Part shown: positions 1 to 64,000 of the stretch, piece by piece
Numbering within the stretch: position 1 is the stretch's first letter
Layout of the letters: every line of letters begins with the position of its first letter
Source: Paludibacteraceae bacterium
Lineage (GTDB): Bacteria; Bacteroidota; Bacteroidia; Bacteroidales; Paludibacteraceae
NCBI GenBank assembly: GCA_017962085.1
Contig: JAGCWA010000005.1
Location: 1 to 64,000 of the forward strand
Direction: 5' to 3'
Length of the DNA stretch: 64,000 nt
Position numbers and translations under genes: made by a program
The notes under the pieces: generated by a model
Database searches by the model: none
What the model saw: only the letters and a program-made list of their open reading frames with translations
What the model was told of the DNA's origin: nothing

Positions 1-3000
1 GACGTCATCGTGACGATCAGCGGAAACAAGGTGAGCGTACCATACGACGGAGCAGAGCATACAGCTAGCGGCTACACATGGGATAGCAACAGCGACCTAT
101 ACGATGCGGAGGGCACGTTCACATACAGTGGCACCGAGACAGTTACCGAGACAGCCGCAGGCGTTTACCCAATGGGCATCGACTTGACCAAGTTCTCTAA
201 CACGAACCCTAACTTTAGCAATGTGACGTTCGTGTTCGGCACAGACGGAGAGTTGGAGATCAAGCCAATCGACGTCATCGTGACGATCACTAAGCACGGT
301 GCGGAACACAACTACGACGGCACAGCTAAGACTGTTACTGGTTATGACTTTGCAAGCGACAACGAGCTGTTCGTAAGAGACGACTTGAAGTACATCGGCG
401 AGGAGACAGACTCCATCGCGACGGGTACAGTAGTCGGCAAGTACGGCATGTCGTTCGACGAGGCGGACTTCGAGAACTTGAACAAGAACTTCTCAGAGGT
501 TAATATCACCATCGTAGAGGACAGCCTGGTCATCAATCCGATCCCAGTTAATGTGACGATCACTAAGCACGGCGCGGAGCACAACTACGACGGCAACGCG
601 AAGAGTGTGAGCGGCTATGACTTTGCAAGCGACAACGAGCTGTACGTAAGAGGCGACCTGAAGTTCATCGGCGCGGAGGCAGACTCCATCGCGACGGGTA
701 CAGTAGTCGGCAAGTACGGCATGTCGTTCGACGAGGCGGACTTCGAGAACCTGAACAAGAACTTCTCAGAAGTTAATATAACAATCGTAGAGGACAGCTT
801 GGTGATCAATCCGATCCCAGTTAACGTGACGATCACTAAGCACGGTGCTGAATACGACTACGACGGCAACGCGAAGAGCGTAAGCGGTTATGACTTTGCA
901 AGCGACAACGAGTTGTACGTAAGAAGCGACCTGAAGTTCATCGGCGCGGAGGCAGACTCCATCGCAACTGGAACAGTAGTCGGTAAGTACGGCATGTCGT
1001 TCGACGAGGCGGACTTTGAGAACTTGAACAAGAACTTCTCAGAGGTTAATATAACAATCGTAGAGGACAGCTTGGTGATCAATCCGATCACAGTTAACGT
1101 GACGATCACTAAACACGGCGCTGAATACAACTACGATGGAATTGAGAAGAGCGTGAGCGGTTATGACTTCGATAGCGAAACCGACTTGTACGTAAGAGGC
1201 GACCTGAAGTTCATTGGCGAAGTTGCAGACTCAATTGCGACGGGCACAGACGCAGGCAAGTACGGTATGGCGTTCACGAAGGAATCCTTCGAGAACTTGA
1301 ACAAGAACTTCTCTGAGGTTAACATCACAGTTGTAGAGGACAGCTTGGTCATCACACCACGTGAGAACGTTATCGTAACCATCACTAAGCATTCTGACAA
1401 CGTCACTTACGATGGTGAGGAGCACACAGTAACTGGTTACGACTTCGATAGCAACGACCAATTGTACATCGAAAGCTATATGAAGTTCAACGGAGAAGTA
1501 TCTGACTCAATTGCCAAGGGCACCAATGTCGGCAGCTATAGCATGAGCTTCGACGAGACATTCTTCGAGAACATCAACAATAACTTCAAGGATGTGAAGT
1601 TTGTAGTCAATAGCGACGATAGCTTGACGATCATCCCTCTCCACATTCTCGTGGACATCACCGGTCATGTGGACACTGTAACCTACAACGCTCAGGCTCA
1701 TTCCGTTTATGGTTATGAGTGGAATGCTTCAGACGGTTTGTACGACACGGATGCCTACTTCACTCACCAGGGTGACAGCGTGGCGACGGGTACGGACGTT
1801 GACACTTATGAGATGGGTCTGAACAAAGAGCAGTTCAAGAACACGAACAATAACTTCGATGTTGAGTTCAATGTGACGGACGGTTGGTTGACAATCAGGC
1901 CTCTTGACGTCCTTGTGAACATCACCGGTCATGTGGATACCGTGATCTACAACGGCTCAGAGCAGTCCATCTACGGTTATGAGTGGAACGCTTCAGAAGT
2001 TTTGTACGACACGGATGCTTACTTCACCTATGTGGGCGACAGCGTGGCTAAGGGTACGACCGTCGGCACTTACGAGATGGGCCTGAAGACTGAGCAGTTC
2101 ACGAATACGAACGACAACTTCAACGTGACGTTCAAAGTGACGGATGGTTGGTTGACGATCAATCGTCTCGACGTTATCGTGGACATCACCGGTCATACGG
2201 ATACAGTCACCTACAACGGTGTGGAGCAAGCTATCTACGGTTATGAGTGGGACGCACACACTGATTTGTATACGGAAAACGACTTCACCCACCAGGACGA
2301 CAGCGTGGCTGCGGGTACGACCATCGGCACTTACATGATGGATTTGGCTGAAAACCAATTCGCAAATGTGAACACGAACTTCAACGTGACGTTCAAACTG
2401 AATGCTGACGGATGGTTGACCGTTGAGCCGATCCTTACCCCAATCACGATCACTGCATTCTCCAGCACAATGGTTTATGACGGTGGTGAGATGACCGACC
2501 CTGAGTTCAAGTACACTAAGAACATATTGGTAGCGGGTGATGTCCTCTATGCGGATGTGGAGGGCGCCATCACCAATGTGGGCTCCGTACCTAACAAGGT
2601 GACGGGCCACAGGGTAATGCGTGGCGATAAGGAGGTGACGGAGAACTATACCTTCGAAGAGTATGTCGATGGTCTCTTGACCGTCACGAGACGTCCAGTC
2701 ACTATCGAATCCGCTACGGACGAGAAGATATACGACGGCACACCGTTGACGAACGACAGGATAACCGTTACTCCTACCGCTACAGGCGAGGGCTTCGTTC
2801 GTGGTGAGGGCGCAAGATACAACGTGACCGGTACCATCACGGAGATCGGTACGGTCGACAATACCTTCACCTTCACGCCTAATAGCAACACGGATACCGC
2901 TAACTACGACATCACAGTGATCCTCGGTACGTTGACCGTTAAGAAGATCGAGACTCCGATCGTCATCACTGCTAATAGCAACGAGAAGACGTACGACGGC

Positions 3001-5679
3001 ACGCCTCTGACCGACAATGGCTTCACCTTCACGGAGAACGTGGTGGCTGAGGGCGATGAGTTGCAGGCGGTTGTCGAGGGCGCTATCACTGACTTCGGTA
3101 CAGTGGCCAATAAGGTGACAAGCTATAAGGTGGTTCGCGACGGTGCGGATGTCACTAAGAACTATACGTTCGGTGAGACGGTGGACGGTACGTTGAGCAT
3201 CACGAAACGCTCCATTACCCTTACCAGTGCGACCGACACGAAGGTATATGACCGCACTCCTTTGACCAACAATACGGTAACGGTTGGCGGTGAAGGATTC
3301 GCCGAGGGCGAGGGCGCTACGTTCCAGGTAACGGGTACCATCACTGACTTCGGTACGGTGGACAATGCGTTCACTTACGAGTTGAATGCGAACACGAAGG
3401 CTGACAACTACGTGATCAGTACGGTTTACGGTTCGTTGTCTATCACGAAACGTCCTACCGCCATCGTTTACAACTACGGTTATGACAACAAGGCGGATAC
3501 GCTGTCAGGCTTCGCTGATGAGCCTTACACCCAGATGGCTGACCCTGTCAGAAAGGGCTACGACTTCAAGGGCTGGGACGGCGAGTTGCCAGCGTTGTTG
3601 CCACTGGATACGTTGACGGTTACCGCTCAGTGGGATCTCATCACCTATGAAATCCAACTCGATACCTTCGAGACCATCACCTACACGGTGGAGGATCACA
3701 AGATCATCGACCTGAACGACTACATCCCTTACTACGAGGGATATGACTTCACCGGATGGAGGAACCAGAACGGTGAGCTCGTGACCACCATCAGTACGGA
3801 CGATGCGGATTCAGTGAAGCTCATCGCCACATGGCACATCGCTACGTACAATATCACCTACATCTCTAACGGCAAGACGCTGAAGACGGTTCCTGTCGTA
3901 TTCTCGGATCCAATTCCTGCGTTCGCTGATCCTGTTAGAGAGGGCTATACCTTCATGGGATGGAACCCGAAGATCCCTGAGACCATGCCTGAGGGTGGCT
4001 TGACGGTTACCGCTCAGTGGGATCTCATCACTTACCAACTCACGTTGGAGGATAACGGCAAGGTGGTGGGCGTTTACGAATACACCGTGGAGGATGAATT
4101 CTTCTACATCGATAAGATTGAAGACCGTGAGGGCATGAGGTTCGACGGTTGGTCTCTGAACGGTGTGCTGCTCGACTACGACAAGAAGGAAGACAAGTAC
4201 ATCTTCTTCCCTGAACTCATCGCGGACAATGTCTCCATCACCGCTCAGTGGACGATGGTGACGAGCGAGTTCAACCTTGTCTACAAGGTGGACGGTGTGA
4301 CTTACCAGAACTTCGTCATCAATGCGGGCGAGAGCACAGAGGCATATGTCGCTTCTGTTCAGGACCCTGCGGACAAGCGTGGCTATAAGTTCAACGGTTG
4401 GGATATGGATGTTCCAAACGTAATGCCTCGTAAGGATTTGACCCTCAATGCGGTTTGGAAGCCTGTCGTTTACACCATCACTTTGAAGGATGCGGACGGC
4501 GAGGAGATCGAACGCATCAACTACACGATCGAGGAAGTTGTACAACTCCCTACCTACTCGGAGAAGGATGGCCAGGTATTCCTCGGCTGGTCCGACGGTG
4601 TCAACACTTACTACGAGATCAGACCGGGTAGTTCGGCTGAGGACTTCGAGTTGACAGCTACTTGGGGTATCAAGTCGTTCGAGATCATTTACATCGTGGA
4701 TGGTATAGAGTATGCGAGGGATACCGTTCAGGCGGGTGCTCCTCTCGTGAAGATCTCTGACCCTGAGACGACGGAGGAGGGATATGCCTTCAGTGGATGG
4801 AGCGAGACACCTGACATCATGCCGGCTCACGACCTTACCGTTACCGGAAGCTTCGAGAAGGGTGGTTATACATTGACCTACATCATCGATGGTGAGGTCA
4901 TCAAGACAGCGCGCTATCTGTATGGCGCCGCCATCTCTCCGACAAAGGCTCCTCGCCGCGTCGGCTACGAGTTCGATGTTTGGGAGGGCCTCCCTGCCAC
5001 GATGCCGGCTCATGACCTCTCCGTGAATGGTACGTATAAGATCGCCTCTTACTCTATTGTCTTGAGGAACGAGGGCGTGGCGATAGATACGCTCTACTAC
5101 ACTATCTTCGACGATGTTATCACGTTGCCGGTTATCGAGGGCCCTGGTAAGATGTTCAAGGGATGGTACGACGGAAGGAAGACGATCTCCAGAATCAATC
5201 CACAAGACTATTCTGGTAACATCGACTTGGTGGCTAGCTGGATCTACTTCAACTTCACCGTCACCTTCTACGTGGATGATGTACAGTACTCTAAGAACAA
5301 CAGTATGCGTTACGGCGATGTTATCCAATTGCCGGAGGAGCCAACTAAGGAGGGTCTCTACTTCATACGTTGGAGCGGCATGCCGGCGGATGGATTGATG
5401 CCGGAGAACGACCTGAAGCTCTACGCTGTCTTCTCTGACAATCCGGACGATGTCCGTGTCGATGCGATCGAGGATGTTCCTACGGTGGATGTATATACGG
5501 AGGTGGGCGAGATCGTTGTCCTCCGTGCGGAGAACATGGATATCCAAGTCATGGACTTCGATGGTGTGACCCTCTTCAGAGGCAAGTCTAACGCCGAGAG
5601 CTTCTCCATCCCAGTTCGCTACCGTGGCGCTTACATCGTAAGGATCAACAACCTGTTCAGGAAAGTACTGGTGAAGTAA
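1..5679 (+). CDS. Giant repeat surface protein, 5' end outside window (MBG/InlB-like repeats, T9SS-like tail)
   Basis: The frame is open from base 1, and its first residues (DVIVTIS) match the start of the internal repeats, so the true start lies upstream. About 1,890 residues are visible. Residues 1 to about 810 are tandem 85-92 residue units built round VTITKHG...YDG and later VDITGH...YNG. Residues 810-1150 carry MBG-type units (YDGTPLT...). Residues 1150-1800 carry InlB B-repeat / Listeria-Bacteroides units (GYDFKGWD...LTVTAQW). The last 70 residues resemble a degenerate T9SS type A sorting domain (GAYIVRINN...KVLVK). Such proteins are exported through the outer membrane and act as adhesins or stalks; which one here is unknown. 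It is a smaller relative of the 4114-residue protein at 36113. No catalytic motif was seen. Confidence 0.85.
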   Translation, partial: DVIVTISGNKVSVPYDGAEHTASGYTWDSNSDLYDAEGTFTYSGTETVTETAAGVYPMGIDLTKFSNTNPNFSNVTFVFGTDGELEIKPIDVIVTITKHGAEHNYDGTAKTVTGYDFASDNELFVRDDLKYIGEETDSIATGTVVGKYGMSFDEADFENLNKNFSEVNITIVEDSLVINPIPVNVTITKHGAEHNYDGNAKSVSGYDFASDNELYVRGDLKFIGAEADSIATGTVVGKYGMSFDEADFENLNKNFSEVNITIVEDSLVINPIPVNVTITKHGAEYDYDGNAKSVSGYDFASDNELYVRSDLKFIGAEADSIATGTVVGKYGMSFDEADFENLNKNFSEVNITIVEDSLVINPITVNVTITKHGAEYNYDGIEKSVSGYDFDSETDLYVRGDLKFIGEVADSIATGTDAGKYGMAFTKESFENLNKNFSEVNITVVEDSLVITPRENVIVTITKHSDNVTYDGEEHTVTGYDFDSNDQLYIESYMKFNGEVSDSIAKGTNVGSYSMSFDETFFENINNNFKDVKFVVNSDDSLTIIPLHILVDITGHVDTVTYNAQAHSVYGYEWNASDGLYDTDAYFTHQGDSVATGTDVDTYEMGLNKEQFKNTNNNFDVEFNVTDGWLTIRPLDVLVNITGHVDTVIYNGSEQSIYGYEWNASEVLYDTDAYFTYVGDSVAKGTTVGTYEMGLKTEQFTNTNDNFNVTFKVTDGWLTINRLDVIVDITGHTDTVTYNGVEQAIYGYEWDAHTDLYTENDFTHQDDSVAAGTTIGTYMMDLAENQFANVNTNFNVTFKLNADGWLTVEPILTPITITAFSSTMVYDGGEMTDPEFKYTKNILVAGDVLYADVEGAITNVGSVPNKVTGHRVMRGDKEVTENYTFEEYVDGLLTVTRRPVTIESATDEKIYDGTPLTNDRITVTPTATGEGFVRGEGARYNVTGTITEIGTVDNTFTFTPNSNTDTANYDITVILGTLTVKKIETPIVITANSNEKTYDGTPLTDNGFTFTENVVAEGDELQAVVEGAITDFGTVANKVTSYKVVRDGADVTKNYTFGETVDGTLSITKRSITLTSATDTKVYDRTPLTNNTVTVGGEGFAEGEGATFQVTGTITDFGTVDNAFTYELNANTKADNYVISTVYGSLSITKRPTAIVYNYGYDNKADTLSGFADEPYTQMADPVRKGYDFKGWDGELPALLPLDTLTVTAQWDLITYEIQLDTFETITYTVEDHKIIDLNDYIPYYEGYDFTGWRNQNGELVTTISTDDADSVKLIATWHIATYNITYISNGKTLKTVPVVFSDPIPAFADPVREGYTFMGWNPKIPETMPEGGLTVTAQWDLITYQLTLEDNGKVVGVYEYTVEDEFFYIDKIEDREGMRFDGWSLNGVLLDYDKKEDKYIFFPELIADNVSITAQWTMVTSEFNLVYKVDGVTYQNFVINAGESTEAYVASVQDPADKRGYKFNGWDMDVPNVMPRKDLTLNAVWKPVVYTITLKDADGEEIERINYTIEEVVQLPTYSEKDGQVFLGWSDGVNTYYEIRPGSSAEDFELTATWGIKSFEIIYIVDGIEYARDTVQAGAPLVKISDPETTEEGYAFSGWSETPDIMPAHDLTVTGSFEKGGYTLTYIIDGEVIKTARYLYGAAISPTKAPRRVGYEFDVWEGLPATMPAHDLSVNGTYKIASYSIVLRNEGVAIDTLYYTIFDDVITLPVIEGPGKMFKGWYDGRKTISRINPQDYSGNIDLVASWIYFNFTVTFYVDDVQYSKNNSMRYGDVIQLPEEPTKEGLYFIRWSGMPADGLMPENDLKLYAVFSDNPDDVRVDAIEDVPTVDVYTEVGEIVVLRAENMDIQVMDFDGVTLFRGKSNAESFSIPVRYRGAYIVRINNLFRKVLVK
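280..1374 (+). repeat. Four tandem units of about 273 bp inside the surface-protein gene
   Basis: The segment beginning gtgacgatcactaag recurs at 280, 553, 826 and 1099, each exactly 273 bp (91 codons) apart. A diverged fifth copy starts at 1375. The first three units are nearly identical in DNA, including silent positions, which points to recent expansion or gene conversion. Confidence 0.9.
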
Positions 5680-5736
5680 TTTAAGAAACGTCAGTTCGAC
5701 GAAGTCAATTTTGAATTGAAAATTTTGAATGAATGG

Positions 5737-5765
5737 GGGACGTCATTTGTTTGGCGTCCCTTTTT
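5737..5765 (+). terminator. Intrinsic terminator after the surface-protein gene
   Basis: Stem gggacg/cgtccc (5737-5742 with 5755-5760) with a 12-base loop, followed directly by tttttc. Confidence 0.75.
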
Positions 5766-5947
5766 CTTATGCGCAATGAAAAATCATAAATTCCTAAACG
5801 CATGTAAATCGTAAATGGTCAAATCGTAAATAATTGTAAATATCCTATATGGTAAATGAAACCATCGTGAACCCGATATTGTTTTTCACCCATTTATTTT
5901 TAATTTTGTGGAAGATACGAATTTGTTCGATTAACATGTATATGACC

Positions 5948-6544
5948 ATGAATATGAAGAAGCAAGCGAAAATGTTTGGGTGGCTGTTGCCGCTTGTGTT
6001 GTCTGTGCTGGCATCCTGCTCCGACCCGTCGGACGTGAAGGATGTGGAGGAACTGAAGCAAAAGGGGGAAAACCTCTTTAAGGTGGGTTCGGTATCCACC
6101 CCGGTGGACGAGTGTTTGGATAGTTACACGGAGTCGGATGGGGGAGTGACCCATATGCTGCATTTCTTCACGACCGGCTACTACCAGATGAACGGTGATG
6201 GCACTTGCTCCGAAAACAAACTGTTCAAAGGGAAGGGCGCTTACGTGGAAATCCCAGCTTTCGACAAGGGCCAGTCCGAGCTTCTCCGCCTGATGACGGG
6301 TACCTACATCAATAAAGCCTCGAACACTGACTCCTGGAGCGGAGACTATATCGTGACCAAGACAGGCGCTTCCACTACCCGAGCATTGTCGTACGATAAG
6401 ATGACCGATTTGAACACTTCGGCCGTGCAGGTGAAGAAGAAAGGGAATATTTATGAAATAACCTGGGAGGGTACGGACGAGAAGAATAACCCGTGCTCCC
6501 TCTACTACTACGGAATGGTCCGGTCCGAGAAGATGTTGGAGTGA
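5948..6544 (+). CDS. Small lipoprotein of unknown function
   Basis: The N-terminus MNMKKQAKMF... followed by a hydrophobic stretch and LASC is a lipoprotein signal, so the mature protein should start at Cys and sit on the periplasmic or outer-membrane face. The frame is open from 5849, but the earlier part encodes a second hydrophobic stretch and overlaps a TAATTTTG promoter-like box at 5901, so I place the start among the clustered ATGs at 5936-5954. The mature part of about 170 residues has no motif I recognise. It stands alone between a terminator upstream and the cysS promoter downstream. Confidence 0.7.
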   Translation: MNMKKQAKMFGWLLPLVLSVLASCSDPSDVKDVEELKQKGENLFKVGSVSTPVDECLDSYTESDGGVTHMLHFFTTGYYQMNGDGTCSENKLFKGKGAYVEIPAFDKGQSELLRLMTGTYINKASNTDSWSGDYIVTKTGASTTRALSYDKMTDLNTSAVQVKKKGNIYEITWEGTDEKNNPCSLYYYGMVRSEKMLE

Positions 6545-6592
6545 TTTTAAGAATTCTTAATTCTTAACTTTTAACTCTTAATTCTTAACTCA
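6545..6592. repeat. AT-rich TTAATTCTTAA-type intergenic repeat
   Basis: Several overlapping copies of attcttaa / ttaactctta. The same word family, in either orientation, recurs in intergenic DNA near 5707-5732, 8097-8128, 35759-35801 and 56381-56415. Confidence 0.6.
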
Positions 6593-6600
6593 TAAATCAC

Positions 6601-6608
6601 TATCTTTG
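6601..6608 (+). promoter_or_regulatory. cysS promoter, -7 box
   Basis: TATCTTTG matches the Bacteroidetes TAnnTTTG box 22 bases before the cysS start. No clear -33 TTTG is present at the usual distance. Confidence 0.5.
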
Positions 6609-6629
6609 CATAAAATTAGAGATTAATAG

Positions 6630-8096
6630 ATGGAACATAAATTAAGGATATACAACACGCTGACGAGGACGAAGCAGCTGTTTGTACCGATGAATGCGCC
6701 CCACGTGGGCATGTATGTTTGCGGTCCGACCGTATATGGTGATGGACATTTGGGACACGCTCGTCCCGCAATCACCTTTGATGTGCTATTCCGTTATCTG
6801 ACCCAGTTGGGCTATAAGGTGCGCTACGTGCGTAACATCACGGACGTGGGCCACTTGGAGCACGATGCCGACGAGGGCGAGGATAAGATTGCTAAGAAGG
6901 CTCGCTTGGAGCAGAAGGAACCGATGGAGGTGGCTCAGTACTACACGAACCGCTACCACAAGGCGATGGAGGCCCTCAATGTGTTGCCTCCTAGCATCGA
7001 ACCGCACGCTTCCGGCCATATCATCGAACAGATCGAGTTCGTGAAGAAGATCCTGGACGCCGGCTACGCCTACGAGAGCGAGGGCTCCGTCTACTTCGAC
7101 GTGAAGAAATATAACAAAGACCATCACTACGGTAAACTCTCCGGTAGGAACATCGACGACCTCTTGGAGACGACCCGTGAGCTGGATGGTCAGGACGAGA
7201 AACATTGCGCTTTGGACTTCGCTTTGTGGAAGAAGGCGCAACCTGAACATATCATGCGCTGGCCTTCCCCTTGGAGCGACGGCTTCCCGGGATGGCACAT
7301 GGAGTGCTCCGCCATGGGTACGAAATACCTCGGCGAGGAGTTCGATATCCACGGGGGTGGAATGGACTTGGTCTTCCCGCACCACGAATGTGAAATCGCT
7401 CAGTCGACCGCTGCCCTTGGTAAGGAGACGGTCCACTATTGGATGCACAATAACATGATCACCATCAACGGTAAGAAGATGGGTAAGTCGTTGGGTAACT
7501 TCATCACGCTCGACGAGTTCTTCACGGGTAGCCACTCCTTGTTGACTCAGGCTTACTCGCCGATGACCATCCGCTTCTTCATCCTTCAGGCGCACTACCG
7601 CAGCACGGTGGACTTCAGCAACGAGGCTTTGCAGGCTTCCGAAAAAGGTCTGGAACGTCTTACCGACGCCTATGCCCGCCTGCAGAAGATCACCCCGGCC
7701 GCCACGACGACTGTGGATGTGGCTGGCTTGCGTGAGAAGTGCGAGGAGGCGATGAACGACGACCTGAACACGCCTATCGTCATCTCCTATTTCTTCGAGG
7801 TGGCTAAGGCTATCAATACGGTGGTCGACGGCAAGGGTACCATCTCCGCCGCTGACTTGGAGGAGCTGAAATCATTGTTCCAACTCTATCTTGTCGATAT
7901 CCTCGGCCTGCGCTTGGCTGCTGATGCGGATAGCCACAGCGAAGCCTACAAGGGCGCCATCGACCTCCTGCTCGAAATCCGTAAGCAGGCGAAGGCGAAC
8001 AAGGATTGGGCGACGAGCGATAAGATCCGCAACGAATTGGCAGCCTTGGGCTTCAACGTGAAGGATACCAAGGATGGGTTCGAGTGGAGCATCTGA
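6630..8096 (+). CDS. cysS: Cysteinyl-tRNA synthetase
   Basis: Class I aminoacyl-tRNA synthetase of 488 residues, a usual length, charging tRNA-Cys in the cytoplasm. Visible motifs are the zinc/ATP region [17 protein letters not shown] (HIGH-type signature), the zinc ligands in MECSAM and HHECE, and the KMSKS loop as KMGKSLGN. The C-terminal helical domain (from about residue 350) and the anticodon-binding end (FNVKDTKDG) are complete. A -7 box lies at 6601, and the gene ends in a hairpin plus T-run, so it appears to be monocistronic. Confidence 0.97.
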
Positions 8097-8129
8097 TAAT
8101 TTTGAATTAGGAATTTTGAATTATGAATT

Positions 8130-8159
8130 GGGGGTCGTCAATTATGGCGGCCCCTTTTT
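8130..8159 (+). terminator. cysS terminator
   Basis: Stem ggggtcg/cggcccc (8131-8137 with 8148-8154, one G-T pair), followed by ttttt. Confidence 0.75.
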
Positions 8160-8289
8160 CAACCCCTGTGCGTTGCAGGAGGGGGTGTGATTCGGATCCC
8201 CGACGGTCCAACACGATGGTCGGTGAAACATTGTTCGATGCCCCCAATGACATGATGCGAAAAATTTCGAAAAAAATGTGACAAATCGT

Positions 8290-8318
8290 TTTGCGTTCCG
8301 GAAAATTTTGTAAATTTG
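8290..8318 (+). promoter_or_regulatory. Promoter of the pheA leader region
   Basis: TTTG at 8290-8293 and a perfect TAAATTTG -7 box at 8311-8318, spacer 17 bases. Transcription should begin near 8325, just before leader peptide 1. The upstream 8160-8289 shows no gene. Confidence 0.75.
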
Positions 8319-8338
8319 CACATCAAAATAGAAGAACA

Positions 8339-8389
8339 ATGAAGAACTTTTTCTCATATTATTTTTACTTCTTTTACTTTATCCAGTAA
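8339..8389 (+). CDS. Leader peptide 1 of the aromatic operon (Phe/Tyr-rich)
   Basis: ATG AAG AAC TTT TTC ... TAA encodes MKNFFSYYFYFFYFIQ: 6 Phe and 4 Tyr in 16 residues. It begins about 20 bases after the promoter box and ends 2 bases before the first antiterminator arm, the geometry of a ribosome-sensing attenuation peptide. A ribosome short of Phe-tRNA or Tyr-tRNA would stall in the run at 8348-8380. There is no protein homology to test at this length; the case rests on composition and position. Confidence 0.85.
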   Translation: MKNFFSYYFYFFYFIQ

Positions 8390-8391
8390 GA

Positions 8392-8464
8392 GCGGGACTT
8401 CTATTTTATTAATGAGTAATCAAAAATTCGAAATAAGGTCCCGCAGTAATGCGGGACTTTTTTG
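8392..8464 (+). promoter_or_regulatory. Attenuator 1: mutually exclusive antiterminator/terminator
   Basis: Arm A gcgggac (8392-8398) and arm C gcgggac (8451-8457) are identical, and both are complementary to arm B gtcccgc (8438-8444). B:C is followed by a T-run, forming a terminator; A:B would prevent it. A starts just after the leader 1 stop codon, so a ribosome that finishes leader 1 covers A and allows termination. A ribosome stalled on Phe/Tyr codons leaves A free and gives read-through. Confidence 0.85.
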
Positions 8465-8502
8465 TTATAGAGATTTAAATAAAAATTAAAAGGCATAAAG
8501 CG

Positions 8503-8565
8503 ATGATGAACAATTGGTGTTTTTATTATTACTACTTTTTTTACTTTATGAGGTTCATAAGGTGA
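8503..8565 (+). CDS. Leader peptide 2 of the aromatic operon (Phe/Tyr/Trp)
   Basis: ATG ATG AAC AAT TGG TGT TTT TAT ... TGA encodes MMNNWCFYYYYFFYFMRFIR, with 5 Phe, 5 Tyr and 1 Trp in 20 residues. It lies after terminator 1 and shows no promoter of its own, so it is read only by polymerases that passed the first attenuator. Its last codons and stop overlap the second antiterminator arm. Confidence 0.82.
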   Translation: MMNNWCFYYYYFFYFMRFIR

Positions 8566-8620
8566 GGTTCGTTATTGCTGAAATTTTGAGTCCCACCTTG
8601 GTAACGAGGCGGGACTTTTT
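8559..8620 (+). promoter_or_regulatory. Attenuator 2 before pheA
   Basis: Arm A aaggtg (8559-8564) overlaps the leader 2 stop codon and pairs with cacctt (8594-8599). The same segment, gtcccacctt (8590-8599), can instead pair with gaggcgggac (8606-8615; one A-C mismatch and one G-T pair), which is followed by ttttt. The logic is that of attenuator 1, but the sequence differs, so it is not a simple copy. Confidence 0.78.
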
Positions 8621-8637
8621 GATGAATAGGAATATTA

Positions 8638-9501
8638 ATGATTAAGAATATGGGTACGAGAAAAAAAGTTGTCATTCAAGGTATTGCGGGTTGTTTCCAT
8701 GATATCGCCGCAAGGGAGTATTTCCGGGGTGAGGAGATCGAGATTGTTCCGTGCGACCACTTCGACAAACTCTTCGAGACGGTTTGCGCCAACAAGGATC
8801 TCTTGGGAATCGTTGCCATCGAGAATACCATCGCTGGTAGCCTGCTGCAGAACCACACGTTGTTGGCGGATAGCGGGTTGCGCATCGCAGGGGAACAGAA
8901 ACTTCGTATCAAGCACAACTTGGTTGCCCTTCCTAACCAGGACATCACGGATATCCAAGAGGTTTATTCTCACCCTATCGCATTGATGCAGTGCCAGAAC
9001 TTCCTTAAGGATAACCGCCACCTCAAGGCGGTGGAGTACGATGATACCGCATCGAGCGCAAGGATGGTGGCCGAGCAAAAACTGATGGGCAAGGCGGCTA
9101 TCTGCGGCGAATTGGCGGCTGAGATCTACGGCTTGGAGATCCTCGCCAAGGGCATCGAAACGAACAAACGTAACTTCACCCGCTTCTTGGTCGTCGGTGA
9201 TGGCGAAGTGGTGGAGGAGATGAACAGGAAGAAGTTCCCGAACAAGGCCTCTCTCCTGCTGGTGCTCTCCCATGAGGAGGGTAGTCTCGCCCAAATCCTT
9301 TCTATCTTATCTTTCTATAAAATGAACCTGACAAGAATCCAGTCCACGCCAATCATCGGTAGGGAGTGGGAATACCAATTCTACATCGACCTGCAATTCG
9401 AGAAATACCAACGCTACGAGGAGGCGCTCGCCGCCGTCAGGCCATTGACCAACGAAATGCGTGTGTTGGGCGAATATGAGGTGGGTAGACAAACAATTTG
9501 A
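8638..9501 (+). CDS. pheA: Prephenate dehydratase
   Basis: Converts prephenate to phenylpyruvate, the committed step to phenylalanine. About 287 residues: periplasmic-binding-like catalytic domain at about 5-190, with the substrate region GIAGCFHDIAA and catalytic TRF inside KRNFTRFLVV near 180, then an ACT domain at about 203-280 (SLLLVLSHEEGSLAQ, LTRIQSTP) that binds Phe for feedback inhibition. There is no chorismate mutase domain; that activity is supplied by the next gene. ATGs at 8638 and 8650 are both possible starts. It follows two aromatic attenuators and precedes the DAHP synthase gene by 42 bases, so end-product control acts on both transcription and enzyme. Confidence 0.93.
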   Translation: MIKNMGTRKKVVIQGIAGCFHDIAAREYFRGEEIEIVPCDHFDKLFETVCANKDLLGIVAIENTIAGSLLQNHTLLADSGLRIAGEQKLRIKHNLVALPNQDITDIQEVYSHPIALMQCQNFLKDNRHLKAVEYDDTASSARMVAEQKLMGKAAICGELAAEIYGLEILAKGIETNKRNFTRFLVVGDGEVVEEMNRKKFPNKASLLLVLSHEEGSLAQILSILSFYKMNLTRIQSTPIIGREWEYQFYIDLQFEKYQRYEEALAAVRPLTNEMRVLGEYEVGRQTI

Positions 9502-9543
9502 GAAATAATATAAATAATTAATAATAAGTTTAATACAAAGATT

Positions 9544-10605
9544 ATGGAATTAGAGAAATTGAATTTGAAGGGTGTTGAAGACAAACGTCCTTTGGTGATC
9601 GCGGGACCATGTAGCGCGGAGACGGAAGATCAAGTGATGGATACGGCTAAGCAATTGGCCAAGAACGGTATCAAGGTGTTCCGTGCGGGTGTGTGGAAAC
9701 CACGTACCAAGCCAGGGGGCTTCGAGGGTAACGGTGTGGCCGCTTTGCCATGGTTGCAGCAGGTGAAGAAGGAGACGGGCATGCTCGTCGCTACCGAGGT
9801 GGCTACCGCTAAGCACGTCGAGGAGGCGCTGAAGTATGGCGTGGACCTGTTGTGGATCGGTGCGCGCACGACGGCTGACCCGTTCGCTGTGCAGGAGATC
9901 GCCGACACTTTGAAGGGCGTGGATATGCCTATCCTCGTGAAGAACCCTGTCAACCCTGACCTCGAATTGTGGATCGGCGCTTTGCAGCGTATCAACAATG
10001 CGGGCATCAAGCGTTTGGGCGCTATCCACAGAGGATTCAGCACCTACGACAAGAAACTCTATAGAAACCTTCCTCAATGGCACATTCCAATCGAGTTGCA
10101 CCGCCGCATCCCTGAGTTGCCGATTATCTGCGACCCAAGCCATATCTCCGGTCGTCGTGACCTCATCTCTCCGCTTTGCCAGCAGGCGATGGACCTTCAG
10201 TTCGACGGTCTCATCATCGAGTCCCACTGCGATCCTGACCATGCATGGAGTGACGCTTCCCAGCAGCTCACACCGGATGTTCTTTCCCTCGTCCTCAATA
10301 ACCTCGTGATCAGGGAGACCAACCAGACGACGGAGAACCTCGCGGAGTTGCGTAAGCAGATCGACGAGATCGACATGGAGTTGACCGAGATGTTGGCGAA
10401 ACGTATGCGTGTGGCAAGGGAAATCGGTATCTACAAGAAGGAGCATGAGATGGCTATCCTCCAGACCCAGCGTTACGACGAGATCATCAACAAGCGTGTG
10501 GAGGCTGGTTCCGCTATGGAGATGGACGGCGAGTTCATGAAGGTGGTCTTCGAGGCTATCCATGCTGAGTCTGTCCGTCAACAGATGAAGATCATGGAGA
10601 ATTAA
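9544..10605 (+). CDS. aroF: DAHP synthase fused to chorismate mutase (AroQ type)
   Basis: Bifunctional enzyme of 353 residues joining the first step of the shikimate pathway (phosphoenolpyruvate + erythrose 4-phosphate to DAHP) to the chorismate-to-prephenate step. Residues 1-260 are a type I DAHP synthase of the KDO8P-like branch (GPCSAE, WIGARTT, KNP, IHRGFS, DPSHISGRRD). Residues 265-350 are a helical chorismate mutase (LAELRKQIDEID, MRVAREIGIYKKEH). The fusion is common in Bacteroidetes. The aminotransferase and prephenate dehydrogenase genes that often lie nearby are absent here: the next gene is map. Following pheA under the same leader, it puts entry to the whole pathway under aromatic control. 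Confidence 0.93.
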   Translation: MELEKLNLKGVEDKRPLVIAGPCSAETEDQVMDTAKQLAKNGIKVFRAGVWKPRTKPGGFEGNGVAALPWLQQVKKETGMLVATEVATAKHVEEALKYGVDLLWIGARTTADPFAVQEIADTLKGVDMPILVKNPVNPDLELWIGALQRINNAGIKRLGAIHRGFSTYDKKLYRNLPQWHIPIELHRRIPELPIICDPSHISGRRDLISPLCQQAMDLQFDGLIIESHCDPDHAWSDASQQLTPDVLSLVLNNLVIRETNQTTENLAELRKQIDEIDMELTEMLAKRMRVAREIGIYKKEHEMAILQTQRYDEIINKRVEAGSAMEMDGEFMKVVFEAIHAESVRQQMKIMEN

Positions 10606-10609
10606 GAGT

Positions 10610-10676
10610 TAGTGGGCTAAAGCCTAATGCCTTAGACCTATAGTCTAACGTCTTAGACCTAAAGTCTAAAAAAAAC
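10610..10676. repeat. Consecutive small palindromes
   Basis: Three short inverted repeats in a row: ggctaaagcc, ttagacctatagtctaa and ttagacctaaagtctaa. No T-run follows on the plus strand, so they are not a standard terminator for the gene before. Function unknown. Confidence 0.5.
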
Positions 10677-10754
10677 GGTGCACATTTCATTATTTGCTCA
10701 TAATTGAGTACTTTTGTGAAGTGTGCACTTTTGTGTGCGAAAAAATGATAGGTA

Positions 10755-11609
10755 ATGGGAAAAGGACGTCGTCTGTGGTTTGTGCCTAAGGATAGGGAAG
10801 CCACTGAAATGGAGAAGAAAGTGATGTTTTACGAGAGCCGCGGATTTGAGGTCCCGCCTCGTAAGCTGATTAAAACGCCTGAGCAGATAGAGGGAATTCG
10901 TCAGAGTGGGGTGGTCAACACAGGTGTGTTGGACCTTGTGGAGCGTGAGATCCATGCGGGTATGTCCACCGAGGACATCGACAAACTGGTTTACGACTAC
11001 ACGACTGCGCACGGGGCTATTCCGGCACCGCTCAACTACGAGGGTTTCCCGAAAAGCGTATGCACCTCCATCAATGAGGTGGTTTGCCACGGCATCCCTA
11101 ACCCGAGGACGATTTTGAAGGAGGGTGACATCATCAATGTGGATGTCTCCACAATCCTGAATGGTTACTTCAGCGACGCTTCCCGCATGTTCTGCATCGG
11201 AGAGGTTTCTCCTGAAAAGAAACGTTTGGTGGAGGTTACCCGCGAGTGCTTGCAGATAGGCATGGAGGCCGCTAAGCCTTACGGTTTCGTGGGGGATATA
11301 GGCTTCGCCATTGAGCAGCATGCGAAGAAAAACGGCTATTCGGTGGTCCGTGACCTTTCGGGCCATGGCGTGGGACTCGAATTCCACGAGGAGCCGCAGG
11401 TGGACCATTTCGGCAAGCGTGGCACAGGTATGCTCCTCGTCCCAGGTATGGTCTTCACCATCGAGCCGATGATTAACATGGGTAAATATCCGGTCAACTT
11501 TAGCCGAATAGACGGTTGGACAGTGACCACGCGCGACGGATTGCCTTCCGCCCAGTGGGAACACACCTTCCTGATGACGGAGAATGGACTGGAGATATTG
11601 ACTTACTGA
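10755..11609 (+). CDS. map: Type I methionine aminopeptidase
   Basis: Removes the initiator Met from new proteins; cytoplasmic dinuclear metalloenzyme. The five metal ligands can be placed: Asp pair in INVDVSTILNGYFSDASR, His in GHGVGLEFHEEP, Glu in VFTIEPM and Glu in WEHTFLMTENG. The 284 residues include about 40 residues before the conserved LIKTPEQIEGIRQSG. That extension (PKDREATEMEKK...PPRK) looks like the N-terminal segment of other Bacteroidales enzymes, so I keep the start at 10755; 10809 is the alternative. A TACTTTTG box lies at 10709-10716. The gene ends in a terminator and appears monocistronic. Confidence 0.93.
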   Translation: MGKGRRLWFVPKDREATEMEKKVMFYESRGFEVPPRKLIKTPEQIEGIRQSGVVNTGVLDLVEREIHAGMSTEDIDKLVYDYTTAHGAIPAPLNYEGFPKSVCTSINEVVCHGIPNPRTILKEGDIINVDVSTILNGYFSDASRMFCIGEVSPEKKRLVEVTRECLQIGMEAAKPYGFVGDIGFAIEQHAKKNGYSVVRDLSGHGVGLEFHEEPQVDHFGKRGTGMLLVPGMVFTIEPMINMGKYPVNFSRIDGWTVTTRDGLPSAQWEHTFLMTENGLEILTY

Positions 11610-11715
11610 TTTTAAAAATAAAAATATGAGACGTACGATGCAATATTTTCAAAATTGCTTCGTTTAGATATTGTGTTTTTCAATGGTAGTATTTTAAAAG
11701 TAATACAGTGTTATG

Positions 11716-11752
11716 TTTGGGTTGCCCGTGAGGGTCGCCCAAATTTTTTTTT
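11716..11752 (+). terminator. map terminator
   Basis: Outer stem tttggg/cccaaa (11716-11721 with 11738-11743), inner stem ccc/ggg, followed by nine T. Confidence 0.7.
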
Positions 11753-11791
11753 GCACTGGGAGCCCTTTTTATATGCGGTGCCGATTAATAT

Positions 11792-11823
11792 TTTGCATCG
11801 CAATCCTAAATGTTATATCTTTG
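11792..11823 (+). promoter_or_regulatory. Promoter of the MBOAT-SGNH operon
   Basis: TTTG at 11792-11795 and TATCTTTG at 11816-11823, spacer 20 bases: a full match to the Bacteroidetes promoter. It lies inside the longest open frame and so sets the start of the gene at 11859. Confidence 0.8.
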
Positions 11824-11858
11824 CAAATGAATGTAATTTTATAGATAAAGATTTTGTC

Positions 11859-13283
11859 ATGTTGTTCAACACGTTTTCTTTTTTCACGTTTTTGCTGATA
11901 GTCTATGTGGCCTATTTATTTGTTTTTTGTAGAAAAAAGAATTTGCGTAATGTTTTTTTGTTGGTTGCCAGTTATGTGTTTTATGGATGGTGGGATTATA
12001 GGTTCTTGCTGCTTATCTTTTCCGTCTCATTGCTTAGCTTTTTAAGTGGAAAGTTCATAGACGCGTATAGGGAGGACAAGCGCAAGTCGAAGATGATTCT
12101 GTGGGCGAATATAGTGGTTAACCTACTCTTGCTGGGCTATTTCAAGTATGTCAACTTCTTTATCGATAGTGCGAAGATGTTGTTGTCCTTGTTCCATATT
12201 CAGGTGGATTGGCCGACATTGAACGTTATCCTTCCGGTCGGAATCAGTTTCTATACGTTCCAGGCGCTGAGCTACACGATTGATGTTTACAAGGAAAAGG
12301 TGCAGGCGACCAAGGATGTCGTCTCGTATTTCACGTATATCGCTTTCTTCCCTCAATTGATCGCGGGCCCGATAGAAAGGGCGTCCAATATGTTGCCGCA
12401 GTTTTCGTCGGTGTTCAAGTTCGATTATGACAAGGCCCGCTCAGGACTTCTGCTGATAGCTGTCGGGTTGGTGAAGAAGATGGTGATAGCGGACCGTCTC
12501 GCTGTTTATGTGGATGGAGTGTGGGGGAATTTGCATAATGCGGATGGATTGTCCCTTGTCGTGGGTCTGCTGTTTTTCTCTTTCCAGTTGTACCTGGATT
12601 TCTCGGCCTATTCGCAGATTGCGATCGGTACAGCCCGCTTGTTTGGCTTTGAGTTGATGCAGAACTTCAATAGTCCCTATCTCTCCGTCTCTTTCGCGGA
12701 TTTCTGGAAAAGATGGCACATCTCTTTGACGAGCTGGTTCCGTGATTATCTGTACATCCCTTTGGGAGGTAACCGGAAGGGCGTTTTGTTTACTTATCTG
12801 AATATATTCATTATTTTCCTGGTGAGCGGACTCTGGCATGGCGCTTCCTGGACCTTTGTGGTTTGGGGTTGCCTTAATGGTATATTCTTGATAATCAATA
12901 AATTGGTAAAATGGAACCCCACCAACTTCTTTACGGGTTTGTTGGGGGCTGTCGTGACTTTCTCCCTATGGACGCTTTCCCTCAGCTTCTTCAGGAGCCA
13001 GTCTATTTCTGACGCCTTCTATGTTTTGGCGAATATGGGCTCATCCAACTCCGACGCGTTGTATGATTTCGGGTTGAACAGCATGGAGTTCGGATTTGTC
13101 TCCAAGATGTTGGTGGCTCTTATGGTGCTTGAGTTATTGATAGAGAAGAAGGGGGAATTGTTTTATAAAGTGCTGAACTTTGTCCCGATAAGATGGATCG
13201 TGTACATATTATTGCCATTGGCCATTGTCTATTTGGGCGTTTATGGGGCCAGTGATAATTCGTTTATTTATTTCCAATTTTAA
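11859..13283 (+). CDS. MBOAT-family membrane O-acyltransferase
   Basis: Polytopic inner-membrane protein of 474 residues with about ten hydrophobic segments. It resembles AlgI/DltB-type acyltransferases that pass acyl groups across the membrane to extracytoplasmic polysaccharides. The signature is WKRWHISLTSWFRDYLYIPLGG followed by the catalytic His in SGLWHGASWTF (near residue 325). The open frame extends to 11655, but a good promoter lies within that extension, so I start at the ATG at 11859 (MLFNTFSFFTFLL). The SGNH-like gene begins 5 bases downstream, as in other acetylation pairs. The acceptor glycan is unknown; no polysaccharide locus is in view. Confidence 0.88.
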   Translation: MLFNTFSFFTFLLIVYVAYLFVFCRKKNLRNVFLLVASYVFYGWWDYRFLLLIFSVSLLSFLSGKFIDAYREDKRKSKMILWANIVVNLLLLGYFKYVNFFIDSAKMLLSLFHIQVDWPTLNVILPVGISFYTFQALSYTIDVYKEKVQATKDVVSYFTYIAFFPQLIAGPIERASNMLPQFSSVFKFDYDKARSGLLLIAVGLVKKMVIADRLAVYVDGVWGNLHNADGLSLVVGLLFFSFQLYLDFSAYSQIAIGTARLFGFELMQNFNSPYLSVSFADFWKRWHISLTSWFRDYLYIPLGGNRKGVLFTYLNIFIIFLVSGLWHGASWTFVVWGCLNGIFLIINKLVKWNPTNFFTGLLGAVVTFSLWTLSLSFFRSQSISDAFYVLANMGSSNSDALYDFGLNSMEFGFVSKMLVALMVLELLIEKKGELFYKVLNFVPIRWIVYILLPLAIVYLGVYGASDNSFIYFQF

Positions 13284-13288
13284 GCCGT

Positions 13289-14821
13289 ATGAGTAGTAGT
13301 AAAGGAAAAAACAATAGGCAGAGTAATGTTAACGTCGCTGTTGATGCCCCTTCGAAAAAGGAGAGCGGAAACTCTTGGCTTAAAAGCAAATATGTTCTGT
13401 TGCTGAAATTGGTTTTGGTGCTCTCCGTCGTGTTGTATTGTATTCATTATACGGACAGCAAGAAATACTTTGACCCGGACATGGAGATGGCCGCCCATGC
13501 GACGTTCAAGCGTTGGGAATCATTCTATGAATTGACGGAGAAGGACTCTATCGACATCCTCGTTTTGGGTAATTCCCATGCCAATCATTCGATAAACCCT
13601 AAGAACTTGAGTGCGACCACGGGTACTATCAGTTTCGTCATGGCGCAGAGTGGGGCGGACATATCGGATGCCTATTATTCCCTTGAAGAGGCTCTGACCA
13701 GAACCCGCCCTAAGTTGTGTGTGGTGGAAACGTATGGCTGCATTGACGAGAATTATGTCAGTAAAAGGGGAAGGGCCGTTTCGAGGATGAAATGTTTCTC
13801 CGCCCGCCAGAACTTCAACTTAAAGATGAAATCGATGCCGGATTTGTATGAATATGACGACTACCCGGCAGCGTGGAGCACTACGATTAGGAACCATGAG
13901 TTTATATTTAGGGATACGGCACAAATAAACCGTAATGTCTTGTTGCGGAAAAAGCCTTATCTCCGCAAAAAGGCGGCGTTTGACACGATTCCGCTCTACT
14001 TGGGGCGTATGTTGCGCTTCCAGTCGGGTCTGACGGATAGTCTGCAGAACATCTATAAGGAGAAGGGACCAAGGATAGTTTGTACGGATACGAGTGGCTT
14101 TTCCATCAACTCCCAGGCGGAGTATTACATCCGTAAAATCGCGGACCTGTGTAAGCGGAACGATATTCCTTTGCTTTTCCTGACTGTTCCGATGTATCAC
14201 AAACATATAGGGAACTATGAACTGTGGCACAATGAGTTGGCCAAGATCATAGATCCGCTACAGGTCAAGTGGTATGATATGCAGCTGGACTATGATTCGG
14301 TGGCTTATATTCCGGAGTGCTTTGAGAACACATATGATTTTAACCAACATATCACGTATCAAGGTTCTATGGTTACCACTTACAAGTTGGCGCATTATAT
14401 ACAGGATAGTATGGGCATAACATTGCCTAACCGGTTTGATGACCCACAATGGAACAAACTTTTCTACGGGCAGGAAGGATATTTCTTCAATTGCGCGCCG
14501 AACGATCAAGACACAGCGCGTCATACGGTGGCGAGGAACCAAAAGATTGGAGATCTCCTCGTGAAGTCCCTTTTCTGGGAGGAAAGCAAACAGTCCAGGA
14601 GGATGACCCTTATGATCCAGAAAGACGAGAAGGTGGATAAGAGAGATACGGTGATGCTTGTCCTCAAAGGGAAGGTGAAAGGACAGGTGGTGTGGAACGC
14701 CCAGGTCTCCGCTCCGAAGGTTGCCCAGATAGATCCCCTTTACCACAATTTGTATATAGTCAATGTCATAAAGGATTTTGAACCAGACTCTCTGCTTTCG
14801 GTCAGGTTGTCGAACAAGTGA
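13289..14821 (+). CDS. Membrane-anchored SGNH/AlgX-like protein, partner of the MBOAT
   Basis: 510 residues with an N-terminal cytoplasmic tail, one membrane helix at about 31-52 and a large exported domain. LVLGNSHANHS (about 91-101) resembles SGNH block I with Ser as nucleophile. A late D-x-x-x-H pattern (YDFNQHITYQGS) fits the block V Asp-His pair. In alginate and related systems such a protein takes the acetyl group from the MBOAT and puts it on the sugar; that role is inferred from the 5-base gap and the fold signature. Its last 120 residues, a beta-rich region, match nothing I know. Confidence 0.75.
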   Translation: MSSSKGKNNRQSNVNVAVDAPSKKESGNSWLKSKYVLLLKLVLVLSVVLYCIHYTDSKKYFDPDMEMAAHATFKRWESFYELTEKDSIDILVLGNSHANHSINPKNLSATTGTISFVMAQSGADISDAYYSLEEALTRTRPKLCVVETYGCIDENYVSKRGRAVSRMKCFSARQNFNLKMKSMPDLYEYDDYPAAWSTTIRNHEFIFRDTAQINRNVLLRKKPYLRKKAAFDTIPLYLGRMLRFQSGLTDSLQNIYKEKGPRIVCTDTSGFSINSQAEYYIRKIADLCKRNDIPLLFLTVPMYHKHIGNYELWHNELAKIIDPLQVKWYDMQLDYDSVAYIPECFENTYDFNQHITYQGSMVTTYKLAHYIQDSMGITLPNRFDDPQWNKLFYGQEGYFFNCAPNDQDTARHTVARNQKIGDLLVKSLFWEESKQSRRMTLMIQKDEKVDKRDTVMLVLKGKVKGQVVWNAQVSAPKVAQIDPLYHNLYIVNVIKDFEPDSLLSVRLSNK

Positions 14822-14903
14822 TGGAACCAGGGAAGTAGGTCTCGGGGCAGACCTCCGAGAAGATAGATATGCATGGTTAAATATGTAAAAATAGGCTGTC
14901 TAA

Positions 14904-15782
14904 ATGAATTGTAGATATTTGGTTAGAGGGCTATTCCTCATCTCGGTTTTCCTGACAAGCAGTGTGGCGTCTTGCCTTGCGGAGGATTCATCTTATCGCA
15001 AGTTGTTGTTGGAGTTTATCCAAAAAAAGGAAGGCACGAGAAGTTTGCTGCAAAAGAGAGAAAAGGCAGTGGGCGCATATTCTTCTCTGCTGGTGTCGAT
15101 GGGGTGCCCGGAGGAATTGGCCAGGCAAAGGGCCTGCAAGTTCCATGACGAAGTGCATTTCCCCGATAGGATGAATTGGATGGAGTCGAAGTACAAACAG
15201 TCTGTGACGGAGCAGGATTTGAAAAACGGAATCACATTCTTCTCTTCTACTGCCGGGAGTTTGGCGAAGGAGCATTTGTCCGTTTATCACGACGAAAAGG
15301 TGCAAGCGCAGATGTTTAACAAGATCACACCTGACATCGAAAAAATCGTAGCGGGAGAAAAGGCGGGGAGTGTAAGCGTTTCATTGCCAAAAAGTTACCA
15401 AAAGGCTTACCGTGAGTATTACAAGTTATCAAGCCAGGAGAAATCCATGGGTGTGTTGATCGGGCAGATTGTCTCTATGATATCCCCGGATGATGAGAAG
15501 TTGGCTGCAAGTTTGGCGGAGTATATGAACGAGAACATGATGTTGTTGCTGATGGAGGCTGGATATCCTACCGTGACCGAGGCTGATCTTAAGGCATTTT
15601 CCGATTTCTTCAAGACTGAGTCGGGCAAGAAATTCTCCAAGACGAATGCCGATATTTTGCAGGATGTGATGAATTTCAGTACGTCTGAAACCACGAAGTT
15701 CCAATTGTCGCAAAAGAACTGGATGGAAGAGGAGGCCGCTAAAACGGATAGTGCCGCCGCTTCGAAGGCGGCGAAGCCTTGA
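14904..15782 (+). CDS. Exported DUF2059-like protein
   Basis: 292 residues. The N-terminal signal ends in SVASC, which could be a lipobox; cleavage after ASCLA is the alternative. The mature part is helical and charged. Two regions look like DUF2059 (FFSSTAGSLAKEH at about 112-125 and FSDFFKTESGKKFSKT at about 230-246), a pattern seen in many periplasmic proteins of unknown role. The last 20 residues are Ala/Lys-rich. It follows the acyltransferase pair by 82 bases with a small hairpin between, so co-transcription is possible but not shown. Confidence 0.75.
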   Translation: MNCRYLVRGLFLISVFLTSSVASCLAEDSSYRKLLLEFIQKKEGTRSLLQKREKAVGAYSSLLVSMGCPEELARQRACKFHDEVHFPDRMNWMESKYKQSVTEQDLKNGITFFSSTAGSLAKEHLSVYHDEKVQAQMFNKITPDIEKIVAGEKAGSVSVSLPKSYQKAYREYYKLSSQEKSMGVLIGQIVSMISPDDEKLAASLAEYMNENMMLLLMEAGYPTVTEADLKAFSDFFKTESGKKFSKTNADILQDVMNFSTSETTKFQLSQKNWMEEEAAKTDSAAASKAAKP

Positions 15783-15942
15783 TCCTTCCCATGAGGGGAA
15801 ACGGACCTCGTATTTGTGCGTGATCGGGGTGGTTCCCGTGAATCGAGGGAAAGTTGTCCGGAATATTTTTTGCAGGTAAGAAAATAATGCCTATATTCGC
15901 GTTCCCATTTGTGGGGATTGTAATTAATTAATATTTAGTTTT

Positions 15943-16293
15943 ATGTTAAATCAGTACGAGACCGTTTTCATCTTGACTCCCGTTTTATCTGACAATCAGA
16001 TGAAGGAAACGGCGGAAAAATTCAAGGGCGTTCTGACGGACGCCGGTGCTGAGATTATCAGCGAGGAGCAATGGGGCCTTCGCCATTTGGCATACCCTAT
16101 TGAAGGTAAGACCACTGGATTCTATTGCTTGATAGAGTTCAAGGCAGAGCCTAACACGATCGATCTTCTGGAGACCCAGTATCGTCGTGACGAGAAAGTG
16201 ATTCGCTTCCTTACCACAAAACTCGACAAATATGCAGTTGAGTATGCGGCAAAAAGAAGAAGTTTAAAATCTAACAAAGAGAAGGAGGCTTAA
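15943..16293 (+). CDS. rpsF: Ribosomal protein bS6
   Basis: 116 residues beginning [17 protein letters not shown], the usual bS6 start. It carries the [21 protein letters not shown] region that contacts bS18 in the 30S platform, then a basic tail. First gene of rpsF-rpsR-rplI. The 160 bases upstream hold no gene; a weak TATATTCG box lies near 15891. Confidence 0.97.
16282..16288 (+). promoter_or_regulatory. Strong Shine-Dalgarno for rpsR
   Basis: AAGGAGG lies within the last codons of rpsF, 7 bases before the rpsR ATG at 16296. Nearly all other genes here lack such a site. Confidence 0.8.
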
Positions 16294-16295
16294 AA

Positions 16296-16568
16296 ATGGC
16301 AGCACAAAATTCATCAGAAATCAGATATTTAACCCCGCCGACGGTGGACGTTAAGAAGAAGAAGTATTGCCGTTTCAAAAAGAGCGGTATCAAGTATATC
16401 GACTACAAGGACCCTGAGTTCTTGAAGAAGTTCTTGAACGAGCAAGGTAAGATTTTGCCTCGCCGCCTCACCGGAACTTCCTTGAAGTACCAGAGAAAGG
16501 TCGCTCAAGCAGTGAAAAGAGCTCGCCACTTGGCGTTGCTTCCATTTGTAACCGATTTGATGAAATAA
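16296..16568 (+). CDS. rpsR: Ribosomal protein bS18
   Basis: 90 residues with the bS18 core [26 protein letters not shown] and [27 protein letters not shown]. It starts 2 bases after the rpsF stop, in the usual order, without the single-strand-binding-protein gene found between them in some phyla. It binds beside bS6 on the small subunit, close to the 3' end of 16S rRNA. Confidence 0.97.
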
Positions 16569-16572
16569 AAAA

Positions 16573-16579
16573 AAGGAGG
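16573..16579 (+). promoter_or_regulatory. Strong Shine-Dalgarno for rplI
   Basis: AAGGAGG, 8 bases before the rplI ATG at 16588; unusual in a genome whose genes mostly lack one. Confidence 0.8.
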
Positions 16580-16587
16580 AACGAACA

Positions 16588-17031
16588 ATGGAAATCATTT
16601 TATTGCAAGACGTACAAAACTTGGGTTACAAGGACGATGTTGTGAAGGTAAAGAACGGTTATGGCCGTAACTACCTCATTCCTCAAGGTAAAGCTATCTT
16701 GGCTACTCCATCTGCCAAGAAACAATTGGAAGAGAACTTGAAACAACGTGCTCACAAGCTGGCTAAGATCAAGGCTGACGCTGAGGAATTGGCCGCTAAA
16801 CTGAACGGTGTTTCATTGCAAATCGGTGCGAAGACCAGCGCTACTGGCACGATCTTCGGTTCTGTCAATAACATCCAAATCGCTGAGGCTTTGGCTAAGC
16901 AGGGATTCGATATCGACAGAAAGATTATCTTCATCAACGACAACGTGAAGGAGCTCGGCTCCTACAAGGCTACGGTTAAACTCCACAAGGAGGTTTCCGC
17001 GGAAATCAACTTCGAGGTTGTCGCTGAATAA
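16588..17031 (+). CDS. rplI: Ribosomal protein bL9
   Basis: 147 residues. The N-terminal domain has the bL9 signature [36 protein letters not shown], then a long connecting helix (40-75) and the C-terminal RNA-binding domain. Full length for the family. Last gene of the ribosomal operon and followed by a terminator. Confidence 0.97.
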
Positions 17032-17056
17032 TCCGGTGATTCTATAAAACATTATG

Positions 17057-17089
17057 CGGGGACGAATTTTTTTCGCCCCCGTTTTTTTT
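17057..17089 (+). terminator. Terminator of rpsF-rpsR-rplI
   Basis: Stem cggggacga/tcgcccccg (17057-17065 with 17073-17081, one mismatch), followed by eight T. Confidence 0.85.
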
Positions 17090-17159
17090 GTTTTTTTGGC
17101 TTTACTAATTGAATCCGTTTTCCTATATTTGTGATGTCTGATATAGATTTGGAAGAGTT

Positions 17160-17933
17160 ATGAAAAGGATAATCTTTTTTTTAATTGTCGGGCTGTTTTC
17201 GGCCGCTACTGCCTTCTCTATCAATGAGGTAGATTCGAAGGGCCGTAAGCAGGGCGTGTGGAAGAAACCATACGGGAACGGTTACTTCATGTACGAGGGC
17301 GAGTTCAAGGACGACCAGCCTGTCGGCACCTTCAAGAGATACTACGAGGATGGTGTGCTGAAATCCATCCAACAGTATGGGGAAAACGAGACTTCCGCCA
17401 TCGTCATCTATGAAAACGACGGATTGACGAAAGCCGCGCAGGGCGCTTATATCGGTAAGGTGAAGGAGGGCGAGTGGATCTACTACGTCGGAGGAAAAGT
17501 CTCCCTCATCGAGCACTATGCGAAGGGCGTTCTCGTGGATACCCTGAAATCATTCGCCAAGACGGGTGAACTGATCGAGAAGACCCCTTATAAAGAGGGC
17601 AAGATGAATGGTATACAGACCCGTTACCTGCAGGATGGCAAGCTCTATTCGGAGTCCCCTTACAAAATGGGCGTCGAGGATGGTGTCTATAAACTTTACG
17701 AGGGCCACGATTTCCCTGTCATTGAGGGCTTGTATGTCGGCGGGAAAAAACACGGCAACTGGCTGGTGAAGGACGATGCCGGCAACGTGAAGGATACCCT
17801 GAAATACAACATGGGCGTGTTGCTGAACAGCAAAGAGCTGAACAAGGAGTATGCCGCGGAGGCTGCCGAAAACGAAAAGAATGAGGGCAAGATACCTGAA
17901 CCTGACCAAATGCTCAACGCACAGGGCAAATAG
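17160..17933 (+). CDS. Exported MORN-variant repeat protein (YwqK-like)
   Basis: 257 residues with a signal peptide (MKRIIFFLIVGLFSAATAFS). It then shows repeated 20-25 residue units of the form G-x-W-x-x-Y-x-x-G-x-L-x-x-x-x-x-Y-x-x-G (GEWIYYVGGKVSLIEHYAKG, GNWLVKDDAGNVKDTLKYNMG), the MORN_2 pattern. Proteins of this type are often labelled YwqK-family antitoxins, but a secreted single-gene version in Bacteroidetes is more likely a surface or periplasmic protein of unknown role. No toxin gene lies beside it. Ends in a Glu/Lys-rich tail and a strong terminator. Confidence 0.8.
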   Translation: MKRIIFFLIVGLFSAATAFSINEVDSKGRKQGVWKKPYGNGYFMYEGEFKDDQPVGTFKRYYEDGVLKSIQQYGENETSAIVIYENDGLTKAAQGAYIGKVKEGEWIYYVGGKVSLIEHYAKGVLVDTLKSFAKTGELIEKTPYKEGKMNGIQTRYLQDGKLYSESPYKMGVEDGVYKLYEGHDFPVIEGLYVGGKKHGNWLVKDDAGNVKDTLKYNMGVLLNSKELNKEYAAEAAENEKNEGKIPEPDQMLNAQGK

Positions 17934-17967
17934 GTCTTTCCGACATCGGGTTCGGGTTGACCGACAT

Positions 17968-18001
17968 AAAGCGGCGGGGCTTGATTGCCTCGCCGCTTTT
18001 T
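17968..18001 (+). terminator. Intrinsic terminator
   Basis: Stem agcggcggggc/gcctcgccgct (one G-T pair), loop ttgatt, followed by ttttt. Confidence 0.85.
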
Positions 18002-18170
18002 CGCTTCTTCGGACCTGCCTCGGTACCCTTCGTACGAATGGTGGCCGGGCGGATTGATTGTGGTTAAAAATGGTGAAAAAGTTTTTCATCGTGCGCATAT
18101 ATTTTGGCGCTTGGCGCATTCCCTATGCGCTTTTTTCGTATCTTTGCCCAAAACGGTAATATTTTGAGTT

Positions 18171-18881
18171 ATGAAGATTGCGTTAATTGGTTACGGGAAG
18201 ATGGGCCATATCATCGAACGTATTGCGAAAGAGAGAGGACATGAGATCGTTTCCACTATAGATATCGATAATTTGCAGGATTTCGAGTCCGCCGCTTTCA
18301 AGAGCGCGGATGTCGCCATAGAGTTCACACGCCCGGAGACGGCTTTGGAGAATGTGCGTAAATGTTTCGCCGCCAATGTGCCGGTGGTTTGTGGTACGAC
18401 GGGATGGAACGCCGCCGCCTTGAAGGATGAGGTGGAGAAGGGCGGGAAAACCCTCTTCTGGTCTTCCAACTACAGCATCGGGGTCTATGTATTCAATGCT
18501 ATCAGTAAAAAACTGGCCCAGATCATGAACCAGTTCCCTAACTACAATGTGGAGATGACGGAGGTTCACCACATCCATAAGTTGGACGCTCCGAGCGGTA
18601 CCGCCATCACTTTGGCGGAGGGCATCCTCGCCAACTTGGACCGCAAGACCGCATGGACCAAGGAGGTGGAGAACAAGCCGATGGACCTTGCCATCAAGTC
18701 CATCCGTGAGGGGGAGGTGCCAGGCATCCACACCATCAGGTATGAATCCGAGGTGGATAGCATCACGATGACGCACGATGCGAAGAGCCGTGAGGGATTC
18801 GCCCTCGGTGCGGTGGTGGCCGCTGAGTTCACGGCAGGCAAGAAGGGTTTCTTCGGGATGTCGGATATGTTTAAGTTTTAA
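18171..18881 (+). CDS. dapB: 4-hydroxy-tetrahydrodipicolinate reductase
   Basis: NAD(P)H-dependent step of the diaminopimelate/lysine pathway, in the cytoplasm. 236 residues: Rossmann start MKIALIGYGKMGHIIE, CGTTGW loop and the catalytic/substrate motif EVHHIHKLDAPSGTA at about 126-140. A TATCTTTG box lies at 18139-18146, 25 bases before the start. lepB follows 18 bases downstream, a pairing common in Bacteroidales. The pathway's asd gene is elsewhere in the window (50676). Confidence 0.96.
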   Translation: MKIALIGYGKMGHIIERIAKERGHEIVSTIDIDNLQDFESAAFKSADVAIEFTRPETALENVRKCFAANVPVVCGTTGWNAAALKDEVEKGGKTLFWSSNYSIGVYVFNAISKKLAQIMNQFPNYNVEMTEVHHIHKLDAPSGTAITLAEGILANLDRKTAWTKEVENKPMDLAIKSIREGEVPGIHTIRYESEVDSITMTHDAKSREGFALGAVVAAEFTAGKKGFFGMSDMFKF

Positions 18882-18899
18882 GAAAAGAAATGATGCTAT

Positions 18900-20321
18900 A
18901 TGGCAAAGGAGAATAAAACGGAGAATAAGACATTTATGGAGCGTGTCCGCTCGGCGAGCGCGAAGCAATGGGTGAAGTTCGCTTTGGTCATGCTGTTGAT
19001 CCTCGGATTCTTAGTGTGGTCGGGCGCATGGTGGTTGTTGCTGTTGATCCCTTTCGCCGTGGATATCTATATCACGAAGTATGTGCCATGGGGCGGGTGG
19101 AAGAAGTCTGAGAACCCGATTCTCAAGTGGCTTGCCGACTGGGTGGACGCGATCGTGTTCGCCCTCGTTGCGGTCTATATCGTTAACCTGTATATCTTCC
19201 AGAACTATAAGATCCCTTCGCCTTCCTTGGAAAAGACATTGAAGGTGGGAGACTTCCTTTTCGTCAGCAAGATGAGCTACGGTCCTCGTTGCCCGATGAC
19301 GCCGCTCTCCTTTCCGCTGGCGCAGCATACGCTCCCTATTTTGAACATCAAGTCATATATTGATAAGCCGCAGTGGGAATACAAGCGTCTGAAGGGTTTC
19401 GGCGACGTACAGCGGGGCGATATCGTGGTCTTCAATTTCCCTGCCGGCGATACGGTGGCGCTGAAGGCGCAGAACTCCGATTATTACACCCTGACTCATG
19501 CCTTCGGAAGGGATGAGGTATGGCGCAATAAGAGGAAATTCGGGGATATCGTTGTGAGACCGGTTGACAGACGTGAGAACTATGTGAAGCGTTGCGTGGG
19601 ATTGCCGGGCGATTCCTTGCAGATCATCGGTGGTGTGGTCTATACGAACGGAAAAGCGGAGGAGGATATTCCTGGATTGCAGGCTAACTACTTGGTCGAG
19701 TCCCAATCCGCCATCTCCCCTAAGACGTTCGAGAAATTAGGGATCCGCAAGGACGATAGGTTCTTGTTGAATGACGTGATGAACGTGAGGGAATATGGTT
19801 ATGGTGACTCTCTTGGCAGAGTGCCTTTCGTTTATAGGTTGCCTCTCACAAAGGATGCATTGGCGGAGATGAAGAAGCTTTCGAGCGTCCTCTCCATTAG
19901 TGACGAGCCGGACATATTCAGTGGAGAGACCTTCCCGCTGAATATGCAAAAGAACTGGACAAGGGATGACTTTGGCCCTATCTACATTCCGAAGAGGGGC
20001 GCCACCGTCAGCTTGGACTTGAACAATTTGCCGTTGTATGAGCAGATCATCCGCAATTACGAGGGCAATGAGCTGAAGGTGGAGAATGGTCAGATCTATA
20101 TCAATGGCGCGGTGGCTAACTCGTACACGTTCAAGATGGATTATTATTGGATGATGGGTGATAACCGACATAACTCGGCGGATTCCCGCTTCTGGGGTTA
20201 CGTGCCTGAGGACCATATCGTCGGGAAGCCGATATTCATTTGGCTCTCTCTTGACGAGGACAAGTCGTTCCCTTCCAATATCAGGTGGAGCAGGATGTTC
20301 ACCAAGGTGCATGCGGATTAA
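18900..20321 (+). CDS. lepB: Signal peptidase I, long Bacteroidetes form
   Basis: Membrane serine protease that removes signal peptides. 473 residues: two N-terminal membrane helices (about 20-50) and another near 80-100, box B IPSPSLEKTL carrying the nucleophile Ser near 105, box D YVKRCVGLPGDS with the general-base Lys near 229, and box E MMGDNRHNSADSRFWG near 419. The stretch of about 170 residues between boxes D and E is much longer than in E. coli and is typical of this phylum. Co-directional with dapB, 18 bases apart. Confidence 0.95.
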   Translation: MAKENKTENKTFMERVRSASAKQWVKFALVMLLILGFLVWSGAWWLLLLIPFAVDIYITKYVPWGGWKKSENPILKWLADWVDAIVFALVAVYIVNLYIFQNYKIPSPSLEKTLKVGDFLFVSKMSYGPRCPMTPLSFPLAQHTLPILNIKSYIDKPQWEYKRLKGFGDVQRGDIVVFNFPAGDTVALKAQNSDYYTLTHAFGRDEVWRNKRKFGDIVVRPVDRRENYVKRCVGLPGDSLQIIGGVVYTNGKAEEDIPGLQANYLVESQSAISPKTFEKLGIRKDDRFLLNDVMNVREYGYGDSLGRVPFVYRLPLTKDALAEMKKLSSVLSISDEPDIFSGETFPLNMQKNWTRDDFGPIYIPKRGATVSLDLNNLPLYEQIIRNYEGNELKVENGQIYINGAVANSYTFKMDYYWMMGDNRHNSADSRFWGYVPEDHIVGKPIFIWLSLDEDKSFPSNIRWSRMFTKVHAD

Positions 20322-20470
20322 CGGTTAGCCGCTTATGACCCCCTGCGGATTGTCGATTGACCTTCCTGCGGGCGGGTTCCTCTTTCTCTGCGACGATGAG
20401 CGCCCGTTGAGGCTTATCGGTTTTTGTAAGTGTTTTTTCTGATTGATTTTCAACGAAATGTTTTAGGATT

Positions 20471-21298
20471 ATGATAAGAAAATTGTTGTTCACCCTATCG
20501 TTGATATTCGTCTTGCCGTCTGTGCTTTGGGCGGACGATTATATGAGCGACGAAATCGCCTTTAAGGGAGGGGAGAAGGCCACTTACTATATCTATTTCA
20601 ATTTGGGCCCTATATGGATCCATGCGGGTAATGTCCATTTCTCCGTGAAGGAACGGACCGTGAAAAACGAGTCTCTTTTCGATCTTCAGCTGGCTGGCTA
20701 TTCGACAAAGTCATTCGACCGCTTCTACTGCATCCGTGACACGTATGCGGTGACGGTGAAGAAGGAGGGCTTGCTCCCTCTCCATTACAGGGAGGTGAAG
20801 CATGAGGATAGCTATTTCAGCGACAACCGTTACAAGTTTGATTGGAAGGAGAACGATAAAGATTCGAAAGTCTATTTCGAATTCAATAAAAGAGGAAGGA
20901 AAACGTACGACACGCTATCCATCCAAAGGGGCGTCTACGATTTGATCACCTCCTGCTACCGTATCCGGAGTGTGGATATGACGAAGGTGAAGAAGGGTCA
21001 GCAGATTCCTTTCCGTTTGGTGTTGGACAAAGAGATATATAACCTTACCGTGAAGTATTGCGGCGAGGAGACGATCAAACTGAAGAACAAGAAAAAATAC
21101 AAGGCGCTTAAGTTCACCCCTAAATTGGTGACGGGGGATATCTTCGAGGATGAGGATGCGATGGCTATATATGTCTCGAACGATGAGAACCACGTGCCGC
21201 TCTATATCGAGGCAAAGATAAAAGTGGGGTATGTGAAGGTGATGCTGAATGATGTGCAGAACACGAAATACCCGATGTCCTCGGTACTTGCTAAGTAA
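20471..21298 (+). CDS. Exported DUF3108 protein
   Basis: 275 residues with a signal peptide (MIRKLLFTLSLIFVLPSVLWA). The mature protein is beta-rich and matches the DUF3108 pattern: F-K-G-G-E-K-A-T-Y-Y-I-Y-F-N-L-G-P near the start, the RGVYDLITSCYRIRSVDM central block and a C-terminal VTGDIFEDEDAM...IYVSNDENHVPLYIEAK segment. The function of the family is not known; it is periplasmic or surface exposed. Only 16 bases separate it from the response regulator downstream, so the two are probably transcribed together. 20322-20470 holds no gene. Confidence 0.85.
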   Translation: MIRKLLFTLSLIFVLPSVLWADDYMSDEIAFKGGEKATYYIYFNLGPIWIHAGNVHFSVKERTVKNESLFDLQLAGYSTKSFDRFYCIRDTYAVTVKKEGLLPLHYREVKHEDSYFSDNRYKFDWKENDKDSKVYFEFNKRGRKTYDTLSIQRGVYDLITSCYRIRSVDMTKVKKGQQIPFRLVLDKEIYNLTVKYCGEETIKLKNKKKYKALKFTPKLVTGDIFEDEDAMAIYVSNDENHVPLYIEAKIKVGYVKVMLNDVQNTKYPMSSVLAK

Positions 21299-21314
21299 TT
21301 AAATTAACGCTATT

Positions 21315-22478
21315 ATGGATATTCTAATCATAGATGATGAGCGCAGCATTCGTAACACATTGAAGGATATCTTGGAGAATGAAGGATATTCGGTCGATGT
21401 GGCGGAAGACGGAATACATGGCCTTGAAAAGTTGAAGGGCGAGAGTTTCGATCTGGTCTTTTGCGATGTCAAGATGCCTAAGATGGATGGTATCGAGGTG
21501 CTCTCTAACATCAAGAAGGAGAACCCTGACCAGACGGTGGTGATGATCTCGGGACATGGTACCATAGACACGGCTGTCGAGTCGCTGAAGATGGGCGCCT
21601 TCGACTTCATCGAGAAACCTTTGGACCTGAACCGATTGCTGGTCTGTGTGCGCAATGGCATGGAGCGGAAGAATCTGGTGCAGGAGACTAAGACCTTGAA
21701 GAAGAAAATATCCAAGGATGTGGTGATGGTCGGCCATTCTCCTGCGATGGAGCATCTCCGCTCGGTCATCGAACGGGTGGCTGCTTCTAACGCGAAGGTG
21801 CTGATCACCGGTGAGAACGGTACGGGTAAGGAGGTGGTGGCTAAGATGCTGTACCGCTCCAGTGCCCGGGCAAACTGTCCTTTCGTGGAGGTCAATTGCG
21901 CCGCTATCCCTTCGGAACTGATTGAGAGTGAGTTGTTCGGACATGAAAAAGGCTCCTTCACCTCTGCCGTGAAGCAGCGGATCGGTAAGTTCGAGCAGGC
22001 CAATGGCGGAACGCTCTTCTTGGACGAGATCGGCGATATGAGCCTCTCCGCCCAAACCAAGGTGCTGCGTGCCTTGCAGGAGAACGAGATCACGCGTGTG
22101 GGAAGTGATAAGAGCTTGAAGGTGGATGTGCGTGTCTTCGCTGCGACGAATAAGAACCTGATGGAGGAGATTCAGAAGGGCAATTTCAGGGAGGATTTGT
22201 ACCATCGCCTGGGTGTCATCCTCATCCATGTGCCGCCTCTGCGCGAGCGCTTGGAGGATATCCCTGAACTGATTGATTATTTCTTGGGAATCATTTGCGA
22301 CGAGCAGGGTATCCCGACGAAGACCTTCTCGAACGAGGCGAAGGAGGAGATGAAGAAGTTCCGCTGGGGTGGTAACATCCGTGAGCTGAGGAATGCGGTG
22401 GAACGTATGGTTATTTTGTGTGGAAATGAAATTACGGCGGACGATGTGAAGCAGTACGCTTCCCCGTCTTACCTTTGA
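21315..22478 (+). CDS. Sigma-54-type response regulator without DNA-binding domain
   Basis: 387 residues. The N-terminal receiver domain has the phosphoacceptor Asp in LVFCDVKMPKMDG (about residue 52) and Lys in FIEKPLDLNR. An AAA+ domain runs from about 137, with Walker A GENGTGKE (about 165), the sigma-54 contact loop as GSFTSA (consensus GAFTGA) and Walker B GTLFLDEIGD (about 235). It ends at NIRELRNAVERMVIL...YASPSYL, at the close of the AAA+ lid. The Fis-type helix-turn-helix expected after this point is missing, and the next gene starts 20 bases on. It should activate sigma-54 polymerase from solution or through protein contacts. No histidine kinase gene is adjacent. Confidence 0.9.
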   Translation: MDILIIDDERSIRNTLKDILENEGYSVDVAEDGIHGLEKLKGESFDLVFCDVKMPKMDGIEVLSNIKKENPDQTVVMISGHGTIDTAVESLKMGAFDFIEKPLDLNRLLVCVRNGMERKNLVQETKTLKKKISKDVVMVGHSPAMEHLRSVIERVAASNAKVLITGENGTGKEVVAKMLYRSSARANCPFVEVNCAAIPSELIESELFGHEKGSFTSAVKQRIGKFEQANGGTLFLDEIGDMSLSAQTKVLRALQENEITRVGSDKSLKVDVRVFAATNKNLMEEIQKGNFREDLYHRLGVILIHVPPLRERLEDIPELIDYFLGIICDEQGIPTKTFSNEAKEEMKKFRWGGNIRELRNAVERMVILCGNEITADDVKQYASPSYL

Positions 22479-22498
22479 TTCGATAAATTGTTAGTGAC

Positions 22499-25108
22499 AT
22501 GGCAAATGTAGTGGAAACGCCTTTGATGAAGCAGTACCTGGAATTCAAGGCGATGCATCCTGATGCGATCTTGCTGTTCCGTGTGGGCGATTTTTATGAG
22601 ACGTTTTTGCAGGATGCGGTGATGGCTTCCGAAATATTGGGAATCACGCTGACCAAGCGTGCGAACGGTGCGGCCCAGTCGGTCGAACTGGCTGGTTTCC
22701 CTCATCATGCGTTGGATACTTATTTGCCGAAATTGGTGCGCGCGGGTAAGCGTGTGGCCATCTGCGACCAGCTGGAGGACCCTAAGCTGACTAAGAAGCT
22801 GGTGAAGCGTGGTATCACGGAGCTGGTGACGCCGGGTGTCGCTGTCAATGATAATATACTGGACCACAAGGAGAATAACTTCCTTGCGGCGGTCCATTTC
22901 GAGAAGAAAATGGCGGGTGTCGCCTTCCTGGATATCTCCACGGGCGAGTTCCTGACGGCTCAGGGCACCTGCGAATATGTGGATAAACTGCTGAATGGCA
23001 TCATGCCGAAGGAGGTCCTCTTCGAGCGCACCAAAAGGGCGGAGTTCGAGGAGAATTTCGGCTCCCGGTTCTTTACCTATGAACTGGAGGACTGGATCTT
23101 CACCTCCGAGGCTGCCCATGATAGACTCCTGAAACATTTTGAGACGAAGAACCTGAAGGGCTTCGGTGTGGAGAACCTGAAGCTGGGTATCGTGGCTTCC
23201 GGAGCCATCCTCCACTATTTGGACATGACCCAGCATACGCAGATCAGCCACATTACCCATTTGTCCCGTATCGAGGAGGATAAGTACGTGTGGTTGGACC
23301 AGTTTACGATCCGCAACCTTGAGCTCTATGGCACGATGCATGAGGGCGGCAAGACGCTCGTCAACATCATTGACCGCACTATCACCCCGATGGGTGCTCG
23401 TCTGCTGAAGCGTTGGGTGGCCTTCCCGTTGAAGGATGTGAAGCCGATTGAGGAGCGCCTCAATATCGTGGACGAGTTTTTCCGTAGTCCGGATTTGAAG
23501 GAGACGCTCGATGTGAACATGTCGGTCATCGGCGACTTGGAGCGTGTGATCTCCAAGGTGGCGGTGGGCCGCGTCACCCCTCGTGAGGTGGTGCAGCTGA
23601 AGGTGGCCTTGGGTGCCATCCTGCCGATTAAGGAGGCTTGCTTGGCGAGCGATAACGATGGTTTGCGGCGCATAGGCGAGCAGTTGAACCCATGCCCGAA
23701 CATCCGTGAGAAGATAGAACGTACCATCACGATGGATCCGCCGAACATGCTGAACCGTGGCGGGGTGATTGCGAGTGGTGTGTCCGCTGAATTGGATGAT
23801 TTGCGCAATATCTCCCACTCGGGAAAGGATTACCTGTTGCAACTGCAACAGCGTGAGTCCGAACGTACAGGCATCCCAAGCTTGAAGGTGAGCTACAATA
23901 ATGTCTTTGGCTACTATATCGAGGTGCGCAACACGCACAAGGACAAGGTGCCGGAGGATTGGATCCGCAAGCAGACCTTGACGGCGGCGGAGCGTTACAT
24001 CACGCAGGAGCTGAAGGAGTACGAGGAGAAGATTTTAGGTGCCGAGGAGAAGATATTGACCCTGGAGACGCAGATCTTCAACGAGCTGGTGCTTGAGCTG
24101 ACGGAGTATATTCCGGCCATTCAGGTCAATTCGAACCTTGTGGCTAAGTTGGATGTGCTGATGTCCTTCGCAAAGACGTCGGAGGAGAACCATTATGTGC
24201 GTCCGGCGGTTAACGATAGCGATGTGATCGATATCAAGCAGGGGCGTCACCCTGTCATTGAGCGACAGCTTCCGATTGGGGAGAAATATGTGGCGAACGA
24301 TTTGACGCTCGATTCGCAGTCCCAGCAGATCATCATGATCACAGGACCGAACATGGCGGGTAAGTCCGCATTGTTGAGGCAGACCGCCTTGATTGTGCTG
24401 ATGGCGCAGATAGGCTGTTTCGTGCCAGCGGACGCTGCGTCGATTGGTGTGGTGGACAAGATCTTCACGAGGGTGGGGGCGTCCGATAATATCTCCATGG
24501 GTGAGTCTACCTTCATGGTTGAGATGAACGAGGCGGCGAGCATCATCAACAACCTTTCGCAGAAGAGTTTGGTGCTCTTCGACGAGTTGGGTAGGGGAAC
24601 CAGCACGTACGACGGTATCTCCATCGCTTGGTCCATCGTGGAGTATATCCATGAGCATCCGAAGGCGAAGGCGAAGACGTTGTTCGCCACGCACTACCAT
24701 GAGTTGAACGAGATGGAGAAGCTCTTCCCTAGGATTAAGAATTATAACGTCTCCGTGAAGGAGGTGGACGGTAAAGTGATCTTCCTGCGCAAGCTGGTGA
24801 GGGGTAGTAGTGAGCATAGTTTTGGTATTCATGTGGCAAAATTGGCCGGTTTGCCGAATAAAGTGGTTAATCGCGCCAATGAAATTTTGGAGCAGTTGGA
24901 AGTGGGCAATTCCAAGAGCCCCATCTCGGATGGTTCCAAGCCGGCGAAGAAAAAGCCTGAGGCAGTGCAACTTAGCTTATTCCAATTGGACGATCCAATC
25001 CTGGAGGCGGTCCGTGACGAGATCAATCATTTGGACATAAATAACCTCACGCCGATAGAAGCATTAAATAAATTGAACGAAATTAAAAAAATTGTTGGAG
25101 GGAAATAA
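22499..25108 (+). CDS. mutS: DNA mismatch repair protein MutS
   Basis: 869 residues, normal MutS length. The mismatch-reading F-x-E lies in VGDFYETF (about 30-37), clamp and lever regions follow, then the ATPase: Walker [14 protein letters not shown] (about 615), the signature region [13 protein letters not shown] and Walker [17 protein letters not shown] (about 690). QLSLFQLDD near 823 fits a beta-clamp binding site. The C-terminal [18 protein letters not shown] is the usual MutS end. It lies 20 bases after the response regulator, and the promoter of the tRNA cluster overlaps its last codons. Confidence 0.97.
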
Positions 25109-25125
25109 AATTATTATTATCTTTG
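25095..25125 (+). promoter_or_regulatory. Promoter of the tRNA cluster
   Basis: TTG at 25095-25097 and TATCTTTG at 25118-25125, spacer 20. The -33 part lies in the end of mutS. Confidence 0.7.
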
Positions 25126-25181
25126 CAACGCAAAAAAGGAAAGGGAGAGACCTTCCGGAAGTGTTGAGTTGAAATAGAAAT

Positions 25182-25254
<73 letters not shown>

Positions 25255-25262
25255 CTAAGGAT

Positions 25263-25347
25263 GCCGCAGTGGTGGAATGGTAGACACGAAGGACTTAAAA
25301 TCCTTTGAACAGAAATGTTCGTGCGGGTTCAAGTCCCGCCTGCGGTA
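25263..25347 (+). tRNA. tRNA-Leu (TAA), copy 1
   Basis: Class II tRNA with acceptor GCCGCAG/CTGCGGT (first pair G-T), anticodon loop ctTAAaa and the long variable arm gaacagaaatgttc. CCA is not encoded. Confidence 0.95.
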
Positions 25348-25376
25348 CTTTTCCGTAGGGAGGACAAAAGATTAGG

Positions 25377-25402
25377 AAGGACGCTGGAAGGCGTCCTTTT
25401 TT
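25377..25402 (+). terminator. Terminator after tRNA-Leu copy 1
   Basis: Stem aaggacgc/gcgtcctt with loop tggaag, followed by a T-run. Confidence 0.85.
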
Positions 25403-25460
25403 TGTTTGTGGTGGTAGGGTGTAAATCGTTTATTTTGTGTTTCAAGGCCGTGGGGTATTT

Positions 25461-25501
25461 TTGCCAAGGTCGTGGTCGCGGGTTCGAGTCCCGGGCGTTC
25501 C
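25461..25501 (+). pseudogene. tRNA-Gly 3' fragment
   Basis: 25461-25493 repeats 25213-25245 of the tRNA-Gly gene (anticodon loop to T arm) with a single change, but no 5' half or matching acceptor strand precedes it. It is a remnant of a duplicated tRNA. Confidence 0.75.
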
Positions 25502-25525
25502 TATTTTTTTAGGCGCTCTAAGGAT

Positions 25526-25610
25526 GCCGCAGTGGTGGAATGGTAGACACGAAGGACTTAAAATCCTTTGAACAGAAATGTTCGTGCGGGTTCAAGTCCC
25601 GCCTGCGGTA
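25526..25610 (+). tRNA. tRNA-Leu (TAA), copy 2
   Basis: Base-for-base the same as the copy 263 bp upstream, including the downstream terminator. It appears functional, although no own promoter was seen. Confidence 0.95.
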
Positions 25611-25640
25611 CTTTCCCGTAGGGAGGACAAAAGATTAAGG

Positions 25641-25668
25641 AAGGACGCTGGAAGGCGTCCTTTTTTTG
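25641..25668 (+). terminator. Terminator after tRNA-Leu copy 2
   Basis: Duplicate of the hairpin at 25377, with a T-run. Confidence 0.85.
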
Positions 25669-25708
25669 TTTGTGGTGGTGTGTAATCAACTCAATCCGTG
25701 TTCCTTTT

Positions 25709-25957
25709 GCCCTTACAGGGCGTATGTGGACATCCACCCGTTTTCCCCAGGGCGATGCCCTGGGCTAGGTAAAGGAATGCCCTTGCAGGGCGGACGGGTG
25801 GATTGCATGTGGACGTTCTTCGCACCCGTGACGATGGATGTAATGCCTTGCGTAGCGTGGTAATATACATTGAACGCACATCACACGCACAATAACGTGA
25901 TGGTTTTGCCCCGTAGGGGCAGCCCTTTGTATAGCCCAGGGTAACACCCTGGGGTGA
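25709..25957. repeat. REP-like palindromic repeat cluster 1
   Basis: Holds the modules seen in full near 56-58 kb: gcccttacagggc, ccccagggcgatgccctggg, tgcccttgcagggc, gccccgtaggggc and tagcccagggtaacaccctggg. Each module is a short hairpin. It fills the gap between the tRNA cluster and the lipoprotein gene; no real gene is seen in it. Confidence 0.8.
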
Positions 25958-26041
25958 ATGTGGTATGTATGCTCAAAAAACAATGGCGTGCCGTTCCGTA
26001 CGACACGCCATCTTTTTATGATTGACAACGTAAATGTGCGA

Positions 26042-26758
26042 TTATTTTGCTCCGTTCTCCTGCGCTGGTTTGATTGTGACTGCACGGATCGTCATGCCTT
26101 GTTTCCTTTGTCCGTTGTTCATGTTCTGGTTATGGGTCAACATTCTGACGAAGTAGGCGTCCAACCCGTTGTCCGTCTTTTGCGTGGCGGTCCAAAAGGC
26201 GTTGGAATTGTTGAAGAATGTGGTGCCGTTGTAGTACCCGGAGAAAGGGAAGAGGATGGTGTTTCCGTTGGTCTTGGAGGTACCCTTTTTCATGTCGAGC
26301 CCTTTGCCTTTGTAGTTCTTCACCCATTCCCAGTCACATCCGTTTATCAGTTCCTCCCACTCTTCCTTGGTTGGGGTTCTCCATGTGCCGTTCCAGAGGG
26401 TGGTGGCGGCGTCGTCGGCTGATTCGAGCAACTGTTTGTTGTCAATTTCGCCTTTCCTTTCGTGGGAGCAGTACTTTGTCATCTTGATCTTCGACTCGGC
26501 CTCGCCGTTGCCCCATTTATAGTTGTTCCATTCGAATTCGGTCTTCGGGGCGGTCTCTCCCCATGCGAAATAGTTACCGTTCTCTTCTGGAATATTGGCG
26601 CCCAGATTACACGTCGCCCACATGGTGCCGCTTGGCAATCCGAGATCCACGTAATTATGTCCTTCCACTTGACCACTAACACTTTCTGAGGATTGTGAAC
26701 ATCCTGTTCCTAATAATGCTATTGCGGATATTGCCGTCGCAAAAAATAATTTTCTCAT
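26042..26758 (-). CDS. FISUMP-domain lipoprotein
   Basis: 238 residues with a lipoprotein signal ending LLGTGC. The mature part has the 'Fibrobacter succinogenes major paralogous' pattern: YVDLGLPSGTMWATCNLGA near the start, WGETAPK, WRTPTKEEWEEL and FPFSGYYNGTTF, ending MTIRAVTIK. This fold is related to formylglycine-generating-enzyme/C-type-lectin-like domains and is common in exported Bacteroidales proteins; substrate or partner unknown. It has a strong promoter of its own and stands between a REP-like cluster and the DUF285 protein. Confidence 0.85.
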   Translation of the reverse strand: MRKLFFATAISAIALLGTGCSQSSESVSGQVEGHNYVDLGLPSGTMWATCNLGANIPEENGNYFAWGETAPKTEFEWNNYKWGNGEAESKIKMTKYCSHERKGEIDNKQLLESADDAATTLWNGTWRTPTKEEWEELINGCDWEWVKNYKGKGLDMKKGTSKTNGNTILFPFSGYYNGTTFFNNSNAFWTATQKTDNGLDAYFVRMLTHNQNMNNGQRKQGMTIRAVTIKPAQENGAK

Positions 26759-26782
26759 ATTGTCTTTTTTCTATATTGTAAA

Positions 26783-26814
26783 CAAATATACGCAAAATAA
26801 TATCCATTTGCAAA
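26783..26814 (-). promoter_or_regulatory. Promoter of the FISUMP lipoprotein
   Basis: On the minus strand, TTTG (26811-26814) and TATATTTG (26783-26790) with a 20-base spacer. Confidence 0.8.
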
Positions 26815-26846
26815 TTTGTGTACTTATTTCTAAAATGTGATGGACA

Positions 26847-26902
26847 GGTCCCGCTTTATCTGATGAGACCCCGTTTCTTCACGAACTTCTCCGTGCGGGA
26901 CC
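26847..26902. repeat. Inverted repeat in the gap before the DUF285 gene
   Basis: GGTCCCGC (26847-26854) and GCGGGACC (26895-26902) could close a 40-base loop. No gene is visible in 26821-27008; a second hairpin lies at 26949. Confidence 0.5.
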
Positions 26903-26948
26903 CCCAAAGGGTGACATCGATGCTGCGTGTTCCGCCCTGAAAGAAAGA

Positions 26949-26980
26949 GCGCGACGACACCAGTTTGTGTGCCGTCGCAC
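26949..26980 (-). terminator. Likely terminator of the DUF285 gene
   Basis: On the minus strand, gcgacggcaca and tgtcgtcgc form a stem followed by a moderately T-rich stretch (gctctttcttt), just past the stop codon at 27009. Confidence 0.55.
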
Positions 26981-27008
26981 TCATTATCAGAGGTTGTCAA
27001 ATAGAGTT

Positions 27009-30000
27009 TCAGTCTACAACGAATTTGGACTTCTGCCCGTTGATCTCTATGACATAGATGGTTGGGCGTGGAAGCGATATTTGCGTCACGTCCTTGGCGA
27101 CGCCTTCCGCAACGAGGATGCCACGTACGTCGTAGATGCGGTAAGGAGAGGCGACGGAAGCCTGAATAAAGAGGGAACCGTCGGATGTCCAGATGCGTAA
27201 ATCGTCATTTCCGTTCGATACGACGCCCGTACTCTGGATGTAAAGACTCGTCACGGTAATGTCCTCGGCTGGCATTGTCTCCGGCAATCCTACCCATCTG
27301 TTAAACGTAAAGCCCTTCTTCGCTGGTCCGGCTATCGGTGTGATCGTATCACCGAAGGCGATCGTATCTTGTTGATAAACAATGTCATCCACCTTGTAGG
27401 TGAGGACATAATCATTCACGGTGAAGAAAGCGTTAAAGGTGAGGTCATAAGTCGGCATAGTTGTTGGCGTGCCCTTCTTTCCTATCCATCCTTTAAACGT
27501 ATGACCAGTCTTCTTTGGTGCTGGAATGCCTTCATGCGTGATACGGGTGCCACTGGCTAATGTATCTCTCATATACAATTCGCCATCCACCATGTAGGTG
27601 ATGACAAACTCATCCTTTTGCCACAAAGCGGTACACGTATACGGAGTATTGAAGAAATCCTCCCGATTGATCGTCAAAGTGGAGAGCGTGTCAAGTCTCA
27701 TATCCTCTTGGGAGATTTCCCATCCCATGAAGAGATAATCCTCCTTTACTGGATCGCTAACCGTTAGCGGACAATCCTGGAACTCAAATTCTTCCGTGCC
27801 TTTTTTGCCTTCCTCCCATGCACCGCCATCCAGATTGTAGACGATGTTTGATTTGTAGTAGGTGAACAGACCTGCGTATTTGCCGGTTTCATCCAGACGC
27901 GCAGCCGAACGGTAATCGTTAAAGTCACTAACTTTCGACCCCCTGCCTCCGACTAAGGCGTCACATCCGTCGAACATACCCTTGTAGGCAATCGCACTCG
28001 GCACATCATCCCCCACAATGATTTTCTTCAGGGAGGAACATCCGGAAAATGCATAATTAAAGGCATTACATGAGTTGTTTGGACGGTTGAAGCCCAGCGT
28101 GGACAGATCGATATATTCAAGAGCCTTGCATCCATAGAACGTGTAATTCATGACGCTGATTTCGAGATCCTCAAGTCCCTTGATGCACTTCAGCCGTTCG
28201 AACCCATAGAACCAATAATTTAATGGGAATTCACGGTCTATATCCAAATAGCTCTCCATATAGGCGAAGGTCGGATCGATGATGACCGTATCGACAAACG
28301 AGCGGGCGCCTTTCCAAGGCACGGTATCGCTGTTTTGGAAAAGGAGGGTATTAAATGTGACCGCATTCTGTGGGATGTTTGTGCCTTGGTACAGTGTCAA
28401 CGTGTGCGCACTTGAATCCGCCACAAAATACCGAACGAGTTCATCGGTTAGATAGCCAGGCTTTCCGCCTTCTCCATCCACGTGCGCATAGGCGGAATCT
28501 ATGCGCATAAGACTTGTTGAGTCATAATGTATGGCTGGATCATATTTCGTGCCTAATTTGCCGACTAGATTTGTACAACCATCAAAAATGTAATTACCTT
28601 TTTCCAAGGAGGCTGTGCTCCATTTATCACCAACTACAATATGTTTCAGATTGGTGCAACCAGCAAACATTGAGCACATGTCGGTTACATTTTTGGTGTC
28701 AATACCTCGCAGATCGATGATGGCGAATTTTTCGCAGCCAGAAAACATATAACTCATGTCCTTCAGTTTAGCCGTCACATGACTTATTTGGGTCATGTAT
28801 GTAAGGTTATAGCAACTTCCGAACATGTTGTTCATCGTTGTCACATTTCGGGTGTTAAAATTATGCTTTATGGATGTTAACTTCCTGCAGTCCGCGAACA
28901 TAGCGGACATGTCTGTCACTTCGGCCGTTTCAAGGTTCTTGATATCAATCTCCGTAAACGATTGGCACCCAAAGAACATTCTGCTCATGTTGGCGACTTT
29001 CTTCGTGTCAAATCCTTTCAGGTCAATTGACCCCAAAGAACACATGGCGAAGAACATGCAGTTCATGTCTGTCACATTGCTTGTGTTGAAAGAGCTTATA
29101 TCCAGGGAGGTGACACGTAGACAATTGGCGAACATGCCGCTCATGTTCGTCACGTTATCCGTCTTAAATGAACGAAGATTCAATGATCGGAGTTTATAAC
29201 ATCCGTTGAACATGTCGCTCATGTCGGTCACATAATCTGTCTTAAACGCATCAAGACACAATGAATCGAGGTTGTTACATTCATTGAACATTCCACTCAT
29301 GTCGGTCACGTTGTCCGTAGCCAAATTATCCAATCCTTGAATATTCTTTATTCCCTTGAATCCATCGAACATCTTCTTTAATGTGTATGGTTTAAAAGCC
29401 TTCATGGAAGGATCGATAACAACCAACGTGTCTCCTTCAGGATAGAATTTGCTTCCGGACAGGGATGGATCCACCTTGCTCTGCCAGAAGTAATCGATGC
29501 CTTGGTTGCCATTCTGACGTAGAATGTATGCATTGTCGGGAGCGATACCATATCGGAACGTCAGGATATTTCCATCTCGCTCGACAGAAACTTGTCGCCC
29601 ATAAGAAAGGTAGCCTGGATTTCCTGCCCCCTCATCGATGTGGGCGTAGGATTTATCCTTGTGATTAGGGTCGAAAGTTGTTCCTTTCTCTCCTACCAAT
29701 GAGACACACCCATTGAACATGTTATCGTCTGCGACAATCGAGTCCGTCCGCCAACAATCACTTACGAAAATGGTCGTCAAGGAAGAGTCATTGTGGAACA
29801 TGTATTCCATATCGGTCACTTTGCGGGTGTCGAAACTGGATAGATCCAGTGTGTCCAGACTCTTACAATTGATAAACATACCGTTCATGGAGGTGATGTT
29901 TTGGGTGTTAAAACTTGTCAAATTCAAGTTGGCGCATTTGTTACAGTCCCTAAACATGTATATCATATCCGTGACGTTACTGGTGTTGAATGAGCTCAGA

Positions 30001-31424
30001 TCCAACGAACGGAGGGAGTGACAATCGCAGAACATCTGAACCATGCTCGTTACATTACGTGTGTCAAACGAACTCACATCCAATGATTCAATTGAACCGC
30101 AGTTCAAGAACATGCCCTTCATGCTGGTGACCTGACTGGTGCGGAAATGACTTAAATCCAATGAATCAAGGGAGGCACAAGCTCTAAACATGCCAGCCAT
30201 GCTTCTGACAGAATCCGTCACCAGATACTCCATCCCTTCAATCGTTCTTATCCGAGAATAACCGTTGAACCAATTGGCGAGGGTAGTCGGACGATAGGCT
30301 TTCATCGATGGATCAATCACAATCTTTGTTACTTTCGCGCCATCAATCGTGTCTTGATTGAGAATCCATTTCCCTTTGCTAAACTTATGTGCGTTAGGCG
30401 CATCGACTCCGTAACACAACTTCAAAGCACATGAGTCAATACGGTTATATGCATCATAACGGATGTCGTATGGTATGGCATAGGGCTTAAGATCGTCCTT
30501 CGACGTGAAATAGCCTGGGTTGTCCTCTCCGCCATCAATATGCGCGTAGATGCTGCCTGGTTTTTTATAGGAGGTTCCCTTCCCTCCGACTAGGTGTATG
30601 CAGTTTATAAACTGATCCGGATAAGTGGAGTCGTTCGCGAAGTGGGTCTGGTCCCAACTGTCGTTGACGATAATGGTTCGCAAATTGGATTCTACTCCTG
30701 TCAACGACGAACCGAACACCCTCCATGCCTGTTTTACATTTGTTATGTCTAAATTACTTAGATCCAATACTTCCATCTCCAGCGTGGAATTGAACATTCC
30801 GGATATCTCCTCCACTTTTCTTGTATCAAAACTGCTAATATTCAAGACTTTGAGTTTGAGGCATCCCGCAAACATAAAAGCCATATTGCGCACCTTGCTC
30901 GTGTTGAAGCTGCTAAGATCCAGCGATTGGATAGCTGTGCAGCCTTCAAACATGGATTCCATGCTAATCACATCATCCGTCACTAGATTCTCCAGTCCAT
31001 CGAAGCTATTTGCCGACAAGCTGTAGAACCAACCCGCAAGAGTGTCTGGGCGATACGATTTTAGCGATGTGTCGATAACCACTTTTTGGACTTTACCCCC
31101 ATCTAAGTACGAAGTGCTGGACTTCCATACGCTTTTAGGGGCGCTGCTTGGATTTTCCGCCGCCACTTCCCAGATATAACCTGAGGCTATTTTCGGGGCG
31201 TAGGCATAGGCACCCTCGCTAGGGGTCTCGCCATACTGCAAAGTGAAGGTGGATTCACTCTCGTTGAATACTCCATAAACTACTTTGTCGGCGGCTGTGG
31301 CCGACTGATAAGAAAAGAATAACAGGGAAAGGAATAGGGACAAAACATGCCATCCTTTCCGTTGCAGACCATGACTAATGCTAGGTCTTTGGACTTTTTT
31401 AGTAAAGAATTTACACATAAGCAT
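27009..31424 (-). CDS. BspA-like DUF285 repeat surface protein with InlB repeats and T9SS-like tail
   Basis: 1471 residues. A signal peptide region (HVLSLFLSLLFFSYQSATA) near residues 27-45 is followed by three or four blocks of DUF285 / BspA-type repeats of about 23 residues (LDLSSFNTSNVTDMxxMFxxC). Each block closes with a partial unit ending in YAHIDGGxxNPGYFT. At about 1200-1390 are InlB B-repeat units (GHTFKGWIG...MPTYDLTFNA), and the last 75 residues resemble a T9SS sorting domain (YRIYDVRGILVAEG...YVIEINGQKSKFVVD). Such proteins are surface exposed and often bind host matrix or other bacteria; that role is inferred. It has its own promoter and is not in an operon. Confidence 0.88.
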   Translation of the reverse strand: MLMCKFFTKKVQRPSISHGLQRKGWHVLSLFLSLLFFSYQSATAADKVVYGVFNESESTFTLQYGETPSEGAYAYAPKIASGYIWEVAAENPSSAPKSVWKSSTSYLDGGKVQKVVIDTSLKSYRPDTLAGWFYSLSANSFDGLENLVTDDVISMESMFEGCTAIQSLDLSSFNTSKVRNMAFMFAGCLKLKVLNISSFDTRKVEEISGMFNSTLEMEVLDLSNLDITNVKQAWRVFGSSLTGVESNLRTIIVNDSWDQTHFANDSTYPDQFINCIHLVGGKGTSYKKPGSIYAHIDGGEDNPGYFTSKDDLKPYAIPYDIRYDAYNRIDSCALKLCYGVDAPNAHKFSKGKWILNQDTIDGAKVTKIVIDPSMKAYRPTTLANWFNGYSRIRTIEGMEYLVTDSVRSMAGMFRACASLDSLDLSHFRTSQVTSMKGMFLNCGSIESLDVSSFDTRNVTSMVQMFCDCHSLRSLDLSSFNTSNVTDMIYMFRDCNKCANLNLTSFNTQNITSMNGMFINCKSLDTLDLSSFDTRKVTDMEYMFHNDSSLTTIFVSDCWRTDSIVADDNMFNGCVSLVGEKGTTFDPNHKDKSYAHIDEGAGNPGYLSYGRQVSVERDGNILTFRYGIAPDNAYILRQNGNQGIDYFWQSKVDPSLSGSKFYPEGDTLVVIDPSMKAFKPYTLKKMFDGFKGIKNIQGLDNLATDNVTDMSGMFNECNNLDSLCLDAFKTDYVTDMSDMFNGCYKLRSLNLRSFKTDNVTNMSGMFANCLRVTSLDISSFNTSNVTDMNCMFFAMCSLGSIDLKGFDTKKVANMSRMFFGCQSFTEIDIKNLETAEVTDMSAMFADCRKLTSIKHNFNTRNVTTMNNMFGSCYNLTYMTQISHVTAKLKDMSYMFSGCEKFAIIDLRGIDTKNVTDMCSMFAGCTNLKHIVVGDKWSTASLEKGNYIFDGCTNLVGKLGTKYDPAIHYDSTSLMRIDSAYAHVDGEGGKPGYLTDELVRYFVADSSAHTLTLYQGTNIPQNAVTFNTLLFQNSDTVPWKGARSFVDTVIIDPTFAYMESYLDIDREFPLNYWFYGFERLKCIKGLEDLEISVMNYTFYGCKALEYIDLSTLGFNRPNNSCNAFNYAFSGCSSLKKIIVGDDVPSAIAYKGMFDGCDALVGGRGSKVSDFNDYRSAARLDETGKYAGLFTYYKSNIVYNLDGGAWEEGKKGTEEFEFQDCPLTVSDPVKEDYLFMGWEISQEDMRLDTLSTLTINREDFFNTPYTCTALWQKDEFVITYMVDGELYMRDTLASGTRITHEGIPAPKKTGHTFKGWIGKKGTPTTMPTYDLTFNAFFTVNDYVLTYKVDDIVYQQDTIAFGDTITPIAGPAKKGFTFNRWVGLPETMPAEDITVTSLYIQSTGVVSNGNDDLRIWTSDGSLFIQASVASPYRIYDVRGILVAEGVAKDVTQISLPRPTIYVIEINGQKSKFVVD

Positions 31425-31542
31425 AACACTATATTATTAACAACCAATGCCATAGGCCCATTTAAACCTATGCGTTCATATCAAATCGCACTTTTTTGAT
31501 TTTTTATACACTATGAATGTAAAAACAGAGTAATTATTACTA

Positions 31543-31573
31543 CAAATATATGCTTTTTCTGAAAAATCGCAAT
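31543..31573 (-). promoter_or_regulatory. Promoter of the DUF285 surface protein
   Basis: On the minus strand, ATTG (31570-31573) and TATATTTG (31543-31550), spacer 19. It implies a leader of about 110 bases before the start at 31424. Confidence 0.65.
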
Positions 31574-31682
31574 AGTTTTATTGGGAAAATGGGTGAAATG
31601 GACGCGGAATTAACATTTTTCGCAAGGCAGGGGGAGGAGATGCTTCCCACTTGTGGGGAAGGACGAAGATTTGCATATAAAT

Positions 31683-31722
31683 GACGAGGGCGCATCAAAA
31701 TCCAGCTTTTGACGCGTCCTCG
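31683..31722. terminator. Hairpin after pyrI
   Basis: Long near-perfect stem (gacgagggcgcatcaaaa with ttttgacgcgtcctcg). The T-rich side is on the plus strand, so it is only a moderate terminator for the minus-strand pyrBI transcript. Confidence 0.5.
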
Positions 31723-31765
31723 TTTATCTTTTCTAATTGTCTCCGTCTGTTGGACGGATTCGGGC

Positions 31766-32242
31766 TTACAATATCTCCAACTCCTCCGCCTGTGCGATAC
31801 GTTCGCAGTAGAAGCATTTGAGGAGCGCCTTGCTCTTGTCGATGGTCCTGAATTTGGAGAGCATAGGCTCGTTGTTGGTGATGCACTTCGGGTTGCGGCA
31901 TTTGGCCGTGCCGATGATCTCGTCAGGCAATTGCAGCTCCATCTTCTTGCTCACCTCGTAGTCCTTGATGATGTTGATCTTTGCGGACGGGGCGGTGATG
32001 GCGATCTTGTTCACCTCCGCCTGGGTGAAGTATTTGTCGGCCACCTTGATGATGGCTTTCTTCCCAAGGCGTTTGCTCTCCAGGTTGTAGCCGAAGGTGA
32101 CTTGGTTCGGAAGATGCTCCAAACCGAGGATGGAGATTACCTTGAACAGTTTCTCCGACGGTATGTGGTCGATGACGGTCCCGTTCTTCAGGGCGGCGAC
32201 CTTCAACTCTTTTGTTCCTTTTTCTTTTTCCATGTTGCTCAT
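31766..32242 (-). CDS. pyrI: Aspartate carbamoyltransferase regulatory chain
   Basis: 158 residues. The N-terminal allosteric nucleotide-binding part (LKVAALKNGTVIDHIPSEKLFKVISILGLE) and the C-terminal zinc domain are both present, with four Cys in CRNPKC and CFYC placed as in E. coli PyrI. It joins PyrB in the holoenzyme and lets CTP/ATP tune the first pyrimidine step. It starts 10 bases after the pyrB stop, so the two are one operon. The start is the internal MSNMEKEKG. Confidence 0.95.
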   Translation of the reverse strand: MSNMEKEKGTKELKVAALKNGTVIDHIPSEKLFKVISILGLEHLPNQVTFGYNLESKRLGKKAIIKVADKYFTQAEVNKIAITAPSAKINIIKDYEVSKKMELQLPDEIIGTAKCRNPKCITNNEPMLSKFRTIDKSKALLKCFYCERIAQAEELEIL

Positions 32243-32252
32243 TATTGAATGA

Positions 32253-33161
32253 TTAAAGGCCTAACAAATCACAGATGACCGCCTGGCGCGCGAAGACACC
32301 GTTGCGGGCTTGCTCGAAGTAGTACGCTTTCTCGTTGTTGTCCACGTCTTGGTCTATCTCGTTCACCCTTGGGAGAGGGTGGAGGATGCGCATGTTCGGT
32401 TTGGTGTTTTCCAACATCTTGTTGCGCAAGGTATAGACGTCCTTCACGCGCTCATACTCGTAGAGGTCGGTGAAGCGTTCCTTCTGCACGCGGGTCATGT
32501 AGAGGATGTCCGCATCCGCGATGTTCGCCTCGTTCAGCTCCGTGTGTTCCTCGAATTTGATGTTGTGTTCTTTGCAGAACAGTTTGTACTCCTCCGGCAT
32601 CTCCAGCTCCTTCGGGGCGATGAAGGAGAAGGTCGGGTTGAAGTGGTACATGGCCATGATCAGGGAGTGGACGGTGCGTCCGTACTTCAGGTCGCCCACC
32701 ATGCAGATCTTCAGGTTCTCCAGCTTGCCCTGCGTCTTCTTGATGGAGTAGAGGTCGAGCATCGTCTGGGTGGGGTGTTGGTTGGCACCGTCGCCGGCGT
32801 TGATGATCGGTACGCGGGAGACCTCCGAAGCGTAGCGTGCGGCGCCCTCGATCGGGTTACGCATGACGATGAGGTCCGCATAGTTGCTCACCATGATGAT
32901 CGTGTCCTTGAGCGTTTCGCCCTTGGTGCCGCTCGTGGTAGCCTTGTCGGCGAATCCGATGATGCGTCCGCCCAGACGGTTCACCGCCGTCTCGAAACTC
33001 AGTCTTGTGCGGGTAGATGGTTCGAAGAAAAGGGTGGCCACCACCTTCCCGTCAAGGATTTTCTGGTTCGGGTTCTTTTCGAACTCCGCCGCCTTCTCCA
33101 GGATCTGAAGGATCTTCTCCTTCGAGTAGTCCGTAATGGACACTAAACTTTTTATAGCCAT
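32253..33161 (-). CDS. pyrB: Aspartate carbamoyltransferase catalytic chain
   Basis: Forms carbamoyl-aspartate from carbamoyl phosphate and aspartate, first committed step of pyrimidine synthesis. 302 residues with the carbamoyl-phosphate site [11 protein letters not shown] (about 50-60), [17 protein letters not shown] and [12 protein letters not shown], and the aspartate-side loop [11 protein letters not shown] near the C-terminus. Followed closely by pyrI. Between its promoter and its start lies a strong terminator hairpin, which suggests attenuation. Confidence 0.97.
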
Positions 33162-33178
33162 AGCAGTTATGTTTTTTC

Positions 33179-33216
33179 AAAAAAAAACCAATGCGAACCG
33201 AATCGCATTGGTTTTT
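33179..33216 (-). terminator. Terminator between promoter and pyrB (candidate attenuator)
   Basis: Stem of 13 pairs (33183-33195 with 33204-33216, core accaatgcg/cgcattggt), loop of 8. On the minus strand it is followed by a run of nine T, about 18 bases before pyrB. It lies downstream of the pyrB promoter and also downstream of hppA, so it might serve both transcripts. Confidence 0.8.
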
Positions 33217-33226
33217 CCTAAGTATT

Positions 33227-33250
33227 CTATGAATGTTTTTTCACTTTCAT
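33227..33250 (-). CDS. Possible pyrBI leader peptide (MKVKKHS)
   Basis: ATG AAA GTG AAA AAA CAT TCA TAG on the minus strand, between promoter and hairpin. The stop lies 10 bases before the stem, close enough for a terminating ribosome to disturb the hairpin. Very short, so it may be chance. Confidence 0.3.
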   Translation of the reverse strand: MKVKKHS

Positions 33251-33271
33251 ATTGTCATGAATCTAACATTG

Positions 33272-33303
33272 CAAAGGTAGTGAAAAAAACGATTTTGTCA
33301 CAA
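33272..33303 (-). promoter_or_regulatory. pyrBI promoter
   Basis: On the minus strand, TTG (33301-33303) and TACCTTTG (33272-33279), spacer 21. It lies between hppA and the hairpin. Confidence 0.65.
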
Positions 33304-33329
33304 GAAAATCATTTGTTTTTATGCACCCG

Positions 33330-35519
33330 TTAAAGGACGTGGATAGCGACGGTGAGACCTGCCATCACGATGGACACCATGCTCATCAGCTTGATGAGGA
33401 TGTTCAGGGATGGACCGGACGTATCCTTGAATGGGTCGCCGACCGTGTCACCTACAACGGTAGCCTTGTGGCAGTCAGAGCCTTTTCCTCCGAAATTGCC
33501 TTCCTCCACATATTTCTTGGCATTGTCCCATGCACCACCGGCATTCGCCATGAAGACAGCGAGTACGAAACCGCTACTCAATCCTCCGATGAGCAGACCG
33601 AGGACACCGGCCACGCCAAGGATCACACCTGTAACGATCGGAACGATGATGGCCATCAAAGCTGGCAACATCATCTCACGCTGCGCACCCTTCGTGGAGA
33701 TAGCCACGCAACGTGCGTAGTCAGGATCCGCCTTGCCTTCGAGGATACCAGAGATCTCGCTGAACTGGCGACGAACCTCCTCCACCATCTTCTGAGCAGC
33801 ACGTCCCACAGCGTTCATCGTCAATCCGCAGAAGACGAAAGCCATCATAGCACCGATGAAGACACCCACCAATACGATAGGGTTCATCAGGTTCACGTTG
33901 TAGGCGTTCATGAAGTCAACCAATGAAGCTTGTGCCGCTTCGATACCGTTCGGCAAAACCTCGCCGGTACGGATCAGCGCCATCTTGATCTCTTCCACGT
34001 AGGAAGCCAACAGCGCCAAAGCCGTCAGTGCGGCGGAACCGATGGCGAAGCCCTTACCCGTAGCCGCTGTCGTGTTGCCGAGGGCGTCAAGGGCATCGGT
34101 ACGTTTGCGCACCTCTGGTTCGAGGCTACTCATTTCAGCGTTACCACCTGCGTTGTCTGCGATTGGTCCGTAAGCGTCGGTGGCCAATGTGATACCCAAT
34201 GTGGAGAGCATACCCACAGCGGCGATACCGATACCATACAAGCCCAAGCTCAGATTCTCAGGCGTGAATTCCACGTTGAATCCGTTGGCGCACAAGTAGG
34301 AGAGGATGATAGCCACACCCACCGTCACAACTGGGATAGCGGTAGAGAGCATACCGAGGCCGAGACCGGAGATGATCACCGTAGCCGGACCCGTTTGTGA
34401 GCTCTCAGAAACCTTTTGCGTAGGACGGTAGCTTTGTGAGGTATAATATTCAGTTGCCTTGCCTATGATCACACCAGCGAAGAGTCCGACCACAACTGAC
34501 AAGGAAATCTGCCACCATTGGTTCGTCTCTGTGCCGAACAACCATGCGAAGATGCAGAAGGCAGCCACAGCGATCAGCACGGCGGCTGTATTCGTTCCAC
34601 GGCTAAGAGCGGAGAGCAATTGCTTCATGCCGGCATCCTCCTTCGTCTTTACCAAGAAGATACCCAAGATGGACAATGCCACACCGACTGCGGCGATCAA
34701 TGAAGGGGCGAGCACCGCCTTCAGTTGCATGCCTTCAACGGACGAAGCTGCGAAGGCTGAGGCACCCAAGGCCATTGTCGCCAAGATGGAACCTGCGTAT
34801 GATTCGTACAAGTCGGCACCCATGCCGGCCACGTCACCCACGTTATCACCTACGTTGTCGGCGATTGTAGCAGGGTTACGAGGGTCATCCTCAGGGATAT
34901 TGTATTCTGTCTTACCCACCAAGTCAGCGCCTACGTCAGCGGCTTTGGTGTAGATACCACCGCCCACACGAGCGAACAACGCCTGCGTGGAAGCACCCAT
35001 ACCGAAGGTCAGCATGGTGGTCGTGATGATGATCAAGTGATTCTCGGCCGGGATGAAGTGGTCGAGGATGAGGAACCACACCGAAACGTCGAGCAATGCG
35101 AGTCCGACAACCGTCAAACCCATCACCGCACCCGAACGGAAGGCAACCGTCAAACCATTGTTCAATGTTTGGCGCGCGGCGTTAGCCGTACGAGCCGAAG
35201 CGTACGTGGCGGTCTTCATGCCGAAGAAGCCAGCCAAGCCGGAGAAGAAACCTCCGGTGAGGAATGCGAACGGCACCCAACTGTTCTGTAACCCGAAGCA
35301 TGCCATCACGGTGAAGATGACCGCAAGCACGATGAACACGATAATCACCACTTTGTACTGCTGTTTGAGGTACGCCATGGCACCTTTGCGGACATGCGCC
35401 GCGATCTTTTGCATCAAGTCGGTTCCTTCGGACTCCTTCAGCATTTGTCTATAGAAGACAAACGCGAAGCCCAGGGCTACCAACGAAGCCGCAAGAACTA
35501 CATAAATTAAATTTCCCAT
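33330..35519 (-). CDS. hppA: Membrane ion-pumping pyrophosphatase, K+-dependent type
   Basis: Hydrolyses pyrophosphate and pumps Na+ and/or H+ across the inner membrane. 729 residues, about 16 hydrophobic segments, with the substrate motif GADLVGKTEYNIPEDDPRN and DNVGDNVGDVAGMGADLYE, a second acidic site DAYGPIADNAGG and the C-terminal NAGGAWDNAKKYVEEG / DTVGDPFKDTSGPS. GNTTAATGKG has Ala where K+-independent pumps carry Lys, so this should be the K+-dependent class that includes Na+ pumps. The ion cannot be settled by eye. A CAAAGTTA (-7 box on the minus strand) at 35692-35699 suggests a leader of about 165 bases. Confidence 0.95.
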   Translation of the reverse strand: MGNLIYVVLAASLVALGFAFVFYRQMLKESEGTDLMQKIAAHVRKGAMAYLKQQYKVVIIVFIVLAVIFTVMACFGLQNSWVPFAFLTGGFFSGLAGFFGMKTATYASARTANAARQTLNNGLTVAFRSGAVMGLTVVGLALLDVSVWFLILDHFIPAENHLIIITTTMLTFGMGASTQALFARVGGGIYTKAADVGADLVGKTEYNIPEDDPRNPATIADNVGDNVGDVAGMGADLYESYAGSILATMALGASAFAASSVEGMQLKAVLAPSLIAAVGVALSILGIFLVKTKEDAGMKQLLSALSRGTNTAAVLIAVAAFCIFAWLFGTETNQWWQISLSVVVGLFAGVIIGKATEYYTSQSYRPTQKVSESSQTGPATVIISGLGLGMLSTAIPVVTVGVAIILSYLCANGFNVEFTPENLSLGLYGIGIAAVGMLSTLGITLATDAYGPIADNAGGNAEMSSLEPEVRKRTDALDALGNTTAATGKGFAIGSAALTALALLASYVEEIKMALIRTGEVLPNGIEAAQASLVDFMNAYNVNLMNPIVLVGVFIGAMMAFVFCGLTMNAVGRAAQKMVEEVRRQFSEISGILEGKADPDYARCVAISTKGAQREMMLPALMAIIVPIVTGVILGVAGVLGLLIGGLSSGFVLAVFMANAGGAWDNAKKYVEEGNFGGKGSDCHKATVVGDTVGDPFKDTSGPSLNILIKLMSMVSIVMAGLTVAIHVL

Positions 35520-36112
35520 AAGCGATATAAATTATTAATCAATATTTCTCTACTCTTCAACTTCAACTTCTCTCATCAACCTCACCATCACTCTTCCTCA
35601 CTCGCAACACACTCACGTCTTATGTCGCCGGTAATTCGTCGTGGGTAATCATTTTTCTGTTTTTTAACATAAATTCACTAACACTGCATAGCAAAGTTAA
35701 AATTTATTTTGAGAAAAAAATGACTCTTGTCGGGATTTTTTTGGGGAAAGTGCACAGAAAGAATTAAGAATTAAAAATTAAGAGCAAAAAGTTAAAAATT
35801 AGTAGGGGAGGCTTCTCTATAGCATATTTATAGTACAGGCAAGACGGATGATATGTTCCATGCACCATCCCAGGAATAGGAAGAGGTCTATAATCCTATA
35901 ATGACACATGGATTTTCGGAAGCACAATTTACAAATGTGGTCGCTTTGGGGAATGGATTTGGGGAATGAGAGGCAAATAATATACATAAATGTAAAAATA
36001 TATTAAAATATCTGTTTGAATTTTCAAATGAATTGTTATCTTTACATTTGCAAATTATTTGCCCCTATTTTCGGCAGGGAAAACACAGGGAAAAGGGGGG
36101 TTCTGAAAGAAA
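35520..36112. other. Intergenic region between hppA and the giant gene
   Basis: No gene seen. It holds the hppA leader and -7 box (35692-35699, minus), an AT-rich AATTAAGAATTAA-type repeat (35759-35801), and the likely promoter of the giant gene: TACATTTG at 36043-36050, with TTTG at 36015-36018 (spacer 24, longer than usual). Confidence 0.5.
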
Positions 36113-39100
36113 ATGAAACAAGGTATGTGCAAAAATAATAAGAATATGGTGAAACGTTTACTTCAGGAGGGTGGCATTTGCCTAACGGCTGTTTTATTCT
36201 TTTTATCAATTAATATTCAGTCTGTTAAGGCGGATGGATCCAGGGATATGTATCCGGAGAACTATTTCGAGAAGTATGCGGCGGCTGGTGTCACGACAGA
36301 TAATGCCGGGAGATACAGGGCTTGTCTGATGAGTGGAATACCCACAGGGTCCGATCCTAATTTAGCTTCCCCATTCCCTACGAATGGCACGCTGAAGGTG
36401 TATGCCAAGGAGGGTGAGCATATCTACATGGCCTCAAGTGCCATGACGGTGAGGAATAACACAACCAAGGAAACCAACGGAAAAATAGTGTGGCGCGCTC
36501 CGGACGGAACGACGGGAAGTGTCGAGAACATCCGTCGGGGTGGATTGATCGCTAACAGGGCAGAGGAGTTGGCCGGTCCGAACATCAATGGCTCCACCTC
36601 CGGATACGACGCCTATAAGCTTACGGTCGGTGCTGGCCAAGAGGGCGTCTGGGAAATCGATTTCATCGGCACGACCACTACCATGAATTTCGGGACAGAG
36701 TCGCCTACCCGTCATAGAATCGACGAATGGACGGAGGATCCGAGTCATCCTTATATCAATGCGTTCGACGTCTCCGTCTCTAATGTGGACGATAACGCTT
36801 TCATCAAAGGACGTGTCTATGCGAACGTCCTGAACCTGATGATGCCTTCCGCCCACAACAATGTTAGTTTCACTTGTGAATGGTACACCACCTTCTACGT
36901 CCTGACCAATACGGGTTATTTATATGAGGTGAAGCCGAACGGTCAGAACGGACACTTCTCCACCTTCTTCGCGAACAACAAGGGAGTGCAGACAGATCCT
37001 GTCGGATGGATCACTGACAACTCGGACTACACCTCTTCCTTGGCGGTCTCTTGCTATGGTGGATTCGCCTCTTATAAGAGTTTGGACTGTGAGGTCTCTT
37101 CCAGTAACCGTTTCCGTGACGGCAAAGTTCCTACGTATGACCCCCGCCGTCCTGACATGTCGCTGACGAGGATCGTGGATGGTGAGGAGAAGACGGTGGA
37201 TGACATCACTCATAAGATTTTCTTCTGCATACCTTCTTCGGACATGCCTGCCTACGCGCGGGCCGTCTACGGATCGAAGGTGGACAGCACCTGGTTGCTG
37301 ACGAACCTCAACGCGGAGGACGCTCCTTTGATCTCCAACCTAAGCCTTGTGGGCAAGGAGAGCCGCCTGCCTGGCGTGCTGGGACCGGAAGGTGTCGATA
37401 TATTCTTTGAGGCGAACGCTTCCGGCGATTACCTCATCGAGATGGTCTTCGGACCTGGCTATACGAATAGAATCTTCTCCGGCTACTGCGAGAAGGGTGA
37501 GAATGTGATAGACTGGGATGGCTTGGACGGTAACGGGAAGCGTGTGCCTGTCGTGAACGTCTCCTTGGCGGGTAAATTGAAGTCCGCCGAAATCCATTTC
37601 CCTTTCTTCGACCTGGAGAGCAACAAGAACGGATTCTCCTTGAACCAGCTCAATGCGGAATGGACAGCGGTGGAGCGAGACACCATCTATTGGGATGACT
37701 CCTCGCTGAGCGGTGTCGGTTCGTTGGCTGCAGGAGAGGATCCTCTGCAGATGACGACGGGTACCTCTTCCCCAGGTCATAAGTGGTTGTATGACAGAGG
37801 AAGCGATCGTGGTGACAGACGAATCATAGACACTTGGACATTCGCTCAGGGCGCGAGCCGTGGCACACAGAATCTCTCCGCCTACTCCCGTTATATAGAT
37901 TTAGGTATCCTGTCCGTGGTGGCTGACACTACAGTGGCGCACGTCGGCGAAACGGTTTCATATACGCTGGAGGTCGTGAATAAGGCTGGCGGAAAGATGG
38001 AATACAAGGGTGATTCCGTGATTGTGGACTCCGATGCGGACAGTGCGTCGGTTGGCGTGTGGTTCCCTCGAGGAGGCTTCGTCACCACGTCCGTCGAGTT
38101 GTTGGATTCGGACGATCCTACTTGTCGGGTGGCTCGTCAACCATCCAGTTCGGAGTTCGGTTTGGGATTCATCTCCCTGAAGAACGGCAAACGGGCCACC
38201 TTGCGAGTCTCCGGTTATGCCACTTCGGCTTTGGCACATAACTATATCCAACCAATCGGTTTCATCATGCGTCCGGGCGATTTCTTCGAGGTGGACGCCA
38301 AGAACCTTGCGTCGGACGGTATGCCGCTCAATCCGTTGAACGAGTATGAGGGCATAGAGAATGATAATGTTATGATGGTGAATGAGCCGATCTTCCTGTT
38401 GAACTCGGCTCCGGAGACCGTGGCGAACGACACGGTTGTGCCGGCGGGAAGGAGCGTGATGGGCAACGTCCTGAACAATGATGCGGACGTGGACGGTGAC
38501 GCTCTTGCCGTATTGGGCTATATGGTGAATGGCGACTATGGTTCGTTGGGTGATCCGCTGACCATCGTGAAGGAGGGTCTTGAATGTGGTGTGTTCACGT
38601 TGAATGCGGATGGTTCCTACACGTTCGCGGCGAACGCTTCGTACGATGGCATGGTCCCTGATATCTATTATGTTATTTCCGACGGCTTCACAGGCAATAG
38701 CACTTACACTGGGGAGGATCTGATTCCAGGCATGGACACTTCCCGCATGAACATACAGGTGATGCCGAACCATTTCCCTACGGTCACGCCTACGGAAGTC
38801 TCTATTAATAGGAGTGGAGACCGGACATGGTTGCCTATCGTCATCAGCGACGAGGATGGGGATCCGCTTACGGTTTCCGTGTCTGGCACTGATGCGGCGC
38901 TCTATGAAGTGAGCGGTGATAGTGTCTACTATGTGGGACCGGCCGTTTCCGTGGAGACCGTCTCTCATTTCGATCTGACGGTGGACGATGGTGTGAGGAC
39001 TCCGGTGGTGACTCCAATCGCTGTGACGATAAAAGTGAACCAGGCGCCTACACTATCTCCTGATTCGGTCTCAATTTATGTAAAGGTAGGGACGGAAAAT

Positions 39101-42100
39101 ACAGCATGCCTGATTCCTGTGGTATTCAGCGACCCGGACGGTGATGAGGTGTCCGAAATCAAGGTTGAATTTAATACACCGTCCTATTTCTCGGTCATGG
39201 ACGGAAATCTATATTTCATGGCCACAAAAAGTAATACGAGATCGGTTACTTCCATCACTTATCCTTTGATTGTAGTCTTGAAGGATGATAAGGGCGTCAC
39301 GGCCAGGTTGCCTTTGGCTGTCACCGTGAATGTGATTCCTGAAGATATCAATATAAGCACTGTATATGCGGAGGCGGAAGACATCTACTATGGCGACCCG
39401 CTCTCCAACTCGATTGATTATGGTGCGAACACCACGGGCACATGGCGCATCGTGGATAGCATCTCAGGCGAGGTCGGGCTGGATCAAGTCCTCTCTGCCG
39501 GTCTTCATTCGTTGGACTTTATCTTTACGCCTTCGACGGAGGGATACAGTGCTGCGATTGTGGAGCACGTGAGGTTCAATGTGTTGCCCCGCGCCATCGT
39601 CTTGGCGTCCGGCACGGCGGGAAAGGTATATGACGGGGAGGCCTTCTCTGTACCGTCCGTCTCCGTGGTTTCCGGCTCCTGGTTCGGAACGGATAGTTTC
39701 ACCTATAGCAACTTCGCGACATTGACCAGTGCCGACACGGTCGAGAACACCTTCTCGTACGCGGCGGTGGCGGGTACTTCCCTCTCGAATTACGATGTCA
39801 GCGTACAATACGGTTCGTTGATCGTGACCCCACGTCCGATCACGCTCTCATCGGCAAGCGCGACGAAGACGTTCGACGGGACGCCTCTGACCGAACCTAC
39901 AGTGACGGTCACCTCCGGCAGCCTCGTGGGGGCGGATGCGTTCGCCTACTCCGATTTCGCCTCCATCACGGAGGTGGGTAACGTGGACAACACGTTTATT
40001 GCCACACCTGCTCCTGGTATGACGCTTTCCAACTATGATATCACGGTGGAGTATGGCAAATTGACCATTGAACCATTCGTGTGGACGGGGGATTATGAGA
40101 TTAGTTTATCGGAAAACACTTATTTATACGATGGAACTGTCCACCAACCAACTGTCACAATAGTGGCATTGGGTTTTGCGTTGGATCAGATGTTCTATAA
40201 CGTGCGGTATGAGAACAATATCAACGTGGGCGATTCTGCCATGGCTATCATCTCACCGAAAGAAAATAGTGGAATGATATTTAGAACGGATACCGCATTC
40301 TTCTCTATCACAAAACGTTCCATTGTAATCAAGTCCGCTTCTTGCGAACAGGCATACGACGGGAATGAGCTCACGTGCCACGGTATCGAGTCCGTGACGG
40401 GTGACAGCCTGGCGGAGGGTGACACCTTCACGCCGACCTACACCGCTTCCCTTCAGGATGTGGGAGAGGTGGAGAACACGTTCCAAGTCGCTATCGATGA
40501 GCGCAATTATGATGTCACGCTCGTTCCCGGCTCCTTAAAAGTGACTCCAAAGACCGCCACGTTGTCCGAAACAACGGTTGAATGGAGCGACACCGCCTTC
40601 GTGTATGACGGTCAGGCACATTGTCCGAGCGCCACCATCACGGTTGACGGATTGGTGTTGGACCCTGCCCGTGATTATACGGTCACCTGCTCCGACAATG
40701 TGCAGGTGGGTAATAAGACAGCGGTCGCCCATGTAAGCAAAAAGGAGAACGGAAACTTCAGTTTTGATGATTATGACGTGCAATTCTCCATTACGCCTGC
40801 GCTTGTCACCATTACGGATAAGAGCGTAGCCACGAAGATCTATGATGGTACGACGTCCGCCACAATCACTTTGAACGCAGTCACCGGATTGGTCCCTGGC
40901 GAGGATGTGAGCGTGGAGGCGAGCGCTTCGTTCGTTGACGCTTCGGCCGGTACAGGCAAGGATGTGGAGATCACCTACTCGTTGACGGGTGCGGATAGGG
41001 ACAACTACCGTTTGAGTGAGGAACACGAAACCTATCCTAATGGTGAAATCACACCTATGGAGGTTGTTCTGTCATGGAATGGAGGTCCTCTTTACGCCTA
41101 TGATGGCACACTGAAACGTGTGGAGGCTTCCGTCACGAATGCGATTGGCTCGGATGCTGTGAATGTGCTGACTTACGACGCCAATGAGGCAACGGAAATC
41201 GGTGATTACGTGGCCAAGGCGCTTTCATTGGACAATAGCAATTATAGCTTGCCTGCCGACGCTTCGTACAATTGGTATATCCACCCTAATTATGTGGATG
41301 CGGAAATCACTCTGGTGAACACCCCGTTTGAGTATGACCAAACGACTCACGAGCCAAGCGTTATCGTGAAGGTGGAGGGGACCGAGGTGCCCGCTTCGAA
41401 CTATGTGGTCTCCTACGAGAACAACGTGGAGGCGGGCGATTCCGCCATGGCGATAGTATCCAAGTCATCCAGTGGCACTTACTACTTCAATACGGATACA
41501 TTGTACTTCTCCATCGGAAAGCGAAACGTCCTGTTCCGCTCCGATTCGTGCGCGAAGGTTTATAATGGTTCGGCATTGACCTGCGAATCGGCCTCACCTG
41601 TGGATCCTTCCCAAATTCTGCCGGGAGACACCTATACGATGACGTTCTCCGGCACTCAGACGGACGTGGGTGTGAGTGATAACACATTCACCGTCACATT
41701 CGATAGGGATAATTATAATGTCGAATATGAATACGGCAAGCTGACGATCGCTCCGATGCCTATCAATATTAGTTCATCCGACATCACTTGGGCCGATACC
41801 GAATTCGTTTATGACGGATTGGAGCACTGTCCGACGGCTACGATTGTGGTGGACGGTCATGAGTTGAGGTCTTCAAGCGATTATGTGATAGTATGCACGA
41901 ACAATGTGAATGTGGGTAGTGACGTCGCCCATATCGCTGTGCGCTCACAGGAGGGTGGTAACTTCTTGTTCACTGATTACGAGGTGAATTTCTCCATCTC
42001 CCCTGCGATCATCACCATCACGGACTCCACTGTCTTCGAGAAGACGTACGATGGCGCGACTACGGCGGATGTTCAGGTGAATGCGGTCTCCTTTAAGGCG

Positions 42101-45100
42101 CCTAAGGATTCGATCTTAGTTGTTGCTACGGCAAAGTTCGGCAACGCTTCGGCGGGTAAGAACAAGAAGGTTAACATCACCTATGAGCTGACAGGTCCGG
42201 ACAGTAATAATTATAGGCTCGCCTATAACAAGGCGACATATTATGGAGGTGTGATCCATCCGAAGGAGGTGGTTCTCAATTGGGGCCCTGACACCTTCGT
42301 CTACGACGGATCGAAACATGGTGTCTATGCCGATGTGGAGACTGACGTTCATGTTTCTCAGCCTATATATGTAACTGAGTATGAAGGAGATTCCGCAGTT
42401 GTGGCAGGTACCTATGTGGCTCATGTGAAGGATCTGTCCAACATGAACTTCAAGGTGCCGGAGAATGACTCTTTGGTTTGGACCATCTTGCCGCACAATA
42501 TCGAGTCGTCTGAATTTGACCTCCAGCAAGATGTTGTCACATACGACGCGATGCCTCATTCCGTCACGTTTGTCACCGACTCGGCGTTGCAGTTTGTCGA
42601 GGGGGTTGATTATACGATTTCCTATAAATACAGAAAAACAGAGGGCAGTTCTCCATGGACCGGCTTCTCTCCGATCAATGCGGGTACCTATGATATCATG
42701 GTATCCATCCATAACCCTAATTACGAGAATGTTGATTTGACGGGTTGGCAGATGACGATCGACAAGGCACCTGTCACCGCTTCCCTTAGCGTTACGGACA
42801 CGAAGGTGTATGACCGTACACTCGACGCGGCTGTCATCGTCGATACGCTCTATGGCATTGTAAGTGGGGAGGATGTGCGAGCCTCCGTTGTCGCTCAGTA
42901 CGATACTTTCACGACGGGCGCCTCTTCCATCCGTGTTGTTTACCAACTCTACGGAGAGGATGTGAAGAACTACCAATTGCAGGATTCCGTCTTCGTGACG
43001 AACGGCTCCATTACGCCTCTCATGCTGAAGGTGGAGGGTACGACCATTTTGGACAAGAGCTATGATGGCACCCTTGACGCTGTGGCTTCTGTGGGCACAT
43101 TACAGTCTGTGATAAGTCCGGACGTGGTGGATGTCTCCGTGGCATCGGCCTACTTCTCCAGCGATACGATCGGCAATGGTACGGATGTCTATGTCACCTA
43201 TCGTCTGTCGGGCTCGGACGCCGCCAACTATACGGTGAAGCCAGATACGTTGAAAGGCAATATCCTTCAGCCTGCCGTCACATTTGATTGGTCGGTTGAG
43301 GACACGGTTTATGGATTGGCTATTGTCGGCAAGAACCCATTGGTGGAGGTTAGTCAGACATTGGAAGGGAAACTTACCTACTTCGTCGATGGACTTCCTG
43401 TGGATACGGGCTACATGATCCCTGCCGGTACGCACTCCCTGTTAGCACAATTTACCGGAGAGGGTGGATATACGGTTCCTTCGGGAGGAAAATCCATCCG
43501 CGTTTCCAGAAAATACCTCACCCTCGATTCGTATGACATCAATCCGACTAAGGCGTATGACGGAACCGATTCCGTGCTTTCGTTGAGGACGGATAGCCTC
43601 TTGGTGGGTATTGTGGGAAATGATGATGTGCGTCTCTCTTCGCTTTCCGCTAAGTACAACAGTGCGCAGGTGGGTAAGAACAAGACCATTACGGTAGGCT
43701 TCTTGCTGGCGGGTAATGATACCGCCAATTATGCAATGGAGAATGAGACCTTGCCGGGTGTGATCCGTGTGCGTGAGGTGAAACTTGCCGCTGGTGATAG
43801 CACGAAGGTGTATGATGGTACGCCGCTCGTCTTCGATAGCGTCGCGATCATAGGCGATGGGTTCATCGAGGGAGACCTCCTGAGTGTTCATGCGGTCGGA
43901 AACATCACCGAGCCTGGACATGTGCTGAATAGGGTGCTCTTCGAGTTCGCTAACGATTCGGTTGAGGATAATTATGATATCATCATCGCCAGGGGATTCC
44001 TGGTTGTCACCAAGATGCCGCAGGAGATGCCTAACGTCACACCAGTCGACGAGTCTATTCTCGGACTCAATGACGGACAACTCTTAGGCTTGACGACTGA
44101 CATGGAGATGCACGACGGAAGCAGTGAGACGTTCGAGATGGTGACCCGCCTCGACTCGCTCTACGCTCCGGGCACATACTATATCCGTTACCCTGAAAAA
44201 GAATATTATGACTCGTCCGAGACGCAGGTTGTGGTTATTCAACCGGGTCGTGGCGAGTTCTTGGTGGAGGCTTCTTCCTCTGACACAGTGAAGGGTTCTG
44301 CCGTGGGTGGAGGCTCATACCTCTACCAGTCGGATGTCACGCTTGAGGCTGTGGCTAACACTGGCTATCACTTCGTGGCATGGAATGATACCATCATCAA
44401 CAATCCGCTCACCTTCGTCCTGATGGGCGACACTTCTTTCATCGCTTCCTTTGAGCCTAATAGCTATATGCTGTATGCGATGGATAGAGGCGAGGCGGTA
44501 GACTCTTTGTCCGCCCTGTATGGTGACACGGTTGTGGAGTCCATGTTGAGCGTGACGTTGCAAAGGGAAGGATATGACTTCCAAGGTTGGTCGCCTTCGT
44601 TCCCTATTGTGATGGGTGCGGCCGATGTCTCGGTTGAGGCACAGTGGAGGCAACAGATGTTCTTGGTCGATGTGGATACGTTGACTGAAAAGGGTAGGGT
44701 GCTCGTCTCCTTCGAGAACCCTGTCGCATACGGTGACACGGTCGCTTTGACGGCGCAACCTTTCGACGGCTACCATTTCGTGGCGTGGAGCGATAGCGTG
44801 TTGACGAACCCTCGTGGGGTGCTGGTGAAGAGCGATACTTCCCTTAGCGCTATTTTCGAACCGAATCGACACATGCTTTACGTAGTGTCGGAGGATGCCA
44901 CGCTGGATACAATCCCTGTCGCATTCGGTGACACAGTGTACGAATCGATGTTGAATGTGGCCACTCCGCTTGTGAGGGAGGGCTACCTCTTCACAGGCTG
45001 GTCACCTGCCTTCCCAGTGGCGATCGGTGATACCGACGTTACGGTTGAGGCTCAATGGACCAGAAGGACACACGTCGTATCCGTTGACACATTGGTAGAT

Positions 45101-48100
45101 GGCGGTCGTGCCGTGGTGGATTTCGAGAATCCGGTGCCTTATGGCGACACGGTCACATTGACGGCCCAGCCTTCCGTGGGATATCATTTCATCTCTTGGA
45201 ATGACGGGGATGCCACAAACCCTCGTTCGATCGTTGTGACAAGTGACACTTCCTTCTCTCCTCTCTTCGAGGTGAACGGACATATGCTCTATATCGTGAG
45301 CGATGGTGAGGTCAAGGATAGTTTCGCCATTGTTTACGGTGACACGATCACCGACTCGCTGGTGAAACTCTCTTGGGAGAAGGAGGGCTATAACTTTATG
45401 GGCTGGTCGCCTGAGCTTCCTTTCATAGCGGGAGATTCAGACATGACCGTTGAGGCGCAGTGGACAGAAAAGATGTTCATCGTCTCTGTCGACACACTCA
45501 CGGATAAGGGTAATATCGTCATCACCCCTGAGAATCCTATAGCTTATGGCACCATGGTCACGATAAAGGCGACGGCGGTGAATGGCTATCACTTTGTTTC
45601 ATGGACGGACGGCGCGACGTTGAACCCTCGCAGATGCCGCATTAGCAGTGATACATTCTTTGCCGCCATCTACGAGCCGAACCAATACATGCTCTATGTG
45701 TTGAATGAGGGAGATACCTTGCACAGCATGATGGTTGCCTATGAAGATACGGTGACGGAGAGCCTTGTCGGAGAGGCGCCGGAAAAGGTGGGACATGACT
45801 TCACGGGCTGGTCGGCTGAGCTTCCGTTTGTGATGGATATGTCCGACACGACATTGACGGCTCAATTTACGAGAAAGAAATTCAACTTCACGATCGATTC
45901 CCTGTATGAAAACGGTGGGGTGAGCGTGGACTTCGAGAATCCAGTCGCATACGGTGATACGGTTACATTGACCGCTGAGCCTAATGAAGGCTACCACTTC
46001 GTTTCATGGAATGACAGCGTGACGACCAACCCTCGTCAGATGGTGGTCATCAGCGACACTTCACTCTCTCCGATCTTCGAGGCGAACCAATACTACTTGA
46101 CGTTCCTAAGCGAGGGTGACACGCTGAAACACGTCGCCGTCACCTATGGGGATAGCATCATGAAGTATTCTCTCGGTGTCTTACCAGAGAAGGAGGGCCA
46201 CGACTTCATAGGTTGGCAACCTACACTTCCTCCTGTGATGGGCGCCGCTGATTTGACGGTTGAGGCTCAGTTCCAGCGGAAGACCTTCGAACTCACTCTC
46301 GACACACTTCTGGAGCGTGGTATGATCGTGGCCGATTTCGAGAATCCTGTCGCTTATGGAGATACCATTACCTTGACGGCTGAGCCTTCCGAGGGTTACC
46401 ATTTCGTCGCTTGGAATGATAGTGTGACGACCAACCCTCGTGCCATCGTCGTGGTGGGTGACACCTCCCTGACCCCTATCTTCGAGCCTAACCGCTATTC
46501 TCTCATTGTCATGAACGAGGATACCATCGTGAAGACGTTGCCTGTCTATTACGGGGATACGATTACGGAATCTTTCGTGAACGTCTCCTTGGAAAAGGTC
46601 GGACATGATTTTGCGGGATGGCTTCCTGCCCTTCCTATCGTAGTGGGTACGGACGACGTGACGATTGTGGCACAATGGACGAAGAAATCGTTGGAATTGA
46701 CCTTCGACACCTTGTTCGAGAGGGGTAAGATCATCGCAGACTTCCAGAACCCAGTCACCTATGGCGATACGATCACGCTGACGGCTGAACCATTCGAGGG
46801 ATACCACTTCCTCTCTTGGGCGGATGGCGACACGCTGAACCCTCGCAAAATAGAGGTGGTCGGTGACACTGCATTGGTGCCGGTATTCATGCCGAACACA
46901 TATGTATTCGCCGCATTGCTTGATGGTGATACGCTCCTGAAATTCAATGTCACTTATGGTGACTCTATCACAGACTCCCTGCTGAGCCTGATCCCAGAGA
47001 AGGTGGGTCATGACTTTGTGGGATGGTCTCCTTCCCTCCCGATTAAGGTGGAGGCAGGTGACCTCACCATCGAGGCGCAGTGGGTTAGGAAGACCTACCA
47101 CATCGAAGTGCTTGCCTCTGAGAACGGTAAGGTGGAGCATCCATTCGAGAACCCAGTCGCATTTGGTGATACGATTACCTTCTCCGCATTCCCTGATGAG
47201 GGCTTCCGCTTCTCTTCTTGGGCGGATGGCGACCGCACCAACCCACGTTCGGTGGTTGTGACGAGCGACTCCACGTTCACCTCCGCATTTACACCAAACA
47301 TATACCACGTCACGGTGATCAGCGACAATGATACGCTGGCGACCCTTTCCCACTTCTTCAGGGATACGATCCAACGTAGGAGCATAGACTCCTTGCAACC
47401 GTCTAAGGTCGGACATGACTTCGTCGGATGGGATGTGGAATTCCCGCTCTCCATGGGCTCGCATGACACCTCCATCACGGCTATCTATACGCCTAAGATC
47501 TTCTCCGTCATCACGAAGATCAATGGTAATGTCGGTAAGGTGAGCGGTGATGGCGAATACCCTTATGGTACGGTCGTTAACCTGCAGGCGATCCCTAATG
47601 AGGGCTTCCATTTCGTGAAATGGGGCGATGGCGATACCGCTAGATCAATCAACTTCGTCATCACTTCGGATACGATTATTTCCACCCTGTTCGCTATGGA
47701 TATCGATGAGATGATGGTGGATACCCTGATCATTCCGTCATTCGGTTATTGCCCGAACACGGAGGATGTCATCCGTTACTCACTGCTCAACTCCGAAGCG
47801 CCTACCGAGTATAGGATCGTCTTCAGCGAGGAGGCTAAGCAGGCGGGCTTCGTCGACGTTGAATTCACGAAGATCAGTGCGGATAACGAGGTGCGGATTG
47901 TCATACCAGACTGTCCAGCGGATGTCTATAGGGCTAGCATCCAGTTCAAGAACGCTATCAACTCTGTCACACCGTTCTTCGATGTGGACTTGAGGGTGAA
48001 CCTCTCCAACGACTACATCACGGACATCTGGCAGGATGTTGTCTCCGCTGTCAATACGGAGAACATCTTCCTTTCATACCAATGGTATCATAACGATGTG

Positions 48101-48457
48101 AAGGTGGGTGGCGCCACTTCTCCGTACTACTGCGAAAAGAAGGGCTTGTCCGGTAGCTATTACTTGGAGGCTGTCACGGCGGACGGACGTCAGTTACGCA
48201 CGTGCAAGAAGTGGTTCGACAACGCCACGAATACCATGCTTTCCGTTTACCCTAATCCGACGGCCGACAATGCGACTGTCGAATTGAGTGTGGACAATGG
48301 TTCCGTACATCGTCTCTCTGTGATGAACACTACGGGTGTGGCGCTTCTGAACACTACGTTCGTGGGTCGCAAGACGCAGGTGAACTTCCGTGACTTCCCT
48401 TCGGGAGCGTACGTTGTCGAGGTGGATGGCATGACTGTGAAGGTGATTAGGAAATAA
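36113..48457 (+). CDS. Giant 4114-residue repeat surface protein (cadherin-like, MBG, InlB-type repeats, T9SS tail)
   Basis: The signal peptide lies near residues 20-40 (ICLTAVLFFLSINIQSVKA). Residues 45-700 form a non-repetitive head with a FlgD-like stretch (ENVIDWDGLDGNGKRVP). At about 755-1080 are cadherin/VCBS-like units with DADVDGDAL, DEDGDP and DPDGDE, likely calcium sites. About 1080-2640 holds many MBG domains (KVYDGT...). About 2700-3865 carries eight or so divergent InlB-type units of about 135 residues (ENPVAYGDTVTLTAEP...GYHFVSWND). A final Ig-like part follows, then a T9SS sorting domain from about 4040 (VYPNPTADNATVEL...GAYVVEVDG). It should be exported through T9SS and form a long surface fibre. 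The next gene, an OmpA-like protein, starts 44 bases on. One continuous frame, no break. Confidence 0.92.
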   Translation: MKQGMCKNNKNMVKRLLQEGGICLTAVLFFLSINIQSVKADGSRDMYPENYFEKYAAAGVTTDNAGRYRACLMSGIPTGSDPNLASPFPTNGTLKVYAKEGEHIYMASSAMTVRNNTTKETNGKIVWRAPDGTTGSVENIRRGGLIANRAEELAGPNINGSTSGYDAYKLTVGAGQEGVWEIDFIGTTTTMNFGTESPTRHRIDEWTEDPSHPYINAFDVSVSNVDDNAFIKGRVYANVLNLMMPSAHNNVSFTCEWYTTFYVLTNTGYLYEVKPNGQNGHFSTFFANNKGVQTDPVGWITDNSDYTSSLAVSCYGGFASYKSLDCEVSSSNRFRDGKVPTYDPRRPDMSLTRIVDGEEKTVDDITHKIFFCIPSSDMPAYARAVYGSKVDSTWLLTNLNAEDAPLISNLSLVGKESRLPGVLGPEGVDIFFEANASGDYLIEMVFGPGYTNRIFSGYCEKGENVIDWDGLDGNGKRVPVVNVSLAGKLKSAEIHFPFFDLESNKNGFSLNQLNAEWTAVERDTIYWDDSSLSGVGSLAAGEDPLQMTTGTSSPGHKWLYDRGSDRGDRRIIDTWTFAQGASRGTQNLSAYSRYIDLGILSVVADTTVAHVGETVSYTLEVVNKAGGKMEYKGDSVIVDSDADSASVGVWFPRGGFVTTSVELLDSDDPTCRVARQPSSSEFGLGFISLKNGKRATLRVSGYATSALAHNYIQPIGFIMRPGDFFEVDAKNLASDGMPLNPLNEYEGIENDNVMMVNEPIFLLNSAPETVANDTVVPAGRSVMGNVLNNDADVDGDALAVLGYMVNGDYGSLGDPLTIVKEGLECGVFTLNADGSYTFAANASYDGMVPDIYYVISDGFTGNSTYTGEDLIPGMDTSRMNIQVMPNHFPTVTPTEVSINRSGDRTWLPIVISDEDGDPLTVSVSGTDAALYEVSGDSVYYVGPAVSVETVSHFDLTVDDGVRTPVVTPIAVTIKVNQAPTLSPDSVSIYVKVGTENTACLIPVVFSDPDGDEVSEIKVEFNTPSYFSVMDGNLYFMATKSNTRSVTSITYPLIVVLKDDKGVTARLPLAVTVNVIPEDINISTVYAEAEDIYYGDPLSNSIDYGANTTGTWRIVDSISGEVGLDQVLSAGLHSLDFIFTPSTEGYSAAIVEHVRFNVLPRAIVLASGTAGKVYDGEAFSVPSVSVVSGSWFGTDSFTYSNFATLTSADTVENTFSYAAVAGTSLSNYDVSVQYGSLIVTPRPITLSSASATKTFDGTPLTEPTVTVTSGSLVGADAFAYSDFASITEVGNVDNTFIATPAPGMTLSNYDITVEYGKLTIEPFVWTGDYEISLSENTYLYDGTVHQPTVTIVALGFALDQMFYNVRYENNINVGDSAMAIISPKENSGMIFRTDTAFFSITKRSIVIKSASCEQAYDGNELTCHGIESVTGDSLAEGDTFTPTYTASLQDVGEVENTFQVAIDERNYDVTLVPGSLKVTPKTATLSETTVEWSDTAFVYDGQAHCPSATITVDGLVLDPARDYTVTCSDNVQVGNKTAVAHVSKKENGNFSFDDYDVQFSITPALVTITDKSVATKIYDGTTSATITLNAVTGLVPGEDVSVEASASFVDASAGTGKDVEITYSLTGADRDNYRLSEEHETYPNGEITPMEVVLSWNGGPLYAYDGTLKRVEASVTNAIGSDAVNVLTYDANEATEIGDYVAKALSLDNSNYSLPADASYNWYIHPNYVDAEITLVNTPFEYDQTTHEPSVIVKVEGTEVPASNYVVSYENNVEAGDSAMAIVSKSSSGTYYFNTDTLYFSIGKRNVLFRSDSCAKVYNGSALTCESASPVDPSQILPGDTYTMTFSGTQTDVGVSDNTFTVTFDRDNYNVEYEYGKLTIAPMPINISSSDITWADTEFVYDGLEHCPTATIVVDGHELRSSSDYVIVCTNNVNVGSDVAHIAVRSQEGGNFLFTDYEVNFSISPAIITITDSTVFEKTYDGATTADVQVNAVSFKAPKDSILVVATAKFGNASAGKNKKVNITYELTGPDSNNYRLAYNKATYYGGVIHPKEVVLNWGPDTFVYDGSKHGVYADVETDVHVSQPIYVTEYEGDSAVVAGTYVAHVKDLSNMNFKVPENDSLVWTILPHNIESSEFDLQQDVVTYDAMPHSVTFVTDSALQFVEGVDYTISYKYRKTEGSSPWTGFSPINAGTYDIMVSIHNPNYENVDLTGWQMTIDKAPVTASLSVTDTKVYDRTLDAAVIVDTLYGIVSGEDVRASVVAQYDTFTTGASSIRVVYQLYGEDVKNYQLQDSVFVTNGSITPLMLKVEGTTILDKSYDGTLDAVASVGTLQSVISPDVVDVSVASAYFSSDTIGNGTDVYVTYRLSGSDAANYTVKPDTLKGNILQPAVTFDWSVEDTVYGLAIVGKNPLVEVSQTLEGKLTYFVDGLPVDTGYMIPAGTHSLLAQFTGEGGYTVPSGGKSIRVSRKYLTLDSYDINPTKAYDGTDSVLSLRTDSLLVGIVGNDDVRLSSLSAKYNSAQVGKNKTITVGFLLAGNDTANYAMENETLPGVIRVREVKLAAGDSTKVYDGTPLVFDSVAIIGDGFIEGDLLSVHAVGNITEPGHVLNRVLFEFANDSVEDNYDIIIARGFLVVTKMPQEMPNVTPVDESILGLNDGQLLGLTTDMEMHDGSSETFEMVTRLDSLYAPGTYYIRYPEKEYYDSSETQVVVIQPGRGEFLVEASSSDTVKGSAVGGGSYLYQSDVTLEAVANTGYHFVAWNDTIINNPLTFVLMGDTSFIASFEPNSYMLYAMDRGEAVDSLSALYGDTVVESMLSVTLQREGYDFQGWSPSFPIVMGAADVSVEAQWRQQMFLVDVDTLTEKGRVLVSFENPVAYGDTVALTAQPFDGYHFVAWSDSVLTNPRGVLVKSDTSLSAIFEPNRHMLYVVSEDATLDTIPVAFGDTVYESMLNVATPLVREGYLFTGWSPAFPVAIGDTDVTVEAQWTRRTHVVSVDTLVDGGRAVVDFENPVPYGDTVTLTAQPSVGYHFISWNDGDATNPRSIVVTSDTSFSPLFEVNGHMLYIVSDGEVKDSFAIVYGDTITDSLVKLSWEKEGYNFMGWSPELPFIAGDSDMTVEAQWTEKMFIVSVDTLTDKGNIVITPENPIAYGTMVTIKATAVNGYHFVSWTDGATLNPRRCRISSDTFFAAIYEPNQYMLYVLNEGDTLHSMMVAYEDTVTESLVGEAPEKVGHDFTGWSAELPFVMDMSDTTLTAQFTRKKFNFTIDSLYENGGVSVDFENPVAYGDTVTLTAEPNEGYHFVSWNDSVTTNPRQMVVISDTSLSPIFEANQYYLTFLSEGDTLKHVAVTYGDSIMKYSLGVLPEKEGHDFIGWQPTLPPVMGAADLTVEAQFQRKTFELTLDTLLERGMIVADFENPVAYGDTITLTAEPSEGYHFVAWNDSVTTNPRAIVVVGDTSLTPIFEPNRYSLIVMNEDTIVKTLPVYYGDTITESFVNVSLEKVGHDFAGWLPALPIVVGTDDVTIVAQWTKKSLELTFDTLFERGKIIADFQNPVTYGDTITLTAEPFEGYHFLSWADGDTLNPRKIEVVGDTALVPVFMPNTYVFAALLDGDTLLKFNVTYGDSITDSLLSLIPEKVGHDFVGWSPSLPIKVEAGDLTIEAQWVRKTYHIEVLASENGKVEHPFENPVAFGDTITFSAFPDEGFRFSSWADGDRTNPRSVVVTSDSTFTSAFTPNIYHVTVISDNDTLATLSHFFRDTIQRRSIDSLQPSKVGHDFVGWDVEFPLSMGSHDTSITAIYTPKIFSVITKINGNVGKVSGDGEYPYGTVVNLQAIPNEGFHFVKWGDGDTARSINFVITSDTIISTLFAMDIDEMMVDTLIIPSFGYCPNTEDVIRYSLLNSEAPTEYRIVFSEEAKQAGFVDVEFTKISADNEVRIVIPDCPADVYRASIQFKNAINSVTPFFDVDLRVNLSNDYITDIWQDVVSAVNTENIFLSYQWYHNDVKVGGATSPYYCEKKGLSGSYYLEAVTADGRQLRTCKKWFDNATNTMLSVYPNPTADNATVELSVDNGSVHRLSVMNTTGVALLNTTFVGRKTQVNFRDFPSGAYVVEVDGMTVKVIRK
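44700..47230 (+). repeat. Tandem units of about 405 bp in the giant gene
   Basis: The segment coding ENPVAYGDT recurs near 44712, 45121, 45529, 45931, 46337, 46741 and 47145, spaced 402-409 bp. The units differ from one another in many bases, so they are older than the 273-bp units at 280-1374. Confidence 0.85.
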
Positions 48458-48501
48458 GGGATGATTCTCCCGTATGAGTTTGAATGTAACGATTTTGAGA
48501 T

Positions 48502-49866
48502 ATGAGTATGAGAAAGGGTTTGATATTAATAGGCTTGCTTGTGTCGCTGTTGCCACAGTTGTGGGCTCAAAATTACGATCATTACTTGGACTTGACCGTA
48601 GGAGGAGGATTGCACTCTATCCAGTTCTCGCCCGGAGGTGGTGAGTTCACGCCTGGAACGGGCATGGAGGTGAGGGCCGCCTACCGTCGTACCATCGACG
48701 AGCACTGGAGCGCGGGATTGGGTCTTGGCTTCAGCTGGTACAACGCCCGCTCTTTCTATAAGGACTACCGCATATCACGTGCCGCCGTTGATGCACAAAA
48801 CAACGAGCCGTACGAGTATAGGGTCATCTTTACCGATTGGAGGGAGAAACAGCATGTGGTCAATCTTGAAGTCCCTGTGGCCGCCTATTACCAACAACCT
48901 ATTGGTTCCTGGTGGAGCTTCCTCGGAAGCGCGGGTCTCAAACTCTATGTGCCGATCTCTAACAAGTACGAAATATTGGATGGTAAGATGGAAACCAAAG
49001 GCTACTTTGAGCGTCTTACGAACATCGAATACGAGAATCTGCCCCAGCATGGCTTCTTCTCTGAAGATGCTTACGAGGGAGAGGCTTCCCTGCGTAAGCT
49101 CGGTGGAGGCGTCTTCGTCGACGCGGGTATGCTCCGTTCGTTCAAGCATGGTGACATGAGCCTCTATATGGGCCTCTATTTCAACTTCGGATTCACCAAC
49201 CTGGTGGAGGATCATACCAACTCCCTGTTTGATGGCAACACCTACCCTGGCGTGCTCTCTTCCGACAGGGTGGATAGGGCTCATCTGATGGCCGCCGGTT
49301 TGAAGGTGGGTATCTCTTTCGGTATGCCACGTATCTTCCCATTGCCTGAAATGCAGCATGAGTGCATCATCGATGAGGACGAGGATTATGCGGTCAGGGA
49401 TGCTGAGATCAGGAAGTCCGAGACGGATGCGGTCGAGGAAGTGTTGCGTATCGCCCGCCAGTTGGCACAACAGGAGGAGGAACGCAAGGCGCGTGAATTC
49501 GCCAACGTGAAGGAGGTCGTTAAGTGGCTGAACAATAACGTGCAGGTGGAGTTCAAGTTGGGTGAGGCGGTTGTCCAAATGAACGATGAGATACAAAACT
49601 ATATCAACGACTTGACAAACTACATCAAGAAGACGCCGGGACGTAAGGTCCTCATCTGGGGTCATACCTGTAACTTGGGTAAGGAATCCAAGAATATCGA
49701 ATTGGGTATGCAACGCGCGGAGGCAATGCGTAAGTTGTTGATCCAGGCGGGTTGCCCTATCAATCGTGTGATGGCGAGAAGTAAAGGATCTTCCGAACCG
49801 CTAGTGCCTAATACGAGCGAGGCGAACCGTCAGAAGAATAGACGTATCGAAATCGTCATCAAGTAA
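48502..49866 (+). CDS. Outer-membrane protein with C-terminal OmpA-like domain
   Basis: 454 residues: signal peptide (KGLILIGLLVSLLPQLWAQ), an N-terminal beta-barrel-like part to about 290, a charged helical linker (about 300-340), then an OmpA-type domain. In that domain GHTCNLG stands where peptidoglycan binders have GxTDxxG: the Asp that binds diaminopimelate is Cys here, while the later Arg (MQRAEAM) and the closing NRQKNRRIEIVIK are kept. It is placed directly after the giant surface protein and may anchor or support it; that is inference from position. Its stop codon overlaps the next start. Confidence 0.85.
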   Translation: MSMRKGLILIGLLVSLLPQLWAQNYDHYLDLTVGGGLHSIQFSPGGGEFTPGTGMEVRAAYRRTIDEHWSAGLGLGFSWYNARSFYKDYRISRAAVDAQNNEPYEYRVIFTDWREKQHVVNLEVPVAAYYQQPIGSWWSFLGSAGLKLYVPISNKYEILDGKMETKGYFERLTNIEYENLPQHGFFSEDAYEGEASLRKLGGGVFVDAGMLRSFKHGDMSLYMGLYFNFGFTNLVEDHTNSLFDGNTYPGVLSSDRVDRAHLMAAGLKVGISFGMPRIFPLPEMQHECIIDEDEDYAVRDAEIRKSETDAVEEVLRIARQLAQQEEERKAREFANVKEVVKWLNNNVQVEFKLGEAVVQMNDEIQNYINDLTNYIKKTPGRKVLIWGHTCNLGKESKNIELGMQRAEAMRKLLIQAGCPINRVMARSKGSSEPLVPNTSEANRQKNRRIEIVIK

Positions 49867-50600
49867 TGGAGGAAGGACAGAGTCGGACGTTCGGATGTGC
49901 GGTGAAGCAGTTTTTACTTCGCTGGTGGTTCTGCTTCCCGTTGTTGGGCATATTGTCCCTTCTGTTGTCCCTCTATGCATTTTCTCAGGTCCCGTCTTTC
50001 CTTGATAACGTCTGCGCAATATTGCTGACCATCTCTTTGATCACTATGCTTTCGTCGTGGGTGGTATTGCTGATGCACCGCAAATGGTGGCAGGCAATTC
50101 TCTCCGTTGCGGTGGCGCTGACTTCGTGGGCAATTCTTTTACCCATAGTCTCTTTTGCCGCCATGTCTGCTCCTGATGGGTTCGGTGCGAAGCATAAGAT
50201 TCCAGATGGCTTCGCCTATGAGTTACCCTCTGATTCGGGAGAGGTGATCGCCTCTGACACAAGCACTTACCTGCAGGTGTCGGGAGCAGCGGGAAGCTAT
50301 TGCTATTCATTCTACTACACGGGACTACCCGCCGGAAAAATCTTCCTGAAGTGTTTTGAGGCGACGGAGAACATCCCTTTGTCGGAGGATCGTATTCCTG
50401 AACGTTCGGCAGTTTCGCTAGGTTCCACAGAGGGTTTTCCCTTCCATCAGATAGTTGACCATCAATGTTTCATGATTTATGAAGGCGATTACGAAGACTA
50501 CTATGCCGCCCGTATGGAGGTGTGGTTCAGAGACTCGCTGAGCGGTGCGGAACGTAAACTGACGGAGAAGGTCTATCGGGTTGAAGGGTGGATGAGGTAG
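49866..50600 (+). CDS. Inner-membrane protein of unknown function
   Basis: 244 residues with three hydrophobic segments at about 17-37, 44-68 and 76-100, then a soluble C-terminal half that is probably outside the cytoplasm. Its ATG shares one base with the OmpA-like gene's TAA, so translation is probably coupled and the two products should be made together. I recognise no domain. The three-gene unit giant protein / OmpA-like / this protein could be one surface system, but nothing in this protein alone shows it. Confidence 0.7.
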   Translation: MEEGQSRTFGCAVKQFLLRWWFCFPLLGILSLLLSLYAFSQVPSFLDNVCAILLTISLITMLSSWVVLLMHRKWWQAILSVAVALTSWAILLPIVSFAAMSAPDGFGAKHKIPDGFAYELPSDSGEVIASDTSTYLQVSGAAGSYCYSFYYTGLPAGKIFLKCFEATENIPLSEDRIPERSAVSLGSTEGFPFHQIVDHQCFMIYEGDYEDYYAARMEVWFRDSLSGAERKLTEKVYRVEGWMR

Positions 50601-50620
50601 AGGCTTGTTGGAGCGTTGTG

Positions 50621-50657
50621 AAAAAAAGAATGGTTGCATGTTCCCACACAACCATTC
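50621..50657 (-). terminator. asd terminator
   Basis: Perfect 9-pair stem gaatggttg/caaccattc (50628-50636 with 50649-50657). On the minus strand it is followed by seven T. It also sits just past the end of the convergent plus-strand gene. Confidence 0.85.
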
Positions 50658-50675
50658 CTATCTGATAATCAATTA

Positions 50676-51686
50676 TTATTTTACGTTTCCTACCTTGATG
50701 AGGTATTCAGCGATTTGTACAGCGTTCAAAGCGGCGCCTTTCTTGATTTGGTCACCCACGATCCAGAAGGTCAAACCGTTCTCGTTCGCCAAGTCCTTGC
50801 GTACACGGCCTACGTAAACATCGTCCTTGCCTGCCAAGAAGAGTGGCATTGGATATTTCTTGTTAGCTGGATCATCCATCAATTGCAGACCCTCACCCTC
50901 GGCGAAGGCTTTTTGCGCTTGCTCCACGCTGATTGGCTTCTCTGTCTCGATCCAGATGGACTCTGAGTGGGAGCGGAGGGATGGCACGCGTACGCACATA
51001 GCTGAGCAGTTCACGTCGCTGTGCATGATCTTCTTCGTCTCGTTGAACATCTTCATCTCCTCTTTCGTGTATCCGTTATCGGTGAAGACATCGATCTGAG
51101 GGATCACGTTGTATGCCAATTGATAAGCGAACTTATTGACAGTGACAGGCTTGTTGTCCAACACTTCCCTGTACTGTTGCTCCAACTCCGCCATGGCAGC
51201 CGCACCTGCACCGCTGGCAGCTTGGTAGCTGGCGATGTGGATACGTTTGATGTGGCTGATCTTCTCGAGTGGTTGCAAAGCCACTACCATCATGATGGTG
51301 GTGCAGTTAGGGTTGGCGATGATGCCGCGTGGACGGTTGAGTGCATCTTCCGCGTTGCACTCAGGCACAACCAACGGAACGTCATTGTCCATGCGGAATG
51401 CGCTGGAGTTGTCAATCATCACGGCGCCGTACTTGGTGATGTCCTCGGCGAACTCTTTCGAGATGCTGGCTCCTGCGGAGGTGAAGGCGATGTCCACACC
51501 CTTGAAGTCGTCATTGTGCTTCAACTCCTTGACGGTGTATTGCTTGCCTTTGAATTCGTAGGTGCGTCCTGCACTTCTTGACGATCCGAACAGTACTAAG
51601 TCATCCAACGGGAAATTACGTTCTGCTAATACGCGGAGGAATTCCTGTCCCACTGCGCCGCTTGTTCCAACGATTGCTACTCTCAT
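50676..51686 (-). CDS. asd: Aspartate-semialdehyde dehydrogenase
   Basis: Makes aspartate semialdehyde for the lysine/diaminopimelate, threonine and methionine branches. 336 residues: NADP-binding start [17 protein letters not shown], active-site Cys in [10 protein letters not shown] (near 128), substrate region SYQAASGAG, and His/Arg near [22 protein letters not shown] box (minus-strand -7) lies at 51770-51777. A hairpin in the leader (51737-51760) has no T-run. Convergent with 49866. Confidence 0.96.
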
Positions 51687-51826
51687 TTTTCTTCTGTAAT
51701 TTTATATGAATTTTCTCAATATTTTATACTTTTGTGAGAGGGATGTGTTTGCCATCCTCTATTTTTCTGCAAAGATAATTTGTTTGCGGTTTACTTGTAG
51801 TAATTAATTATAAAAGTTATTGTTGA

Positions 51827-53317
51827 ATGAAAAAATTTTTGTTTGTGTGGGCTTGTTTATGCCCTTTCTGTGCGTTTGCTCAGCTGAATGTATCCTTTAC
51901 GGATGGTGTGATTCCTTCTTATTGCGTGGGTACGGATTCTCTCTTTACGGTGGCCGACGGAGTGCTTACCTCCTCGAACGATGTTGCCGGAGAGAGCTAT
52001 CTTTTCGCCCCCTCTGTGGCGATGGACGATGCCGAGTGGCGCCTCTCCGTCACCATGACCCAGCCGACCGGCTCCTGTTTCGCCCGTTACTATTTAGCGG
52101 TCGATGCGCCGGCAATCGATGGCTCCTCCTCCGGCTATTTCCTGCGCTTGGGTGATTCCAAACGACAGATCTCTTTGTGCTTCCGCAAGGAAAGCGGGAG
52201 CGTGGTCACCTTGGCGAAGGGGGACACGATGAGGCTCCTTCCTCCGCCGAACGAGAAGATGTTGCGTGTGGAGGTGAAGGTGACCCGTAGCAGTGCGGGC
52301 GAATGGGTGGTCTACTCCAGACTGAATGACGAGGAGTCGTTCCGCCAGGAGTTCTCCGTCACCGATAACACCTTGACGCAAGCCTCCTATTCGGGCATCT
52401 ATTGCAAGTATCCTAAGTCGAAGGCGAACACCTTCTCCTTCTCGGGTTGGATGGTGGAGGGTGAAGCGGCTTTCGTGCCTGACCCGCCCTCTTTGCCTGA
52501 ACCTAACGATTTGATTTTCACGGAGATCATGTTCGCACCCTCTTCCGATGGGGCTGAGTTTGTGGAGATCTATAACCGGTCCGACAAGGTCATTGACCTT
52601 TCCGACCTGCAGTTCGCCGCACGGAAGGCGGATGCCTCGCCTAATTATGGTAAGCGTGTCACGAAATCCTCTTCGCTGATCTATCCAGGTGAGTATAAGG
52701 TAATTACAAAATATCCGGAGAAGGTGTACGACCTCTCTTTGTGCAAGGCCGATAGCTCGTATGTGACGATGAGCAACATGCCTTCGTTGAACAATTCCGG
52801 CGGATGGGTCTCCCTCTTTCGTACTACGGATTCCCTCTTGATCGACGAAGCCTCTTTCGCCCCTGACCTGCACGTCGAGGGCGTGCCGGACAAGGGGGTT
52901 GGGGTTTCGCTGGAGCGTCTCTCCATAGAGGGTTCGTCGTGGACATCCGCCTCGCCTGCGACGGGCTATTCCTCTCCTGGCTGTGAGAACCAAGCCATGC
53001 TGGCGGTGGAGGACATCCTTTTCGAGGCCGATCCATTGTGCGCTCCTTACCGTGAGGAGTCCGGCCTATGGCACCTGCGTTATAACCTGGACAAGCCTGG
53101 CTATCTGGCGAACGTGCGGGTTTATGCGTTGAATGGCTCCGTGGTGCGGACGTTGGGACATTCGCTGCCCCTTTCAGTTACGGGTGAGCTGGTTTGGGAT
53201 GGTCGCACGGATAGCGGTGCATTGGTCGCCGTCGCACCGTATATCGTTGTGGTACAGGCGATTCATCCGTCGGGGGATATGGTCAATCGGCGGTTTGTTG
53301 TCACGGTTTCGAGGTGA
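51827..53317 (+). CDS. Exported lamin-tail-domain protein
   Basis: 496 residues with a signal peptide (MKKFLFVWACLCPFCAFA). Residues 20-215 are a beta-rich N-terminal domain, possibly carbohydrate-binding-like. Residues 225-390 are a lamin-tail domain (NDLIFTEIMFAPSSDGAEFVEIYN...SLERLSIEG...SPGCEN), a fold common in secreted bacterial proteins. The last 95 residues look like a FlgD-type Ig domain (GELVWDGRTDSGALVA). The end lacks a clear T9SS signature, though VVTVSR resembles one. Divergent from asd; function unknown. Confidence 0.8.
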   Translation: MKKFLFVWACLCPFCAFAQLNVSFTDGVIPSYCVGTDSLFTVADGVLTSSNDVAGESYLFAPSVAMDDAEWRLSVTMTQPTGSCFARYYLAVDAPAIDGSSSGYFLRLGDSKRQISLCFRKESGSVVTLAKGDTMRLLPPPNEKMLRVEVKVTRSSAGEWVVYSRLNDEESFRQEFSVTDNTLTQASYSGIYCKYPKSKANTFSFSGWMVEGEAAFVPDPPSLPEPNDLIFTEIMFAPSSDGAEFVEIYNRSDKVIDLSDLQFAARKADASPNYGKRVTKSSSLIYPGEYKVITKYPEKVYDLSLCKADSSYVTMSNMPSLNNSGGWVSLFRTTDSLLIDEASFAPDLHVEGVPDKGVGVSLERLSIEGSSWTSASPATGYSSPGCENQAMLAVEDILFEADPLCAPYREESGLWHLRYNLDKPGYLANVRVYALNGSVVRTLGHSLPLSVTGELVWDGRTDSGALVAVAPYIVVVQAIHPSGDMVNRRFVVTVSR

Positions 53318-53365
53318 GGACGGTATCATCATGTTGTATTATGGATATGGGGGCTGGAAACGCCT

Positions 53366-53427
53366 ACCTGTCTGCCCTGTAAGGGCATTCCATTATCTAG
53401 CCCAGGGCATCGCCCTGGGTCTCTTGA
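53366..53427. repeat. REP-like palindromic repeat cluster 2
   Basis: gccctgtaagggc, then tagcccagggcatcgccctgggt, the same two modules as in the other clusters, between the lamin-tail gene and the toxin gene. Confidence 0.75.
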
Positions 53428-53546
53428 GGTGTGAATAGATGGTAAACGGAACCCAGGAAGGGGTGACACAAAGAAAGTTAGAATGTGTGATGGTTCGCAT
53501 AATGGTTGAGCCAAGTGTATTATTTTTTAAGAAAAAGTTGCCTGAT

Positions 53547-53918
53547 ATGAAAACTTTTGGCATATTTGCATCTGCGAAATCTGCAAAACATGAAAGATTT
53601 GTATCTGCGTACAAGTCCTATTTTATGGATTTTATTCAGTCTCTCACAGAGGCTGAGGCTCGTAAGGTCTTCTACGTTATTGATATGCTAAAGACGCAGG
53701 AGCGTATTAGTTCGAAGTTCGTGAAGTACCTTCGTGATGAGATATACGAATTACGAGTTGAGCATAACGGTAATATCTTCCGTGTGTTCTTTATTTTCGA
53801 CGAGGGGAATGTGGTGATATTATTCAATGGTTTTCAGAAGAAAACGCAGAAGACGCCACAACGTGAAATAAATATGGCAATACGATTAAAAAAAGAATAT
53901 TATGCAGGAAAGAAATGA
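53547..53918 (+). CDS. RelE/HigB-like toxin (phage Gp49 family)
   Basis: 123 residues with the Gp49/HigB pattern: VSAYKSYFMDFIQSLTEAEARKVFYVIDMLKTQ, then YLRDEIYELRVEHNGNIFRVFFIFDEGNVVILFNGFQKKTQKTP and a basic end. Members of this family cut mRNA on ribosomes; activity here is inferred. The frame is open from 53439, but the earlier part falls in sequence beside the REP-like repeat, so I start at MKTFG. It overlaps the antitoxin gene by 17 bases, with the toxin first as in higBA. Confidence 0.85.
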   Translation: MKTFGIFASAKSAKHERFVSAYKSYFMDFIQSLTEAEARKVFYVIDMLKTQERISSKFVKYLRDEIYELRVEHNGNIFRVFFIFDEGNVVILFNGFQKKTQKTPQREINMAIRLKKEYYAGKK

Positions 53919-54210
53919 CATAATGAGTGTTGACGCCATGATGGACGAGCGCTTCGGTAAGGTGGGAACCCCTGAGCGTGAGGCGTTCCGCAAGGAGGCA
54001 TACGCCTATTGCGTGGGGCAGATTATCCGTGAAGCAAGGAAGAGGGAGAAAGTCACCCAGCAGGAGTTGGCCCAACGCATGGGCACTAACAAATCCTATA
54101 TCTCACGCATTGAGAAGGGAAGTGTAGAGCCTGGCGCAGGAATGTTCCTTCGTATCCTCGGTGCGCTTGGGTTGCGCTTTGAGGTGTTGCAGGCTTCGTC
54201 ATGCAGATGA
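53902..54210 (+). CDS. HigA-like antitoxin, XRE-type DNA-binding protein
   Basis: 102 residues with a helix-turn-helix at about 50-95 (QQELAQRMGTNKSYISRIEKG). It should bind the toxin and repress the shared promoter. The N-terminal 40 residues (MMDERFGKVGTPEREAFRKEA) are the usual HigA lead-in. Overlap with the toxin gene suggests coupled translation. Confidence 0.87.
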   Translation: MQERNDIMSVDAMMDERFGKVGTPEREAFRKEAYAYCVGQIIREARKREKVTQQELAQRMGTNKSYISRIEKGSVEPGAGMFLRILGALGLRFEVLQASSCR

Positions 54211-54242
54211 TTTTAGTATAAACCACTTAATAATAGATTGTT

Positions 54243-54602
54243 ATGAATGAATATATAAATCCGTCAGCTGACGAAAAGATTGTTTTTGTTAATATAAAGA
54301 ACACCTATAACTGCAAGGATAGAAAGAGTGAGTATTATCGACCTTCTATTTATGAAGCCACAAGAAAATACTGGAGGGTATCGCTCTCGAGAGTTAACAA
54401 TGCTACCTTGTTGATCGGTCATGTGGACGGGGTCGTTAAAGAGGTAATTCGGCTTACGAATAGTTATAAATCCAAGGACCCTAGGTTCTCCAACAGGATT
54501 GAGTTTGAAGGGGAGGAACTGGATGATTCCATATATTTAGGGAAGTTGATAACCAATATGGTGAGGATAGGACAGAACCCTATTAATTATTTTAATCTGT
54601 GA
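54243..54602 (+). CDS. Small protein of unknown function
   Basis: 119 residues, AT-richer than its neighbours, 32 bases after the antitoxin and probably co-transcribed. It is soluble, with a pattern IYEATRKYWRVSLSRVNNATLLIGHVDGVVKEVIRL (about 37-72) that I have a loose memory of in uncharacterised proteins linked with restriction or phage genes, but I cannot name a family. It may be an extra element of the toxin-antitoxin cargo. Confidence 0.65.
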   Translation: MNEYINPSADEKIVFVNIKNTYNCKDRKSEYYRPSIYEATRKYWRVSLSRVNNATLLIGHVDGVVKEVIRLTNSYKSKDPRFSNRIEFEGEELDDSIYLGKLITNMVRIGQNPINYFNL

Positions 54603-54682
54603 TGAACGAAACAAATCTCCCAATTAATTACAAGATTGATTCTCCCTGCCCCCTAAATTTTACCTCTTAATTCATGATTTCC

Positions 54683-54714
54683 ATTGCCACTTTCTCTTTT
54701 TCCTCTTAACTTTG
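54683..54714 (+). promoter_or_regulatory. Promoter of the LD-carboxypeptidase gene
   Basis: ATTG at 54683-54686 and TAACTTTG at 54707-54714, spacer 20; the start follows 22 bases later. Confidence 0.7.
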
Positions 54715-54736
54715 TAAGAAAAAGAAAGGGACGTAT

Positions 54737-55654
54737 ATGATAGTTCAACCGAGATATTTGAAGAAGGGCGATAAGATCGCCATCGTGGCGCCTGCGGGTG
54801 CGGTGGATCCTGCGTTGATAGACGGGGCGTGTGCCCGCCTGCATAAGTGGGGCTTCGTGGCCCAGGTGGGTTTCACGGCGAAGGGTAATTGCGGACGGTT
54901 CTCCGCATCGGACGAGGATCGTTTGCTGGATTTGCAGCTGGCGATGGACGACCCCGCCGTCTCGGCTATCCTCTGCGCACGTGGCGGATATGGTTGCATG
55001 CGCATCGTGGACCAGCTGGACTTCACGAAGTTCGCCCAGTCACCGAAGTGGCTGATCGGTTTTAGCGACGTGACCGCCCTGCACGCCTCTTTCCATCAGC
55101 ATGGCTATGCTTCGGTTCATGGAGTGATGGCAAAGGCCATCTCCTCCAATAGCAAATCCGCCACTGCCCTCCGCGACCTGCTGAAGGGCAAACGTGTGGA
55201 GTGCGCCGTGGAGGCTTCTCCGCTGAATAGGTTGGGGGAGGTCCATGCCCCTGTCTTCGGTGGCAACCTCTCCTTGCTCTACGCCCTGCGTGGCACGCCT
55301 TACGACGTGGATATGCGGGGAAAGATCCTCTTTATCGAGGACCTGAGCGAGCGGCTCTACCATATCGACCGTATGATGAATAACCTGCGCCTGGGTGGTG
55401 TGCTCAAGGACTTGGCCGGACTGGTGGTCGGTTGTTTCTCCGACATCCCTGAGGATCCGACGCTGGTCTCCGCGGAGAAGGTGATCCGTGAAGCGGTGGC
55501 AGAGTATGACTATCCAGTCCTTTTTGGTGTGCCGGTCGGACATGAAGGGTATAACTGCCCGATCCTGGAGGGCGCCGAATATAAGCTCTCCGTCACGAAG
55601 GAGGGCGGTTCTTGGTCTATATATAATCCGACGAAGGATAATAAGCGGAAATGA
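54737..55654 (+). CDS. ldcA: LD-carboxypeptidase (peptidase S66)
   Basis: Removes the terminal D-Ala from tetrapeptide muropeptides during cell-wall recycling. 305 residues: MIVQPRYLKKGDKIAIVAPAGAVD start, CARGGYGCMRIVDQLD, nucleophile Ser in GFSDVTAL (near 110), GGNLSLLYAL, catalytic Glu in LFIEDLSERLYHIDRM and His in VPVGHEGYNCPI (near 270). No signal peptide, so cytoplasmic. Confidence 0.93.
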   Translation: MIVQPRYLKKGDKIAIVAPAGAVDPALIDGACARLHKWGFVAQVGFTAKGNCGRFSASDEDRLLDLQLAMDDPAVSAILCARGGYGCMRIVDQLDFTKFAQSPKWLIGFSDVTALHASFHQHGYASVHGVMAKAISSNSKSATALRDLLKGKRVECAVEASPLNRLGEVHAPVFGGNLSLLYALRGTPYDVDMRGKILFIEDLSERLYHIDRMMNNLRLGGVLKDLAGLVVGCFSDIPEDPTLVSAEKVIREAVAEYDYPVLFGVPVGHEGYNCPILEGAEYKLSVTKEGGSWSIYNPTKDNKRK

Positions 55655-55702
55655 ATTCCGTTACATTGGTAGATTTGTTTATCTTTGTGGAAAAGTTGAT
55701 GT

Positions 55703-56377
55703 ATGAAACGTATATTTAGTCTGATATTGCTCTCCCTCGCCCCTTTGTTGGCGAGCGCCCAGTGGGAATTCGGTGTTGATTTGGGGGCTTCCATCTCCCG
55801 CTCCAACAGGGCGGACGAGCCTAATTTCCTCATGAAGAACGCTATTTCTTTCCTACCTGAGTTCAGGGCCTCCTATTCGTTCGCACCCAATTGGTACTTG
55901 GGCTTCGGGGCGGCGCACGTCACCAAGTGCTACAGGCTCGAACCTACCGACGAGTGGGAGGGTGAGGCTCCAAGCACATGTCGTTTCCGCTACTTTTCTT
56001 TGCCTGTCTTGCTGACGTATCGTTTCCCTATCTCGGACTTCTGGTTGGGTTTCACCTACGGCATACAGGGGGATTTCTTCCTTAGCCAGAAAACGCCTAC
56101 CATGTTCTATAATGGCGAGGAGCATCGCAGGTATGAGTTGGATAACAAGGAGATGAACCAATGCTTCGGCATGTCGCTCGGCACTGAGTTTGGATATAAC
56201 CTTAATGAGAACTGGAAACTGTTGCTCTCCTACCGTTACGCCTTCGATTTGGTGAATGCGGACGAGCGGGCTTTCCATGGCAGATTCCGTTGCAATACGA
56301 TCTCTTTGGGCTTCAGGTATGTGTTGGGCGGTGCGACGTTGGTGGAGTCGTATGATGCGTTGTCGGCGGCAGAGTAG
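55703..56377 (+). CDS. Outer-membrane beta-barrel protein
   Basis: 224 residues with signal peptide MKRIFSLILLSLAPLLASAQ, then alternating hydrophobic/aromatic strands (FRASYSFAPNWYLGFGAAHV, LSYRYAFDLVNADERAFHG, TISLGFRYVLGG) typical of 8-10 strand porin-like proteins. The last strand is followed by a short tail (ATLVESYDALSAAE), unusual for a barrel that should end in an aromatic residue. A TATCTTTG box lies at 55680-55687. Role unknown. Confidence 0.8.
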   Translation: MKRIFSLILLSLAPLLASAQWEFGVDLGASISRSNRADEPNFLMKNAISFLPEFRASYSFAPNWYLGFGAAHVTKCYRLEPTDEWEGEAPSTCRFRYFSLPVLLTYRFPISDFWLGFTYGIQGDFFLSQKTPTMFYNGEEHRRYELDNKEMNQCFGMSLGTEFGYNLNENWKLLLSYRYAFDLVNADERAFHGRFRCNTISLGFRYVLGGATLVESYDALSAAE

Positions 56378-56380
56378 AGA

Positions 56381-56415
56381 CAATTAAGAATTAAGAATTA
56401 AGAATTTTGAATTGG
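56381..56415. repeat. AT-rich AATTAAGAATTAAG intergenic repeat
   Basis: Three overlapping copies of aattaagaatt, then aattttgaatt; the same family as at 6545-6592. Confidence 0.6.
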
Positions 56416-56489
56416 GCGTTCGATTTCACGTCCGTTGATTGTAGACGATGTGTACATCGTCTCTTCGTGTATGTATGTTGTTTGTTCGT

Positions 56490-56872
56490 GCATGACCCAG
56501 GTTGTTACCCTGGGCTAGGTAATGAAAGGCCCTTTCAGGGTGGACGTGTGGCGCATCCATTGGGCATTTGTTATATACCCGCATATGACGGTGTCGGAAT
56601 GCCCCGTAGGGGCACCCCTTTATATAGCCCAGGGCAACACCCTGGGTGGATGGCATGTTATAGGGGAAATGCGCCCTGTAAGGGGCAAAAGGTTTTGTTT
56701 AGGGAAAGCCCTTTCATGGCGGACGTGTGGCGCATCCATTGGGCATTTGTTATATACCCGCATATGACGGTGCTGGAATGCCCCGTAGGGGCACCCCTTT
56801 ATATAGCCCAGGGCAACACCTTGGGTGGATGGCATGTTATAGGGGAAGTGCGCCCTGTAAGGGCAAAAGGTT
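56490..56872. repeat. REP-like repeat array left of the RAYT gene
   Basis: Two tandem units of 179 bp (ggacgtgtggcgcatccatt at 56542 and 56721). Each joins hairpins of the types gccctttcagggt, gccccgtaggggc and tagcccagggcaacaccctggg. The array starts with cccaggttgttaccctggg. Confidence 0.85.
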
Positions 56873-56989
56873 TAGTTGAAGGAAATACGAAAACATACCG
56901 CTCGTGAATTCTACCCCCCCAACCCGTTGATGCTACTGTTTCGTTTGACGCTACGACATATGCGTTAGGACATCGTCTATGTGACGTTT

Positions 56990-57445
56990 TCAATCTGAAA
57001 ACAGATACTGTTCATTATATTCAATGCGATATAATTCTAGGAATCGCAAATATTCTTCCCTAAAAGATAGACTTTGATGATGCATTCTTTGGTTTCGTAC
57101 ATACTCAATCGTTTTATCTATAACGGATTGACTGACGGAGAAAGCTCCATACCCGCCTTGCCATGCGAAGTCCTTGTACCGCAAAGATGTTGTTTTTATC
57201 CATCGACTGCTCTTTCGCTTCACTTCCTCCACGAGGTGTGCAACACTCTCTTTTCGCGACATTGAACATACTATGTGGACATGATCACCCACTCCACCAA
57301 CCTGAATGGCAAAGCATCCGGTGGAATCTACTAATCGTCTGATGTATGAATGAACTCGTTTAAGATCCGCATCGTTGATGTTTGGACTACTTGTTTTAAC
57401 GTGGAAAACAATGTGCAGATAAATTTTACATAATGACTGGGACAT
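56990..57445 (-). mobile_element. REP-associated tyrosine transposase (RAYT, IS200/Y1-like)
   Basis: 151 residues, starting at MSQSLCKIYLHIVFHVK. The HUH metal motif is GDHVHIV (about 58-64), and the catalytic Tyr lies in the C-terminal helix IEYVRNQRMHHQ, the usual Y-(I/V)-x-N-Q pattern of this family. It nicks and rejoins single-stranded DNA. RAYTs are single-copy host genes thought to have spread short palindromic repeats; here the palindromic arrays lie on both sides, within about 120 and 180 bases. The longer frame to 57484 adds 13 residues without homology. The gene is AT-richer than the repeats. Confidence 0.88.
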
Positions 57446-57484
57446 GATATAATTTTTTTTGCCCTTATATGGTGCGTTTAACAT

Positions 57485-57620
57485 CCATTTGTTTCCACCT
57501 GGATTGGTTTATTATTTTCTTTTGCAGGTGGACTTTATGTGCAAAAATAACGCTTTTTATATTATATTCCAAATGATTTTAATGTGATTTTTACATTTTT
57601 AATGATTGTTTATGGGGGGG
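57485..57620. other. AT-rich spacer upstream of the RAYT gene
   Basis: No gene seen; probably the RAYT promoter region. It ends in a run of nine G before the right-hand repeat array. Confidence 0.4.
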
Positions 57621-57623
57621 GGT

Positions 57624-58125
57624 ATGCCCTTACAGGGCGTTCGTTCGTTAATTGTTCGTGCGTGACCCAGGGTGTTGCCCTGGGCTAGGTAATGAAATGC
57701 CCTTTCAGGGCAGACGTGTGGCGCATTTATTGGGTATTTGTTATATACCCGCATATGACGGTGCCGAAATGCCCCGTATTGTCCTTATGCCCTTACAGGG
57801 CGTTCGTTCGTTAATTGTTCGTGCGTGACCCAGGGTGTTGCCCTGGGCTAGGTAATGAAATGCCCTTACAGGGCAGACATGTGGTGCATCCATTGGGCAT
57901 TTGTTATATACCCGCATATGACGGTGTCGGAATGCCCCGTAGGGGCACCCCTTTATATAGCCCAGGGCAACACCCTGGGTGGATGGCATGTTATAGGGGA
58001 AATGCGCCCTGAAGGGGCAAAAGGTTTTGTTTAGGGAAAGCCCTTTCAGGGCGGACGTGTAGCGCATTTATTGGTATTTGCCACATTCGCACGTGATGAT
58101 GCCGAAATGCCCCGTAGGGGCAACA
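57624..58125. repeat. REP-like repeat array right of the RAYT gene
   Basis: Units begin at 57629 and 57790 (gcccttacagggcgttcgtt), 161 bp apart; the first is cut short after gccccgta. A third, diverged piece runs 58031-58125. Modules are in the same orientation as in the left array. Confidence 0.85.
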
Positions 58126-58165
58126 CATTTTTCTTCCACCTACCTCTCCATTCTCCATTTTTTTA

Positions 58166-58173
58166 TATCTTTG
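58166..58173 (+). promoter_or_regulatory. Promoter -7 box before the methyltransferase leader RNA
   Basis: TATCTTTG. No good -33 is visible. A start near 58180 would give a leader of about 310 bases. Confidence 0.55.
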
Positions 58174-58259
58174 AACGTTTAATAAAATTTTTTTTACGAA
58201 ACAGACAGTAGGAAGTTTTAAATATTAACATACAGCATTAGCTATTATTCTTGTCCAAA

Positions 58260-58488
58260 TCAAAAGCCTGCAAACTGATGATTTAGAATTATCGGATATA
58301 CGCTAATCCACGGGAAGCCATGCGCTCTCGTATCACTGCTTAGAGTTGATGCTCATACCGTTAAGGTGTGGGCTAATCTAGCAGTGATGCGGGGTTCTTG
58401 CAGGCTCCTCGTGGACAAGATGGAAAGGCTCACACCTTTCTTTTGCCCGATTGTGAGATTGATAGTGATGCGCAAACTATCAATCAGT
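58260..58488 (+). ncRNA. Candidate structured leader RNA with alternative pairings
   Basis: Outer stem agcctgcaa/ttgcaggct (58265-58273 with 58398-58406) encloses a long stem (58328-58343 with 58377-58392; core atcactgct/agcagtgat). The loop of that stem, aaggtgtgggc (58363-58373), can pair over 11 bases with gctcacacctt (58428-58438), outside the outer stem: a pseudoknot. Part of the latter, ctcaca (58429-58434), can instead pair with tgtgag (58452-58457). A hairpin ttgatagt/actatcaa (58459-58466 with 58476-58483) ends 5 bases before the start codon. I do not recognise the fold as a known class. Confidence 0.6.
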
Positions 58489-59559
58489 ATGGCAGGAAAT
58501 AAGAATCTCAATCAGGCTAAAATTGCCAAGAAAGATGAATTTTATACGCAACTTGTTGACATTGAAAACGAATTGAAGCACTACAAACAACACTTCAAGG
58601 ATAAAGTGGTGCTCTGTAACTGTGATGACCCTCGCATCAGCAATTTCTTTCACTATTTCAGCTACAATTTCGAGCAATTAGGCTTGAAGAAACTTATTAC
58701 TACTTGCTATAAAAGTCAAGAGCGTGATTTGTTTAGTCAAAACAACTCAGAGCGTGCCATTTGGCTTGAATATACGGGTGACCATAACGGCAATCGTGTA
58801 CCAGACCCTGAAGAAATAGGCATCAACTATCTTAAGGGTGATGGTGATTTCCGCTCACAGGAATGCATCGAACTGTTAAAGCAAGCGGATATTGTAGTGA
58901 CCAACCCTCCTTTTTCGCTGTTTAGAGAGTACGTGGCACAATTGATGAAATACAACAAGAAATTTGTGATTATTGGAAATCAGAATGCATTACACTATAA
59001 GGAAATTTTTCCGTTAATAAAGGATAATCTGCTTTGGATTGGGTACAATTCCCCTAAGCTATTTCAGATACCATACGATTTTGAAAGCAAATCGATAAAA
59101 ATTCGAGAAGGTATTCGTTATCAACAGTTTGGAAACATAATCTGGTATACAAATCTTGATATAGCAAAGCGTCATGAAGAATTAATTCTCTATAAATCAT
59201 ACAATTCTGAAGAGTATCCTTGTTATGAAAATTTTGATGCTATAGATATTACTGCTGTAAATGAAATTCCTTATGACTTTTATGGAGTAATGGGAGTTCC
59301 AGATTCATTTCTCGAACAATATAATCCAGAACAATTTGAATTGATAGGTGTAGGAAGTGGAACAATGGCGGCAAGTATTGGCGTGAAGAAAAATTATAGA
59401 GGCAGAACTGACATAGCATTAAACATCAATGGTGAGCATAAATGTCCATATTCTCGTATCCTCATCCGTCGTCGTCAGCCAAACAAAAAAGAATACCCAC
59501 TATTCGACCAACAACCGAACATGGCGGCAGAAGGCACGGAAGAGTATGGAAAGAAGTGA
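58489..59559 (+). CDS. EcoRI-family adenine-specific DNA methyltransferase, orphan
   Basis: 356 residues. The start MAGNKNLNQAKIAKKDEFYTQ and the body match EcoRI-type N6-adenine methyltransferases: DEFYTQLVDIENEL, FKDKVVLCNCDDPRISNFFHYF, catalytic motif IV NPPFS near 140, VIIGNQNALHYKEIFPLI. Likely target GAATTC, by family only. The frame is open from 58366, but that extension is the structured leader; the family start is at 58489. No endonuclease of the EcoRI type lies beside it, so it is orphan or works with the HNH gene at 60647. The gene is clearly AT-richer than the housekeeping genes, a sign of transfer. Confidence 0.9.
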   Translation: MAGNKNLNQAKIAKKDEFYTQLVDIENELKHYKQHFKDKVVLCNCDDPRISNFFHYFSYNFEQLGLKKLITTCYKSQERDLFSQNNSERAIWLEYTGDHNGNRVPDPEEIGINYLKGDGDFRSQECIELLKQADIVVTNPPFSLFREYVAQLMKYNKKFVIIGNQNALHYKEIFPLIKDNLLWIGYNSPKLFQIPYDFESKSIKIREGIRYQQFGNIIWYTNLDIAKRHEELILYKSYNSEEYPCYENFDAIDITAVNEIPYDFYGVMGVPDSFLEQYNPEQFELIGVGSGTMAASIGVKKNYRGRTDIALNINGEHKCPYSRILIRRRQPNKKEYPLFDQQPNMAAEGTEEYGKK

Positions 59560-59668
59560 TATTATTCCGAAAAATCACATAATCGGAATAATATAACGGT
59601 GATTTTGGTGAAAATCGGAATAATATAATACCTTTGTAGTGGTTTTATATCATAAATCGGAATAATAT
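59559..59668 (+). promoter_or_regulatory. Operator-like repeats at the fic promoter
   Basis: TCGGAATAATAT occurs at 59583-59594, 59615-59626 and 59657-59668, with a perfect inverted copy at 59559-59570 that overlaps the methyltransferase stop codon. Copy 2 sits between the -33 and -7 boxes of fic; copy 3 overlaps the fic start codon. The first pair is also a 12-bp palindrome with a 12-base loop. Confidence 0.8.
59604..59636 (+). promoter_or_regulatory. fic promoter
   Basis: TTTG at 59604-59607 and TACCTTTG at 59629-59636, spacer 21; start codon 30 bases later. Confidence 0.8.
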
Positions 59669-60596
59669 GGAAGGTTATATGAAAATCACAGAAGCGGCTG
59701 AAAGGTGGGGGCTATCCTCCCGCCGCATAAGGGTATTATGCTCCGATGGCAGAATCCCGGGCGTAATCCGCAAGGGAAATCTCTATTACATTCCTGCTAA
59801 TGCCACACAACCTGTGGACGCACGATCTTATAGCAAACGGGCAGACAAGAAAGTGTACACGCCACTACTGATGGAGGTGGATGCGCTGCAAAAAAAATTG
59901 GCAGACATGCGACCTCTCTCCCCTGCGGAAGTGGAAGCACTCAGAGAGGTCTTCGTGGTGGAACATACCTACAACAGTAATGCTATTGAGGGAAACACCC
60001 TTACCTTGCAAGAGACTGCCATGGTGCTGCAGGGAATGACCATCGACCGAAAACCTTTGAAAGACCACCTTGAGGCTGTGGGTTACAAGGAGGCTTTCGA
60101 GGCAATGGAGGAACTGACAAAGCAAAAACGTCCTTTGTCAGAGTACGACATACATTGCATCCATTCGCTGGTGCTTGCCCACCGACACGAGGATGCGGGA
60201 CGATACAGAAGAGTGCCCGTCCGTATAGCTGGCGCTCTGACCGAACCCGTACAACCCTACTTGATTCAACCCAAAATGGAAGAATTAATCACCGACATGG
60301 AGGAAAAGTATGGCAAGTTGCATATCGCTGAGCAAGTGTCGCTTTTCCATCTACGGTTCGAAAGCATACACCCCTTCATTGACGGCAACGGACGCACTGG
60401 TCGTCTGCTTATGAACCTGCAACTCATCCGAGCAGGCTATCCGCCTGTGAATATAAAGTTCGCCGACCGTCGCCGCTACTACGAGGCATTCGATAGTTTC
60501 GCACGAAGTGGGTCGCCCGACGATATGATAACACTCGTGGCGGAATATCTCAGGGAAAGGCTTAACGCAGTGCTGGAGATACAGAATAGCATTTAA
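59667..60596 (+). CDS. Fic-family protein with N-terminal DNA-binding domain
   Basis: 309 residues. Residues 5-50 are a MerR/excisionase-like helix-turn-helix (ITEAAERWGLSSRRIRVLCSDGRIPG). A linker and the inhibitory helix motif SNAIEGN (about 103-109) follow, then the Fic core with HPFIDGNGRTGR (about 234-245) complete for AMP transfer to a protein hydroxyl. The S-x-x-x-E-G-N motif before the core marks the self-inhibited class in which Glu blocks ATP. The target is unknown. Repeated sites over its own promoter suggest that its N-terminal domain represses fic. It lies between the methyltransferase and the HNH gene, all on the same strand. GC content is higher than that of the methyltransferase. 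Confidence 0.9.
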   Translation: MEGYMKITEAAERWGLSSRRIRVLCSDGRIPGVIRKGNLYYIPANATQPVDARSYSKRADKKVYTPLLMEVDALQKKLADMRPLSPAEVEALREVFVVEHTYNSNAIEGNTLTLQETAMVLQGMTIDRKPLKDHLEAVGYKEAFEAMEELTKQKRPLSEYDIHCIHSLVLAHRHEDAGRYRRVPVRIAGALTEPVQPYLIQPKMEELITDMEEKYGKLHIAEQVSLFHLRFESIHPFIDGNGRTGRLLMNLQLIRAGYPPVNIKFADRRRYYEAFDSFARSGSPDDMITLVAEYLRERLNAVLEIQNSI

Positions 60597-60646
60597 TAGA
60601 GTTGAACTAAAATATTATTTCAATTACGATATAAAACCCAAGCTAT

Positions 60647-61729
60647 ATGGAAATCAAATTGCATAAAATAACAGTCCGCGACCTGACCAATGGGTATGCG
60701 GACAATGCGGAACAAGGTGTGAAGGCTTTTGGCGGCAAGCTGGATGTGCGTCCGCCTTACCAACGGGAGTTCGTCTATGGCGATAAACAACGTGCCGCCG
60801 TTATCGACACCCTCACGCAGGGCTTTCCCCTCAATGTGATGTACTGGGCGACACGCGACGATGGCACGTTCGAGATCATCGACGGACAACAACGTACCAT
60901 CTCCATCTGCCAATATGTGAACGGCGACTTCGCCTATCTCTTCAAGTATTTCCATAACCTGCAGGAAGACGAAAAGGAGCAGATTCTCAATTACGAATTG
61001 CAAGTGTATATCTGTAGTGGCACCGACAGCGAGAAACTGAAATGGTTCGAGACCATCAACATAGCGGGCGAGAAACTGACCGAGCAGGAGCTGCGCAATG
61101 CGGTCTATGCTGGCAGTTGGGTGAGTGATGCAAAGCGTTATTTCAGCAAAAGCAACTGTGCTGCTTACGGGTTGGCGAGCAAGTACGTGAGCGGTTCGCC
61201 CATCCGCCAAGACTACCTCGAAACAGCCATCCGCTGGATCTCCAAAGGGAACATCGAGGTCTATATGGGCAACCACCAGCACGACCCTAACGCAGTCGCA
61301 CTCTGGAATCACTTCAGCAGTGTCATCAACTGGGTGAAGGCCCTCTTCCCCAAATACCGCAAAGAGATGAAGGGCGTGGATTGGGGAACGCTGTACGAAA
61401 AATTCAAGGAGCAGTCGTTGGATGCTACTGCGTTGGAAGAAAAGGTAACGAAACTGATGATGGACAGTGATGTGCAGAAAAAGTCGGGCATCTACGCCTA
61501 CGTATTAGACGGCGACGAGCACCACCTGGGCATCCGTGCCTTCGACGACAACACGAAACGAGAGGTCTATGAGCGTCAGCAAGGCATCTGCAAAATCTGT
61601 GGCAAGCATTTCGACATAGAGCAAATGGAGGCCGACCACATCACCCCATGGAAAGAGGGCGGTCGCACCATCGCCGAGAATTGCCAGATGTTGTGTAGGG
61701 AATGTAATCGACGGAAGAGTGATAAATGA
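60647..61729 (+). CDS. DUF262 domain protein with C-terminal HNH nuclease
   Basis: 360 residues. The N-terminal DUF262 (ParB/GmrS-like) domain has QREFVYGDKQRAAVIDTLTQGFPL and the nucleotide-binding DGQQRTIS (about 79-86). A helical middle follows, then a C-terminal HNH (about 310-358) with CKICG, EADHITPWKEGG and CQMLCRECN: two Cys pairs and the His/Asn residues of a zinc-held HNH. DUF262-nuclease proteins such as GmrSD and BrxU restrict phage with modified DNA; that role is inferred. It starts 50 bases after fic. A copy of its last 40 bases reappears at 63962. Confidence 0.9.
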   Translation: MEIKLHKITVRDLTNGYADNAEQGVKAFGGKLDVRPPYQREFVYGDKQRAAVIDTLTQGFPLNVMYWATRDDGTFEIIDGQQRTISICQYVNGDFAYLFKYFHNLQEDEKEQILNYELQVYICSGTDSEKLKWFETINIAGEKLTEQELRNAVYAGSWVSDAKRYFSKSNCAAYGLASKYVSGSPIRQDYLETAIRWISKGNIEVYMGNHQHDPNAVALWNHFSSVINWVKALFPKYRKEMKGVDWGTLYEKFKEQSLDATALEEKVTKLMMDSDVQKKSGIYAYVLDGDEHHLGIRAFDDNTKREVYERQQGICKICGKHFDIEQMEADHITPWKEGGRTIAENCQMLCRECNRRKSDK

Positions 61730-61740
61730 TAGATAAAACA

Positions 61741-61772
61741 GTCGCCACGCATTCTCGATGAATCGTGGCGAC
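61741..61772 (+). terminator. Hairpin after the HNH gene
   Basis: Nine-pair stem gtcgccacg/cgtggcgac (61741-61749 with 61764-61772) with inner pairs attc/gaat. No strong T-run follows, so termination is likely but not certain. Confidence 0.5.
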
Positions 61773-61869
61773 CACTCTCGTTTATAGAAGCATAGATTTT
61801 TCCTAGTGTGATTCCGTATGTTTATTACTGAGATTTATTCTGTAAATTTATTAACTAAGAGTTAGACCA

Positions 61870-63840
61870 TCATTGTCCGAATTTATCATCGAAATAATAT
61901 CCAAGACTTTGTTTGTTGGCGATGCAATGCGCGTAGGGTCCCAGTTTTTTGCGAAGTCGGGTGATGTTCACATCGACAGTACGTCCGGTAACCACCACAC
62001 CCGTCCAGACTTTCTCCATGAGTTGCTGACGGGAGCAGATGGAGCCTCTGCAAGATAGAAGTTCGTAAAGTAAATTGAACTCCGTGAGCGTGAGATTAAT
62101 AGGTTCCCCATCAATATAAACCTCTTTCTTGTCGCAATCCATGTGTAATCCGCGGAAGAAGATGTGACGTCTTCCTATTCGTGCTTCTAGTATGTTAATG
62201 ATATAATCACCTATTTTTTCGCAACTGGCGATAATGTCGGTACAGAGTGTTGTGACGATGTAAGAGTCTCTCTTTGTATTCACATTGGTGATGTTATCGT
62301 TTTTTATTTTATCTCGCAACGCATTGATGTCGTTTTCAATCTCTAACGAAGGTTCAATGGTTACGTTTTCTCGTCTTCCGTTCATGACAACCATCATCTG
62401 AGTGATGGCTTCGTTTACAAGATGCATCATTTCGTGCATATATTCGTACTGTTGTAGAGAGAAATCTTCGTCAAGTTCATTTCGTTGATGAATGGTTTGT
62501 GAAATCTTCCGACATGAGTCACCGATAGATTCCAATTCTCCTATCATACGTAGCATGGAACGTATTTTCCCCTTTGTGTCGTCAGACAATCGTTCATTGC
62601 TCACCTTCTCCAAATAGGAGGCGATTTCTATTTCCATGCGGTCGGCTATTTCTTCGTATTTGCAGATTCGCTCGTGTTGACGTTCGATCTCTTTTTTTTC
62701 CTTTTCATCGAGCAAACTCCTCACCATGCCAAACATACGTTGCATACGTTCGGCAAAGTGTATCACCTCTTTTTGCGCTTGAAGTACAGAGATTTCAGGT
62801 GTTGTCATGAGTCCTCCGTTGATGAAATGCAGCGTGACAGGTTGTCGTTCTTTCTCGCTTGTCTCAGGCAAAAGGCGACAGACAATTCGTTCTATCTGAG
62901 AAACGAAAGGCAATAGGATGGATGTGTTGATTAGGTTGAAGCAGGTATGGAACATGGCCAGTACAACGGGAAGTCGCGCTACCTGTCCAGATGCTTCAGG
63001 ATCATAGTTGACCAGCCAGCAGACCATATTGACGAATGGGTAGAACACACATAAAACCCAGAAAACACCGAACACATTGAACAGTAAGTGAGCTAAGGCT
63101 GCTCTTCTCGCAGGAATGCCCGCTCCCATAGCAGCAAGATTAGCTGTCGCCGTGGTGCCAATATTCTCGCCCATTACCAGTGCTATGCCAAGGTGGATGG
63201 GGAGGACCCCCGTGGAGCAGAGCAAGATGGTGATGGCCATCACAGCAGCCGATGATTGCACAACACATGTTATCAGGGTGCCGACAAAGAGAAAAATGAG
63301 AATGGTGAAATGACTGCTTGTGTCGAATGACGAAAAGAAAGCCACTACACTTGCGTTGTGCTCCAGATCCATGCTTTTTCCTGTGGAGTTGAGCATCACC
63401 AACGACCAGAATAGAAAAGCTATTCCGAATAAAAAATCACCAGCCACACGATGTTTCTTTTTGTAGATGAGCAACATACCCAACATAAAAGCGGGGAAGA
63501 CAACATTCGACAGATCCACATTGTATCCTAATGACATGATCCAAGCGGTAAGCGTAGTACCAATATTAGCTCCCATGATGATGCTGATGGCCTGTGTCAG
63601 CGTCAGAAGACCCGCAGAAACAAACGAAACAGTCATAACAGTGGTTGCCGAAGAGGATTGTACGGCACACGTCACAAACATACCAGTGAGCATACCTGAA
63701 ATACGGTTGGATGTCATTCTTGCTAATATATGGCGCAACCCTGGTCCAGCCATCTTTTGCAACGCTTCGCTCATTATCTTCATTCCATAGATAAGCAAAG
63801 CAAGAGATCCCAAAAGCTTTATAACGATTCCTATAGTCAT
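61870..63840 (-). CDS. Na/phosphate cotransporter-PhoU protein fused to an OmpR-type DNA-binding domain
   Basis: 656 residues from the start MTIGIVIKLLGS. Two inverted Na/Pi-cotransporter repeats each hold a QSS motif (CAVQSSSATTV near 61-68; CVVQSSAAVMA near 205). PhoU-like helices cover about 345-550. The last 100 residues are a full winged-helix domain of OmpR/PhoB type: LTLTEFNLLYELLSCRGS, SRQQLMEKVW, GRTVDVNITRLRKKLG, LGYYF. The frame is unbroken. The C-terminus should be cytoplasmic and free to meet DNA. The function is inferred: phosphate-coupled transport or sensing joined to gene control. The frame is open to 63867, but a TAATTTTG box at 63865-63872 (minus) favours 63840. Confidence 0.85.
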   Translation of the reverse strand: MTIGIVIKLLGSLALLIYGMKIMSEALQKMAGPGLRHILARMTSNRISGMLTGMFVTCAVQSSSATTVMTVSFVSAGLLTLTQAISIIMGANIGTTLTAWIMSLGYNVDLSNVVFPAFMLGMLLIYKKKHRVAGDFLFGIAFLFWSLVMLNSTGKSMDLEHNASVVAFFSSFDTSSHFTILIFLFVGTLITCVVQSSAAVMAITILLCSTGVLPIHLGIALVMGENIGTTATANLAAMGAGIPARRAALAHLLFNVFGVFWVLCVFYPFVNMVCWLVNYDPEASGQVARLPVVLAMFHTCFNLINTSILLPFVSQIERIVCRLLPETSEKERQPVTLHFINGGLMTTPEISVLQAQKEVIHFAERMQRMFGMVRSLLDEKEKKEIERQHERICKYEEIADRMEIEIASYLEKVSNERLSDDTKGKIRSMLRMIGELESIGDSCRKISQTIHQRNELDEDFSLQQYEYMHEMMHLVNEAITQMMVVMNGRRENVTIEPSLEIENDINALRDKIKNDNITNVNTKRDSYIVTTLCTDIIASCEKIGDYIINILEARIGRRHIFFRGLHMDCDKKEVYIDGEPINLTLTEFNLLYELLSCRGSICSRQQLMEKVWTGVVVTGRTVDVNITRLRKKLGPYAHCIANKQSLGYYFDDKFGQ

Positions 63841-63864
63841 GATTCCATTTATTGCATGATGATA

Positions 63865-63872
63865 CAAAATTA
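63865..63872 (-). promoter_or_regulatory. -7 box of the transporter-regulator gene
   Basis: TAATTTTG on the minus strand; no clear -33 at 19-21 bases. Confidence 0.45.
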
Positions 63873-63961
63873 AGATGAAGTGACCATAATCGGGAAAAAG
63901 TAGGTGTTACAAATCGGTTACAATTAGCATAAATAAACGTATCGTTAAATTCCCTTCAACA

Positions 63962-64000
63962 CATTGCCGAGAATTGCCAGATGTTGTGCAGGGAGTGCAA
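63962..64000 (+). pseudogene. Fragment of an HNH gene, cut by the window end
   Basis: attgccgagaattgccagat and what follows match 61670-61708, the end of the DUF262-HNH gene, with only a few changes, and keep the frame IAENCQMLCREC. The bases before 63962 do not resemble the HNH gene, so this is a partial copy (or the tail of a different HNH gene joined to other sequence). Confidence 0.65.

Follow-up and report, generated by a model that had tools for sequence, protein, structure and literature searches.

A Na/Pi cotransporter-PhoU protein with its own PhoB-type winged helix: a candidate kinase-free phosphate regulator in Bacteroidales

The DNA analysed here, a 64,000-nucleotide stretch of contig JAGCWA010000005.1 from a Paludibacteraceae bacterium (GCA_017962085.1; hereafter the window), encodes a single polypeptide in which a Na/Pi cotransporter, a PhoU domain and a PhoB-type winged helix follow one another. 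Judging from sequence comparisons, this fused protein is probably a kinase-free, membrane-anchored one-component phosphate regulator, which would act mainly on its own gene and activate it at low phosphate. How the PhoU signal passes from a phosphate transporter to PhoR/PhoB is an old question; here PhoU appears to be joined directly to the PhoB DNA-binding domain, so that the signal might be read with one protein and one promoter.

Domain composition of the fused protein

The fused gene (Table 1) starts with the ATG at 63840 and its stop codon ends at 61870. An alternative TTG start at 63867, giving 665 aa, is less likely, as it sits inside the predicted -7 element and the aligned fused homologues start at or beside the ATG. 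By domain and motif criteria, the N-terminal part is a Na/Pi cotransporter of the NptA/SLC34 type: Na_Pi_cotrans (PF02690) matches in two stretches (E 6e-55, 185 bits against a cut-off of 29.1, Pfam), QSSS and QSSA motifs lie at residues 61 and 195, TIGR00704 scores 216.8 bits against a cut-off of 210.1 (NCBIfam) and SLC34A2 is a PDB match by sequence (E 4e-18). Because the matches listed in a fold comparison of the predicted model were all to PhoU or winged-helix proteins, the identity of the transporter rests on sequence. PhoU, also found in two stretches (E 4e-10, Pfam), shows the domain match, the six helices and the E-xxx-D motifs expected of this family.

Table 1 Features of the fused gene, its promoter and its neighbourhood.
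Feature	Position	Strand	Basis or remark
Fused Na/Pi cotransporter, PhoU and PhoB-type winged helix gene	61870..63840	-	single open frame and translation, Pfam; 656 aa
Transporter part, residues 1-323	62872..63840	-	Na_Pi_cotrans in two stretches; predicted helices
PhoU domain, residues 348-555	62176..62799	-	Pfam; six-helix fold; E-xxx-D motifs at 396, 437 and 541
PhoB/OmpR-type winged helix, residues 559-650	61891..62166	-	Trans_reg_C
Pho-box-like 11-bp direct repeat TTGTAACCGATTTGTAAC	63906..63923	-	about 66-83 bp before the ATG
Predicted -7 element TAATTTTG	63865..63872	-	fits TAnnTTTG; 33 bp after the box
GmrSD-N/HNH gene, shared with the fused gene between species	60647..61729	+	Pfam
HNH gene 3' end, with a second copy (68 bp, 87%) beyond the fused gene	61669..61736	+	blastn
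Second copy of the HNH-end repeat	63962..64000	+	extends past the window, as far as contig position 64029

The winged helix begins three residues past PhoU in the predicted structure. An earlier note on this DNA had called it complete, which agrees with a Trans_reg_C match spanning residues 578-650 (E 2e-17, Pfam) that covers the profile end to end. Across this region the top NCBIfam match is the Bacteroidota PhoB model NF053854, at 95.8 bits against a 270-bit cut-off, a score far below the cut-off because the receiver half is missing. Response_reg is absent from the Pfam matches of the protein at E up to 1, and no separate PhoB-like gene adjoins it. By these profile matches, the protein has a PhoB-type winged helix but is not a PhoB response regulator. 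A receiver stub was considered, given that NF053854 aligns from residue 513, and rejected, as residues 513-555 form the last PhoU helices in the predicted structure and unfused homologues match the fused protein up to about residue 559. The predicted structure has a pTM of 0.50, which leaves the mutual placement of the domains unsure, and low confidence in the transporter-PhoU linker (residues 328-346). Compared with five same-genus copies, which are not independent of each other, synonymous/nonsynonymous codon changes in the winged helix numbered 5/1, 8/1, 3/0, 5/2 and 6/3, and the domain looks to be under constraint.

Distribution of the fusion

A scan of genome contigs gave at least 595 relatives, of which we compared the 80 best. 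Transporter, PhoU and winged helix share one open frame in 25 of these loci, ten are unfused and followed by a distinct gene for a winged-helix regulator (which in L029 lies some 0.6 kb from the transporter, past a small reverse frame), and the remaining 45 are unfused without a regulator within the stretch examined. Five of the fused loci (L004-L007 and L012) seem to duplicate contigs from the other five fused genomes in the genus and were counted once; the independent fused material is 20 diverged loci plus six of the 16 genus genomes. The winged helices of the diverged loci share 36-71% identity with that of the window, and the sources are mostly metagenome-assembled genomes (MAGs) from the rumen or other parts of the ruminant gut, together with Prevotella ruminicola KHT3 (L013). 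The fusion is present across many, largely rumen-derived, Bacteroidales genomes. It is rare outside them: a sample of 393 genomes from the order contained two with full-length fused matches (matches listed to E 1e-240) and one of 395 from the phylum contained a single such genome (matches listed to E 1e-90), and among the matches listed for 300 genomes of the family, full-length fusions were found only in the six of the genus. Relatives of the protein were present in 115 plasmid records, all of them below 60% identity; among the eight matches listed, seven stop at or before residue 559 and the one from Enterococcus gilvus (30% identity) reaches residue 605.

The earlier note had read the three parts as one unbroken frame, with the proviso, set beforehand, that a sequencing error might have joined two genes. 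That most copies come from metagenome-assembled genomes would fit an assembly or sequencing error, but the identical join recurs in 25 of the 80 loci, at identities down to 53%, and also in P. ruminicola KHT3, which is not marked as a MAG. Since diverged copies share the same single frame, we regard such an error as next to impossible, and the open frame, the Pfam matches and the recurrence bear out the reading of the note.

Operon-type relatives and origin of the fusion

In L024, the gene downstream of the transporter encodes a regulator that combines a receiver and a Trans_reg_C domain, and the one after it a HisKA-HATPase kinase; the frame past the regulator was confirmed to be a HisKA-HATPase kinase in L038, L040 and L066 as well; in L041, the frame after the regulator lies on the opposite strand and matches no family. 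None of the 25 fused loci, some with short flanks, has a separate frame matching the winged helix at E 1e-4. Downstream of the fused gene in L045 there are Cache-domain proteins, one of them a kinase, and L005, L011 and L014 have opposite-strand frames from the same large BLAST cluster, which are candidate kinases.

In a tree of the transporter-PhoU part, 17 fused proteins form one clade (SH-aLRT 99), whose sister group consists of eight operon-type and two lone transporters (support 98; joint support 99). L020 and L022 group with L035, away from this main fused clade, and L030, L048, L059 and L065 are also placed outside it; near-copies and partial sequences (L084-L088, L005, L006 and L108) were omitted. 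A single origin of the fusion, as far as the transporter part is concerned, was tested by constraining all fused proteins to group together and was rejected (p-AU 5e-6, 47 rows, additionally omitting L104, L018, L019, L021, L012, L004 and most lone unfused rows). These trees therefore suggest three or more separate fusion events, unless loci exchanged winged helices afterwards. Tandem pairs of Na/Pi-PhoU transporter genes were observed in L023, L029, L039 and L054, and in the last three of these the regulator gene comes next.

A Pho-box-like repeat at the promoter

The promoter of the fused gene contains a direct repeat with the core TTGTAAC-N4-TTGTAAC, followed by a match to TAnnTTTG, which we take to be the Bacteroidota -7 consensus (Table 1). 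This repeat is the sole match with up to two mismatches in the window; 0.35 would be expected by chance, which is not rare, and the case for the box thus rests on its recurrence. We scored the 200 bp before each start, on the gene strand, out of 14 against the consensus taken from the window, with shuffled sequences as control, leaving out the own-genus fused copies, L027 (only 20 bp upstream) and L108 (partial). Scores of at least 12/14 were obtained in 12 of the 20 diverged fused loci (shuffles 10/4000) and nine of the 14 operon-type loci (5/2800), as compared to four of the 45 lone unfused loci (16/9000) and none of the 14 genus paralogues (8/2800). At a threshold of 11/14 the diverged fused loci with a box number 14 of 20, including that of P. 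ruminicola KHT3 (11/14), with L017, L018, L019 and L021 being near-copies. An exact TAnnTTTG lies 31-33 bp past the best box in ten of the 20 diverged fused and ten of the 14 operon-type loci, in one of the 45 lone unfused loci and in none of the 14 genus paralogues. An alignment of the promoters anchored at the box shows the plainest conservation in the box itself and in the -7 element. The six diverged fused loci scoring 10/14 or less (L020, L022, L030, L048, L059 and L065) all fall outside the main fused clade; L022 scores 10 and has its -7 element at 31 bp.

The repetition of TGTAA at 11 bp resembles what we take to be the TGTCA core of the E. coli Pho box. We looked for the repeat at ten phoB loci, of which L239-L242 were chosen for having a box on the contig and L243-L248 without such a reason. 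A box of at least 12/14 precedes phoB in L239, L240, L243 and L244. A -7 element follows it at 32 bp in L243 and L244; L239 and L240 have this element at 52 bp or lack it at that place. In L241 and L242, the gene behind the box of at least 12/14 is a Na/Pi gene located in the same 9-kb stretch, with the -7 element at 32 bp. No box was found before phoB in L245, L246 and L248, and the one in L247 is on the wrong strand for phoB and has no -7 element. From its recurrence before such genes, the repeat probably serves as the Pho box in these bacteria, and the box-like repeats in L239-L244 make a candidate Pho box for Prevotellaceae. No such consensus was found in the accessible portions of PMC13170248, PMC3547664, PMC9603813, PMC5936718 and PMC9100948, and the box at the own promoter and its recurrence are new here. 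In L240, L242 and L243, the box-like repeat is made of three phased 11-bp units.

Number of sites in the genome

On the other strand the exact core reads GTTACANNNNNGTTACA, and it occurs once in the 3.37-Mb assembly of the window (G000), at the promoter of the fused gene. It is likewise found once each in G003, G004, G013 and G014, always at the fused gene, while G015 has a second copy inside a long frame in addition to that at the fused gene. Eight of the 16 genus genomes lack it, and G005 has one match. G010, which has neither the fusion nor PhoB above the cut-off, contains 11 matches in clusters of four and seven (C139:61827-62160 and 167228-167857). With up to two mismatches, the count in G000 rises to nine sites, as compared to 34 for the reversed pattern; of the eight outside the promoter, six are within open frames of at least 100 aa and two are not. 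These sites do not point to a wide regulon: none of the eight has TAnnTTTG within 60 bp, and among the nine sites only that in the promoter of the fused gene has a -7 element in place. The similar exact pattern GTTACRNNNNNGTTACR occurred 37 times, against 46 for its reversed control, in the 20 fused genomes, and 17 times against 16 in ten PhoB-bearing operon-type genomes; seeing that there is no excess even in PhoB-bearing genomes, an exact-pattern scan would overlook a regulon built on weaker sites.

The earlier note had proposed a kinase-free transceptor controlling genes. The kinase-free transceptor fits what could be tested, but the scope of its control has to be narrowed to mainly its own gene: since the sole strong predicted site in the assembly is its own promoter, the gene looks less like a regulator with many targets than like a transporter gene that regulates itself. 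Weaker targets beyond this promoter may exist.

PhoB and PstC in genomes with the fusion

Neither PhoB nor PstC was found above the curated cut-offs in the assembly of the window, which is 97% complete and contains an unfused transporter paralogue (C45, 49% identity). PhoB exceeds the NF053854 cut-off in two of the 20 diverged fused genomes (G300, and G301 only when neighbouring pieces are included) and, among the other unfused genomes, in 24 of 43 once two rows that repeat operon-type genomes are removed (26 of 45 with them), a difference with a Fisher p of 0.0007, uncorrected for kinship and missing MAG pieces. The rumen commensal P. ruminicola KHT3 is among the fused genomes in which no PhoB exceeds the cut-off. 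When the genus is included, the counts are 2/26 fused and 27/53 unfused (p 0.00014, likewise uncorrected for both). Within the genus itself the numbers are small (0/6 fused, 3/10 unfused), and as seven of the 16 genomes have neither fusion nor PhoB, the function must be dispensable. All ten operon-type genomes have PhoB above the cut-off, having been picked for their regulator. PstC was above its cut-off in none of the 16 genus genomes, four of the 20 diverged fused and none of the ten operon-type genomes.

Possible mechanism and alternatives

The trees and the operons suggest an ancestor in which a Na/Pi cotransporter with a C-terminal PhoU would have signalled to an adjoining PhoB and kinase. 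The PhoB winged helix would then have been joined to the end of PhoU, with loss of the receiver domain and the kinase in this lineage. Held at the membrane by way of PhoU, the winged helix would bind both 11-bp half-sites at its own promoter. A drop in phosphate flux or level would change the transporter and PhoU such that two winged helices are freed or paired, and their pairing on the box just upstream of the promoter would lead to activation, while in ample phosphate PhoU would keep them inactive. We infer DNA binding, sensing by the transporter and PhoU, and pairing on the box; activation is suggested by the position of the box. Several observations go against this model: the low box scores of the six diverged fused loci, which include a separate clade with more diverged winged helices, the presence of PhoB in two fused genomes, the dispensability of the function in the genus, the missing excess of exact sites in PhoB-bearing genomes, the other OmpR-type regulators and hybrid kinases of G000, and the unsure placement of the domains.

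The same box evidence would fit a winged helix which, at its own promoter, acts as a repressor or a phosphate-independent anchor instead of a phosphate-dependent activator, since sequence does not reveal the sign of control, and negative feedback of an importer on its own gene would make sense. Nevertheless, a gap of 31-33 bp separates the box from the -7 element downstream of it, leaving no overlap, and the same spacing is seen in operon-type genes, where activation by PhoB is expected, so that we find this rather unlikely; in Bacteroides fragilis PhoB is a known activator of pst, according to the available part of PMC3547664. It is distinctly improbable that the box is bound by another regulator and that the fused winged helix has a different role or target. 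G000 does encode several other OmpR-type regulators and hybrid kinases, for example an OmpR-family protein (G000:C46:71571-72227) that scores 190.6 bits to NF053854, below the cut-off. However, that regulator is also among the matches listed in the box-less G001, G007 and G009, and in the tree its winged helix branches well away from those of the fused proteins. Furthermore, the box tracks the fused gene, being present there in all six fused genus genomes, and only G005 (likely a deletion scar) and G010 (where the clusters lie elsewhere) match among the ten unfused ones.

The winged helix might also have ceased to bind DNA and serve the transporter only structurally or in protein interactions, as the diverged recognition segments of L059 and L065, which have no box, could indicate. 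We consider this highly improbable, because in the clade of the window the recognition segment is well conserved (17 fused rows) and all 14 non-genus members score at least 11 for the box. Proteolytic release is known for other membrane regulators, and the low-confidence linker between transporter and PhoU would suit a membrane-bound precursor from which a protease frees the PhoU-winged helix part, or the winged helix, as a soluble regulator of several genes. The chance of this appears just as slight, given that the assembly showed just one strong box accompanied by a -7 element and that only three residues link PhoU to the winged helix.

It may be, and this we put forward more tentatively, that the regulon of the fused protein comprises little more than its own gene, with importer, flux sensor and switch in one polypeptide, and that the transporter-PhoU/kinase/PhoB pathway has repeatedly collapsed in this manner. 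In that case the numbers of regulator and importer would be equal by construction, and the bound gene would be pulled to the membrane.

Relation to known systems

As in the NptA-type transporter of S. aureus, transporter and PhoU form a single chain; loss of the NptA PhoU domain raises nptA expression at intermediate phosphate. The PhoU part of NptA influences nptA via the separate PhoPR, and no DNA-binding domain is described for it in the accessible text, whereas the fused protein has its own; in that same text, the PhoU sequence set excludes proteins with extra domains such as Na_Pi_cotrans (part of PMC13170248). The nearest winged helix is that of PhoB (E. coli; NF053854; B. fragilis, available part of PMC3547664), and in both cases an 11-bp direct-repeat box, here a candidate binding site, lies before phosphate genes. 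Unlike PhoB, it has no receiver and no attached kinase, and transporter-PhoU stands in the place of the receiver. Its working would resemble that of ToxR/CadC, with an OmpR-type winged helix in a membrane protein that has no phosphoryl acceptor domain, CadC acting without such an acceptor and without cleavage. The resemblance is only in how they work, as ToxR/CadC are bitopic proteins that have the winged helix at the N-terminus and a periplasmic sensor (excerpts of PMC5936718), and in the fused protein the winged helix is C-terminal and a polytopic transporter would be the sensor. The SLC5/STAC kinases CbrA, CrbS and RpuS also join a solute symporter to a signalling output, which in their case is a histidine kinase working on a separate regulator and here a DNA-binding domain (portions of PMC9100948); none of the SLC5, STAC and kinase domains was found in the fused protein (Pfam). 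A search of the open-licence literature returned no description of this architecture, nor of a polytopic transporter with its own DNA-binding domain, which is weak evidence of absence. The fusion would be a natural, repeated case in which a two-component pathway has been reduced to one chain, and would offer a ready-made single-gene phosphate sensor.

Genomic neighbourhood and movement of the fused gene

Between the window and the other five fused genus genomes, the DNA identity of the fused gene is 97.6-98.0%, while that of the unfused paralogue is 96.5% and 95.8% in G013 and G003 and only 70-72% in G014, G004 and G015. A block of about 60630-64010, which contains the HNH gene and the fused gene and ends inside the second HNH-end repeat, is common to the window and G015 (96.1%) and G004 (93.9%); in G014 the block, limited by the end of the contig, covers 61514-64010 (97.0%). 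The parts common with G013 and G003 are about 59510-61790 and 61869-63944 (95.6-97.9%), and here, too, no match was found further out. The methylase gene at 58163-59346 falls to 74-82% identity in all four genomes having it, a drop which is not diagnostic alone, as it includes the close relatives. From these identities, the block of HNH and fused gene has probably moved between species, misbinning of small contigs (5.3 kb in G015, 15.2 kb in G014) being the lesser possibility. A composite transposon was considered and rejected, as the fused gene of L004 and L012 has neighbours on its flanks that match LRR or sorting-tail models and not transposases.

In G005, the region from 63845 on, with promoter and box, is retained at 95%, no fused gene was found and the retained region is adjoined by a frame that is transposase-like by sequence; this is probably a deletion scar of the fused gene. 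Beside the fused gene, 58366-61729 encodes an EcoRI-type adenine methylase, a Fic protein with HTH_17 and a GmrSD-N/HNH endonuclease (Pfam), a defence-island-like setting which varies among close relatives. Further along, 56477-58129 holds four copies of a repeat of about 237 nt and five of a 42-nt core containing the inverted-looking GCCCCGTAGGGGC, and the frames across these repeats look like translated repeats, not genes.
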